Virus record (IMG/VR): IMGVR_UViG_3300047552_000160
Span: 1-41,264 of that record
DNA: 41,264 bases
Origin: a virus
Strand: one strand, 5' to 3'
Position numbers and translations under genes: made by a program
Notes under the pieces: model-generated
Database searches by the model: none
What the model was told of the DNA's origin: nothing
Seen by the model: only the letters and a program-made list of their open reading frames with translations
Shown: positions 1-41,264 of the stretch, piece after piece
Position numbering within the stretch: the first letter of the stretch is position 1
Layout: every line of letters begins with the position of its first letter

Positions 1-253
1 ATGTCTCACTATCGGTGGGCCAGTGTGCGAATGGAATCTCGGCATCTTTATCACTGGTGACAGGATTCTCAAACACAAGTCGAACATCTTTTTCAATACT
101 TTTAGTAGTGCTGAATGTATGCACCAAGCCACCAATAGTCACATTGTAACCAGTGTGACTGCTGTTTGCCTCGATATTTCCAATCTTCTTAACGCCATCA
201 GTGATGACCCATAGTTGATTTTTAATAATTGGTTTAGCTATTAAGTTGCTCAT
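1..253 (-). CDS. Conserved phage hypothetical protein, 3' end cut by window edge
   Basis: The frame opens with ATG at 253 (MSNLIAKPIIKNQLWV...) and stays open to the first base of the window, giving 84 residues without a stop. It overlaps the last 20 bases of the gene upstream, as is usual in this packed region. The N-terminal pattern, in which an IIKNQLWVITDG-like strand is followed by a short glycine-containing beta-rich segment, resembles a small hypothetical protein that I recall from T4-like marine phages. No catalytic motif is visible and the function is unknown. Confidence 0.7.
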   Translation of the reverse strand, partial: MSNLIAKPIIKNQLWVITDGVKKIGNIEANSSHTGYNVTIGGLVHTFSTTKSIEKDVRLVFENPVTSDKDAEIPFAHWPTDSET

Positions 254-770
254 TTTGTTCTTTCTTATGCGCGGTAATCGCCTCTGCTAATGCTAGATTA
301 ACAAAGTCATTGAACGTCATGTTACGCTCATGCGCCATCTTCATGTATTTTAACAGTTCCGCGTCATCGAAGTCAATAGCGATTAGTACACCAGTATCGT
401 AATCTTTACCAGCAAAGATTGCCTCAGCTTTTTCAATGTAATCAGCATCTACTTCCAAGTCGATATAATCAACGTCATCCCATGCCTGATTGCCATTTAC
501 TCCGCGCACAATCGCTTCAGCTGTATACAATCGGTGAATCTCGTCACTCGCAAACATACGATATGCGCGGTCATTACGCATATCATGGACTTGGACTTCG
601 TATACTTCTTGAGTCTTTGTGTCAAATGTGATAGTAGCAGAATGACCATCGTGATCACCATTCCAGTAATCAAGTGAGTATACGTTGCCGCCCCAGCATG
701 TCCAGTGATAATCACTGCCCTCGGTGATCTTATAATCTACCAGCTGTAACCATTGTTGTAATGTAATCAT
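234..770 (-). CDS. Hypothetical protein with ribbon-helix-helix-like C-terminus
   Basis: This is a 178-residue protein if the ATG at 770 is used. That start has GGAAA upstream and barely overlaps the preceding stop, so I prefer it to the TTG at 782. The N-terminal part is rich in Trp, Tyr and Asp (WTCWGGNVYSLDYWNGDHDG). The last 50 residues follow the pattern of a short strand (VLIAIDFDD) plus two helices (AELLKYMKMAHERN, FNDFVNLALAEAI), which resembles ribbon-helix-helix DNA-binding folds. The fold is an inference from pattern only, and no function is known. Confidence 0.75.
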   Translation of the reverse strand: MITLQQWLQLVDYKITEGSDYHWTCWGGNVYSLDYWNGDHDGHSATITFDTKTQEVYEVQVHDMRNDRAYRMFASDEIHRLYTAEAIVRGVNGNQAWDDVDYIDLEVDADYIEKAEAIFAGKDYDTGVLIAIDFDDAELLKYMKMAHERNMTFNDFVNLALAEAITAHKKEQNEQLNS

Positions 771-771
771 G

Positions 772-1008
772 TTAATTTCCAATCTTCAGTAAGTAAAGTG
801 TTGCCATGTTAGGGTCAAGTTTGACCACATCAGTAGGATATTTGTGTTTCCCACCGGATGATCTGCTACCTACGAATTGTACAGTTACCATCTTAGTGTT
901 TAACTTTTTGATAATTGCAATCCGTAGTGAGTTTCTCTCTGATGTCGCCACAACATCACCAACCTCTAGAGGTTGTCCCATAATATCATTTTTAATTTCG
1001 TCTGTCAT
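772..1008 (-). CDS. Small hypothetical protein, SH3/KOW-like
   Basis: The ATG at 1008 is preceded by AAAGGA. The 78 residues contain a beta-rich pattern (LEVGDVVATSERNSLRIAIIKKL...MVTVQFVG) reminiscent of small SH3-like or KOW barrels that bind RNA, DNA or protein. It ends with its stop touching the start region of the next gene, so the two are probably co-transcribed. The exact function is unknown. Confidence 0.7.
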   Translation of the reverse strand: MTDEIKNDIMGQPLEVGDVVATSERNSLRIAIIKKLNTKMVTVQFVGSRSSGGKHKYPTDVVKLDPNMATLYLLKIGN

Positions 1009-1016
1009 ATAATCCT

Positions 1017-1328
1017 TTATCTTCCACGACTCATTGAATACGTGTCCGCATATCGTCCAGAGCCGTTAACTGGTGTTCGCGTCTTCAAGTAGAGTTCTTC
1101 AATCTTGCGATACTTCGCCCGCACAGGTACTGGTGCATGACTAGCAAGATAATGAATCTGACTAAACACGCGAATTTGGTGAACTCGATGCACATCACAG
1201 TCACGCAAATATCTCGAACGACTCATCCAATTGAACTCTGCCAGTGAACCACCAGTCTTGCGTCGATACTGCATAGCTGCTAGTTTATCGAACCCGTGTG
1301 GTCTAAATGCCTTATTTTTAATGTTCAT
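1017..1328 (-). CDS. Small basic hypothetical protein
   Basis: Translation from ATG at 1328 gives 103 residues. A TTG two codons upstream is less likely, because AAGG lies at a workable distance from the ATG. The protein is strongly basic, with many Arg residues (YRRKTGG, MSRSRYLRD, YSMSRGR) and several Tyr and His. It starts inside the last 11 bases of the preceding gene, implying translational coupling. I see no known motif; a nucleic-acid-binding role is possible from charge alone. Confidence 0.65.
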   Translation of the reverse strand: MNIKNKAFRPHGFDKLAAMQYRRKTGGSLAEFNWMSRSRYLRDCDVHRVHQIRVFSQIHYLASHAPVPVRAKYRKIEELYLKTRTPVNGSGRYADTYSMSRGR

Positions 1329-1944
1329 TACCAATTACCTTATTTGATATTACTATTCGTCTAGCTTCGTAGTTTTTTGAATCACCCCATGGCGCATCTG
1401 GTGATCTGATCAACAGATTGTGGAGAGCTAATTTATCAGACAACAACTCAATGTGGTTCTTTACTCCGCCAGTCGATTCAAAGAAGTTTACCATATACAC
1501 GTTCAAATTCCTATCAAACGCTTCATCAATTGTTCTGAGCCAGAACCTCTGACCATCCGCAGTGTGTCGATGGTCAGTCATTACTGCACCATGTATGGGT
1601 AATAGCAGGTCAAAGAATACGTGTGATGTTAAATTTCTACTTTCAAATACTCCACGGTCTCTCCATTGTATCATTTCTTTAACTACTGTGGTGCCTAATA
1701 AATTGTAGTACTCTTCTTTCCATTTCATATAGTACAGAACTGTTACTCTATGTGGGTCCACCATAATGAATCGATTACCATGTTTATATAATTGATTCCC
1801 GAGCTGAGTGGTCTCCAGCAACGTACCATTCCTGAGTACGGCAGCGGCTAATTCTTTGTTATTCTTAGACACGCCAAATCCCATGTCCGGATCTACCGTA
1901 ACAATGTTCCTTGGCATCTCAGTCATAACAAACTTTTTAGTCAT
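1318..1944 (-). CDS. Hypothetical protein, 208 aa
   Basis: The start ATG at 1944 follows an AAGAGAA purine stretch. The protein is soluble, mixed alpha/beta, and has no membrane segment. Notable segments are TVDPDMGFGVSKNNKELAAAV near the N-terminus, a central MVDPHRVTVLYYMKWKEEYY, and a His-rich stretch (VMTDHRHTADGQRFW). I do not recognise the family. It sits in a run of small genes downstream of RNase H, so an early accessory role is likely. Confidence 0.7.
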   Translation of the reverse strand: MTKKFVMTEMPRNIVTVDPDMGFGVSKNNKELAAAVLRNGTLLETTQLGNQLYKHGNRFIMVDPHRVTVLYYMKWKEEYYNLLGTTVVKEMIQWRDRGVFESRNLTSHVFFDLLLPIHGAVMTDHRHTADGQRFWLRTIDEAFDRNLNVYMVNFFESTGGVKNHIELLSDKLALHNLLIRSPDAPWGDSKNYEARRIVISNKVIGNEH

Positions 1945-1946
1945 GA

Positions 1947-2147
1947 TTACCAGTTCTCTTCATCAGTGACCACAATCTTAACAGTGGCTTCGCGTCCGTT
2001 TAATTCAGTCACATACTCTAAGTCGAGTGAGTATCCAATACCACTGCTGTTCTCAAAGTTAATCCAGAAGTTCTGTCTAATATCATTCTCTTTGATAATC
2101 TGCGCAATGACGGCAATGTCGGCAGCGTTCATCATAATTCTACTCAT
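1947..2147 (-). CDS. Small hypothetical protein coupled to RNase H gene
   Basis: The start is fixed by an ATGA overlap (2144-2147) with the stop of the RNase H gene and by GGAG seven bases upstream; an in-frame ATG at 2180 would bury 33 bases in rnh. The 66-residue product (MSRIMMNAADIAVIAQII...) has an N-terminal helix followed by beta strands (WINFENSSGIGYSLDLEYV, ATVKIVVTD). The function is unknown. Confidence 0.75.
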   Translation of the reverse strand: MSRIMMNAADIAVIAQIIKENDIRQNFWINFENSSGIGYSLDLEYVTELNGREATVKIVVTDEENW

Positions 2148-3154
2148 TTTAATTCTCCAGTATATGCGCTGTTTAGCCATTTGCCGAAGTGAGTTGCTTG
2201 TTCACCAATTTTTGCCAAGTTGTGTTTACCAGCAAATTTTAAGAAGTGGAACCCGACATTCTGCACAGGCTCAGTTTTTAGACCTTCACGTATACTAGCA
2301 TCAACTGCGGCTTTAACATCGTCTGGTTGGGCTTTTAAATCGATTAGGGTGACGTTTCTGTTGTAGTCGTCTAGTACACGGTGTTCAACGCCATTGTGAT
2401 CAGTCCAACGATTCATCATCATTGAGTTCCAGTTGAATCCCTTTTCGAATCGATCGGCAAACGCATCTAACAAACCAATAGTCTTTTTGGTAGCCTTGGT
2501 GCGAACACCAGGGTACGCACTAAACACGTTGTCAGATGAATCACCTCTAATGCATTTTTCAAACAGAATCCATGCTGGGTCACCAAGAGTCTTTGGCTCT
2601 TTAGTCTTGCTGTCTTTAATGGGACGATCACGACTGTCAAAGTAACCCTCTAGTGTAATGAACTGGTCATTGACGCCGTTGAATTGTTTAACATTTGGTG
2701 CAATAAGTTGTAGGAAGTCGGTATCACTGCTGATAATGTAGTGTTCGTCTTCTGGGTGTAGGTGAATGAATCGTGCGATCAAGTCGTCTGCTTCAGCCGT
2801 AGGACAGCGTAGGACAGATACGTTTGTTTTTTCACGTAGATATGTGATCAACTCTTCGTAAGTTTCCCAGAAGAGAGCATCAAGTGCCAATTCCTCGTCA
2901 GTTAAACTAGCACGATTAACTGCGCGATTGGCTTTGTATGGTGTGTAGAAGTCTTTGCGCCATGAGCGGCCTTCAGTACAAAACACGATGTGACATTCAT
3001 CACTACCACCAAAGCGACGAATCACGCTTTGAATTGAACTGAAGGTAAGGTGTAAGCTCATGCCAAGCTTTTCCTCGTCAGTGGACATGCGTGATGCCAC
3101 GTAACGACTTTTGAAGTACAGGTTAGCCGTATCAATAAGAATATATTTTTTCAT
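2144..3154 (-). CDS. rnh: RNase H, T4-type 5'-3' flap exonuclease
   Basis: This 336-residue protein belongs to the FEN/T4 RNase H family, which removes RNA primers and short flaps from Okazaki fragments. Metal-binding acidic motifs are visible in the expected order: D8 in ILIDTANLYFKSRYV, EADDLIARFI near residue 119, and SSDTDFLQL about 20 residues later. The length is close to T4 RNase H (about 305). The ATG lies directly behind a sigma70-like promoter that carries an inverted repeat, with no leader for a ribosome-binding site. It heads a string of small genes reading toward position 1. Confidence 0.92.
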   Translation of the reverse strand: MKKYILIDTANLYFKSRYVASRMSTDEEKLGMSLHLTFSSIQSVIRRFGGSDECHIVFCTEGRSWRKDFYTPYKANRAVNRASLTDEELALDALFWETYEELITYLREKTNVSVLRCPTAEADDLIARFIHLHPEDEHYIISSDTDFLQLIAPNVKQFNGVNDQFITLEGYFDSRDRPIKDSKTKEPKTLGDPAWILFEKCIRGDSSDNVFSAYPGVRTKATKKTIGLLDAFADRFEKGFNWNSMMMNRWTDHNGVEHRVLDDYNRNVTLIDLKAQPDDVKAAVDASIREGLKTEPVQNVGFHFLKFAGKHNLAKIGEQATHFGKWLNSAYTGELK

Positions 3155-3189
3155 ACGCCAAGTGTAACATATCTTGGCGTATTTGTCAA
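3155..3189 (-). promoter_or_regulatory. Sigma70-like promoter with inverted repeat, abutting rnh start
   Basis: TTGACA (3184-3189) and TACACT (3161-3166) are separated by 17 nt. Only six bases lie between the -10 box and the ATG, so the predicted first transcribed base is the A of ATG. A perfect 9-bp inverted repeat, TACGCCAAG at 3154-3162 and CTTGGCGTA at 3173-3181, straddles the -10 element and could be an operator or a transcript hairpin. Confidence 0.75.
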
Positions 3190-3195
3190 CAGTTT

Positions 3196-3633
3196 TTAAC
3201 TGATTTCGGATCTACCGCCACCAAGTGGCTTTCTATTAAGAGGTGGGCGAATATCGTCATCACTTCGATTAGCTGGGTCAGCTATCTTTTGCTCATAGAC
3301 TTCAAGGGCAACATTCCGACATACACTTTGGAACCATCGATCAATCACCACGTCATCAGTGTCATTTTCATTCTGATGATATCCGGCACGAATCAGCTTG
3401 CGTAGGAATGCCGCATTCCAATCCAATTCGAACGCACCGCTATTAATATTTTCAGGGTCGATATCAACTGAGATAATGGACACCCATGGCTCGTCCTTGG
3501 CAGTAGCGGCTTCTTTAGCTGCTTGGCGCGCTTTAGCTTCCAAGTCTTCTTTTGGCTTGCTAACGCGAGTCTTTTTCTGCTTTTGCGCAACGGCTGGCTT
3601 TGGGGCGAATAGGTTTTTTAATTTATTAAACAT
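3196..3633 (-). CDS. Conserved T4-like phage hypothetical protein
   Basis: This 145-residue protein has a basic, Lys/Ala-rich N-terminal segment (about residues 1-45) followed by a conserved-looking domain with PWVSIISVDIDPENINSGAFELDW and a Trp/Cys/Arg helix (DRWFQSVCRNVALEVYEQ). I recall similar proteins, annotated only as hypothetical, in marine T4-like phages. Its start has only a weak purine stretch. A UUCG-capped hairpin lies just upstream of it. The function is unknown. Confidence 0.75.
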   Translation of the reverse strand: MFNKLKNLFAPKPAVAQKQKKTRVSKPKEDLEAKARQAAKEAATAKDEPWVSIISVDIDPENINSGAFELDWNAAFLRKLIRAGYHQNENDTDDVVIDRWFQSVCRNVALEVYEQKIADPANRSDDDIRPPLNRKPLGGGRSEIS

Positions 3634-3652
3634 AGTGGTCTTTCAGTGCAGA

Positions 3653-3670
3653 AGGGACCCGAAGGTCCCT
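3653..3670 (-). terminator. UUCG tetraloop hairpin between genes
   Basis: On the minus strand a 7-bp stem (AGGGACC / GGTCCCT) closes a TTCG loop, the very stable C(UUCG)G form. It lies in the 40-bp gap between the 195-aa gene and the 145-aa gene. Only a short pyrimidine stretch follows, so it may be a weak terminator or an mRNA-stabilising hairpin. Confidence 0.55.
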
Positions 3671-3673
3671 ATA

Positions 3674-4261
3674 TCAGAATTCAAACAAATCTGGGTCGTC
3701 TGTAATTTCTTTTAACGGACGTGGTAATTTATATACTTTTGTCTTTGTAGGGTCACGCTTATTTAGCAATGGTAACAAGCCCTTAAAGTCATTTTTGTGT
3801 TGTTGGCACAATTCACCTTCAATCCATTCTGCTTGTTCTTCTAGTGTAGCTTCTACTAGACACTTTCTAAAGTTAGGATTAACAGTCCAGATGCCTACAA
3901 CGTAGTTGTTACGATTGAGTGCGTCTTCTGGTAATACACCAGCAGCAACTAAACGACGAACACCTTTAATAAAGTCGGTACCATGATCACTTGCCATGAA
4001 CTCTGACCAACCTTCTAAGTTTGATACTTGACGAACAATACGCTCACATTGTTGCAATTGGTTGATTCGATCATCACTTGGTGCGGTCATGCCTGCTTTG
4101 AGGAAGACCATGCGCATTTGATCTCGTGGAACAAAACAAATACCATAAGCGCAGGCTTTGGTGTTCATCTTCTTTACGATGCTGTAGATTTCATTAGCTT
4201 TCTTTAGTTCATTCAAGCGAATTAACTTGTCTGGTTTATATAAATTAATGTTGTTAAACAT
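3674..4261 (-). CDS. Hypothetical protein, 195 aa
   Basis: The ATG at 4261 has AAGGAAA upstream and its own sigma70-like promoter. The protein is soluble and mostly helical, with a Cys-containing segment (KACAYGICFVPRDQMRMVFLKAGM) and Trp motifs (GWSEFMASDHG, QAEWIEGELCQQH). I do not recognise the family. Its separate promoter, between uvsE and the rnh operon, suggests it is made early. Confidence 0.75.
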   Translation of the reverse strand: MFNNINLYKPDKLIRLNELKKANEIYSIVKKMNTKACAYGICFVPRDQMRMVFLKAGMTAPSDDRINQLQQCERIVRQVSNLEGWSEFMASDHGTDFIKGVRRLVAAGVLPEDALNRNNYVVGIWTVNPNFRKCLVEATLEEQAEWIEGELCQQHKNDFKGLLPLLNKRDPTKTKVYKLPRPLKEITDDPDLFEF

Positions 4262-4281
4262 AGGTTTCCTTCTTTGTTAGT

Positions 4282-4319
4282 GAGCTGGTAATGTTAGCTC
4301 GGTTGGTAAATCTTGTCAA
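4282..4319 (-). promoter_or_regulatory. Sigma70-like promoter for the 195-aa gene
   Basis: TTGACA (4314-4319), a 17-nt spacer, and TAACAT (4291-4296). A short inverted repeat (GAGCT at 4282-4286, AGCTC at 4296-4300) flanks the -10 box, as in the rnh and uvsE promoters. The gene's ATG is about 30 bases downstream with a good ribosome-binding site. Confidence 0.65.
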
Positions 4320-4340
4320 GAGTGGAGACTTCCAATCTCT

Positions 4341-5348
4341 TTATTTTGTCCACTCATCATAGAGTTTAAATGACGCTAAGTTTTTTGCTTTGGATTCCAC
4401 CATGCAATCTGCCCATGACCAATGTGCACGTGCTAAGTCGTTACTAGCTTTGTTCCACATGAAGTCAGAGTGTGCGCGGAGCTTTTGTTTTTTGTGACCA
4501 GATTCCATTAGTGCAGCCATTTGGGGCAATACATGGCAGTCATGCCCAACCAAGACATCTTCTCTAGACAGGGAGTAATGCATTGTAGGACGAATAGACT
4601 TCCAGCTGTCAATGATCCGTGTAATTCTGGCATCTTGAGGATCCATGTAAGACCCTTCTCGAACCCAATAATGGTGCAGGTCAAGAACAGTAGGTATAAT
4701 ATCGCTAAGACTGAGACAATCATCTAACCCCCATGTGTTTTCTTCATTCTCCACTGTGATTACATTCCGTGCTTCTGGTGAGAGTCGTGCGTATGCTTCG
4801 CGCATACCTACTGGACCGCGTTTACCAGACACGTGAATGTTGCATTTTGCATCCTGGAATGTTTTACCATAACCCATGTACCGCAAAACATCAACGTGAT
4901 ACTCGAATTCAGCAATTGAATTGTTTACGATGTTTGGGTTGTCAGAAGCCAGCACGACGAATTGCCCCGGATGCATTGATAAGCGAACATCACGTTCACG
5001 AGCAATACTACCAACATCTGCCAAGTGGCGCTCAAGATATTGACGAACATCTGGTAACTGCCAATAGTGGCTCCAAGCGTCATGAGTATATGCCGGAAGT
5101 ACATCGCTTCCGATACGCACCATACGGAGACCTTCATCTAATTCTCCTACTCGCGTTACTAGATTTTTGATAGCGGCGATATTAGCTACCATCAAGTCCC
5201 ATAGTTTCTCTTCAGCTACCGAGCGTGTCTGTCGATTGAGCCATGATATGGTAGTAGTACCGATTCTAGTTTCTGGAATCGACACGATGCCTTTTGTTGG
5301 ATGTGACTCCGACAAGATACAGGCAAAACCAACACGTTTAATGGTCAT
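4341..5348 (-). CDS. uvsE: UV damage endonuclease (UvsE/UvdE)
   Basis: This 335-residue TIM-barrel-type UV-damage endonuclease nicks DNA 5' of UV photoproducts, giving a repair route independent of nucleotide excision. Family signatures are visible in order: RVGFACI at the N-terminus, RIGSDVLP, LSMHPGQFVVL, CNIHVSGKRG, VENEENTWGLDD, TVLDLHHYW and MHYSLSRED, which contain the His and Glu metal ligands. I chose the ATG at 5348 because GGAG sits six bases upstream; the longer frame starts with TTG. It has its own sigma70-like promoter. T4 uses the unrelated DenV for this task. Confidence 0.93.
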   Translation of the reverse strand: MTIKRVGFACILSESHPTKGIVSIPETRIGTTTISWLNRQTRSVAEEKLWDLMVANIAAIKNLVTRVGELDEGLRMVRIGSDVLPAYTHDAWSHYWQLPDVRQYLERHLADVGSIARERDVRLSMHPGQFVVLASDNPNIVNNSIAEFEYHVDVLRYMGYGKTFQDAKCNIHVSGKRGPVGMREAYARLSPEARNVITVENEENTWGLDDCLSLSDIIPTVLDLHHYWVREGSYMDPQDARITRIIDSWKSIRPTMHYSLSREDVLVGHDCHVLPQMAALMESGHKKQKLRAHSDFMWNKASNDLARAHWSWADCMVESKAKNLASFKLYDEWTK

Positions 5349-5363
5349 AGTAAACTCCAAATA

Positions 5364-5400
5364 AAAGGGATAGTATACTGTATCCCTTTGTAGTTGTCAA
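5364..5400 (-). promoter_or_regulatory. Sigma70-like promoter with palindromic operator for uvsE
   Basis: TTGACA (5395-5400), a 17-nt spacer, and TATACT (5372-5377) form a near-consensus promoter. A perfect 9-bp inverted repeat (AAAGGGATA at 5364-5372, TATCCCTTT at 5381-5389) surrounds the -10 box. An SD-containing leader follows. Confidence 0.8.
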
Positions 5401-5867
5401 TTCTTTTTTGTATTTTCAGCTTCTGCCACACGCTTGCGTAGAGAGGATGAACTGAATGAATGGTCACGACTGTTGAAGACACATTTGATTCCGCGATCAC
5501 TGCCTTCCTTGCGACCGGTAAAGTCTTGGTTCTGGTATTCTACACCAAGGATTCGCACATCAAGTGGCAAGATTAGCATTAAGTCGCGCAGGTCTTGTTC
5601 AGTTTGGTATACTACAATTTCATCTACGAATCTACAGGCGCTCAGTTGAATCTGGCGCTCAACAATACTCTGAATTGGTTTGTTCTTGGTGTCTGGTCGA
5701 TCAATTGTTGGATCTGTTTGTAAGCCAGCAATTAGGTAATCACAGTGATTCTTTGCTTCGGCTAACATTGCCATGTGTCCAGCGTGTGGTCCTAAATCAA
5801 AGGTACTGAAGGTAATACCGATGACTTTGCCTTCATCTTTTAATTGTTTAATTTTATTAAATATCAT
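5397..5867 (-). CDS. Nucleotidyltransferase of the cytidylyltransferase-like family
   Basis: This 156-residue protein has the HxGH-type nucleotide-binding signature near its start (TFSTFDLGPHAGHMAML, with H28 and H31) and a C-terminal SSSSLRKRV that corresponds to the second family signature (ISSTxIR). Such enzymes transfer CMP or AMP to phosphorylated substrates, as in glycerol-3-phosphate cytidylyltransferase or the RfaE adenylyltransferase domain. There is one extra residue inside the first signature. The substrate cannot be told from the sequence. It begins within an ATGA overlap with the preceding gene. Confidence 0.85.
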   Translation of the reverse strand: MIFNKIKQLKDEGKVIGITFSTFDLGPHAGHMAMLAEAKNHCDYLIAGLQTDPTIDRPDTKNKPIQSIVERQIQLSACRFVDEIVVYQTEQDLRDLMLILPLDVRILGVEYQNQDFTGRKEGSDRGIKCVFNSRDHSFSSSSLRKRVAEAENTKKN

Positions 5868-6094
5868 TTTGTGAATTTATTTGGATACTCCAAGTGGAAC
5901 ACTTCTACGTGATTCCCTTTAAGGAGTTGAACTGTTTGCTCATTTTGCGCATCAGTTTCTGTTAAGTACACACCGGTTCCAAGAATAAGCCCATTGACAG
6001 TTGCGCCTGTTCCCACAAGACTGAATGAACCAGTACTGCTTTGTTGAACTACGATGTACAAATCATGGTGATTTGGTCTGGCAATGGGCTTCAT
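5864..6094 (-). CDS. Small hypothetical protein
   Basis: A 76-residue, beta-rich small protein (DLYIVVQQSSTGSFSLVGTGATVNG...). Its stop overlaps the start of the nucleotidyltransferase gene as ATGA (5864-5867), so the two are translationally coupled. No motif is recognised. Confidence 0.7.
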   Translation of the reverse strand: MKPIARPNHHDLYIVVQQSSTGSFSLVGTGATVNGLILGTGVYLTETDAQNEQTVQLLKGNHVEVFHLEYPNKFTK

Positions 6095-6104
6095 TTAGAT
6101 CACC

Positions 6105-6326
6105 TTATAGCAAGATGCCAAATTTGTAAGCGTCAGCGCCCCATTGGTCTTTCGAGTTCTTACCAGACATATACTTTGTGAATTGCTGGAACACATAGTT
6201 CCGCATATCATAAAGAGTAGCCTCATCATATTTGAAGCCTGAATCCACACAGAATTCTTTATATAGTTCCAAATCGTTAAAGATTTGACGAACTTTAGGG
6301 TTTGGTGCGAATGTAGTTTTTGCCAT
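6105..6326 (-). CDS. Small conserved T4-like phage protein
   Basis: This 73-residue protein reads KTTFAPNPKVRQIFNDLELYKEFCVDSG and ends FTKYMSGKNSKDQWGADAYKFG. I recall a widespread, uncharacterised small protein of T4-like phages with the same architecture (helical; PNPRVKQIFDDL-like start and a basic KNxxxW centre). The ribosome-binding site is AAAGGAAA-like. The function is unknown. Confidence 0.8.
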   Translation of the reverse strand: MAKTTFAPNPKVRQIFNDLELYKEFCVDSGFKYDEATLYDMRNYVFQQFTKYMSGKNSKDQWGADAYKFGILL

Positions 6327-6337
6327 TTTATTTCCTT

Positions 6338-6676
6338 TTAAATAGCGGTTGATAGGTTAGGTTTGTGAGTATGGTACTCTTTAGTAAATGCGACACCGGA
6401 GTTGTTGTTGATAACTTGAACTTCGATATCACGCTCTGAATAAAGTTTGATGACTTCACGGTAAATGCCGTCAGCTACTTCTTCAAAGTTCTTTGCGGAC
6501 TGATCAACGGTACTGGCATATGCATTAACTGCCGCCAATACTTCTTCAAAGTTGATTTCAGTACCCGATTTATTCTCAATAGTGATTTGACTATCGATAC
6601 TGTTGCCCATGTCTAGACGTAGTGTGTATAGACTACGCGCGGCAGCAATAATTCTGTCTTGTGTTGTTTGTGTCAT
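6338..6676 (-). CDS. Hypothetical protein, 112 aa
   Basis: The start is set at ATG 6676 by an ATGA overlap (6673-6676) with the preceding gene; a longer frame to 6715 would lie inside that gene. The product (MTQTTQDRIIAAARSLYTLRL...) is helical in its first 90 residues. The end resembles a beta hairpin (IEVQVINNNSGVAFTKEYHTH). The family is unrecognised. Confidence 0.7.
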   Translation of the reverse strand: MTQTTQDRIIAAARSLYTLRLDMGNSIDSQITIENKSGTEINFEEVLAAVNAYASTVDQSAKNFEEVADGIYREVIKLYSERDIEVQVINNNSGVAFTKEYHTHKPNLSTAI

Positions 6677-7065
6677 AGTAGGCCATCTGGTAAATTTTGG
6701 TTGTACTGCTGGCATAATAATACCAGCAGTTCGAATTTCTCTTCCTCACTCTTTAGAGCATCGTGCGCTTCTTTGAGATTGGGATGCTCAGCTATTAGTT
6801 TAGCACGAAGTTGTTCTTCTGTGCGCTTCTGGCGAGTCCATTCAAGGAGAGATTTAGCATCATACGATAAATCAACACTGGCAAATGAGCCACCAATAGC
6901 TACCCATTGAGAGCCATCGTAGATTTTAAAGTCTTGTGAGTCAAAGTCATATCTAATTTGGCCCTGCATATGGGCAGACGATGAGTGATTTTTGCTAATG
7001 TGGGGGAAGGTATTACCTCCCGTCACTTCAACGTATCCACTACCGGTGTTGATTCCTCTAATCAT
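6673..7065 (-). CDS. Conserved hypothetical protein with fibre-like strand motif
   Basis: 130 residues. The first half contains MQGQIRYDFDSQDFKIYDGSQWVAIG, close to a motif common in phage fibre and structural proteins (QxRYDxxxQxxxVYDGSxW). The second half is a charged helical segment (LLEWTRQKRTEEQLRAKL...EEEKFELLVLLCQQY). It begins immediately after the gp45 stop. The split character suggests a small bridging protein, but no function can be assigned. Confidence 0.7.
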   Translation of the reverse strand: MIRGINTGSGYVEVTGGNTFPHISKNHSSSAHMQGQIRYDFDSQDFKIYDGSQWVAIGGSFASVDLSYDAKSLLEWTRQKRTEEQLRAKLIAEHPNLKEAHDALKSEEEKFELLVLLCQQYNQNLPDGLL

Positions 7066-7066
7066 A

Positions 7067-7798
7067 TTAACGTGATTGTGCTGGGATTAAGTATTCGTAG
7101 TCTGCCATGCCAGAGTCTACGGTGATCTTCATAGCACCAGCATCACTGATGTATACTTTCTTGTCGCCTTGAAGATCCATGATTGCCAAGAATTGCTTTA
7201 CTGGCCAGCTCCATGCTTTGCTCAATGTGCCAGTAACGCCGCCTTCAAACACGAAGTTACCAGAGTGACTAGACACGTCACCAAAGAAGATTTTTAAATC
7301 GCCACCGTCTGTCTTAGTAACGAACGTGGTTTCTTCGCTATTAGCAGAGGCTTGTTTCTTCATACGAGCAACGTTTGCGACTTTTGGTTCAAACTCAACG
7401 TTCCAAGTAGCACCAGCAAATTTAACTGGTTTAATCTTTTCTTCAACAATGGTTTGCGACATCAAGCGATAGTTGTTGATGAAGTCACCAGTTGATGTTT
7501 CAAAGTGAATGGAAGCTGGTACGTTCTCACCATCTTTGTCTTGGTGAGTCATCTTCACTGTAGCAGTGGCATCATACTCTTCAAAAGATAAGATAGTGCG
7601 AAGTTTGCCCAAATTAGGCATACCGAATGTGCCAGCAAATTGATCATTAGGAGTTTTAAATTTACCACTGATGATAACTGTACGATCTTCTGCGATACTA
7701 GCTAACGCGGTTTCTTTGTCAGTACCTGATACTTTGATCAAGTCGATAAAGCCAAGTTGGGCTGTGTGTGCGATTACGTCTTGTAAATGATTTTTCAT
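7067..7798 (-). CDS. 45: Sliding clamp, DNA polymerase processivity factor
   Basis: 243 residues, close to T4 gp45 (228), with clamp-type beta-rich repeats and the segment FGMPNLGKLRTILSFEEY typical of T4-like clamps outside the enterobacterial group. In T4 the gp45 trimer is loaded by gp44/62, tethers gp43 to DNA and also activates late transcription at TATAAATA promoters, many of which occur here. It follows the gp43 C-terminal piece directly, with its own sigma70-like promoter (TTGACT-17-TATCAT), and has AAGGAAA before the ATG. Confidence 0.93.
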   Translation of the reverse strand: MKNHLQDVIAHTAQLGFIDLIKVSGTDKETALASIAEDRTVIISGKFKTPNDQFAGTFGMPNLGKLRTILSFEEYDATATVKMTHQDKDGENVPASIHFETSTGDFINNYRLMSQTIVEEKIKPVKFAGATWNVEFEPKVANVARMKKQASANSEETTFVTKTDGGDLKIFFGDVSSHSGNFVFEGGVTGTLSKAWSWPVKQFLAIMDLQGDKKVYISDAGAMKITVDSGMADYEYLIPAQSR

Positions 7799-7823
7799 TG
7801 TTAATGTTTCCTTCTATTTGTTA

Positions 7824-7861
7824 ATGATATCAATTAGTGCCAACAGAGTCAACACTAATTG
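7824..7861 (-). promoter_or_regulatory. Sigma70-like promoter and inverted repeat upstream of gene 45
   Basis: TTGACT (7847-7852), a 17-nt spacer, and TATCAT (7824-7829). A perfect 9-bp inverted repeat, CAATTAGTG at 7831-7839 and CACTAATTG at 7853-7861, encloses the -35 box and spacer. No U-tract follows, so it is better read as an operator-like element than as a terminator for gene 43. Confidence 0.7.
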
Positions 7862-7878
7862 GATTACTAGTGTCCAAT

Positions 7879-8991
7879 TTATTCAAAACTGAACAAGTCG
7901 TCGAATGTCGAATTGACATCTGTATTTTCACGGAGATCCCAATTCAGTACTGATAGCATATTCTCAACTTTTTCGTCGAGTAGCACACGCTCCATCTCAA
8001 GTTCATCAAATGGTAATTCAATGAACCATTGTGGTAAGCGCAATTGATCTACTGGATAAGCAATTGAGGTAATACCAAGTGGATTGTCTCGTAATTTGCA
8101 AACAACAATCTTCATGCCATCTACGATAGATTGACTGTAGTTGTCACCATTCATCTTCTTTAGGTAGTTCCAGTTAATGGAGGCACGCACATGTCCTGGC
8201 ATATTTACCTTGCCGTTGCCTTTGCCTGAATTTGCCTTCTCCAACTGGGTGGCATAATCATTCAATCGCTTAACGCCTTTTGGTGAGCCCTTGGTCCATG
8301 CATCCATCTCGCGTAACTTTTTCTTAAATTCACGAATCTTACCAATGATGACTTCTTTATCATCACCGTTCAGCACGTTATCAAGAATTTCTGCCAAGAA
8401 TACTTGAACATACTTTGGCGTATCACTACGCTTCAAATCAAGACCCATAGCTTTGATATCACCACGTTTGCCGTCTTTATCTTTGCGTTTGCCTTCTTTG
8501 TCGTAGATATTTACCGCGTACTTTTTCTTTTTAATGAACAGTCCACGGTCAGCTACAATCTCTCGACCAGCTTTAATAATCTCACCATTTTTACGAGGAC
8601 AATGGAATGAACGTTCCATCATTTCTGGGAATGATTGGTTAGTTTGCTCAGCCAGCTCATCGTAGATTTGAACCGCAGTCTCTTTGTTCCAGTTCTCCAT
8701 AAGGGCAGGGTTCTGCTTCAACATAGGTATCGCTGTGAAGTAACAGGAATTATGAACAAGGATATCGTTGCCAAAGAACCAGGGTTCGTTTTCATTACGC
8801 ATACCGATGTCATATACGTATTGTTCTCCAGCATCTTCTAGCTTTCTAATACTCTTCACTGGCGCTCTGCTCAGTGCGATTACGTGCCCTGACACAATCT
8901 CTTTAGCAGATGCATCATAGGTATCCACCTCCTCGTTTAGCAATTCAGTTAGTGTTTGTTTTAATTCTGCTGGTGTTATTTTAGTAGCCAT
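7879..8991 (-). CDS. 43: Split-intein C-half fused to C-terminal part of DNA polymerase gp43
   Basis: Residues 1-81 are the C-terminal half of a split intein. Block F-like (EQYVYDIGMRNENEPWFF) and block G (GNDILVHN) precede the splice junction HN|S. Residues 82-370 are the C-extein: SCYFTAIP continues motif C (YGDTD|SCYFTAIP), then come IKKKKYAVNIYD and KAMGLDLKRSDTP, the thumb, and a C-terminal FDDLFSF that resembles the gp45-binding tail of T4 gp43 (SLDFLFG). Trans-splicing to the piece encoded at 10068-11069 would join palm and thumb. Its start overlaps the endonuclease gene by 16 bases. Confidence 0.93.
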   Translation of the reverse strand: MATKITPAELKQTLTELLNEEVDTYDASAKEIVSGHVIALSRAPVKSIRKLEDAGEQYVYDIGMRNENEPWFFGNDILVHNSCYFTAIPMLKQNPALMENWNKETAVQIYDELAEQTNQSFPEMMERSFHCPRKNGEIIKAGREIVADRGLFIKKKKYAVNIYDKEGKRKDKDGKRGDIKAMGLDLKRSDTPKYVQVFLAEILDNVLNGDDKEVIIGKIREFKKKLREMDAWTKGSPKGVKRLNDYATQLEKANSGKGNGKVNMPGHVRASINWNYLKKMNGDNYSQSIVDGMKIVVCKLRDNPLGITSIAYPVDQLRLPQWFIELPFDELEMERVLLDEKVENMLSVLNWDLRENTDVNSTFDDLFSFE

Positions 8992-10064
8992 TCTTTTACT
9001 TCCGTTATTGTTTGTATTGGGTTAGCCAAATAATCAGCTTCCCATACAGTCTTTACCTCGAAGCCCCTGTCATTGGCAGTTTTGGTCTTCATCTCGTCTC
9101 TTAGCCAAATATCAGCAGCTGTCTTATTTGTAACAGTATTAACAAATGTCGCATCGTATTTCTTAGGATTACAGTGCCAGTAATCACCATTAAATTCAAC
9201 TATTTTATTCCTAGTCGTGTCAGTTGCATCAAAGAATACTGGTGCGTCTAATAAGTTACTCCACATAGCGAACTGTCTAGTCTTGGCAGTATACTTAATC
9301 TGCTCACCTAAAGCAACCTCAAGGTTATCCAAAAACTCTAATTCCAACTTACTAGATGAGTTTATTGGTCTTCTTTTGGATATAATCTCTTCAGCTTCAG
9401 CTTGAGTGACGCCATATTTTTCTTGAATATAATCTATGCGATTAGAATTTCCCTTTTGATAGTTATACTCTTCCCACAATCGTTTACCATCATCGCCGTA
9501 CTTCTCTTCATAGTACTCAAGTGTGTTTGTATATCGCTGCAACTCCAGATAGTTATTCCACATCTCGTTTCCTAGCTCATCACCATGACGCTCTATACAT
9601 TTCTCCAGCGTCACTGCTCTTGATTTATTGAAGTCATCAAAGTCTTCGCGGGTGTATCCAAATTTCTTCTCTTTATATTCAAATGTATTGGTTTCGGATT
9701 GTAGTGATACGTATCGAGCCCATTTTTCTTTACCAATCGCTTCGCCGTACTTCAGAATCATACCATTTTCGGTAATACCAGTAGACTGTTTACAAGCATC
9801 TGATACTATTGGAGCATCTGGGAAGGCTTCAATATATTCTGATAACGTTCTAGGGACATTGCACCCATGCATAACATGTGATGATGTTATCCTATTGAAC
9901 TTTTTGTGACATTCAGCACATTCAATCTTAGGCGCGCTATCAGAAACAGAACGTCTTGTAGACGCCCGTTCCCGTTCTCTTAATATGCGCTCAAATTCAA
10001 TTTTGCCACGCTCTTCGCCATACTGCTCAATGCACTTGGCCAAGCTCTTCTTAATACCTGCCAT
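8976..10064 (-). CDS. Vsr-like homing endonuclease nested in the split intein
   Basis: 362 residues. An N-terminal CAEC...H...C zinc-finger-like module near residues 48-85 is followed by SEYIEAFPDAP, as in MucR-type fingers. The centre holds several repeats of the form CIERHGDELGNEMWNNYLELQ / YGDDGKRLWEEYNYQ that may be DNA-binding modules. The C-terminal domain has the very-short-patch-repair-like core: KLELEFLDNL, FFDATD, KIVEFNGDYWHCNPKKYD, RDEMKTKTANDRGFEVKTVWEADY. This matches the homing endonuclease family known from fractured, split-intein-bearing phage genes. It lies exactly between the intein halves, three bases after the N-half stop, and overlaps the C-half start. Confidence 0.9.
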   Translation of the reverse strand: MAGIKKSLAKCIEQYGEERGKIEFERILRERERASTRRSVSDSAPKIECAECHKKFNRITSSHVMHGCNVPRTLSEYIEAFPDAPIVSDACKQSTGITENGMILKYGEAIGKEKWARYVSLQSETNTFEYKEKKFGYTREDFDDFNKSRAVTLEKCIERHGDELGNEMWNNYLELQRYTNTLEYYEEKYGDDGKRLWEEYNYQKGNSNRIDYIQEKYGVTQAEAEEIISKRRPINSSSKLELEFLDNLEVALGEQIKYTAKTRQFAMWSNLLDAPVFFDATDTTRNKIVEFNGDYWHCNPKKYDATFVNTVTNKTAADIWLRDEMKTKTANDRGFEVKTVWEADYLANPIQTITEVKEWLLK

Positions 10065-10067
10065 ATA

Positions 10068-11069
10068 TTACGAATTCAACTTATGTCTTAATGATATCAG
10101 GATATCAGTAGGATTAATATCGGTTGGTTTAACCTCAATTAAATTACCATCACGCTCAACCATAATCGAGTGATCTTCTGTGACAGTTATGGTATTGCCA
10201 TTAGCATCTTCAATCTCATAGAGGCTTTTAGACACTTGATGGCGATAGATATATTCAACGTGTCCGAAGTATGGTTCTTGCCGTTCAGAATGATAGCTCA
10301 TCACCAGCAATCCGTCATCACCGGCATACTGCTTTGTTCCATCTTCCCAGAACTCAGAACATGAATCAAACAATTCGCCGATCTGAACATCGCCTTTGTT
10401 AGTTCTGATAATCGTCGAACCAACCACCGAGTCAGTATCCCCGTAAATTATTGCGTCACCAGTGTGATCATATTCACCACAGATAGCTTCGTTTAAATGA
10501 GCAGACATATGTTTCACAATCTGTCTACCTGATAGCGTGGTAGATTGACCAATACGCTTATCGTAGAATCTACAATGTTGATTTAATAATGCTCCGTCTC
10601 GATGTTCAGATATGTTAGCAAAACAAATCCCGTATGTCATCGACATACTGCTAATGCTTTCACATTAGAACAGACTATATCACAATCTGCAACTTAGTTA
10701 CAGATTCCCGCCGTTTCGGCAATCATACGCTTATTGCCTACGTCCATATGGACTAGTCGTTGAACCTTCGATATCAAATATCGCTTGGCTGCTGATTGTC
10801 TTTGCCATTACGCAGTAAGAGTTCCCAGCAATTAGACGGGTTTTCAATACACATTACTGTGTAAGGGCGCTACACATTAACGCACTGTTGAGCAAAATCT
10901 TTCTTACCAATTGCCGAGAGTCAAAGTATTCTCGCGCATCTTCAATAATCTGCTTAGTAGCGACTATCTTATTGTCTACCATTGTTAATGAATGAACCTT
11001 CATATAACTGGCCAATGTTTTTAAATCATTTGATTTTATTAAACTTCGTATGTGTTCAATGTCTATCAT
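10068..11069 (-). CDS. 43: Middle piece of DNA polymerase gp43, interrupted by a group I intron and fused to a split-intein N-half
   Basis: Read as join(11069-10880, 10597-10068). Exon 1 (190 nt, ATG at 11069, AAAGGAG upstream) encodes the end of the fingers through RKILLNSA plus one base. Exon 2 supplies AC GGA, making NSAYGALLNQHCRFYDKR, the conserved motif B. Removing 282 nt keeps the frame and yields 239 residues. The last 120 residues are the intein N-half, starting at Ser (TCG, 10430-10428) after YGDTD: block A-like SVVGSTIIRTNKGDVQIGEL and block B TVTEDHSIMV. The unspliced frame starting at 10646 begins inside the intron and is not the real protein. Confidence 0.9.
10598..10879 (-). 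ncRNA. Group I self-splicing intron in gene 43
   Basis: A 282-nt intron, read on the minus strand. P1: exon GCGU plus intron UA pairs with UAGCGC (10872-10867), with U·G at the 5' splice site. Core elements appear in order: P (AATTGCTGGGAA), Q (AATCAGCAGCCAAGC), R (GGTTCAACGACTAG) and S (GATATAGTCTG). GCUG/CAGC forms P4, UUGA..ACC with GGUUCAA forms P3, and GACUA/UAGUC forms P7. A P9-like hairpin CTAATGT-GAAA-GCATTAG with a GNRA loop follows. The intron starts TAAT, as T4 introns do, and ends in G. It has no internal ORF. Confidence 0.93.
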
Positions 11070-11070
11070 G

Positions 11071-11256
11071 TTACTCCTTTAATTTATTCATAGTGAATCC
11101 TAATTCCCTAAATGTTTTACCAGTATATAATTTGCAAAAGGCGTGGCATTCAGGAGTCTGATTGAAGTGTGGATTAGGTACCACAAACTCTAATAAACTA
11201 TCATCTCTTGGACCGCCATAGAATGGAAGTTCAGGAACACTATCCTCCACGTCTTG
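11071..11256 (-). pseudogene. In-frame continuation of the HNH endonuclease after an amber codon
   Basis: Immediately after the TAG that ends the HNH gene, the same frame stays open for 61 more codons and ends with TAA one base before the ATG of the next gp43 piece. The translation looks like genuine protein (DVEDSVPELPFYGGPRDD..., then CHAFCKLYTGKTFRELGF) and fills the whole gap. The simplest reading is a mutated (for example TGG to TAG) or suppressible stop inside a 388-codon endonuclease gene. A small internally started peptide is less likely. Confidence 0.6.
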
Positions 11257-12237
11257 CTAACTATAATATAAGTTGTTTTTATATCCTATCACATAAATTT
11301 TATCGATACTAGCGCCGTGTTTTATATATCTGGGATCTGGTAACTTTTCTTCTTCGATCATAACGTAGCATTTATCTACGATGTCCAATCGTTTTACTAG
11401 GTTTGAATGATTCAACTTAATATATCCCGCATTGACATAATTTGGTCCTCTGCCCAAGACATATCCTTCTGGTATATCTTCAAGTTTACATCTTACGTTT
11501 TTGCCTGTCAATGGATCATGTGTCCATTTATACTCTTTAAGGGCGTCTGACCCATTGTTGAACCACGGTGGCGCACCCTTAGTGAACCCTTCCTGTATTT
11601 CGTGTTCGAATAATACTTCTTTGGTCTCCTCGTTATATTGCCATATTCTTCCACGATTTGAATCTCCTACTTTAGCACGGGAATCAACACTACGTTCTCT
11701 GCCCGTCTGGAATGGTTCCCACCCAGCAGGCTGCTCGTCAACTTTATAGCGTTTAAGTTCACCGGTAGATTGGTTACGGTAAATGTTCGTTCCGGAATGA
11801 ACCCGAGATAGGTTCTCACGCTGAGTATCTGACCTCTTTTGACCAGTATTCAGCTTACTAAATTCGATTGCTACTGCAATTCGAACTTGTTCGTAATATC
11901 TAGTGCTGAAGAAGCCGTTGTCAGTCGGCACTCGACCACACATCATATTAAATGCGAATACACATGCGGAATGATCTATGGATTTGAACAGTAAATAGTG
12001 CGCAATCAAATGTGCTTTAACTGGTAGTTTAACCTTATTCCAGTATTCCTTACCGTATTCTGGCCAAATTGCCTCTGGTAGAATATGATGTGACTCTACT
12101 GCACCTGGAGCATCTTTGGACTTTTTCAGAGCCATACCCTTATAGGTCATCATTAATTTCAAGTAGCGTTCAAAGTGATGTGTGTTTTTTATTAACCCAG
12201 CAGCTTCAAAACATTTGCGGAACTCATCTATGTTCAT
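11257..12237 (-). CDS. Free-standing HNH homing endonuclease inserted in gene 43
   Basis: 326 residues with an HNH nuclease core near residues 48-75 (ESHHILPEAIWPEYG, then NKVKLPVKAHLIAHYLLF), where HHILP and the later Asn/His residues form the beta-beta-alpha metal site. The middle carries TGQKRSDTQRENLSRVHSG, typical of NUMOD-like DNA-binding modules in phage HNH enzymes. It starts four bases after the stop of the gp43 N-terminal piece and separates it from the middle piece. It ends at an amber codon with an open continuation. It is unrelated in sequence to the two HNH genes at 23.8 and 30.6 kb. Confidence 0.85.
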   Translation of the reverse strand: MNIDEFRKCFEAAGLIKNTHHFERYLKLMMTYKGMALKKSKDAPGAVESHHILPEAIWPEYGKEYWNKVKLPVKAHLIAHYLLFKSIDHSACVFAFNMMCGRVPTDNGFFSTRYYEQVRIAVAIEFSKLNTGQKRSDTQRENLSRVHSGTNIYRNQSTGELKRYKVDEQPAGWEPFQTGRERSVDSRAKVGDSNRGRIWQYNEETKEVLFEHEIQEGFTKGAPPWFNNGSDALKEYKWTHDPLTGKNVRCKLEDIPEGYVLGRGPNYVNAGYIKLNHSNLVKRLDIVDKCYVMIEEEKLPDPRYIKHGASIDKIYVIGYKNNLYYS

Positions 12238-12241
12238 GACT

Positions 12242-13933
12242 TTAATTATCTAAATATTTCTTCAATTCATCAGCAACACTTTTATCTAGCGTGATGCCAG
12301 TCTCAAGGTCACTGACCATTTTAAGTTGTTTCTGAATACTCTTTCGTTCACTGTACCACTTTGTTAATAGACCAGGAATAATTCCCTCATACTCGTAGGT
12401 AAAGATAGTGCCATTAGCGCTCAGCATCCATGGTTGATTACTATCAAAGATCATCTTCCAGACTTGCGCAGCCGATGCTTCGTCGCTGCCACCAGTTTCC
12501 CAGTCGATAGTCAACATGGTACCTCGCTCTTGGTTCATCACTGCGGCATATTCAAGTGAACCGAACAAGCCTTCCCATAAGATAGCACCAGTAACGCCAT
12601 CAACTTCACCATCAACAAATTTGTTCTTCTTCTTTTCTTTTGCTAAACGTTGACCTTTTTCATGCATATACTGGTCAGTAAGCGTGGGACGGAGTTGGCC
12701 GATGATCGTCTCAGGTGCCATGTTAAGTGCACGGATGACTGATGGGTAGAGTGAGTTAATGTCAACTGCTCCGATCCATTCGTGAATACCTGTTTTGGGC
12801 GTAGCAACATAGGCACCTGCCGCTTGTGATTCGTCATCTGAATTACCTCTCTTTTTATCTGGGACAATTAAATCTCTTGAATGTGCTTCATTAATAACAG
12901 CTTGCTCTACCATGGCAACAGTACCCATTACTGTTTGTAGTAGTACTGTGTTTTGATGAGCCAGTTGATTCGCCAAGTCTAAGAATTTACGCTTAGCATG
13001 AATCTTATATACCAGCATAGTATCTTGACGGTTGTACTCTAGGAATTTCTTCCAGTCTTTATTATACAACTGATCAAGGGTGCCTTCGTATTGTGTTTTA
13101 TTTTCACCAACTTCTAGTTCACCAATCACGTCTAGTTTATAAGAGTGACGTGGTTCAAACATATACTTGCGATATAGGTCAAGATAGTCAAAGTGAACAC
13201 GACCAATCAGGTCATAAGTCTCTTGCTCGATGCCATACATCTCGTACTTGCGAGTCTTTGGTAATTGATTTAACAAACAGAATCGGCGAGTATCATCACG
13301 ACTCATGATTCGCGTAACACGATTTACCATGTACGGAATGTCATAGCCTGATGAGTTCCAACCAGTTAAGATGTCTGCGTCTTCAATCAAGTCAAAGAAT
13401 GTGGTAAACATCTCTGCTTCATCATAGAAGATGAATGTATTTTCAAATCCATCAGCAATCTCGGTCGCTGTTTCTTTTGACATGTGTGTTGGTGGAATAC
13501 AAAGGGTGACCAGCGTATCGCTCCAATCTAAGTACAGCGAGATTGCTGTTACTTTGTTGAATGGATCTGTGGTGGGACTAAAGCCCTTTTCAGGGTCAAA
13601 ATCCACTTCAATGTCAAAGAAGCATGTTTGTAACTTAGGCGCAGCTTTGCCTAGGTAGTTGTCAGCGAGACATCGCACTACTGGTGATACATCACTCTCA
13701 AAGATTCCCTTGTTCGAATGCAGTCTGACTTCTTTTTGGAATTCAGAGTACTTTCTTGTGGTAAATTTTGACAGGGATTCACCAGTAATACTGCGATACT
13801 TGCCTTTTTTATCGCCGAAGTAGAATGTGTAATTTGCTGGGTATGTCATGTACTGACGTTTACCAGCAGCGTCACGTTCTACGACGACGATTTCATCTCG
13901 CTCTTTGTTGTGTAAGGCATCAATGTAACTCAT
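12242..13933 (-). CDS. 43: N-terminal part of DNA polymerase gp43 (exonuclease and motif A)
   Basis: 563 residues. The 3'-5' exonuclease motifs are present: Exo I FFDIEV (D107, E109), Exo II GWNSSGYDIPYMVNR (D198) and Exo III YNRQD (Y300, D304). Polymerase motif A is DINSLYPS (391-398). The chain stops in the fingers (ADELKKYLDN) before motif B, which is encoded by the next piece. T4 gp43 is a single 898-residue chain; here the three exteins total about 971 residues. There is no intein at this break, so the two parts would have to assemble non-covalently. The start has no clear SD and lies just after the DsbA-like gene. Confidence 0.94.
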   Translation of the reverse strand: MSYIDALHNKERDEIVVVERDAAGKRQYMTYPANYTFYFGDKKGKYRSITGESLSKFTTRKYSEFQKEVRLHSNKGIFESDVSPVVRCLADNYLGKAAPKLQTCFFDIEVDFDPEKGFSPTTDPFNKVTAISLYLDWSDTLVTLCIPPTHMSKETATEIADGFENTFIFYDEAEMFTTFFDLIEDADILTGWNSSGYDIPYMVNRVTRIMSRDDTRRFCLLNQLPKTRKYEMYGIEQETYDLIGRVHFDYLDLYRKYMFEPRHSYKLDVIGELEVGENKTQYEGTLDQLYNKDWKKFLEYNRQDTMLVYKIHAKRKFLDLANQLAHQNTVLLQTVMGTVAMVEQAVINEAHSRDLIVPDKKRGNSDDESQAAGAYVATPKTGIHEWIGAVDINSLYPSVIRALNMAPETIIGQLRPTLTDQYMHEKGQRLAKEKKKNKFVDGEVDGVTGAILWEGLFGSLEYAAVMNQERGTMLTIDWETGGSDEASAAQVWKMIFDSNQPWMLSANGTIFTYEYEGIIPGLLTKWYSERKSIQKQLKMVSDLETGITLDKSVADELKKYLDN

Positions 13934-13945
13934 CGTGCGTCACAA

Positions 13946-14239
13946 TCAGAGTGTATTACCAGTAGATTCCAAGATGGTAGTTAGGAGATCATGGTCCCGT
14001 TGTGCCTGGCCGAACTCTGCCTTATGGGCAATTTTTACTGCCTTCTTAAGGATAGATGGTTTGATATTGAGGTCAGTCGCAATAGCTTTAATAGTCTCGT
14101 TTAGACCTTCGTTTAGTGTGTCGATTTCACGAAGTACGCTGCCGCCTTCGTTAATGATTTGAATAAGTTTTTTCTTCTGGTCACCGCTGAAGATTACGTT
14201 TTCTTCTTGGTAATTGCCTTGTACGTCCATTGCATCCAT
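13946..14239 (-). CDS. DsbA-like late-transcription DNA-binding protein (tentative)
   Basis: 97 residues, all helical after residue 17 (FSGDQKKKLIQIINEGG, then DLNIKPSILKKAVKIAHKAEF). The pattern of a helix pair followed by L-N-x-P-x-x-L-K-K-A-V-K-x-x-H-K resembles T4 DsbA, a small double-stranded-DNA-binding protein linked to late promoters, and its relatives in other T4-like phages. It heads the gene 43 operon, with its own sigma70-like promoter and a strong AAGGAG site. The assignment rests on pattern and length, so it is tentative. Confidence 0.6.
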   Translation of the reverse strand: MDAMDVQGNYQEENVIFSGDQKKKLIQIINEGGSVLREIDTLNEGLNETIKAIATDLNIKPSILKKAVKIAHKAEFGQAQRDHDLLTTILESTGNTL

Positions 14240-14257
14240 TGTGATTCTCCTTGTGTT

Positions 14258-14299
14258 AATAGATAGTATCTATTTTACTAGGTGAATAGCGGAAGTCAA
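14258..14299 (-). promoter_or_regulatory. Sigma70-like promoter with 17-bp palindrome for the gene 43 operon
   Basis: TTGACT (14294-14299), a 16-nt spacer, and TAAAAT (14272-14277). A perfect palindrome, AATAGATA-C-TATCTATT (14258-14274), overlaps the -10 box and the predicted start site. An AAGGAG leader leads to the DsbA-like gene. Confidence 0.7.
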
Positions 14300-14682
14300 C
14301 AGGTTTTGGAGTGACTCTTTTCAATCGAATAACCATGGCATGTCAGCACCTGATAGACTGATTCCACTAGCCCTATTCCTTGGTGATTGGGATGAGTGTA
14401 TTCCGTTAATGATAGTAGTTTGGTCGCTGTTGGCTTGAAGCCTACCTCACAGCATACTAACTGTCGTTCTTTATCTACACTGGAATTAGGTCGATTCGCA
14501 ATCGTTGTAACTTTGACTCTACTCGTACCATGTGTGGCCCAGAAGTTATACACTGCGTCTCCGATGGTCATCGTCCTAAGATGATTAAACTCTCGGATTA
14601 ATCCTTCGGTTGATGGATACGAATGACTTGTCATATCCGTCTCTGGTGTGGTGCACGGTCTAACAGGAATCATATCAATCAT
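14296..14682 (-). CDS. Hypothetical protein behind a T4-type late promoter
   Basis: The reading frame is open from a GTG at 14706, but a TATAAATA late promoter sits at 14688-14695, so translation most likely begins at ATG 14682 (128 residues), or at ATG 14673. Neither has a ribosome-binding site. The protein has no recognised motif; it contains GDAVYNFWATHGTSRVKVTTI and several Cys and His. Late expression suggests a virion-related or lysis-stage role. Confidence 0.55.
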   Translation of the reverse strand: MIDMIPVRPCTTPETDMTSHSYPSTEGLIREFNHLRTMTIGDAVYNFWATHGTSRVKVTTIANRPNSSVDKERQLVCCEVGFKPTATKLLSLTEYTHPNHQGIGLVESVYQVLTCHGYSIEKSHSKTC

Positions 14683-14687
14683 GGATG

Positions 14688-14695
14688 TATTTATA
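14688..14695 (-). promoter_or_regulatory. T4-type late promoter (TATAAATA)
   Basis: A perfect TATAAATA followed by C. Five bases separate it from ATG 14682, so the expected start of transcription coincides with the initiation codon. Confidence 0.75.
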
Positions 14696-14709
14696 GAGAT
14701 GCTCACTTT

Positions 14710-14808
14710 AGTAAACGCCTGGCGTAGCGTGTCACTCAGGCAGCAGCCGCCTGTCTGACGCCGAGCTTGCGCTCTAACCGTTACGTCAACGGAACCTAAG
14801 GTAGGTGT
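14710..14808 (-). ncRNA. Candidate structured RNA in GC-rich intergenic gap
   Basis: On the minus strand three hairpins follow each other: CCGTT-GACGT-AACGG; GAGC-GCAA-GCTC with a GNRA loop; and a longer one with GGCGT/ACGCC outside and CAGGC/GCCTG inside. The gap is clearly richer in G+C than its surroundings, has no ORF, and ends shortly before the late promoter at 14688. It may be a 3'-end structure of the 202-aa gene, an RNA gene, or a remnant of a mobile element. No tRNA or known ribozyme core was recognised. Confidence 0.4.
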
Positions 14809-14810
14809 TC

Positions 14811-15419
14811 TTATAATAAATTGTCTAGCTCTTTGGATTGGTGTGCCTGTTTTTGTGCGGCGATTGCTTTTGCTTGTACTGTTGGATGTTGAGTATTACC
14901 TGTCATTTTCTGAAACCATCCTCGGCGGTCGACTAACTCATCAGCATTGTAAGAAGCATAGTATTGCGTTGGTCGCATCCAAATTTCATGTTCTTTTTGA
15001 TACTGAGCATTAGTAAGACCTAGACCTTTACACATGGCAGCAAAGTCTAATAAGAAATCTTGTGGACTAAATTGCTTTTGTATCACATGAAAGTTTTTGT
15101 TGTTTTTACTTTGATTTCTGAAGTAGTATTCTGCGCCAGCTAGATTTGTGGCATATGCTACTGCTACTCTGTTTCTGGCAGTATTTGTCTTATTGATGTC
15201 ACCAATCGTGCGATAGATTGTTGTTATTCCCTTAGGAGGTATTCTGTATGGCTGAGAAGCAGGGTCTTTGAGGATAGTAACCGCTGCTTGCTCGACTGAT
15301 GCTAAGTCGCTAGTGTTTGATTGCCAGGCGTGAAAAGCATCAATAAACGTCTGATTGAGTTTAGGTTTCTGTTGTCCAAATCCTAAGAACCCCTCATTAA
15401 TAATTTCACTAATCTTCAT
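14811..15419 (-). CDS. Putative internal virion protein with capsid-targeting-like N-terminus
   Basis: 202 residues. The N-terminus MKISEIINE|G fits the pattern of T4 internal-protein targeting peptides (MKTYQEFIAE|A), which direct proteins into the prohead and are cut by the gp21 protease after Glu. The rest is mixed alpha/beta, with VAVAYATNLAGAEYYFRNQ and a Gln/Ala-rich helical tail. It is the last gene of a late cluster behind the 265-aa gene and Dps. The protein function is unknown. Confidence 0.65.
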   Translation of the reverse strand: MKISEIINEGFLGFGQQKPKLNQTFIDAFHAWQSNTSDLASVEQAAVTILKDPASQPYRIPPKGITTIYRTIGDINKTNTARNRVAVAYATNLAGAEYYFRNQSKNNKNFHVIQKQFSPQDFLLDFAAMCKGLGLTNAQYQKEHEIWMRPTQYYASYNADELVDRRGWFQKMTGNTQHPTVQAKAIAAQKQAHQSKELDNLL

Positions 15420-15420
15420 A

Positions 15421-15861
15421 TTACTCTCGTTCGGTTTTTAGGATACTACGGAGGAACCAGCCGTGTTTACCATGTGCGTCTAAGCGCTCTGCCAAGAAGT
15501 TGGCAATGCCTTGTTGATTCTCGTTTGTTGCTGCCATGAATGCGCCATTGAGGCATTCAATCATCATCCCATTATCACGGTACAATTCAGCAATCATTAA
15601 CTCAGCCCGTGGAATGCGAGGTTGATCTTCGATGACTGATAGTTCACGGTATCTGATTAGGGATGCTGGAGCATAAGCATCTAAGGTTCTGATAAATTCT
15701 GCGCAACGGTCAAGGGAACCATATACTTCGGTATAAATTTCATCAAAGAGTTTATGGTATTGAGGGAAGTTACTGCCTTCGCAATTCCAATGAAAGCTCT
15801 GCGTCTTCAACGCAAAGACTGCGGTGGATGCTTGAACTACTTTTAGATTTTCTGCTAACAT
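15421..15861 (-). CDS. dps: Dps-like ferritin family protein
   Basis: 146 residues, one ferritin-like four-helix unit. The intersubunit ferroxidase ligands fit the spacing of E. coli Dps: H24 (SFHWNCEG), H36, D51 and E55 (LDRCAEF), with spacings 12, 15 and 4. Dps dodecamers bind DNA and oxidise iron with peroxide, protecting DNA. It has a TAAATG junction with the preceding gene and is followed within one base by the 202-aa gene. Its place among late, probably packaged proteins suggests protection of phage or host DNA late in infection. Confidence 0.88.
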   Translation of the reverse strand: MLAENLKVVQASTAVFALKTQSFHWNCEGSNFPQYHKLFDEIYTEVYGSLDRCAEFIRTLDAYAPASLIRYRELSVIEDQPRIPRAELMIAELYRDNGMMIECLNGAFMAATNENQQGIANFLAERLDAHGKHGWFLRSILKTERE

Positions 15862-16659
15862 TTATTTCTTTGCTTTCTTCTTGGGGATACAATTAGGAAC
15901 TGGTTTACCATTTTCACCATCTTTCATACCGATTTGAGTGAAGTTCTTCCAGCAGTCTTCTTTAGCAATGATGTCTTTATCGGCGGGCTTCTTACTTAGT
16001 TCAGTATCTTTCTTCTGTCCTTTTTTGAAGACATCTAAGTCGCGCTTCAAGCGTTGAGCAATCATTTCCTCTGATAGTTCACTCTCATCAACTTTATGCT
16101 TCTTGGTATCGTTGTCGAACTCTCGCTTAGTAGCCTTGACGATGCCCCGGAAGCGCTTGTTACCACGTTCGTAGTCTTTGTCCTTGTCAGCAGTGGATGC
16201 ATCGGCGCCTGCTGCTTTTTTATAATCAGCTAATGTTTGAGGGCTTAGCTCATTGAGTTGACTTTCGTTAGTTTGGGGCTGCCACCAGCGGCCTTGACCA
16301 AACTCTCTGTCAGCACCTTGCTTTTGCATATCAAATGATCTGCCTGAGGTGGTATACTTTGCTTTAGCCCATTTACCGGACTTTGTTTGTTTGACGCCGT
16401 ATTGAGCGGCAGTATCTTCTTGTCCAGCTGGTACATTGTAGAAATACATACCGACTAATACTGGACGGTCAGACGGCGCTTGGTATGGGCGCTGTGGTTC
16501 TTGACTGTGGCCTTCGTCATTGGCTCCACCGTCTTGACGATACGCTTCTGAATCATGCTTGCGCATACCATAAGTTGATGCGTACTGATCTCTACCGTAG
16601 GCCGCGCGGTTACCTGGCGAGCGATAGTGACCTTCTTTGATAAATTCATATGTTTTCAT
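15862..16659 (-). CDS. Putative internal capsid protein with T4-type targeting peptide
   Basis: 265 residues. The start MKTYEFIKE|G is nearly the same as the T4 internal-protein targeting peptide MKTYQEFIAE|A. The remainder is low-complexity and polar (Arg, Gln, Tyr, Ser early; Lys/Asp-rich later) and ends in a very basic tail (NCIPKKKAKK), typical of DNA-associated packaged proteins. A CATAAATAC late promoter lies five bases before the ATG and no ribosome-binding site is present. It leads a late operon with Dps and the 202-aa protein. Confidence 0.7.
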   Translation of the reverse strand: MKTYEFIKEGHYRSPGNRAAYGRDQYASTYGMRKHDSEAYRQDGGANDEGHSQEPQRPYQAPSDRPVLVGMYFYNVPAGQEDTAAQYGVKQTKSGKWAKAKYTTSGRSFDMQKQGADREFGQGRWWQPQTNESQLNELSPQTLADYKKAAGADASTADKDKDYERGNKRFRGIVKATKREFDNDTKKHKVDESELSEEMIAQRLKRDLDVFKKGQKKDTELSKKPADKDIIAKEDCWKNFTQIGMKDGENGKPVPNCIPKKKAKK

Positions 16660-16664
16660 ATATG

Positions 16665-16672
16665 TATTTATG
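16665..16672 (-). promoter_or_regulatory. T4-type late promoter (CATAAATA)
   Basis: CATAAATA followed by C, five bases upstream of ATG 16659. The predicted first base of the transcript is the A of the start codon. Confidence 0.7.
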
Positions 16673-16694
16673 CTGAGTGTATCGTGAGATCAAG

Positions 16695-16721
16695 AAGAGC
16701 CACTTGATTAGAGTGGCTCTT
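16695..16721 (-). terminator. Terminator after the giant fibre gene
   Basis: A 10-bp perfect stem (AAGAGCCACT / AGTGGCTCTT) with a 7-nt loop, about 25 bases past the stop of the fibre gene. The minus-strand arm runs into TTCTT, a modest U-rich tail. It separates the fibre transcript from the late promoter at 16665. Confidence 0.75.
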
Positions 16722-16744
16722 GTGTGCTCTGGACTAGAAGGTGA

Positions 16745-19700
16745 TTAGACCCAAGCGCTGCCGTTAGTAGCGGCAGCAGGGAATCGTACCCAACTGTTAG
16801 TAGCAACACATACAAACAAGTTGGCGTTAGCGAATACGAATGTACCGGCAGTGCCTGTCGAGTCAGTATTTGCCGGTACAGTATTGCCGATACTAATAGT
16901 TCCCGCTAATGTAGCATTGGCAACAGTGCCAGTTACACTAGAGCCCTGAATGTTACCGATAAAGTTCTCGGCAGTAATATTACCGCCCACGATACTGTTA
17001 CTGATATTAGCGCTAGACACAGTGATATCGCCGCCAGCAACAGCTAAGCTACCCAATGTACCAACTGTAGTCAAACTAGATGTCACTACCGCTGAGTTCA
17101 GAGTTGTGCCGCCTAATGTATTAGCGTCGATTGCTACTACTGTAGTAGATGCCGTGCCGTTAGCTACAGCTTTAATAGCACCAGTACTACTGATCGTAGC
17201 ACCATCAAATTGGCCGTTGCCCTGTAATGTACCAATAACGATGCCGCCGCTACCATCGCTTCGAATAGCAGTGTCGCCCAAGCGAATAGTACTGTTGCTC
17301 AACCAGATGTCTTTGAATCGATTTGTAGATGAACCGATGTCTTTAGTAACGTTACCGGATGGCAAGATGTTGCCACCAACTGTTACGTCACCAGTGACAT
17401 TTAATGTGCCAGTGATGTTAGCGCCAGTTTGAGTAATAGTTGTTACTGATGTGCTATTACCGTCGCTAGCAGTCATAGTAATGTTGCCATTAGCAGTAAC
17501 GATGACGTTACTATTGCCATTAGTTAAGTTTACTGCTGAGTTAGCATTAGCTACGATACCAACAACGTTAATCGCAGTTAGATTAGTCAAGCCACTGCCA
17601 TTGCCACTGAACACGCCGTTGGCATCAGCTAGAGTGATGTTACCAGCAGTAATGTTACCAGTGACCGCTAGTGATGTTAAGTTACCAACACTAGTGATGT
17701 TCGGTTGAGCATTAGTTGTTAGTGCGCCAGCAACAAAGTTAGCAGATACTAAGTTAGCACCAGTCAATTGTGAACCGGCGTTGCTCATAGTGATATTACC
17801 ATTAGCAGCGATGGTCAATCCTGTTAGTGTGCCAACTGTAGTTAGATTACTTGTTACCACTGTTGCCGCTAGAGCAGTGCCAGATAGAGCATTCGCGTCA
17901 GCGACGACTGAGTTACCAGATGCCGTGCCACCTAGTGATACACTAGTGGTGTTAGCAACGTTACCGTCAGCAGTAGTAGCAGTAACGGTCAACGCACCAT
18001 TACTAGCAACACCAAGACGAGTATTACCCAAGTGAATTGTACTAGTACTCAACCAGATATCTTTGAAGCGATTAGTTGAGCTACCTAAGTCATATGTGAT
18101 GTTAGCTGCCGGTACAATATTGCCGATGACTGTTGTAGTGGCGCCGTTAGCATTACCATTACTTGTAATAGAGATGATGTTAGCTAGTCCGTTTGAACTT
18201 AGATTGATGTCGCCATTTTTTGTGATTAAGATATTACTATTGCCAGCATTCAACGACAAACTTGTACCGTTACCATTGATAGTACCAACATCTAAGTTGC
18301 CACCAATTACTGTCGCGCCTGTGACGTTTGCTGTACCAGTGATATTAGCACCAGTTTGTGTAACAGTTAGTGCTGATGTGCCATTTGAAGAGTTACCATC
18401 GTATGCTTTGATAACAATGTTGCCGTCAGTAGCAATCGCAACATTAGAGTTACCGTTAGCCAAAGTGCCGACGAAGTTAGCACCAGTTACGTTACCAGTA
18501 GCGGTCACGGCATTAGCTGATAGTAATGGTGAATTCACTGCGGTGGTACCCAGGGTGCCACCAATATTGATATTTGTAGTACCAAGAGTTGAGCCAGTAC
18601 CCAAATTGACGGTCTTTGTGTTACCATTAGCAGTCACACCTGTTGCGACATTTATTGTCTGATCAACTGTACTAGTAGCGGCGATGTTGATGTTAGCCGT
18701 AGCAATGATGTCGCGACCGAGTGTAATGTCATTAGTTACGTTCAGACCATTCGATACTGATAGATTGTTACTGAATGTTGCTGCCGTATTAGAGATTGCG
18801 AGTGTTGATGTGACGGTGTCACCGCCGCCACCAGTCAATGTTACGTTACCACTTGTAGCGACATTCACACTACTGTTACCAGCTACTAAGTTACCAGCAA
18901 CTGCGCCGGTGATTCCTGCTGCGGTGATCGTGCCGGTGATGACTACGTTGTTAGCAATCGTAGTTGTTGCTGTTGTACCGTTACTAGTGACAGTGATGAT
19001 ATTGCCATGAGCGTTAGCGCCGATTGATACTGTGTTGTTAGCAGCAGTCAGGAATAGATTACCAGTTGAACTAACATTGCCAGCTAATGTGCCAACAACA
19101 GTAGCAGTGGTCACCGTGTCTTTAGTGATTGTTGTATTACCAGCACTATTGCCAACCAACACTTGAGTTGTAGTATTAACATTGTTAGCAGATATATTAG
19201 CAGTTACTGCTAAATTCGCGCCAACTGTAGTATCACCCGAGATGTTTGCTGTACCGGCGATGTGGGTGTTGGTAGTGCCAAATGTAGCTACTGCCGCATT
19301 GTTCACTGATAGTACAACGCTGCTATTAGGGGCATTGGCGGTCACATCATTAAACACAACACTGCTGTTGATAGTACTGTCAGTACCAAATAAATTGCCA
19401 CGATGTGTACCAGTTACATTACCACGTAATGTTTTAACACGTAGATTACCTAGATTGGCCAGTTTATCAGTATTGATGTCATCTAGGTCGGCGGTGGCAG
19501 CATCTGCTCCAAAAAAGAAGTTTCCACTGTTACTAGTTTCAACGCCTTTAGCTACCATAACGAATTCACCAGCAGAGTTGTCCCAGCCCATGAATGAATC
19601 TAAAGCAGCATTAGCAGTAGTATCAAAGCGATGTAGCATCAAACCTCGATCTTTACCGTCGTTAGTTGTTAATGGATTGCCGCCGACGTTACCGGCATTG

Positions 19701-21037
19701 GCATTGCCATCAGCACCAAGACCAAGCTCAATGATTGGGTCAGTAATAGATGTGCGAGTAGAATCAATATAAGTGATAGTGCCATCAACTTCTAAACTAC
19801 CAGTAACTGTTAAGTCGCCGGCAATCCAGGCACTAGCAGTCACTAAACTAGCAACGTTGGCATTGCCAGCAATTAGATTACTAGTTACATTTAAGTTGCC
19901 ACTACCGAATGTTACGTTGCTAGTGCCGTTACCAACAAAAAGATTACTGGTGATAGTGGCAGCATTGGCGCTCACGTTGTTAGTCACATTCACGTTATTG
20001 GCAGTCAAATTAGCAGTTACTGTAGCATTAGCGGCAACGTTCAATGTGGTAGCACCAACTACACTAGCTGTCACGGTTGTAGGGCTGATAGTTGTATTTG
20101 CGTTGCCTGTACCGGCTACACCAACAATAACATTGCCTGGTACTGTTAAATTACCACCAGCGAAGATGTACTCACTACTACTGCCACTACCGACGCCGGT
20201 CAATAGATGGGTGTCGCCAGTCGAGGTCACTGTTGATTTTGAACTCACAACAGGCAACTTCAAGTTACCAGCGGTGTCTAGTGTTAAATTAAATGATGCA
20301 CTATTACCAGAAGATTGCAGAGACACCGCGGTATTATTAGTACTACCAGCAATAGTGACAGAGTTAGCAACGTTACCAATAATCTTGGCAGCACCAACAG
20401 TTAATACGTTTGCCACACTAGCGATGTTAGGTTGTGTCGCAGTTGCCAATGTACCAGTAAACAAACTAGCAGATACATTACCAGCAGATACATTACCAGA
20501 GATAATAGCCGTAGTAGCGTTCACATTAGCAGCAGTCACATCGGCAGTAGCAACTAAGTTACCAGCAGTTACGTTACCACTAGCAATAACATTACTAACA
20601 TTAGTATAGCCACTAACAGTCAAGGTATTACCAGATAGCGCGCCAGTAGCCGTAACGGTACTACCAGTTAGATTACCATTAATAGTAGTAGCATTCAGAT
20701 TGCCTTCCAACGTCAATTGTGGCGAACCATTAGGCTGTTCGAATCTAAACTGATAACTGGCAGCAAAGTCGAGATTAGCATCGGTAAACTGAACCAAACC
20801 AGCGCTATAGCCAGCAGGCTTGTTAGTAATGGTACTGATATTTTGAGTAACGTTACTGTACTCGGTAATCGCACGTTGATTTAATACCTGCTGATTAAAT
20901 TCAGTAACATACAATTCTTTGTCTGTTTGATATACTGCGATACCACCGTTAGCTGTTGCCAGAGCAATTGATTTTGCGTCTTCTGACGGTGTTCCAGCTA
21001 AGTTTACTACTGTTGAGCTATTGATTGCGTTTGCCAT
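16745..21037 (-). CDS. Giant tail-fibre-like repetitive protein
   Basis: 1430 residues, dominated by Asn/Thr/Gly/Ala/Val beta repeats of the type VTGNVTAGN, as in long trimeric phage fibres. Landmarks: YIDSTRTSITDPIIELG near residue 425, a module shared with cyanophage structural proteins (DGKDRGLMLHRFD, FMGWDNSAGEFVMV); two copies of a LGSSTNRFKDIWLS-type block near residues 985 and 1235; and a C-terminal VPANTDSTGTAG...LFVCVATNSWVRF tip. The start is ATG 21037 with AAGGAAT upstream, directly behind the 67-aa gene. No autoprocessing peptidase domain is seen. It probably forms a host-recognition or side fibre. Confidence 0.85.
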   Translation of the reverse strand: MANAINSSTVVNLAGTPSEDAKSIALATANGGIAVYQTDKELYVTEFNQQVLNQRAITEYSNVTQNISTITNKPAGYSAGLVQFTDANLDFAASYQFRFEQPNGSPQLTLEGNLNATTINGNLTGSTVTATGALSGNTLTVSGYTNVSNVIASGNVTAGNLVATADVTAANVNATTAIISGNVSAGNVSASLFTGTLATATQPNIASVANVLTVGAAKIIGNVANSVTIAGSTNNTAVSLQSSGNSASFNLTLDTAGNLKLPVVSSKSTVTSTGDTHLLTGVGSGSSSEYIFAGGNLTVPGNVIVGVAGTGNANTTISPTTVTASVVGATTLNVAANATVTANLTANNVNVTNNVSANAATITSNLFVGNGTSNVTFGSGNLNVTSNLIAGNANVASLVTASAWIAGDLTVTGSLEVDGTITYIDSTRTSITDPIIELGLGADGNANAGNVGGNPLTTNDGKDRGLMLHRFDTTANAALDSFMGWDNSAGEFVMVAKGVETSNSGNFFFGADAATADLDDINTDKLANLGNLRVKTLRGNVTGTHRGNLFGTDSTINSSVVFNDVTANAPNSSVVLSVNNAAVATFGTTNTHIAGTANISGDTTVGANLAVTANISANNVNTTTQVLVGNSAGNTTITKDTVTTATVVGTLAGNVSSTGNLFLTAANNTVSIGANAHGNIITVTSNGTTATTTIANNVVITGTITAAGITGAVAGNLVAGNSSVNVATSGNVTLTGGGGDTVTSTLAISNTAATFSNNLSVSNGLNVTNDITLGRDIIATANINIAATSTVDQTINVATGVTANGNTKTVNLGTGSTLGTTNINIGGTLGTTAVNSPLLSANAVTATGNVTGANFVGTLANGNSNVAIATDGNIVIKAYDGNSSNGTSALTVTQTGANITGTANVTGATVIGGNLDVGTINGNGTSLSLNAGNSNILITKNGDINLSSNGLANIISITSNGNANGATTTVIGNIVPAANITYDLGSSTNRFKDIWLSTSTIHLGNTRLGVASNGALTVTATTADGNVANTTSVSLGGTASGNSVVADANALSGTALAATVVTSNLTTVGTLTGLTIAANGNITMSNAGSQLTGANLVSANFVAGALTTNAQPNITSVGNLTSLAVTGNITAGNITLADANGVFSGNGSGLTNLTAINVVGIVANANSAVNLTNGNSNVIVTANGNITMTASDGNSTSVTTITQTGANITGTLNVTGDVTVGGNILPSGNVTKDIGSSTNRFKDIWLSNSTIRLGDTAIRSDGSGGIVIGTLQGNGQFDGATISSTGAIKAVANGTASTTVVAIDANTLGGTTLNSAVVTSSLTTVGTLGSLAVAGGDITVSSANISNSIVGGNITAENFIGNIQGSSVTGTVANATLAGTISIGNTVPANTDSTGTAGTFVFANANLFVCVATNSWVRFPAAATNGSAWV
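17285..18090 (-). repeat. Duplicated module inside the fibre gene
   Basis: Two copies of a module encoding IGSSTNRFKDIWLSNSTI and LGSSTNRFKDIWLSTSTI, about 250 codons apart (around 17285-17345 and 18020-18090), are similar in both protein and DNA. Many shorter ITGTxNVTG-type repeats lie between them. Such repeats allow length change by recombination. Confidence 0.7.
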
Positions 21038-21039
21038 TT

Positions 21040-21243
21040 TTATTCCTTATTCTTTGATTTCTTTACGCCAGCTAATGATGGGTTCTTCCAGTCACCCCAA
21101 TTGCGAGGTGTATCAACCTTTGGAGCCGCTTCTGGAGACTCTTTAACACGTTTTTGGGTATCGCCAATAGGCATTGCGACGGATGCGACACAACCTGCCG
21201 TCATTTCGTCTAGTTTTTGCATTAGTTTTTTTATATCGGACAT
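21040..21243 (-). CDS. Small conserved late protein preceding the fibre
   Basis: 67 residues (MSDIKKLMQKLDEM...). A central VASVAMPIGDTQKR motif and a basic C-terminus (GVKKSKNKE) match small uncharacterised proteins of T4-like marine phages, as far as I recall. A GATAAATA late promoter lies 24 bases upstream and AAGG provides a weak ribosome-binding site. It is in one late transcript with the giant fibre and may be a virion component. Confidence 0.75.
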   Translation of the reverse strand: MSDIKKLMQKLDEMTAGCVASVAMPIGDTQKRVKESPEAAPKVDTPRNWGDWKNPSLAGVKKSKNKE

Positions 21244-21267
21244 TACTGGTACCTTGATAGATACTAG

Positions 21268-21275
21268 TATTTATC
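21268..21275 (-). promoter_or_regulatory. T4-type late promoter (GATAAATA)
   Basis: GATAAATA followed by CT, giving a leader of about 19 nt before ATG 21243. It probably drives the 67-aa gene and the giant fibre gene. Confidence 0.7.
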
Positions 21276-22839
21276 ACTTCCTGAATTTACCGTCAGTCCT
21301 GCTCACTTGGGGGCGACCATCACGAGCGATATTGCCAAGGCCCAGCGCAATTGCCGACTTTTTCATGGTATCTGGACGCACATCTACCGATAGGGCACGT
21401 TCCCATCGTGGATCAGACTTCTCCGACTCACTTGGGATGTAGCCAGAGCATTCGGCCAGTTGACTTTCATTGAACCGGCGACTAAAGCGCGTAGCAAAAC
21501 TTTCACCGGGGAAGTCGATTGTCCACCCATCATAAGTGTGATTACCCTTAGCATCATCAACACACTTCAACATGATATAAGTTAAACCCTCAGAGGCTAC
21601 TCCGGGCTCCGTTACAAGTTTAAGAATAACTTTTTGGGACTCATACTGGGTGTTGTAAATTTCACCAGCAGTTGACATAAACATGGCATGGCCGTCCTTT
21701 GTATGTCGAACTTCAGCTATTTCAATTGATTCAATCAGATTGATACCAGCAAGATGAACCGCCCTCTGCTGTACCTCTACTATGTCAACAGTCATACCAG
21801 CTTTGATCTCTGCTGCAGGTAGCCCTTCACCAAATGCAGCCTCCAGTAATTCATTAAGCGTGTTTACCTCAGCAGACTCACAAAACTCGAACTTCCTTTT
21901 CCAGATGTTTTCATACAATTCTGCGTACAATGGTCCGGACGACATCTCAAGATCCCAGCAGTGACGCAGAATCTTCTGCCCGTAATCGTGCTGTATTTGT
22001 TGGTTATTGTGGTAATCGTCGTAACTAGGCACATCACTGAAGTCAAATTCAGTTTTTTTTAGATAGCGCTCAAAACTTTCAAAGATGTCACTCACATCCG
22101 GTGACACCAGGGGTGCAGTTCCACTCTCTTCATCAATACTGAGTGATTTACCACGTAAACGGTCTCGCTTGCGGTATAACTGGTCAACTAGTCCACTTGA
22201 ACGCAAGGATTTATAAGAAATATTCTCGCTGCTGAATTCACCACCTTTTTCAAGACCAGCAGCACGATATCGCTTAACCGTATCAATCACCGAGTTAATA
22301 GCCTCGAGATTATTGCTTCGTAGAGCCAATCTAGCCACCGCCGCCAGCTTTTCAAACTTTTGAGCGACATCTGGAGTATCAATTTTAGCAGTCCGCTTTA
22401 CTGGGAATTTAATCCACTTATCGTCTTTGACACTGTACTCACCAAGGCTGCGAACCACATCGGAGGCATCCTGAATATACAATTCTACGTCTAGACCGCG
22501 TACGGTAATCTTGTGCTGCATATTGTAAATTGTCTTTTTGCTGGTAAATAACTCTCTATAAACATCACTGTCAGAGATAGCGCTCATGTCCACTAATAAG
22601 TGTAGGTCAATGTCACTGTGTGACGTGTAAGTATAGGCAGCATTCGAACCATAAAGTCTGACATCAACTACTTTAAGGTGACTTAATCCCATGAATTCTT
22701 CAAAGTCGGCCGCAATCTCCATCAACTGTGAACGAACGTCCGCCTGTAGTTTGGAGTCTTTAAACAAGGCCCCATTCAGTTCATCATGGAACTGGACAGC
22801 GCTGTCTAGATTGTAGGATTCAATGTCTGATATCTTCAT
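21274..22839 (-). CDS. Nucleotidyltransferase-fold late protein, possibly packaged
   Basis: 521 residues. The N-terminal domain has the pol-beta-type nucleotidyltransferase signature LYGSNAAYTYTSHSDIDLHLLVD (G64-S65, D76, D78) and a third acidic residue in RGLDVELYIQD (D117), so the active site appears intact. A helical region follows, then another domain (about 330-440) of unknown role. The N-terminus MKISDIESYN is similar to the other MKI(S/T)-starting late proteins but lacks the clear cleavage Glu-Gly. A TTAAATAC late-like promoter lies four bases from the ATG, with no SD. Its substrate (nucleotide, RNA or protein) is unknown. Confidence 0.75.
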   Translation of the reverse strand: MKISDIESYNLDSAVQFHDELNGALFKDSKLQADVRSQLMEIAADFEEFMGLSHLKVVDVRLYGSNAAYTYTSHSDIDLHLLVDMSAISDSDVYRELFTSKKTIYNMQHKITVRGLDVELYIQDASDVVRSLGEYSVKDDKWIKFPVKRTAKIDTPDVAQKFEKLAAVARLALRSNNLEAINSVIDTVKRYRAAGLEKGGEFSSENISYKSLRSSGLVDQLYRKRDRLRGKSLSIDEESGTAPLVSPDVSDIFESFERYLKKTEFDFSDVPSYDDYHNNQQIQHDYGQKILRHCWDLEMSSGPLYAELYENIWKRKFEFCESAEVNTLNELLEAAFGEGLPAAEIKAGMTVDIVEVQQRAVHLAGINLIESIEIAEVRHTKDGHAMFMSTAGEIYNTQYESQKVILKLVTEPGVASEGLTYIMLKCVDDAKGNHTYDGWTIDFPGESFATRFSRRFNESQLAECSGYIPSESEKSDPRWERALSVDVRPDTMKKSAIALGLGNIARDGRPQVSRTDGKFRK

Positions 22840-22843
22840 ACTG

Positions 22844-22851
22844 TATTTAAC
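22844..22851 (-). promoter_or_regulatory. Variant late promoter (GTTAAATA)
   Basis: TTAAATA followed by C, four bases before ATG 22839, overlapping the 3' end of the peptidase gene. It differs from the consensus at one position, so it is weaker evidence than the others. Confidence 0.45.
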
Positions 22852-23707
22852 CCATCACATCCTTAACGACCCAAAAGTCTCCTGACATAGCACCATTTTG
22901 GATAACTCTGTAGTCCATATAGAAGTAACCTCGATCACCCCAGGAGGCACCCCAACTATTCTTAACAATGAATCTTCTTGTGGCATCGTCGTATCCAACC
23001 AGACAAACAGCGTGACCACCTAGCGGTCTCTCTTTAGCTCCAGGATATGGCATTACACCAGTCTTGGCTACCGAGGCACTCAAAAAACTAGGATAGACAA
23101 GGAAGCCTACCACAACTGGGAATCCAGCTGATAGCGCAGCTTTTACTGCGTCAAAGTTAGTGCAGCGCTCATAGCGAGTAATTTTACGTGTTAGGGCGTC
23201 GGCATAAGCGGCAGGAGTCGGTTTAACTGACCAGAAGCGTGTGTTGTATGCCCAGAGTTTTTCCTGCGGTGTCCCCCACTGGTAGCATGCCTTGATGCCA
23301 TCTCTGATATAAGCACCTGCATCGATTGATACGGTGCCTTCCAGTAGTCGTTCTTGGTAATAAACAAAAAGTCTACTTAGTTCTGTAGACGCGCCTCGAC
23401 GTTTTAATAAGACTTCAATCGCACTAGTGATGGCGTGACCAGTGCAGCTGCCGATGTTGCCCTGATTCTCTACCGGTGTGCAGTATGGACGTAGGTCAAT
23501 AGAAGCTGGCTTTGGTGCCAGCAGCGGAACACTATAGAGATAGTCTCGGTGATCAGTTTTATCTGGTGTCCAGTTTAATGAGTAATCGTCTTCCGTGGTA
23601 TCTGACTCTACCTTAACACGGATGGTCGGAAGCGTCCTAACATTAACTTGAGTTAAAGCTGGGTCTGAGTGGAGGTCGATGATTTGTTCTGGACGGATGC
23701 TCGGCAT
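22847..23707 (-). CDS. Papain-like (C1 family) cysteine peptidase
   Basis: 286 residues with the complete papain catalytic set: Q82 in VENQGNIGSC, C88 in GSCTGHAI, H232 in GGHAVCLVGYDD, and N250 in VKNSWGASWGDRGYFYMDY. The first 55 residues resemble a short propeptide. There is no signal peptide. A GATAAATAC late promoter lies four bases before the ATG, so it is a late protein, next to the nucleotidyltransferase gene. Possible roles are processing of virion proteins or attack on host proteins after injection. Confidence 0.9.
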   Translation of the reverse strand: MPSIRPEQIIDLHSDPALTQVNVRTLPTIRVKVESDTTEDDYSLNWTPDKTDHRDYLYSVPLLAPKPASIDLRPYCTPVENQGNIGSCTGHAITSAIEVLLKRRGASTELSRLFVYYQERLLEGTVSIDAGAYIRDGIKACYQWGTPQEKLWAYNTRFWSVKPTPAAYADALTRKITRYERCTNFDAVKAALSAGFPVVVGFLVYPSFLSASVAKTGVMPYPGAKERPLGGHAVCLVGYDDATRRFIVKNSWGASWGDRGYFYMDYRVIQNGAMSGDFWVVKDVMG

Positions 23708-23711
23708 CTAG

Positions 23712-23719
23712 TATTTATC
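23712..23719 (-). promoter_or_regulatory. T4-type late promoter (GATAAATA)
   Basis: GATAAATA followed by C, four bases before ATG 23707 of the peptidase gene. There is no room for a ribosome-binding site. Confidence 0.7.
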
Positions 23720-23731
23720 GATCCAAAAAGC

Positions 23732-23759
23732 AAAAAAGAGAGCACGAAGCTCTCTTTTA
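23732..23759 (-). terminator. Strong terminator after the HNH gene
   Basis: A 10-bp perfect stem AAAAGAGAGC / GCTCTCTTTT (23734-23743, 23749-23758) with a 5-nt loop, followed on the minus strand by a T-run (TTTTTTGC). It ends the HNH transcript just ahead of the late promoter of the peptidase gene. Confidence 0.85.
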
Positions 23760-23784
23760 TAGTCAACTATAGTCGAATATAGTC
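23759..23784. repeat. Triple ATAGTC repeat with 10-bp period
   Basis: ATAGTC occurs at 23759, 23769 and 23779, exactly one helical turn apart, between the HNH stop and its terminator. The phasing is that expected of a protein-binding array. No other copies were noticed. Confidence 0.5.
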
Positions 23785-23790
23785 ATTTGA

Positions 23791-24495
23791 CTAGACGCCA
23801 GCCTTTGTCTTATGTTTACATCTGTCACCATGCCATCTGCCATAATTTCCAGTACCAATTCCAATAGCCCCACAATGTTCACACGTCCATTGTTGATGCG
23901 ATGGGTGAGTGCCATTAGCTAGCTGTCTCTTTACTGATTGAGTAAAGACATGCGTTCCGGCGACTGATCTAGCAAGTTGATAATTTCGCTGAATACCTCC
24001 ATCTAATAAATGATGTGTGCCATCATCTATTTTCGCTTGCTGAACAGATCGTTGATATGAACCATCACCGACCCAAAGATGCTCACCGCTTTTGACTAAT
24101 CGAGTTTGTGTCTCTGATTGTAATTGGCCGCCAACCCATGGATGTCTACCCTCATCGAGCAATCTTTGACTTCCTTTTTTGCCGTTTCTACTCTGAACGT
24201 CTTTGTTCTGCCAAGGGTGGGTTCCCGCCGCCAGATGTTTTGCTGCTGAAGCTTTGGCCAGCCTAGACTTCTCTTCTGGACTAATAGCCATTCGCACTGA
24301 CATAACTAAGCAAGCATCGAAGTCTCCTTGACTATGATGGATATCGTAATGTTGCTGGATTGATACTGCCATCAAATTGGATGGGTCATTGTTTGAATGG
24401 TCACCATCAATATGATGGATTTCGTATGTCCGGCCATCTTCATCTTTGGGAATAAGGCCATAGTGTTGTTCATAAATTTTTCTGTAATTTGCCAT
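23791..24495 (-). CDS. HNH homing endonuclease with repeated NUMOD-like modules
   Basis: 234 residues. The N-terminal HNH domain (YEIHHIDGDHSNNDPSNL, H27-H28, then QQHYDIHHSQGD) is of the NUMOD/HNH type. The middle has about six short repeats each containing G-x-H followed by W or L (GTHPWQNK, GRHPWVGG, GEHLWVGD, GTHHLLDG), which are typical DNA-contact modules. The C-terminus is a CEHC...H...C zinc-finger-like element. It has a perfect -10 promoter and its own terminator, making a self-contained cassette between the glycosyltransferase and peptidase genes. It is a paralogue of the gene at 30622-31209. Confidence 0.88.
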   Translation of the reverse strand: MANYRKIYEQHYGLIPKDEDGRTYEIHHIDGDHSNNDPSNLMAVSIQQHYDIHHSQGDFDACLVMSVRMAISPEEKSRLAKASAAKHLAAGTHPWQNKDVQSRNGKKGSQRLLDEGRHPWVGGQLQSETQTRLVKSGEHLWVGDGSYQRSVQQAKIDDGTHHLLDGGIQRNYQLARSVAGTHVFTQSVKRQLANGTHPSHQQWTCEHCGAIGIGTGNYGRWHGDRCKHKTKAGV

Positions 24496-24535
24496 ATTCC
24501 TGACGATATTCCTTAATTTCCCTGTAACTATTCAT

Positions 24536-24564
24536 ATTATACACCAAAACAAAAGGGAAGTCAA
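24536..24564 (-). promoter_or_regulatory. Strong sigma70-like promoter of the HNH cassette
   Basis: TTGACT (24559-24564), a 17-nt spacer, and TATAAT (24536-24541), the consensus -10 box. The -35 box lies inside the arm of the terminator at 24551-24585, so terminator and promoter share bases. Confidence 0.85.
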
Positions 24565-24585
24565 ATAATATTTGACTTCCCTTTT
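24551..24585. terminator. Bidirectional terminator overlapping a promoter
   Basis: A 15-bp perfect inverted repeat (24551-24565 and 24571-24585) containing GGGAAGTCAAA, with a 5-nt loop, flanked by T-runs on both strands. On the minus strand it ends the glycosyltransferase transcript. Confidence 0.88.
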
Positions 24586-24608
24586 TACTCATTCAATTTA
24601 CTTGATGA

Positions 24609-25553
24609 TTAAACGATTACTTTTCCGTTCTCATCTAGCATCTGAATCTTTCCTTGTGCTTTCATTTGCTCCAAGTACATTGGACCGAATGAGTTCAACA
24701 AGTGATCGTGAGATTCTTGTGCGAAGTTGAAATGTCCAGCGTGGCGGAGGAGGACCCGACGGTCTACCCAAATTCTGCCTCCCAAGTCGCGCCAATTAGA
24801 ACACATCGTCCAATCTTCACTCAGATAGCGGTTCTCGCGTACGGCAGTGTCGAAGTAGGTAGCTAGATACTGATCGTAGATCGGGTCCAGTCCAATGTCA
24901 TTTTTATATGGCTTAACAGCTGGATGACTACGCATTTTCTCAAATACATGTCTCTTTACCAACAAAAAGCCAGTACCTGCTTTGGATACTTCCTGTAGAC
25001 CATTCTCACCTTGTTCTGCGCCTTCAAAGCCGTTGACTACCCACTTTAGTGGCATAGTCTTCATTGGGTACAAGCCAGCGATAACGTCTTTATCGTGATT
25101 TAACAGCGCCAAAACCTGCCAGGGTTCCCATCCAATATCGGCGTCCACCTGCATTAAGTGGGTACTTTCTTTCTGGTGCAAGAATTTAGCTGTTAATGTG
25201 TTACGAGCGCGGGAAATGAGTGATTCATTTACCATGGTCTCCAAGGTCCAATCAACGCCGAGTTGACGGGCTTGATTTGCAAATTTGATGTATGACATGA
25301 ATGTAGATTCTGTCAACATACCGCCATAACATGGCATCGCAAAGTGCGCTTTAGTGGTACGTAGATAGTCCACATTTACTTGAATCTGATTTGGATTTGG
25401 CGCTTCTTCAGCTTTAACTTCAGTTTCGCCTTCTGTTGCGATTACACCAGTCTCTGCTGCTTCACTGGTACCGCCAATTGATGCAGCCTGTGCTGCTTTG
25501 TCTGCTAATTCTTGAACTGCGTCAACTGGGATTAATTTATCTTTTTTTGCCAT
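24609..25553 (-). CDS. Glycosyltransferase, GT-A type
   Basis: 314 residues. After a disordered Ala/Glu/Thr-rich N-terminal stretch of about 55 residues there is a GT-A-like domain: AMPCYGGML, LISRARNTLTAKFL, and the DxD metal motif in HLMQVDADIGW (D137, D139), then YPMKTMPLKWV and AGTGFLLVKRHVF. This pattern occurs in T4-like marine phages, where such enzymes may modify phage DNA or virion glycans or alter host surface sugars. The substrate is not evident. It has a sigma70-like promoter, a late-like TCTAAATA, and an AAGGAAG ribosome-binding site. Confidence 0.82.
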   Translation of the reverse strand: MAKKDKLIPVDAVQELADKAAQAASIGGTSEAAETGVIATEGETEVKAEEAPNPNQIQVNVDYLRTTKAHFAMPCYGGMLTESTFMSYIKFANQARQLGVDWTLETMVNESLISRARNTLTAKFLHQKESTHLMQVDADIGWEPWQVLALLNHDKDVIAGLYPMKTMPLKWVVNGFEGAEQGENGLQEVSKAGTGFLLVKRHVFEKMRSHPAVKPYKNDIGLDPIYDQYLATYFDTAVRENRYLSEDWTMCSNWRDLGGRIWVDRRVLLRHAGHFNFAQESHDHLLNSFGPMYLEQMKAQGKIQMLDENGKVIV

Positions 25554-25581
25554 TTAAGTGCTTCCTTGTTAATGATGACAA

Positions 25582-25589
25582 TATTTAGA
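25582..25589 (-). promoter_or_regulatory. Variant late promoter (TCTAAATA)
   Basis: TCTAAATA lies about 28 bases before ATG 25553 of the glycosyltransferase. It is a non-consensus form, offered as a candidate only. Confidence 0.35.
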
Positions 25590-25627
25590 GTAAATGTACT
25601 CACTCAAAATATTTTTCATCTACCACT

Positions 25628-25655
25628 AGTGTATCATGATGCGGCGATTTGTCAA
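25628..25655 (-). promoter_or_regulatory. Sigma70-like promoter for the glycosyltransferase gene
   Basis: TTGACA (25650-25655), a 16-nt spacer, and TACACT (25628-25633), starting directly behind the T-run of the terminator at 25656-25682. Confidence 0.65.
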
Positions 25656-25682
25656 TAAAAAAGCGCTAGGATTAGTAGCGCC
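25656..25682 (-). terminator. Rho-independent terminator after the paralogous late genes
   Basis: The minus-strand stem GCGCTA/TAGCGC (25676-25681 and 25663-25668) has a 7-nt loop and is followed by six Ts. It ends the transcript of the 55-, 119- and 107-residue genes. Confidence 0.8.
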
Positions 25683-25776
25683 TTAGGAGTCAGTATGTCC
25701 AATTTGTCGGTGGTCTATCTATCCTTGGACTGATACTCTGGACTCTATATTAGTATCGTCACGAGTGTCGATAACT

Positions 25777-26100
25777 TTAGCTGACTGAGATTGAGTTGAT
25801 AGTGCCGCCTGTCCACCCAGTGATGTTGACTCGTACCCACGTGTAGTTGCCGTGTAATGTAGCGTTACCGTGTTGAGCAGTAACTGGTTGAGAAGATACC
25901 GGAGCATAGATGCCGATAACATAGATATCACTCCAGTCACTAGCAGTTGGCGTAGCAGCATGAGTTGCTTGGATCTTTACGGTTGCCTGAATACCTTGAC
26001 CGAAGTCCCAACTGACTTGATTGAGTGTACCAGTAGGAGCAACTGCCGCACCAATGAGAATGGGCTGGTGTTCGGTAGATGATAGTAGAGTAACAGACAT
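25777..26100 (-). CDS. Beta-rich late protein, paralogue of the preceding gene
   Basis: 107 residues from ATG 26100, which overlaps the previous stop (TAATG). It aligns by eye along its length with the 119-residue neighbour: WDFGQGIQATVKIQATHAA versus WSMQNSFNARVKIQASLAT, WSDIYVIG versus WFDVYTIT, and LHGNYTWVRVNITGWTGG versus LQGNYVWLRVNITGWTAG. It is all beta, with no transmembrane segment. The pair is probably a duplicated virion decoration or adhesin-like domain; the function is unknown. Confidence 0.75.
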   Translation of the reverse strand: MSVTLLSSTEHQPILIGAAVAPTGTLNQVSWDFGQGIQATVKIQATHAATPTASDWSDIYVIGIYAPVSSQPVTAQHGNATLHGNYTWVRVNITGWTGGTINSISVS

Positions 26101-26459
26101 TAGTAACTCGCTGCGATTTGGGCGATTGAACCAGCAGTCCAGCCAGTGATGTTCACACGTAGCCAGACATAGTTGCCCTGTAAGTTGTAGTAGCCGCTTT
26201 GTGCTGGGCCAACGTTTGATGGTGTAGCAGTGATTGTGTACACATCGAACCAGTCCAGTACACCTGGCACGGTAGCTAGACTTGCTTGAATCTTGACACG
26301 GGCATTGAACGAGTTCTGCATGCTCCATGTGATTGTATTTGTATCACGGCCAGCGATATAGTAGCCAGCAGCCTGAACTTTGTCGCCGACTTTAGATACA
26401 GCGGCTGCTCCAGGTGCCCCCGTTGATGGCATGAGAATGACTGTAGTAGTCTGTGCCAT
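26100..26459 (-). CDS. Beta-rich late protein, first copy of a tandem pair
   Basis: 119 residues starting MAQTTTVILMPS. It has the same domain as the next gene (see the pairwise matches there), ending GNYVWLRVNITGWTAGSIAQIAASY. It starts two bases after the 55-residue gene stop, in a short late operon driven from 26648. A virion surface role is likely but not shown by the sequence. Confidence 0.75.
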   Translation of the reverse strand: MAQTTTVILMPSTGAPGAAAVSKVGDKVQAAGYYIAGRDTNTITWSMQNSFNARVKIQASLATVPGVLDWFDVYTITATPSNVGPAQSGYYNLQGNYVWLRVNITGWTAGSIAQIAASY

Positions 26460-26461
26460 GA

Positions 26462-26629
26462 TTACGCTCTTGTCACTTCAACAATTACACCAGAACCTGC
26501 TAGTTCTGCCGCTACCTGCTCTAAGGCATCACATACATCATTACTGGCAATTACACCAGTGATGTCTTCTGACTCTTTAACCAATTTACTGAGTTTGATT
26601 ACTACTACTTCTTCTACGATTTTTGCCAT
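26462..26629 (-). CDS. Small late protein, 55 aa
   Basis: ATG 26629 has GGAG seven bases upstream and a CATAAATA late promoter 19 bases upstream. The product (MAKIVEEVVVIKLSKLVKES... ending AGSGVIVEVTRA) is acidic and alpha/beta. I recall equivalents of the same size in T4-like marine phages, uncharacterised. It is the first gene of the late operon with the tandem beta-rich pair. Confidence 0.8.
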   Translation of the reverse strand: MAKIVEEVVVIKLSKLVKESEDITGVIASNDVCDALEQVAAELAGSGVIVEVTRA

Positions 26630-26647
26630 GATTGTTCTCCAATATAG

Positions 26648-26655
26648 TATTTATG
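26648..26655 (-). promoter_or_regulatory. T4-type late promoter (CATAAATA)
   Basis: CATAAATA followed by CT, with a short leader carrying GGAG before ATG 26629. Confidence 0.75.
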
Positions 26656-26874
26656 CCCTCTTATTGAGCAAAAGATATTAATCCTGCGATGAACATTCTG
26701 TACTGGGGGCAGCACAAACCGATTCGTCTCTATTTGAGAATCAAATTAGTACCGACGGAGCGTCGGGAATTAACGCCTGTGGAGATAGAAGTACTCGACG
26801 TACCGACTCGCTTGAGTCAGTATTAGAGCTATCGGTGAAGCAGGAAGCCGCGTGGTCTTTAGATTGGCGGTAGT
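26656..26874 (-). other. 219-bp gap with strong hairpins, possible structured RNA
   Basis: No minus-strand gene is present. Perfect hairpins occur close together: GACTC-AAGC-GAGTC, CCGACG-CTC-CGTCGG and GATTC...GAATC. The sequence GTCGGTAC is repeated after the first two. The gap ends at the late promoter 26648, like the structured gap at 14710-14808. It could be an RNA gene, a 3' structure of the 235-aa gene, or a decayed element. A 45-codon plus-strand frame is also present but is not convincing. Confidence 0.35.
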
Positions 26875-27582
26875 TCATGCTCGTTTTTGCAATCGATAAT
26901 GCTTCCTGATATAGGAATCACCAAGATACAAGATGAGCAGCGTAAACATCTCTTCACTATCAAAGTCGATAAAGTGGTTATTGTGAGACCTGACATAATA
27001 CCAACCGGTACTGTTGCTGTTTGTCCACAATTTTAAGGCAGCGCAAGGATAGTAATCAGGGTACTGGGCAAAGAATGACTTTAGGCTAGCTTTAAACTCA
27101 GGAGGAGACGACTTATCTTTGAGATACACTCTGTACTGGTGCGCCGGAGTATTTTTGAACTCCATGACATCTGGTGTATTTGGTGCAAAGGCTTCCGCTG
27201 CTTCAAAGTCCGTGAACTCCATCTTAGCGGCGCGACCTATAAACTTCTCATCATTGGTATAAACTCTGACTTTTGAGCCAGCATACCAACCATTGTAGGA
27301 GATCGAGTGTTCCTTCTTTAGATACTTGTTCTTTAGGTCAATGAGTTTTTTAACTTCACTGTAGTCTATAGCCAGTAGCGATTCGATATAAGGAGTCGAG
27401 CCCTTGTTGTAGAAGTACTGCTGATTAAGCGCCTCTTGAACTCGCAGAACGTATTCGTCTATGGTGGCTGACTCCCTAATTAGATGCGCGCCTGACATTT
27501 CAAACGACACACGGTACTTGTACTTGTTATAGTACAAGGACTGTCGGTGCTCAGATTTTAATTCATAAACTGATGATGCCAT
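26875..27582 (-). CDS. Conserved hypothetical protein downstream of clpA
   Basis: 235 residues. The ATG at 27582 lies 20 bases inside the clpA end, implying coupling. It is rich in Tyr, Lys and Phe, with motifs KNTPAHQYRVYLKDK, WYYVRSHNNHFIDF and LYLGDSYIRKHYRLQKRA. I recall similar proteins of unknown function in T4-like marine phages. Its tight linkage to clpA may point to an adaptor or a substrate, but that is inference. Confidence 0.75.
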   Translation of the reverse strand: MASSVYELKSEHRQSLYYNKYKYRVSFEMSGAHLIRESATIDEYVLRVQEALNQQYFYNKGSTPYIESLLAIDYSEVKKLIDLKNKYLKKEHSISYNGWYAGSKVRVYTNDEKFIGRAAKMEFTDFEAAEAFAPNTPDVMEFKNTPAHQYRVYLKDKSSPPEFKASLKSFFAQYPDYYPCAALKLWTNSNSTGWYYVRSHNNHFIDFDSEEMFTLLILYLGDSYIRKHYRLQKRA

Positions 27583-29824
27583 CTTCGCCTACCTTCTTTT
27601 TACGGACAGTAGACTTTACTGTAAATTCAATTTGATTATCGACCAACTTTGTGTTGATGGTTGCTGATTGCAGGCGTTCAAATAAGATGCGCTTAGACAG
27701 TGGCACACGAATTAATTCATCGATTTTACGTGCTAGTGGTCTGGCGCCCATCTTGTCATCGTAGCCTTCTTTTGCTAGATGTTCAATCACATCTTCGCTT
27801 AAATTAAGAACGAGATTGTGCTTTGTTTTGAGACTGTCTTTGAGTTCATTGGTGAACTTGAGGACTACCTTTTTGATGGCAATAGTGTCTAGCTTATTAA
27901 ACTTGACAATCTGGTCAATACGGTTACGCAACTCAGGCTTGAAAAACTCTTTGAGTGCTCGGTCATCTTCACCGTCTTTTGATTGCTTGCCGAATCCAAT
28001 GTTGTTGCGTTCACCATCAGCACTGCCTAAGTTAGAGGTCATGATAATGATGGTGTTCTTGGCATTCACAGACTTGCCGTTAGTGCCAGTGATTTTGCCT
28101 TCATCTAGTAACTGTAGGAACAAGTTGTAAACATCAGGGTGAGCTTTTTCAACTTCGTCAAACAACATGATGGCATATGGGTTCTTAGAGAGGTCGTTGA
28201 TGATTTTGCCACCGCCTAAGTTACCATCTTCATAGCCTACATAGCCAGGAGGCGCACCAATGAGTGCGGCAACGGAGTGCTTCTCTTGGTACTCGGACAT
28301 ATCGTAGCGTAATAGAGGCATATCTAGATACTCTGACAGTGCTTTTGCACACTCTGTTTTACCAGTACCTGTTGGACCAGTGAACAAGAATGAAGCAATT
28401 GGTTTGTTCTCGTTACCAATGCCCGCTTGACTCACATAGATTCGATCTAGTACAGTATCTACTGCACTGTCTTGACCATACAAGCGAGACTTAACGTTGG
28501 CTTCAAGGTCGATCATGCGTGACGAATTGTCAGTGCTCATCTTATCAACTGGAATACCAGTAGTCTTGCATACTTGTTCATTGACAAGAGCTTCGGTGAT
28601 ATGCACACCAGAATTACCAGCTACTCGTTGAACTGCACAAGCACCGTCTAGCAAGTCGATTGATTTATCAGGATTCTTACGTTCATGTAAGTAACGTGAA
28701 CTCAATTCAACCGCAGCTTTAATTGCGTCTGCGTCAATAGTAACGTTGTGGAACTCATTCAAACGTGGAGCTAAGCCAGTTAAGATTTTAACAGTGGTCT
28801 CGTCATCTGGTTCATTGATATCAACACGGTAGAAGCGGCGCATTAACGCACGGTCCTTCTCAAATGACTCGTAGTACTCTTCCCATGTAGTAGATGCGAT
28901 AATCTTTAGATTGCCCTTAGTAATAGCAGGCTTGATCATATTGGCAAAGTCCATTGATGAGTTAGTGCCGCTACCAGCACCGCGCATAGTGTGTGCTTCG
29001 TCGATAAAGAGGATTGCTTTTTCTTTAGCGGCAAGGGCAGCAAATACGTCTTTTACTTTTTCTTCAAAGTCGCCACGATATTTACTACCAGCAAGTAGAG
29101 AGCCAATCTCCAAGGAATATACTTCATGGCCTTTTAGGAATTCTGGAGCAGTGCCATCAAAGATGCGTTGTGCAATGCCCTCAGCAATTTGGGTTTTGCC
29201 GACGCCCGCATCGCCCACCATTAAAACGTTGGCTTTAAACTTCTTAGCAAGAATGGTAACAATCTTGTTTACTTCATCGTCGCGGCCAATCATAGGCTCT
29301 AACTTCTTCTGTTGAGCACGTTCAGTTAGATTAATCGTGTGTTCTGCAAGGAGCTCCGATGCACGACCAGCTGACATTTTACCAGAAGTGGTACCTGACT
29401 TGGCACCAAATACAAATTCCTTCTTTGTAACACCCCACTTTAATAAGAAGTAACTGGCGTGTGAATTGGTCTCACTCATGATACTGATATACAAGTCTTC
29501 AATATCCATTTGAGTTCTACCAGTAAAGATAACTCGTGCTAGCGCTGTGTTGATTACTCGCTCTAAGGTAGCAGTGCGCTTTGGATTTACTGGCTTGCCT
29601 GGTTGTGGTTCAACAACAATGTGAGTTAATGTTTGCACGTAATTGTCTACATCAGCTGCTAGTGCAGGGACATCAATGTTGAGATTGTTTAAACGTGATT
29701 TAAATGTCTCGTTTGCCAACATACCAAATAAGATATGCTCTAGTGTGACGTACCCATGATTGTAGCGCTGGGCATACACAATAGATGAATCTACGATTTG
29801 TTGAATGTCAGGATTGTTAGTCAT
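27563..29824 (-). CDS. clpA: ClpA-type AAA+ unfoldase with ClpP-docking tripeptide
   Basis: 753 residues, as in bacterial ClpA (758). An N-domain (1-140) precedes two AAA+ modules: D1 Walker A GDAGVGKT (204-211) and Walker B ILFIDEAH (271-278); D2 Walker A GPTGTGKT (483-490) and Walker B IMLFDEVE (552-559), followed by FKPELRNRID with the arginine finger. No ClpB-type middle domain is visible. IGF (609-611) sits where ClpA has its IGL ClpP-binding loop, so the protein may dock on host ClpP. No clpP gene is in this window. It starts three bases after dnaJ. Confidence 0.93.
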   Translation of the reverse strand: MTNNPDIQQIVDSSIVYAQRYNHGYVTLEHILFGMLANETFKSRLNNLNIDVPALAADVDNYVQTLTHIVVEPQPGKPVNPKRTATLERVINTALARVIFTGRTQMDIEDLYISIMSETNSHASYFLLKWGVTKKEFVFGAKSGTTSGKMSAGRASELLAEHTINLTERAQQKKLEPMIGRDDEVNKIVTILAKKFKANVLMVGDAGVGKTQIAEGIAQRIFDGTAPEFLKGHEVYSLEIGSLLAGSKYRGDFEEKVKDVFAALAAKEKAILFIDEAHTMRGAGSGTNSSMDFANMIKPAITKGNLKIIASTTWEEYYESFEKDRALMRRFYRVDINEPDDETTVKILTGLAPRLNEFHNVTIDADAIKAAVELSSRYLHERKNPDKSIDLLDGACAVQRVAGNSGVHITEALVNEQVCKTTGIPVDKMSTDNSSRMIDLEANVKSRLYGQDSAVDTVLDRIYVSQAGIGNENKPIASFLFTGPTGTGKTECAKALSEYLDMPLLRYDMSEYQEKHSVAALIGAPPGYVGYEDGNLGGGKIINDLSKNPYAIMLFDEVEKAHPDVYNLFLQLLDEGKITGTNGKSVNAKNTIIIMTSNLGSADGERNNIGFGKQSKDGEDDRALKEFFKPELRNRIDQIVKFNKLDTIAIKKVVLKFTNELKDSLKTKHNLVLNLSEDVIEHLAKEGYDDKMGARPLARKIDELIRVPLSKRILFERLQSATINTKLVDNQIEFTVKSTVRKKKVGEDGIISL

Positions 29825-29827
29825 TTA

Positions 29828-30625
29828 TTAAATTCCCTTTGATTTATTAACTTCTACTTTGATTGCTTCAAGTAGCTCGTCGCTGATTGTATCAGGTGCT
29901 ACTCCCTGTAACAAAACAAATTGGTTACCTTTGAAGCCATTTGCTTCTAAGCCGCGGCCTGCTAATCTTAGGGAAGCGCCACTGTTTGTCCTTGGCGGCA
30001 CTGTTGCTTCTAGTTCGTCACCCCAGATTGTGGTAACTTTGATGGTAGTACCAAGGAGGAGTTCAAACACCGATAGCTTGCGAGTGCAGTATAAGTCTAG
30101 TCCACGGCGTTCTAATTCTGGATGTGGACGCACTCTGAATTCAACTTGCAAGATGCCATCTGGCATAATACCATCGTAGCGAACATTCTGTCCAGTCTCT
30201 ACGTTCTTTGGTACATTGATTTGAATTGTTTTTGGTCCTGTTGGGCCTTGAATCTGAACAGTAACCGAATCACCAGTTGCAACTTGTTTGAGTGTGACTT
30301 CTACCGCAACAGTATAGATCCGTTGGCGCTGCTGGTTGAATTGCCGGAAGATATCATCGAATGGATTGCCGCCACCAAAATTGAAATGAAAGTCCCCAAA
30401 TGGATTTTGACCACCTTGACCGAATGGGCTCGGGTTATCATGTTGTTGCTTTAATTGTGGGTCGCTTAGATTGCGATATGCTTCCTCAACCTCTTGGAAC
30501 TTGGCGGTATCTCCTCCTTCGCGATCAGGGTGATACTTAGCTGCCATCTTGCGATATGCTTTTTTGATTTCTTCTGGAGTGGCGTTGCGCTCTACTCCTA
30601 GTGTTTTGTAATAGTCCATAGTCAT
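29828..30625 (-). CDS. dnaJ: DnaJ/CbpA-type co-chaperone
   Basis: 265 residues. A J domain (1-65) with HPD at 32-34 is followed by a Gly/Phe-rich linker (PFGQGGQNPFGDFHFNFGGG) and the C-terminal peptide-binding domains, without the cysteine-rich zinc domain, as in CbpA-type (class II) proteins. It would stimulate a host or phage DnaK. The ATG overlaps the HNH stop as ATGA (30622-30625); a second ATG two codons later is possible. It is followed immediately by clpA, forming a chaperone/unfoldase pair. Confidence 0.92.
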   Translation of the reverse strand: MTMDYYKTLGVERNATPEEIKKAYRKMAAKYHPDREGGDTAKFQEVEEAYRNLSDPQLKQQHDNPSPFGQGGQNPFGDFHFNFGGGNPFDDIFRQFNQQRQRIYTVAVEVTLKQVATGDSVTVQIQGPTGPKTIQINVPKNVETGQNVRYDGIMPDGILQVEFRVRPHPELERRGLDLYCTRKLSVFELLLGTTIKVTTIWGDELEATVPPRTNSGASLRLAGRGLEANGFKGNQFVLLQGVAPDTISDELLEAIKVEVNKSKGI

Positions 30626-31209
30626 TCTTGTTTGTGTTTACAGTATTTACGGTGATGCTGAACTTCATTGCTCACGCCGATACCCTCTTTGCCACAATCA
30701 ACACACTTCCATTTGCGCTGATTCATGTGGGTCCCTGCCTCTAACTGTGCTTGTTGAACGTCTTTAGACATTGACGTGCCGTCGTCACGCTTGAGGAAGT
30801 TATGTTTACCAGCGACCACTGTATCACTCGATACTGAGGTACCGTCTGGTCGTTTTAATAAATGGTGTGTCTTATTAGCAAGTCGGCGCTGATTACTTGC
30901 GGATTGTATCTTGCCTCCAACGAGATTAGCAGTCCCTGCTTCCACTCTCTTATTGTGAGCCAGTTTTGCTAAGCGTCTTATCTCTTCTGGTGATTTACCC
31001 ATTCGTTGAGCCATGATAAGACAAGCTCTCACATCACCCTGAGATTCGTGTATGGCGTAGTGTTCAGCCAATGGTACTGCTTTTAGATTCGAAGGTTCAT
31101 TATTCGAATGATTGCCATCGATATGATGGACATCATAAGTCCTACCGTTCTCTTCTCTCGGTATTGGTCCATAATGTTGTTCGTAGATTTGTCTATGTTT
31201 AGCACCCAT
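30622..31209 (-). CDS. HNH homing endonuclease, paralogue of the 23.8-kb gene
   Basis: 195 residues. The N-terminal HNH domain YDVHHIDGNHSNNEPSNL...EHYAIHESQGD matches the gene at 23791-24495 almost residue for residue, and the C-terminal KCVDCGKEGIG...H...CKHK finger also corresponds. The middle modules differ (TANLVGG, KTHHLLKRPDG, GKHNFLKRDDG), as expected if target specificity has changed. It has its own TTGACT-18-TACACT promoter and overlaps dnaJ, so it has been inserted upstream of the dnaJ-clpA pair. Confidence 0.88.
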   Translation of the reverse strand: MGAKHRQIYEQHYGPIPREENGRTYDVHHIDGNHSNNEPSNLKAVPLAEHYAIHESQGDVRACLIMAQRMGKSPEEIRRLAKLAHNKRVEAGTANLVGGKIQSASNQRRLANKTHHLLKRPDGTSVSSDTVVAGKHNFLKRDDGTSMSKDVQQAQLEAGTHMNQRKWKCVDCGKEGIGVSNEVQHHRKYCKHKQE

Positions 31210-31216
31210 ATTCTCA

Positions 31217-31246
31217 AGTGTATCATAGTTTGACTCTAACAGTCAA
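31217..31246 (-). promoter_or_regulatory. Sigma70-like promoter before HNH-dnaJ-clpA
   Basis: TTGACT (31241-31246), an 18-nt spacer, and TACACT (31217-31222). The -35 box is one arm of a small inverted repeat TTGACT-GTTAG-AGTCAA. It could also serve dnaJ and clpA. Confidence 0.5.
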
Positions 31247-31261
31247 CATAAATGGATGAGC

Positions 31262-31750
31262 TTATGCTTTCTCAGCGATCTTCTCTTGTGTTCTGCCGTA
31301 TGCTGCGATACCTAGAACTGCTCCACATGCAATGTGGAATAATCCTCCACCTTGAATCGTAAGTGGTTGCCACTGTGAACTGATCTGACCATGAGTTAAT
31401 GCTTGGAGTATACTCCAGAGTACAGGGAATACGACGAAGTCGCAACTACACGCAACTAGATACATCATAGCAAATAATGGTCTCCACCTCTTATTGATGA
31501 AATCTCCAAACCAATCATCTGCTTTGATCAATGATTGTGCGCCCTCGTGCATTGCTCCACCACTACTCTTGATTATGTCTGCCTGAACTTCAGCTTGGAG
31601 CATACCGCGCTGTACTGCTGGTGCAGCACCAAAAGATGCGCCTGCTGGAATAGCATCAACTGTTTTGTCGGCTGCTAATTGACCCCATGCAGTATCAGTA
31701 GTTGCGACTGGAGATAGTGAATCAGATTTTTGTGGTAGTAATGTTGCCAT
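31262..31750 (-). CDS. Holin-like small membrane protein
   Basis: 162 residues. A soluble N-terminal region of about 80 residues precedes two hydrophobic segments (about 91-115, RPLFAMMYLVACSCDFVVF..., and 134-151, GGGLFHIACGAVLGIAA), with KRWRP just before the first. This arrangement resembles the three-TM holin family associated with phage and gene-transfer-agent release, and I recall similar proteins in T4-like marine phages. The late promoter at 31773 and SD AGGAAC fit a lysis-time protein. T4 holin gp t is unrelated in form. Confidence 0.65.
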   Translation of the reverse strand: MATLLPQKSDSLSPVATTDTAWGQLAADKTVDAIPAGASFGAAPAVQRGMLQAEVQADIIKSSGGAMHEGAQSLIKADDWFGDFINKRWRPLFAMMYLVACSCDFVVFPVLWSILQALTHGQISSQWQPLTIQGGGLFHIACGAVLGIAAYGRTQEKIAEKA

Positions 31751-31772
31751 TTTAGTTCCTTAAATAGTCTAG

Positions 31773-31780
31773 TATTTATC
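31773..31780 (-). promoter_or_regulatory. T4-type late promoter (GATAAATA)
   Basis: GATAAATA followed by CT, 22 bases before ATG 31750 of the holin-like gene, leaving room for the AGGAAC ribosome-binding site. Confidence 0.75.
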
Positions 31781-31792
31781 AAAATGGAACGG

Positions 31793-32350
31793 TTAGAGTA
31801 GACCAGCTTGGCGCTTTAGAGCCTTGATATCTGGTGAATCATTACACTGAGTTGTAGTCATTGCTACACCAGCAATCTCACGCCACTCATTCAATTGTGC
31901 GTTAGGATCATTTGGATAAGCCTCGCGGTATTTCTTAGGACTTAGTTCAACACGAGCACGAATGTATTCCGCGGTGTTCTCGATCACTTCATCATCAAGA
32001 CGGATCTCCCAGTCTCGTAGATTTAGTTCAGTGAGTGGTTCTAAGTCGGAGATCATCTCAATGATGTTCTCTGGTGAATTACTACGGCGTTTAATCTCGA
32101 CGAACACCAAGAATTTATCCTTGGTAACTTCACCTGGTGACGTAGATGCGTCCATGACACATTCATATCCGCGCTCGAACCAACCTGCCAAGTCAAGAGC
32201 AGCTTCTTTGGACTTTACGGAAAAGTCAAGGGTAATACTGGCATCATCTGGGCCAATGTTGGAAGCATATCGGTCGATGCCAACGATTGGATAAATTTGA
32301 CGCTTTAGGTCACCTGCTCGGAAGCCTTCGTTTAATAGTTTCTTTGTCAT
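31793..32350 (-). CDS. Conserved virion-cluster protein of T4-like marine phages
   Basis: 185 residues from ATG 32350, chosen because GGAAGA precedes it; another ATG at 32362 overlaps the previous stop (TAATG). The first residues MTKKLLNEGFRAGDLKRQIYPIVGID, the SITLDFSVKSKEAALDLAGWFERGYECVMDAS stretch and the following LVFVEIKR match a conserved cyanophage protein that I recall being annotated as structural. The function is unknown. Confidence 0.75.
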   Translation of the reverse strand: MTKKLLNEGFRAGDLKRQIYPIVGIDRYASNIGPDDASITLDFSVKSKEAALDLAGWFERGYECVMDASTSPGEVTKDKFLVFVEIKRRSNSPENIIEMISDLEPLTELNLRDWEIRLDDEVIENTAEYIRARVELSPKKYREAYPNDPNAQLNEWREIAGVAMTTTQCNDSPDIKALKRQAGLL

Positions 32351-32361
32351 AGTGTCTTCCA

Positions 32362-32994
32362 TTAGAGTGGTGGTAAGCCGCCCATAGCGCCGTTCATGCC
32401 GCCTCCCATGCCTCCCATTGGGTCAGCGCCCATGCCTCCCATGGCATCTGCTGTGTCTGAGGTGTCTTCAGTACCAGATGCGTCGGCATCATCATAGTCT
32501 TTTTCATAGGCAGAATCTAAGTCTTCTAGTTCGATAGACTTATCAGCAAGGTCAACGGTACCTTCTCTAATATCATTCAACAAGGTCTTTGGCACAGTGA
32601 TGTTGACTAACCAAACATCTCGGTCAATCATCTTTGGGTACTTAGTACCAGCTAGGAAGTCATCTGGTGTTTTAATTTGAATTGGTGATTTAACTGTGGT
32701 CTTTTTAAACTCAACTGTGCAGCCAAGAGTAACTAGGCGTTTGCCACCACGTGGGTCTGGCATAAGAGACTTTGGCCACATAAACGTAGCTGATACGTCA
32801 TAGCGATTGACTTCTGGGCCATGAACTAGTTCGCCTAGTCCCCAGTTTTTAAACGTATATAGATCCGCCTCGTCTAGTACGCGCTCCACGTCAAACAAGA
32901 CAGCCATAATGCCATCACTAATCATGACGTTATCGATGTTTTTAACGATGTCTAGCCAACCTGGCGCATCTAATGCAGTGTATTTTTTGCTCAT
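32362..32994 (-). CDS. Conserved virion structural protein candidate with Met/Gly-rich tail
   Basis: 210 residues. The N-terminal domain (APGWLDIVKNIDNVMIS, LFDVERVLDEADLYTFKNW, LMPDPRGGKRL) corresponds to a cyanophage protein annotated as a virion component. An acidic linker leads to a low-complexity tail of GGMG repeats. A GATAAATAC late promoter lies four bases before the ATG and there is no SD; a second late promoter about 57 bases further upstream could give a leadered transcript. Confidence 0.75.
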   Translation of the reverse strand: MSKKYTALDAPGWLDIVKNIDNVMISDGIMAVLFDVERVLDEADLYTFKNWGLGELVHGPEVNRYDVSATFMWPKSLMPDPRGGKRLVTLGCTVEFKKTTVKSPIQIKTPDDFLAGTKYPKMIDRDVWLVNITVPKTLLNDIREGTVDLADKSIELEDLDSAYEKDYDDADASGTEDTSDTADAMGGMGADPMGGMGGGMNGAMGGLPPL

Positions 32995-32998
32995 GTAG

Positions 32999-33006
32999 TA
33001 TTTATC
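32999..33006 (-). promoter_or_regulatory. T4-type late promoter (GATAAATA), proximal
   Basis: GATAAATA followed by C, four bases before ATG 32994. It leaves no space for a ribosome-binding site. Confidence 0.7.
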
Positions 33007-33055
33007 TAGGATTAATAGAGTACACGAATATGTGTTTGTTCCCAGTGGAGCTCAG

Positions 33056-33063
33056 TATTTATC
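33056..33063 (-). promoter_or_regulatory. T4-type late promoter (GATAAATA), distal
   Basis: A second GATAAATA followed by CT on the minus strand, in the gap between the divergent phoH gene and the 210-aa gene. Confidence 0.6.
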
Positions 33064-33141
33064 ACTTTTTTACACTCCATTAGTAGCATTGTTTAGCTCT
33101 CTCCACCTCTTTAAATAGTTTGAGTTCACCAGGAGGTCTGA

Positions 33142-33936
33142 ATGAACGATACAACTAACATCAGGGAGTTAAAGTTGAGTAGAAAAACAAGTAGCGCTAA
33201 GCGCAAAGAGCAAGAGTATTACCCATCACGCAGTCAACGATCAAAGTATGCCGAGCACGAATCAAACACGATCAACTTCAATCCACAGAAGCAACGTAAG
33301 GCAGTCACCCTGGTACCAAAAACAATCAATCAAGAAGACTATATCATGGCCCTTCAGGACCGGTCAGTTGATGTGGTAATTGCTGGCGGCCCAGCTGGTA
33401 CTGGCAAGACATATTTGGCTACTCTAGCAGCTATTCAAGCCTATCGTAATAAAGAGGTAAGTCGCATTGTGATTCTTCGACCAGCTGTCTCTATTGAAGG
33501 TGAAGAGCATGGCTTCCTACCAGGTGATTTAACTGCTAAGTTAGCTCCTTGGTGCCGCCCAGTACTCGATGTCCTACGCGAGTTTTACAACATCAAAGAG
33601 ATTGAACATATGCTCTCAGAGGAGATTATCGAGTTCGCATCTCTTGGTATGGTTCGGGGAAGGACTTTTAAGAATACATGGCTCCTACTTGATGAGTCCC
33701 AGAATTCATCACCAACACAGTTAAAGTCTCTCTTAACACGTATTGGTGAAGGCAGTAAGTTTGTATTGAATGGTGATATTGACCAGTCAGACAGAATCGA
33801 CCGTGAGTGCGGACTAGCTGATTTACTAGAGCGAATGGACGAAGCTAACATAAGAGGCGTACAGGTGTGCCACTTTGATAATCGTGATATTCAGCGTCAT
33901 AGACTAGTTGGTGAATTCATCAAACTGTATAAATGA
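33142..33936 (+). CDS. phoH: PhoH-like ATPase
   Basis: 264 residues with the P-loop GPAGTGKT (83-90), ILRPAVSIEGEEHGFLPGDL typical of PhoH, the Walker B LLLDESQNSS, and the sensor LNGDIDQSD. PhoH proteins are RNA-helicase-like ATPases common in marine phages; their role in infection is not settled. The first 60 residues are a polar, basic extension. It has a strong AGGAGG ribosome-binding site seven bases before the ATG. It is the only plus-strand gene here and shares a terminator with the convergent nuclease gene. Confidence 0.92.
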   Translation: MNDTTNIRELKLSRKTSSAKRKEQEYYPSRSQRSKYAEHESNTINFNPQKQRKAVTLVPKTINQEDYIMALQDRSVDVVIAGGPAGTGKTYLATLAAIQAYRNKEVSRIVILRPAVSIEGEEHGFLPGDLTAKLAPWCRPVLDVLREFYNIKEIEHMLSEEIIEFASLGMVRGRTFKNTWLLLDESQNSSPTQLKSLLTRIGEGSKFVLNGDIDQSDRIDRECGLADLLERMDEANIRGVQVCHFDNRDIQRHRLVGEFIKLYK

Positions 33937-33938
33937 CA

Positions 33939-33958
33939 AAAGGGGCACCTGCCCCTTT
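33939..33958. terminator. Bidirectional terminator between phoH and the nuclease gene
   Basis: The perfect 8-bp stem AAAGGGGC / GCCCCTTT encloses a 4-nt loop, immediately after the phoH stop and overlapping the stop of the convergent minus-strand gene. Confidence 0.85.
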
Positions 33959-34421
33959 ATTGTCCACTGTGATATACCATCATCTGCGCAATTTCTGCTG
34001 GATCAATTTTAAACAGTGGCGCAACTGCGTCTTGTTTAATATCAATTATCAGCATTTTGTTGCCAGCACGTGTGATAATCTCACGGTATTTAAACGTCTT
34101 TGGGTCTACCACGTATACCCAACCTTGATCCGGATTAATGAATCGCGCATGTGGACTTGGTAGCGACACGAAGTAAAGCACGTCAACGTTTCTACACTTG
34201 TTGATTTGATTGGCGCGTATGGTAAACCCATTCTCCAAGATATATGGAGTTTGAGTTTTAACTTCTACAGTAGCGCCGTCGATTATCAGATCCTTCTTAC
34301 TATCATACGGGTCAATAGCATGAGTAACTACACTGCCATTCATGCTGGCCCAGTTACCCACACATATCTCACCCATTTTACCAAGGCGGAGCTTCTTTTC
34401 TTCTGAATCGAGTACTCTCAT
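33957..34421 (-). CDS. Putative PD-(D/E)XK nuclease
   Basis: 154 residues. A restriction-nuclease-like core is visible: helix with Glu (GKMGEICVGNW, E18), then KDLIIDGATVEVKTQ with D44 and E53-V-K55, which fits the D-(x)n-ExK metal site. The remainder (VDVLYFVSLP, WVYVVDPKTFKYREI) fits the following beta strands. It starts in an ATGA overlap with the HAD gene. Candidate roles are recombination, host DNA degradation or resolution of branched DNA; no family could be pinned down. Confidence 0.65.
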   Translation of the reverse strand: MRVLDSEEKKLRLGKMGEICVGNWASMNGSVVTHAIDPYDSKKDLIIDGATVEVKTQTPYILENGFTIRANQINKCRNVDVLYFVSLPSPHARFINPDQGWVYVVDPKTFKYREIITRAGNKMLIIDIKQDAVAPLFKIDPAEIAQMMVYHSGQ

Positions 34422-35002
34422 ACGCCAACAATCATTTCATAAATTTGCTTCCAGTTTTTAACAACTGGGATGCTGCCATCGTAGTCGAGATTGTGGCCGT
34501 GCTCCATGATCACTGATGTTAATCCGAGATTTTTACCAGTAACCGCATTGTCAACTAGATCCTCTAGCCAGAATAGACCACTGTCTTTATATTGAGCCAG
34601 CGCTGAATCTTTTGGTGCACCAGTATCCAAGAATACAATCTCTTCAAATACAGTTTCACCAAACAACTTCTCTAAGTTCATTTTACGAAGACGCTGAGCG
34701 TTTTTATTTTTACTCAGTGACGTGATTGCATGGAAGACATAGCCGTGCTCCTCGTGTAAACGACGAACATAGTGAATGGCATCCCGTAATGGTGGCAAGA
34801 AGGCAATGGCAGAACTCTCATTAAATGTCTTAATGAGCTTTAAGCCTTCTTCTTTGCTAATGTCGTATTGTTTATCGATGCCGTATTTGAATTGGGCGCC
34901 TTCTTTACGGACGTGACCTTGTTCTTCCATCCAGCAGTGGAATGGGTAGTCCCACTGAAGCAAGATTCCGTCAACGTCTGTAAGAATGATGTTACTGTCC
35001 AT
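34418..35002 (-). CDS. HAD-superfamily phosphatase
   Basis: 194 residues from ATG 35002 (GAGAG five bases upstream; an alternative ATG lies at 35014). HAD motif I is ILTDVDGILLQW (DxDG), motif II lies in HAITSLSKN, and the acidic motif IV is LFWLEDLVDN. A cap-like helical insertion lies between I and II. Such phage enzymes are often 5'-nucleotidase or nucleotide/sugar phosphatases, but the substrate is unknown. It is coupled to the nuclease gene by ATGA. Confidence 0.8.
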   Translation of the reverse strand: MDSNIILTDVDGILLQWDYPFHCWMEEQGHVRKEGAQFKYGIDKQYDISKEEGLKLIKTFNESSAIAFLPPLRDAIHYVRRLHEEHGYVFHAITSLSKNKNAQRLRKMNLEKLFGETVFEEIVFLDTGAPKDSALAQYKDSGLFWLEDLVDNAVTGKNLGLTSVIMEHGHNLDYDGSIPVVKNWKQIYEMIVGV

Positions 35003-35285
35003 CTGAACTCTCATTTAAGTTAGTTGCTGGTGATTCACTCTCTTGAACTTTTTCTAGTTGCTCAATTAAGCTAGGGTAAACTTCTTTGTAATACTCATTG
35101 AGTGATTCAAAAGTAGTTGGTACGACTTTGCCCTCGATAACACACTTGTTTACTTTGCGTGTTTTGTAGTCAATGATTACGTTGACCGATTGCAAGTCGC
35201 GTGGCTTAAGGCTCTTGGTAAAGCCAACTTGCTCGGTGATTTCTCCGCCAGGTTGACGGAGATAGGTGATGAGCAAAAATCTCAT
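34992..35285 (-). CDS. Small conserved phage protein, 97 aa
   Basis: The start is ATG 35285, preceded by GGAG and overlapping the previous stop as ATGA; the TTG further up is unlikely. The sequence RFLLITYLRQPGGEITEQVGF...SVNVIIDYKTRKVNKCVIEGK matches a small uncharacterised protein family that I recall in T4-like marine phages. It is alpha/beta with an acidic Ser-rich tail. Confidence 0.75.
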   Translation of the reverse strand: MRFLLITYLRQPGGEITEQVGFTKSLKPRDLQSVNVIIDYKTRKVNKCVIEGKVVPTTFESLNEYYKEVYPSLIEQLEKVQESESPATNLNESSDGQ

Positions 35286-35500
35286 TTGCAATTCTCCAAA
35301 TATTGATCAAATTTTGTACAGGCTTCATCAAAAGAGATAGCCCATACTTTAGCGCACATTACGCCGCCGTCGATAGTCATATCAAACGGAACTAGGCCAT
35401 TGAATCTGAAGTCCTCCGGCACAGGCGTAGTTACCAAGAACTCATTAAGCATCTTGGCACGATTGATAAAGTGGTCACAGATTTCTTTGGCCGTTTCCAT
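35282..35500 (-). CDS. Small hypothetical protein
   Basis: 72 residues (METAKEICDHFINRAKMLNEF...). It contains helices at both ends and a VPFDMTIDGGVMCAKVW strand pair. It is translationally linked to both neighbours (one base between stop and start upstream, ATGA overlap downstream). The family is unrecognised. Confidence 0.7.
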   Translation of the reverse strand: METAKEICDHFINRAKMLNEFLVTTPVPEDFRFNGLVPFDMTIDGGVMCAKVWAISFDEACTKFDQYLENCK

Positions 35501-35502
35501 GA

Positions 35503-35700
35503 TTAGGCTGCCTTCTTAGCTTCAGCGCGGGCTGCTTTTTCTACTGTGATTTCAGTGCGTCGAGCTTTGATCGCTTTAGCCATTTCACCAAGTGCCTTAC
35601 GAGCGCGAGTGCCAGCAGCCGCATTGCCCTTTTCGAACTTCTCGTGCTCTGCTAAGTATGCTTCTAAATGTGTGTTGATTTCAGTGTGTGCTTGTGACAT
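35503..35700 (-). CDS. Histone-H1-like small basic protein
   Basis: 65 residues from ATG 35700, chosen for AAGGAGA upstream (a longer frame runs into the previous gene). The sequence EKFEKGNAAAGTRARKALGEMAKAIKARRTEI follows the Hc1/histone-H1-like pattern (FxKGNxAAGxRARKAL) found in many phages. The Ala/Lys-rich C-terminus (EKAARAEAKKAA) supports nucleic-acid binding. Confidence 0.75.
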   Translation of the reverse strand: MSQAHTEINTHLEAYLAEHEKFEKGNAAAGTRARKALGEMAKAIKARRTEITVEKAARAEAKKAA

Positions 35701-35710
35701 AGTGTTCTCC

Positions 35711-35905
35711 TTAATTGTCAATTTCCATAGTGTTCCATTCTTTGATGATTGCAATAACATCATCTTCAGTTGGACACATTACCTTAGATGTCTTCCAATC
35801 GCTTTCACGATCTCGGCCACCTACCTCCACCATCCAACCATTGTCATAACGGTTTATGGTGATAGATTCATTTACTTTTGCAAGTTTTGTTAATTTTTTA
35901 ACCAT
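35711..35905 (-). CDS. Small hypothetical protein
   Basis: 64 residues (MVKKLTKLAKVNESITINRYDNGWMVEVGGRDRE...), with a beta hairpin followed by a helix (TEDDVIAIIKEW). GGAG lies before ATG 35905. Small proteins with the NGWMVEVxGRD pattern occur in other T4-like phages, as I recall, without a known function. Confidence 0.75.
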   Translation of the reverse strand: MVKKLTKLAKVNESITINRYDNGWMVEVGGRDRESDWKTSKVMCPTEDDVIAIIKEWNTMEIDN

Positions 35906-35916
35906 AATAGTCTCCT

Positions 35917-36846
35917 TTATTGATTAAGCTCAATGAGAGTAGCGGCAAGCGCAATCTCTGGTATACCTACTAATGGTAGGTTAGCTAGTCCATTGCGAAT
36001 AGTCACAATAGCAGCGTCTTTTTGTTCTTGAGTTTTACCCCACAGGTCTAAGTTATTGTAACACCATGTGTAGATGTTGTCTAGCTGACCTGGATTCATA
36101 CTCAAGTATTGTAATAAGATTTTACGACCTTCTAATACTTTGCCAGATTTGAATAGTGTGGTTGCTTCTACCAAGGTCGAATCTTCATCTGATGTGCCAG
36201 ATTGAACTGATAAGAGAGTACCAGTAGAGCTATTGTTTTGGACCTGATTTAAACATTTACGCAAGTCAGGATAAGTAGCGCCAACGTAGCTGTCTAGGGT
36301 ATCAAGATCAAATTCGATGTTCTCAGTGACCAAGACTGTTGCTACACGAGCAGTGAATTCAGTGCGCTCTGGTTTGCTGATGGTAAATGTCTCACAGCGT
36401 GATTTAAGTGCAGGAATAATCTTGTGTGGGTAGTTACAAGTAATCATAAAGCGGGCAACGTTAGCATATTGTTCAATCATGCCACGCAGAATTGCCTGCC
36501 CTGGTTGGCTCACGTAGTCACCTTCGTCTAGCAACACTACTTTGAATTTACCAAATGGCATTGTTTGACAGAATGCTTCTACACGTTCGCGAATAAAGTC
36601 TACCCCGTTGTCCCTGGACGCATTGATCTCTAATACGTCATATTCTTCGATGCCTAATTCATTGACGAGCACTTTAGCTAAGGTTGTTTTACCAGTACCT
36701 GGTGCACCAGCAAAGATTACATTAGGACAACTGCCTTCATCGACCCAGCCTTGAACTTGTTTTTGCTGTCGCTCATCTACGAACACATAGTCCGCGACTA
36801 GACGTGGCCGATATTTTTCAGTCCATAATTTATTTTTAAAGCTCAT
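35917..36846 (-). CDS. 44: Clamp loader large subunit gp44
   Basis: 309 residues (T4 gp44: 319). AAA+ features: WTEKYRPRLVADY at the start, Walker A GAPGTGKT (47-54), Walker B VVLLDEGD (103-110), sensor 1 FMITCNYPHKI, and SRC motif LKSRCETF with the arginine finger. With gp62 it opens and loads the gp45 clamp at primer ends. No gp62 gene was recognised in the window. It starts in an ATGA overlap with the upstream gene. Confidence 0.94.
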   Translation of the reverse strand: MSFKNKLWTEKYRPRLVADYVFVDERQQKQVQGWVDEGSCPNVIFAGAPGTGKTTLAKVLVNELGIEEYDVLEINASRDNGVDFIRERVEAFCQTMPFGKFKVVLLDEGDYVSQPGQAILRGMIEQYANVARFMITCNYPHKIIPALKSRCETFTISKPERTEFTARVATVLVTENIEFDLDTLDSYVGATYPDLRKCLNQVQNNSSTGTLLSVQSGTSDEDSTLVEATTLFKSGKVLEGRKILLQYLSMNPGQLDNIYTWCYNNLDLWGKTQEQKDAAIVTIRNGLANLPLVGIPEIALAATLIELNQ

Positions 36847-37220
36847 TTACGTAACAACTCCAAAGTTAAGATTTTTGAGATAGCTTCGCCCATGTTATCA
36901 CTGTCATTAATGATGTGTAGGCGTTGAGTATAACGGTCAGTATTTTGGTCATAGTGATTGTATTCCAAGATGTAACCGCCTTCTGCTGGGTGCAGAGTAA
37001 AGTTAAGCGAACTTTCTCTGTTGAAGTCAGCACGTTGTGATTTACTAATACCGAGTTGACCTGGTGAATTGAATTTAATACCGGCCTGTTGTGATAAGCT
37101 AAATGCGGATTGGCCCATTGCTACCATAGTTTTTTCTTCCTGTTCTTTATATTGACGATGCTCAGTTCTGAGTCGAGCTGGATACGAGTATTTTACGATT
37201 AAGTCATCAAGCCATTTCAT
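36843..37220 (-). CDS. Conserved phage hypothetical protein, 125 aa
   Basis: The N-terminal part (MKWLDDLIVKYSYPARLRTEHRQYKEQEE) is helical and charged. The C-terminal part, SLNFTLHPAEGGYILEYNHYDQNTDR...LHIINDSDNMGEAISKILTLELLRK, is a compact alpha/beta unit that I recall in T4-like marine phages. It is translated directly ahead of gp44, with an ATGA overlap. The function is unknown; gp62 would be expected near here in T4, but I see no match. Confidence 0.75.
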   Translation of the reverse strand: MKWLDDLIVKYSYPARLRTEHRQYKEQEEKTMVAMGQSAFSLSQQAGIKFNSPGQLGISKSQRADFNRESSLNFTLHPAEGGYILEYNHYDQNTDRYTQRLHIINDSDNMGEAISKILTLELLRK

Positions 37221-37326
37221 GGTGTACTGCCTTATATTGTGAGTGTGGATATTGTTCTTGGAGCCAGGCTAATAGTTCTGGCTCATATGGTAATTTAACT
37301 GAGTGATATTTGTTGGTGATGTACAT
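37207..37326 (-). CDS. 39-residue small gene
   Basis: ATG 37326 overlaps the GroES-like gene's stop (TAATG), and the frame closes at 37207 inside the next gene's start. The peptide begins MYITNKYHSVKLPYEPELLAW and has codon use like its neighbours. It fills the only gap in this operon, which supports it as a real gene. The function is unknown. Confidence 0.6.
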   Translation of the reverse strand: MYITNKYHSVKLPYEPELLAWLQEQYPHSQYKAVHHEMA

Positions 37327-37694
37327 TAGCCACTCACCTTGTCTGAGATAGTCTCATCTTGTGGTAAATGATCAGAGACCATCATGAGACCAGCTGGATC
37401 TACACGACGAAGCATATGTCGACCAGTCTCGTCTTCTACTTCGAGTCCGCGGGTCCAACGTCCATGCTCGACCAGAACATAGTCGTCTACTCGAATGTGG
37501 TGTTGGTCAGGACCTACGGCATATACTTGTGCCCAGCGTGGGCGAATGCCAGATGATTTGCCGTCATCGTTCGGCAAGATGATGTTACCAACAATGCGCT
37601 CTCTGAAGTTCATGTCCGCGACGATAACATGGTCACGTAATGGCTTTAACTGCGCTTTGTTGATACGATGTGGTTCAAAAGCTAATTTAATCAT
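37326..37694 (-). CDS. GroES-type co-chaperonin
   Basis: 122 residues. The Cpn10 fold is visible: LKPLRDHVIVADM (first strand), a mobile-loop-like segment with IVGNIILPNDDGKSSGIRPRW, AQVYAVGPDQ, and VDDYVLVEHGRWTRGLEVE. It would cap host GroEL, the job that T4 gp31 does for folding of the capsid protein gp23. A TTGTAT-17-TACAAT promoter ends six bases before the ATG and no SD is present. Confidence 0.85.
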   Translation of the reverse strand: MIKLAFEPHRINKAQLKPLRDHVIVADMNFRERIVGNIILPNDDGKSSGIRPRWAQVYAVGPDQHHIRVDDYVLVEHGRWTRGLEVEDETGRHMLRRVDPAGLMMVSDHLPQDETISDKVSG

Positions 37695-37734
37695 AGTGCT
37701 ATTGTATCGTGTGGTAGCCGGTGATACAATAGCA
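37695..37734 (-). promoter_or_regulatory. Symmetrical sigma70-like promoter of the GroES gene
   Basis: TTGTAT (37724-37729), a 17-nt spacer, and TACAAT (37701-37706), then six bases to ATG 37694. Both boxes lie in a perfect 12-bp inverted repeat (37697-37708, 37723-37734), so the same promoter can be read on either strand. Confidence 0.7.
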
Positions 37735-37748
37735 TTTGGATAAACTGC

Positions 37749-38057
37749 TTATTTTTTGCCTACTGGCTCTTCGCTGTCGAATTCACTCAGTGCTTCTAAT
37801 TCAGAATTGGATACGTCTGGTTGAATGGTAGGTGCACCGCGATTAGGACGGGATACTGCACCAGGATTAACTGTGGTGCGACCATAGGCTTCATTTACAC
37901 GGCGAGTACTGTCTTGTACTACACGATTCTCTGAATCTAGGGTATTACCAGCAGCATCTACGTTCATGTTACCAACTGCGCGAACATGTTTGTTCTTTGC
38001 CAAGAGTGCTGCCATGTCTACTGATTGACCCATTGCTGTTCTGTGATGTGTGCTCAT
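37749..38057 (-). CDS. Conserved phage hypothetical protein, 102 aa
   Basis: The sequence starts MSTHHRTAMGQSVDMAALLAKN and continues VRAVGNMNVDAAGNTLDSENRVV, a pattern that I recall from small T4-like marine phage proteins. The protein is polar and Pro/Arg/Asn-rich, likely disordered, with an acidic end (LEALSEFDSEE). AAAGGAAA precedes the ATG. The function is unknown. Confidence 0.75.
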   Translation of the reverse strand: MSTHHRTAMGQSVDMAALLAKNKHVRAVGNMNVDAAGNTLDSENRVVQDSTRRVNEAYGRTTVNPGAVSRPNRGAPTIQPDVSNSELEALSEFDSEEPVGKK

Positions 38058-38073
38058 TTTAATTTCCTTTAAG

Positions 38074-38583
38074 TTAACGGAGGAAGTCTCGGATATCTAA
38101 GTCATAATAAAGACTGTCGATTTTGTGGACTCCGATGAGGAACAAGACATAGGAAGCAACTGAGCTACCACGTCCTACACCCCATACTATGTTATTTACT
38201 CTGGCAGTATCAACAAAGAATTTTAAATACTGAAGTAATGGCAGGAGGTCTCTATCTACATAAAGGAGGAGCTCTTCGCCAACGCGCTGGAGCTGTGCTT
38301 CTGTCGTACATTGTTCTAGTAAGAATTGGACAATGTCTAGATTTTTATATTCTTCTGGCATCCAGATAGCTGCTTGGTTTTTGTTGTCAAATTCTTCGAT
38401 GGTCTCTGGTAAATTGAGAGATTCGTAGTGGACGAATTCTGCTGTTGACTCTAGCTCTAAGTGGGGGTCTACGGTGATTGGAATTTCGGTGACTACTGGT
38501 GCGACAAACTCGCGCCCGGACAGCAGAACATCGGTGATGTCTGCTTCACTATAAATGTGGTGTCCGAATTTGTCTATTTGCAT
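38074..38583 (-). CDS. DnaE-like (DNA polymerase III alpha) fragment protein
   Basis: 169 residues. The C-terminus, IVWGVGRGSSVASYVLFLIG...KIDSLYYDLDIRDFLR, is clearly like the bacterial DnaE motif ([34 protein letters not shown]). Preceding helices (AQLQRVGEELLLYVDRDLLPLLQYLKFF) fit the DnaE lead-in. The catalytic aspartate motifs, which follow this region in DnaE, are absent because the protein ends there. It is therefore not a polymerase by itself. A TTGCAT-17-TAGAAT promoter stops six bases from the ATG. Confidence 0.8.
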   Translation of the reverse strand: MQIDKFGHHIYSEADITDVLLSGREFVAPVVTEIPITVDPHLELESTAEFVHYESLNLPETIEEFDNKNQAAIWMPEEYKNLDIVQFLLEQCTTEAQLQRVGEELLLYVDRDLLPLLQYLKFFVDTARVNNIVWGVGRGSSVASYVLFLIGVHKIDSLYYDLDIRDFLR

Positions 38584-38618
38584 CGTGCTATTCTATCAGG
38601 GCGGGTGGTAGGATGCAA
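38584..38618 (-). promoter_or_regulatory. Sigma70-like promoter abutting the DnaE-like gene
   Basis: TTGCAT (38613-38618), a 17-nt spacer, and TAGAAT (38590-38595), then AGCACG and the ATG. The arrangement is the same as at the GroES gene (TACAAT, AGCACT, ATG), including the sequence of the six bases apart from the last. Confidence 0.65.
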
Positions 38619-38629
38619 CGTATTTTGGA

Positions 38630-38863
38630 TTAAGAGATGTCGATTTTGCCTTGAATCATATCAGAAGAGCTTCTGAACATTTCTTCTTGCTTTTTGCCTA
38701 ATTCTGTACGGTAAGATTGGAGGACCATTTGAATTTGATTTGCCATGGCGTAACGGCCTGTTGAACTGGCAAACGCTAGCTTCTTTGTGAGGGAAGCTAT
38801 GGTATCTGCTAGTTCATCTACGGATTTATCGGCGAGTGAGCCTACTAGTGGGTGGTTGATCAT
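38630..38863 (-). CDS. Small conserved virion-cluster protein
   Basis: 77 residues, helical (SVDELADTIASLTKKLAFASSTGRYAMANQIQMVLQSYRTEL), ending KIDIS. I recall cyanophage genes of this form near baseplate and structural genes. It starts four bases after the fibre stop, in the same transcript, without a convincing SD, so it may be read by coupling. The function is unknown. Confidence 0.75.
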   Translation of the reverse strand: MINHPLVGSLADKSVDELADTIASLTKKLAFASSTGRYAMANQIQMVLQSYRTELGKKQEEMFRSSSDMIQGKIDIS

Positions 38864-38867
38864 AGTA

Positions 38868-41264
38868 TTACCAGCTAGCTAATGATGAGCGTTTCCATGT
38901 ATTTGTAGCAACGCATACGTAGACATAGTTAGTGTCATATGCGATTTGTCCTGCTACACCCGTTGAGGTCGCGGTTGGAGGCACTGTGCTGGTTGTGATT
39001 AGCTTACCAGTAACATATGTTCCGGTTGCTGTAATATTACCATAGGTGGTAATTACACCGTTCGCGATAGTCACATTTGATGTACTATTACCTGAGAATA
39101 GATTAGCAACACTCATGTTGCCAGTTGCGGTAATGTTACCAGTGACTACGATACTGTTAGCATTCACCAAATTAGCAGTAGCTGTGCCCTTTGCGAAGAT
39201 TTTAGCAGTGGCTGACGATGATATAGTAGTATTAGCCGAAGTTGTAGTACCATTAACAAACGTGATGAAGCTAGACCCGCACGTGGCAATGGTCTTGATA
39301 CCGTCAGCAATTCCAGGTATACCATTTATATTCACGATGTCGTTGATGTTGAATGGCGCATAACCGATATCAGTAAAGTTAATTGTATATGTGCCAGATG
39401 TTGCAAACCAACTAGTAGGAACAATACTTGTACCGATATCAATATTACCACCAATATGCACGTTGCCGCGCTGAGTTTTTATATTAGCATTACCAGAAGC
39501 GATCACATTCGCCGCACTAGTGATATTGGCAGACGTAATAGTAACGTTTGTGGTGGCATTGCCAATCATCAGGGATGTGCTAACTGTTGCACTAGGCGAA
39601 GACAACAGAGTTGATGCAGTTATGTTTTTACCACTTATGTCTCCACTCGCAACTACTGTAGTGGCATTTAATGCTGCCATAGTGGCAGTGCCTACTAAGT
39701 TGGTGGTACCATTAACTTTGAAGTTAGTTTTAACTTCTACATCACCGGTAGCAGTTATGTTCTTCGCACTGATGTTGCCAGTTGACAACGTGATGTTACC
39801 ATTAGTCAGAGTAATATTGCCATTAGTCGATGTAATATTACCATTCACATCAAATGTACTAGTTCCAGATGTCCATGTTAGCCCAGAAGCGCTACCCACA
39901 GTGGTGCCGGCAGTGTATACAGCGAGTGCGGCCACAGTTCCGGAAGCAACTGTTCCGCTGCCGCCACTTCCATTAGTGACTGTTGCCCAGGTGAGCGTGC
40001 CGTTGCCATTAGTTTGTAAATATTGCCCCGATGTACCACCATCGATATGCACCGTGGACACCGCTAATTGAACATTTGCGTTTTTGAGATCGGCTTTACC
40101 ACTAGCGACAACATCTGCAATTGATAGGGTATTTACAATTTTAATATTATCCGCAGTAATGTTACCAGATACACTAAGACCGTTACTTGTCCACGACATC
40201 TCGGTTAATCCAGATACCGACGCACCAGTGTTAGAGTAATAGGCTATCTTTCCAATGCCCGCAGATACAACAGTTCCGCTACCTGTGCTACCATTACCTG
40301 GCGCGTCTGCCCATGTTAGATTACCAGTACCATCAGTTCGTAGATACTGACCTGAATTGCCCCCCGGTATACTGATGTTACTGACTGAACCAAGTGACAT
40401 TTTACCAGTAACTGTCAATGCCCCAGAAGCATTAATGTTACCAGTAATATTCGCAACGCCTGTTATTGATGCTTTGCCAGATACAATAATATTACCACCG
40501 ACAGTGATATTTGTGTTGGCGATGATATTCTCGGCGGTAACATCTCTAATAGTTGCAATAGGATAATCATACTTGTTAAACATCGATACGATTTCTGGCG
40601 CAGTGATGCCGTATGCTTCAGGAGTAGTTTGCCAAATATTTGCAGAACCATCAACATATGATGTATGGCATACCCAGATGTTGCCGCCATAATACGCAAC
40701 GTCACCTTCCATGTCACCAGATTCACCATGTAACACATTGGCGTTAGCAATAACGTCAAATGTTCGCGCGGCAACCTGCGTAGATTGTCTTGGGCGATTC
40801 AATACTGATACCGTAATGTTAGTACCGCAATCACTAGTAATGAACACGAAGTGCAAGTCAGATACACCATATGGTACCAGCACGGCATGGTTAACACTGT
40901 CATAACCCTCTAGCGTATCAATACCAATCTTCACGTTAGATGGCAAATAGATTTTTTGACCTTTACTAACTTGTAGCTTAACATCAACTTGCTGTTGCTC
41001 TGTAGTTGCCCATTTTGTGAACATTAGAGAGATGTTACTCACGACAATACCATGATGAACTTCGCCTAAGCTAACGTCAATACCAACAGTCCCGCTTAAA
41101 TTACTTCCCAAGCTGTATGTTAGGCGTCTGGTACCAGTTTGAAGAACATTACTGATAATCCCACCGTTCATGTCATTGGCCATTGTAGTGCCAGATAGCG
41201 CGCCTTTTACCAGCACATTCTTTTGCAAGTCTGCTAATTCAGTTTTTGCAATCTCAATATTGTT
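38868..41264 (-). CDS. Tail-fibre-like protein, 5' end beyond the window
   Basis: The frame runs open to the last base, so the true start lies outside; the TTG at 41228 is not a convincing start. About 798 residues are visible. Segments: DVAYYGGNIWVCHTSYVDGSANIW near the first third; two copies of GQYLRTDGTGNLTWA / GQYLQTNGNGTLTWA; VTGNITATGNMS repeats like those of the giant fibre; and a C-terminal STGVAGQIAYDTNYVYVCVATNTWKR tip matching the giant fibre's tip. It is a second fibre of the same repeat class, probably structural in the tail or baseplate. Confidence 0.85.
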   Translation of the reverse strand, partial: NNIEIAKTELADLQKNVLVKGALSGTTMANDMNGGIISNVLQTGTRRLTYSLGSNLSGTVGIDVSLGEVHHGIVVSNISLMFTKWATTEQQQVDVKLQVSKGQKIYLPSNVKIGIDTLEGYDSVNHAVLVPYGVSDLHFVFITSDCGTNITVSVLNRPRQSTQVAARTFDVIANANVLHGESGDMEGDVAYYGGNIWVCHTSYVDGSANIWQTTPEAYGITAPEIVSMFNKYDYPIATIRDVTAENIIANTNITVGGNIIVSGKASITGVANITGNINASGALTVTGKMSLGSVSNISIPGGNSGQYLRTDGTGNLTWADAPGNGSTGSGTVVSAGIGKIAYYSNTGASVSGLTEMSWTSNGLSVSGNITADNIKIVNTLSIADVVASGKADLKNANVQLAVSTVHIDGGTSGQYLQTNGNGTLTWATVTNGSGGSGTVASGTVAALAVYTAGTTVGSASGLTWTSGTSTFDVNGNITSTNGNITLTNGNITLSTGNISAKNITATGDVEVKTNFKVNGTTNLVGTATMAALNATTVVASGDISGKNITASTLLSSPSATVSTSLMIGNATTNVTITSANITSAANVIASGNANIKTQRGNVHIGGNIDIGTSIVPTSWFATSGTYTINFTDIGYAPFNINDIVNINGIPGIADGIKTIATCGSSFITFVNGTTTSANTTISSSATAKIFAKGTATANLVNANSIVVTGNITATGNMSVANLFSGNSTSNVTIANGVITTYGNITATGTYVTGKLITTSTVPPTATSTGVAGQIAYDTNYVYVCVATNTWKRSSLASW

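What the first reader, a model, noticed from the sequence alone, without database searches (positions are those of the whole stretch)
7879..13933. DNA polymerase gene broken by an HNH gene, a group I intron and a split intein in one locus
Gene 43 lies in three separately translated pieces: exonuclease plus motif A; the end of the fingers, motif B and the start of motif C; and the rest of motif C plus thumb. A free-standing HNH gene separates the first two, a group I intron cuts motif B, and a split intein with a Vsr-like endonuclease cuts motif C. Split gp43, phage group I introns and fractured split-intein genes are each known. All three layered on one essential enzyme, with the intron and intein inside two catalytic motifs, is to my knowledge unusual. 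The polymerase would depend on RNA splicing, protein trans-splicing and chain assembly.
Basis: partly seen in the sequence, partly recalled or inferred. Interest (0 to 1): 0.96.

Follow-up and report, generated by a model that had tools for sequence, protein, structure and literature searches.

The report
Phage DNA polymerase split three ways
A bacterial virus's DNA-copying enzyme is encoded in pieces separated by three kinds of mobile genetic element, an arrangement already on record in phages of a fish pathogen but built here from different parts, with a hint that one DNA-cutting gene and a self-splicing intron travel as a pair.

Summary
No second PolB was found on a near-identical 149,889-nt contig, which may be incomplete.

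The combination is not new: Aeromonas phages Aes508 and Aes512 are deposited with gp43A / GIY-YIG gene / group I intron + N-intein / VSR gene / C-intein. Three other IMG/VR lineages have it too. Here the parts differ: HNH instead of GIY-YIG, another intron position in motif B.

New here: the intron is present in all 6 HNH lineages that could be checked, versus 1 of 5 lineages with other inserts at the same spot (p=0.015, not corrected for relatedness); the intein varies independently. In relatives, the fingers-tip coding sequence is exchanged together with the endonuclease gene. I read this as an HNH-intron pair like the collaborative homing proposed for phage 25. The window's HNH gene has an in-frame amber codon that relatives lack; the sister contig encodes a CUA tRNA. 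Splicing, cleavage and assembly are untested.

The parts
12242..13933 (-). gp43A: exonuclease domain, motif A, start of fingers
   Evidence: Pfam/PHROG hits
11071..12237 (-). Free-standing HNH homing endonuclease gene, interrupted by an amber codon at 11259-11257; 59-aa ORF 11250-11071 is its C-terminal part
   Evidence: PHROG 655; relatives L171, L189, L192 group, L196, L199 have one ORF of 392-402 aa covering both
10880..11069 (-). gp43B1 exon 1: fingers tip and first part of motif B
   Evidence: homologous tip ORFs in relatives; strong ribosome-binding site AAAGGAG read upstream
10598..10879 (-). Group I intron, 282 nt, no ORF of its own found
   Evidence: RF00028 96.7 bits; covariation over 7 introns; empty site in relatives
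10428..10597 (-). gp43B1 exon 2: rest of motif B to YGDTD of motif C
   Evidence: PF00136; alignment
10068..10427 (-). N-intein, 120 aa, starts at Ser
   Evidence: PF14890 E=2.6e-9; PDB 9hth E=1.1e-14
8976..10064 (-). Vsr-like endonuclease gene between the intein halves
   Evidence: PHROG 22677 E=4.5e-51; homologues annotated VSR in Aeromonas phages
8749..8991 (-). C-intein, 81 aa, ends VHN, next residue Ser
   Evidence: (weak, E=0.096)
7879..8748 (-). gp43B2: rest of motif C and thumb
   Evidence: PHROG 1918 E=7.9e-47

Best explanation
Gene 43 of this T4-type phage carries three kinds of mobile element at its most conserved or most tolerant spots. (1) A free-standing HNH endonuclease gene splits the gene in the fingers tip, so gp43A and gp43B are separate chains that must assemble. 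(2) A group I intron without its own endonuclease sits in motif B and must be spliced from the gp43B1 message. (3) A split intein with a Vsr-like endonuclease gene between its halves sits at motif C and must trans-splice to join gp43B1 and gp43B2. The mature enzyme would be two chains, gp43A and joined gp43B. I propose that the HNH protein (in phages where it is intact) cuts intron-free gp43 alleles near motif B, so that repair copies HNH gene, neighbouring tip and intron together, and that the Vsr-like protein does the same for the intein. Shown: anatomy, empty sites, RNA fold, HNH-intron co-occurrence, block exchange of tip and endonuclease gene in relatives. Inferred: splicing, trans-splicing, cleavage, co-transfer, assembly.
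For: Intron model hit and covariation. The seven nearest relatives (L010-L013, L015, L016, L038; one clade with the window phage, support 1.0) have none of the insertions. HNH scan: 12 loci; L200 ends inside HNH; the other 11, in 6 lineages, all carry the intron (Rfam on them or on other loci of the same contigs). Lineages with another insert in the tip: intron in 1 of 5 of the 144-locus set (Fisher p=0.015). Intein independent: L192 group, L196 and L199 have HNH and intron without it. L121 and L196 agree in gp43 (polN 86%, polC 94%) and intron (86%) but differ in the endonuclease gene and in the tip on both sides of it (5/20 and 8/41 identical, against 17/21 and 41/45 for L171-L196). Relatives work in the laboratory: phage 25 43A and 43B co-purify with polymerase activity (PMC2988022, passages); the Aes123 PolB1 split intein trans-splices, about 30% efficiently before engineering (PMC11923092, passages).
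Against: The window's own HNH gene has an amber codon and may be dead. Six lineages are few, were found by an HNH search, and four of them lie with L121 in one clade, so they are not independent. HNH and intron identities also track the polymerase itself (Spearman 0.76-0.91), so vertical descent explains part of the association. Aeromonas phage Aes007 has a different HNH gene in its split gene 43 and no intron. Aes144 and Aes516 have intron and intein without an endonuclease gene in the split, so the intron persists alone. No RNA, protein or cleavage data. The C-intein half scores weakly in Pfam (E=0.096).
Confidence: 0.75

Rival explanations
1. The three elements are independent passengers; HNH gene and intron co-occur only because both were inherited together, or because both favour the same gene, and the HNH protein does nothing for the intron.
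For: Spearman correlations of HNH and of intron with polN and polC are high; four HNH lineages share a clade; L121 has the intron without the HNH gene; Aes007 has an HNH gene and no intron.
Against: HNH lineages also occur in two distant clades (window, L194 group) whose close relatives lack both; other tip inserts rarely go with the intron (1 of 5).
Confidence: 0.35
2. Gene 43 is broken here: the locus is decaying, and the phage uses another polymerase.
For: The HNH gene has an amber codon; the complete genome is not in hand.
Against: All polymerase motifs and intein residues are intact once joined; no stop in any polymerase piece; no other PolB and no PolA on the 149,889-nt contig.
Confidence: 0.05
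3. The tip and HNH gene were ancestral and were lost, with the intron, in the seven nearest relatives, rather than gained by the window's lineage.
For: A long tip without insert occurs in outgroup-like polymerases (Paride, L031, L113, L204 and others).
Against: 116 of 128 loci in the clade that spans the split forms have the short tip without insert, so loss would have to recur often.
Confidence: 0.25

Closest known systems
Aeromonas phages Aes508 (JN377894) and Aes512 (JN377903), gene 43
   Same: gp43A / free-standing endonuclease gene / gp43B1 with group I intron and N-intein / VSR gene / gp43B2 with C-intein, as annotated (intron by Rfam)
   Different: GIY-YIG instead of HNH; intron 9 nt further downstream by my reading of the junction; polymerase about 29% identical over the matched parts
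Aeromonas phage 25 gene 43 (AY303350) with its seg gene and intron 25.g43B
   Same: split 43A/43B, free-standing endonuclease gene, intron without endonuclease predicted to depend on it (PMC2993671, passages)
   Different: no intein; GIY-YIG endonuclease
Pseudomonas jumbo phages MIJ3 / PA5oct / Paride, PolB split intein
   Same: split intein at YGDTD|S with an endonuclease gene between the halves; N-intein 48% identical to Paride's
   Different: no fingers split, no intron found in Paride's locus
Aes123 PolB1 split intein (PDB 9HTH)
   Same: best solved relative of the N-intein (E=1.1e-14); natural split intein of a phage PolB
   Different: Aes123 intein is cysteine-less, the window's N-intein has one Cys; C-intein 81 aa here, about 39 there (PMC13014065, passages)
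SPbeta nrdE and Campylobacter phage IBB_35 terminase gene
   Same: intron and intein in one phage gene (PMC3322345, PMC3653736, passages)
   Different: no fission of the gene by a free-standing endonuclease gene told there; other enzymes

Membership tests
Group I intron (RF00028) | core sequence and fold above the curated score | tested here: met
   96.7 bits, gathering 50, model 1-253; covariation above all 500 shuffles
Group I intron (RF00028) | U.G at the 5' site, terminal G, self-splicing | tested here: inconclusive
   U10880.G10870 and terminal G 10598 can be read; splicing itself not testable
Split intein (PolB, motif C) | nucleophile at 1, TxxH, C-terminal His-Asn, nucleophile at +1, halves in separate ORFs | tested here: met
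   S1, TEDH, HN, S+1 read; PF14890 E=2.6e-9 for the N half, only 0.096 for the C half
Split intein (PolB, motif C) | trans-splicing | not testable with these tools
   shown in print only for the Aes123 relative (PMC11923092, passages)
T4-type gp43 PolB | exonuclease and motifs A, B, C in order once joined | tested here: met
   predicted structure of unsplit relative L031 matches RB69 gp43 (E=1.3e-41), model pTM only 0.42
HNH homing endonuclease | HNH residues | tested here: met
   H50, H51, N67, H76 invariant over three homologues; PHROG 655; no Pfam hit
HNH homing endonuclease | intact reading frame and DNA cleavage | tested here: not met
   frame cut by an amber codon 61 codons before the end of the homologous stretch; cleavage not testable
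Collaborative homing | free-standing endonuclease cuts the intron-free site | not testable with these tools
   co-occurrence only
Fractured gene with Vsr-like endonuclease (Dassa 2009, recalled) | Vsr-like gene between split-intein halves | tested here: met
   gene order; PHROG 22677; homologues annotated VSR; no Pfam Vsr hit

The most novel reading that the evidence does not exclude
HNH gene, fingers tip and motif-B intron form one composite mobile unit: homing replaces a short unsplit tip by a foreign long tip plus endonuclease gene plus intron, so that a piece of an essential enzyme is itself mobile and fission of its gene comes along. In this phage the endonuclease may further be throttled by amber read-through.
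Probability: 0.4. Interest if true: 0.7.

Novelty: new variant of a known kind. Interest (0 to 1): 0.5.

Why it matters
The three-break gene 43 on record in Aeromonas phages recurs in distant phages with other parts, at slightly different positions of the same catalytic motifs. That makes gp43 a good place to test whether free-standing endonucleases mobilise introns that lack their own, and whether they carry host protein sequence with them. The HNH-intron pair gives a defined prediction of what should be cut. The split inteins are possible protein-ligation tools.

Tried and rejected
A second intron around the HNH gene: Rfam finds one group I intron in the window and one on the sister contig. 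The 59-aa ORF as a gene of its own: rejected, it is the HNH C-terminus. Recoding of TAG: gene ends give no clear support. An intron 3' end just before the ATG at 10646 or 10640: rejected, since the relatives continue with YGALLNQHC. Aes007's HNH gene as the same family: only a core match (38 residues, E=1.7e-4), so not counted with the six lineages, but told as a case of an HNH gene without intron. AlphaFold of L031: mean pLDDT 72, pTM 0.42, used only for the general fold and for the place of the tip between two fingers helices. In one search ex1 of L199 and ex2 of L196 and L199 were wrongly cut out; values from them are not used (the ex1 and ex2 correlations of that call neither), and L196, L171 and L121 were done again. 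Literature searches: (CC0, CC BY and CC BY-SA papers only). In their listings and in the passages that I opened I saw no description of all three breaks in one gene 43; papers not held may have it. The precedent rests on GenBank annotation and my Rfam runs.
Full report
What is there. The window is a 41,264-nt IMG/VR virus record. Gene 43 lies on the minus strand as gp43A (13933-12242), an HNH gene (12237-11257), gp43B1 with a 282-nt intron (11069-10068), a Vsr-like gene (10064-8976) and C-intein plus gp43B2 (8991-7879). A second record of 149,889 nt holds the whole window at 99.978%, with two mismatches and one gap, so two records agree.

Break by break. The intron matches RF00028 from end to end with 96.7 bits. 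Seven related introns support one fold: 94.2% of cells paired and 44 of 76 pairs with a two-sided change, neither reached by any of 500 shuffles; slid controls pair 31-43% of cells. The fold was derived from the same alignment, and the slide control is known to favour such folds. Splicing 10880 to 10597 yields motif B as KILLNSAYGALLNQHCRFYD, as in six uninterrupted relatives. Unspliced, exon 1 meets a stop nine codons after the motif B serine. The N-intein begins at Ser in YGDTD|S; its best solved relative is 9hth, the Aes123 PolB1 intein. The joined product YGDTDSCYFTAIP is as in uninterrupted relatives. The first break is in the fingers tip; in the predicted model of the unsplit relative L031 the tip lies between two long helices (mean pLDDT 72, pTM 0.42, so of local use only), and the model matches RB69 gp43. 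I found no intein or second intron at this break, so two chains must assemble.

Is an intact copy elsewhere? On the sister contig the three PF00136 matches are these pieces, PolA was not found, and the one intron match and the one intein match are here. The contig is not known to be complete.

The HNH gene. Its 326-codon frame ends in an amber codon; the next 61 codons, with the 59-aa ORF, stay in frame and resemble the C-terminus of relatives, whose ORFs have 392-402 codons. Intact copies exist in the five other lineages. The sister contig has one tRNA by ARAGORN, anticodon CTA. Amber is still used as a stop there, at a rate not clearly below that of relatives (4 of 103 ORFs of 150 aa or more, against 118 of 1615; P=0.12; by another gene model 3 of 143). 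Either the gene is inactivated or it is read through; I cannot tell.

Relatives. With GenBank loci, 277 loci from L005 to L281 were compared; 236 cover over 75% of the polymerase core and 144 remain below 97% identity. Eleven of the 144 have a large insert in the tip. The smallest clade with all 11 holds 128 loci: 116 short-tip, 11 split with long tip, 1 long-tip without insert (L031). The window phage's seven nearest relatives (78-84%) have the short tip and no insertion. Parsimony on the tree (midpoint root) needs 8 changes for tip inserts, 4 for the intron and 13 for the intein; the direction, gain or loss, is not settled.

HNH and intron. The HNH alignment scan returned 12 loci. One ends inside HNH (L200). 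The other 11, in 6 lineages, carry the intron; Rfam was run on eight of them and, for L191, L198 and L201, on other loci of the same contigs (L009, L171 and L189). Of the 5 lineages of the 144-locus set with another tip insert, 1 has the intron (L121) (Fisher p=0.015, not corrected for relatedness). L207, outside that set, has a tip insert and no intron by Rfam. Three HNH lineages have the intein and three do not. Rfam was run on 59 fetched loci in 62 entries (L128, L136 and L207 twice), with 20 hits (2, 0, 6, 8, 4). For other loci the absence of the intron rests on the distance between exon sequences where both flanks were found, 11 of 186 loci could not be measured.

Against this: four of the six HNH lineages and L121 lie in one clade; HNH and intron identities follow those of polN and polC (Spearman 0.89 and 0.89, 0.76 and 0.91); Aes007 has another kind of HNH gene and no intron; Aes144 and Aes516 have intron and intein with no endonuclease gene in the split.

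Positions. The intron sits at one of three places within 12 nt of motif B: in the Leu codon of NSLYG (L171, L196, L189, L199, L121), in the Tyr codon of NSAYG (window, L192 group), or after YGA in the Aeromonas phages (junctions of relatives are my reading, chosen to restore the motif with U before and G at the end of the intron). The intein sits at YGDTD|S (window, Paride, L121) or YGD|TDS (L171, L189, L148, SCTP-2).

Block exchange. L121 and L196 are close relatives with alike introns but different endonuclease genes. Their identity collapses on both sides of the endonuclease gene (5/20 at the end of gp43A, 8/41 in the first 45 residues of gp43B) and returns before the intron; L171 and L196, which share HNH, stay alike (17/21, 41/45). 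This fits exchange of tip and endonuclease gene as a block. It is one case; in it the intron was kept, so it supports linkage of tip and endonuclease gene, not of the intron. L121 also matches L171 better than L196 just before the intein (13/13 against 7/13), as co-conversion around an intein would give.

What is known. PMC2988022 (passages): split gene 43 of phage 25 with a seg gene, co-purifying active 43A and 43B, and collaborative homing. PMC2993671 (passages): the phage 25 gene 43 intron lacks its own endonuclease and is predicted to use a free-standing one. PMC6892783 (passages): MIJ3 split PolB intein. PMC11923092 and PMC13014065 (passages): trans-splicing by the Aes123 PolB1 intein and engineered forms. 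PMC3322345 and PMC3653736 (passages): introns and inteins in one phage gene. GenBank records of Aes508 and Aes512 carry all three breaks. Aes517 has them with a truncated GIY-YIG gene; Aes120 and phage 25 have GIY-YIG gene and intron; Aes123 has the split gene and the intein with its VSR gene, without intron or GIY-YIG gene.

Verdict. New variant of a known kind, interest 0.5.

Noticed in passing
window 11259-11257 and 11250-11071: In-frame amber codon in the HNH gene; the 59-aa ORF behind it is the rest of the same gene. Intact copies exist in relatives.
   Followed up: yes
L284:13148-13222 (sister contig): A tRNA gene with anticodon CTA, the only tRNA ARAGORN finds on the 149,889-nt contig; possible amber suppressor.
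   Followed up: partly
window 23791-24495 and 30622-31209: Two further ORFs with alike N-termini and an HHIDGxHxNN pattern, HNH-like by eye (no database search); the first is one of two TAG enders among 43 gene models picked by hand.
   Followed up: no
L121:3880-4872, L083:4119-5018, L128:4329-5198: Endonuclease-like ORFs (by eye) lying antisense in the fingers tip of gene 43.
   Followed up: partly
L148:3382-5079: A 565-aa ORF in the same fingers-tip position, no intron.
   Followed up: no
L171, L189, L148, L006 against window, L005, L121: PolB inteins at two positions two codons apart in motif C (YGD|TDS and YGDTD|S).
   Followed up: partly
window near 25740: The window and the sister contig fall out of register here; their single gap (7 nt net) must lie nearby.
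   Followed up: no
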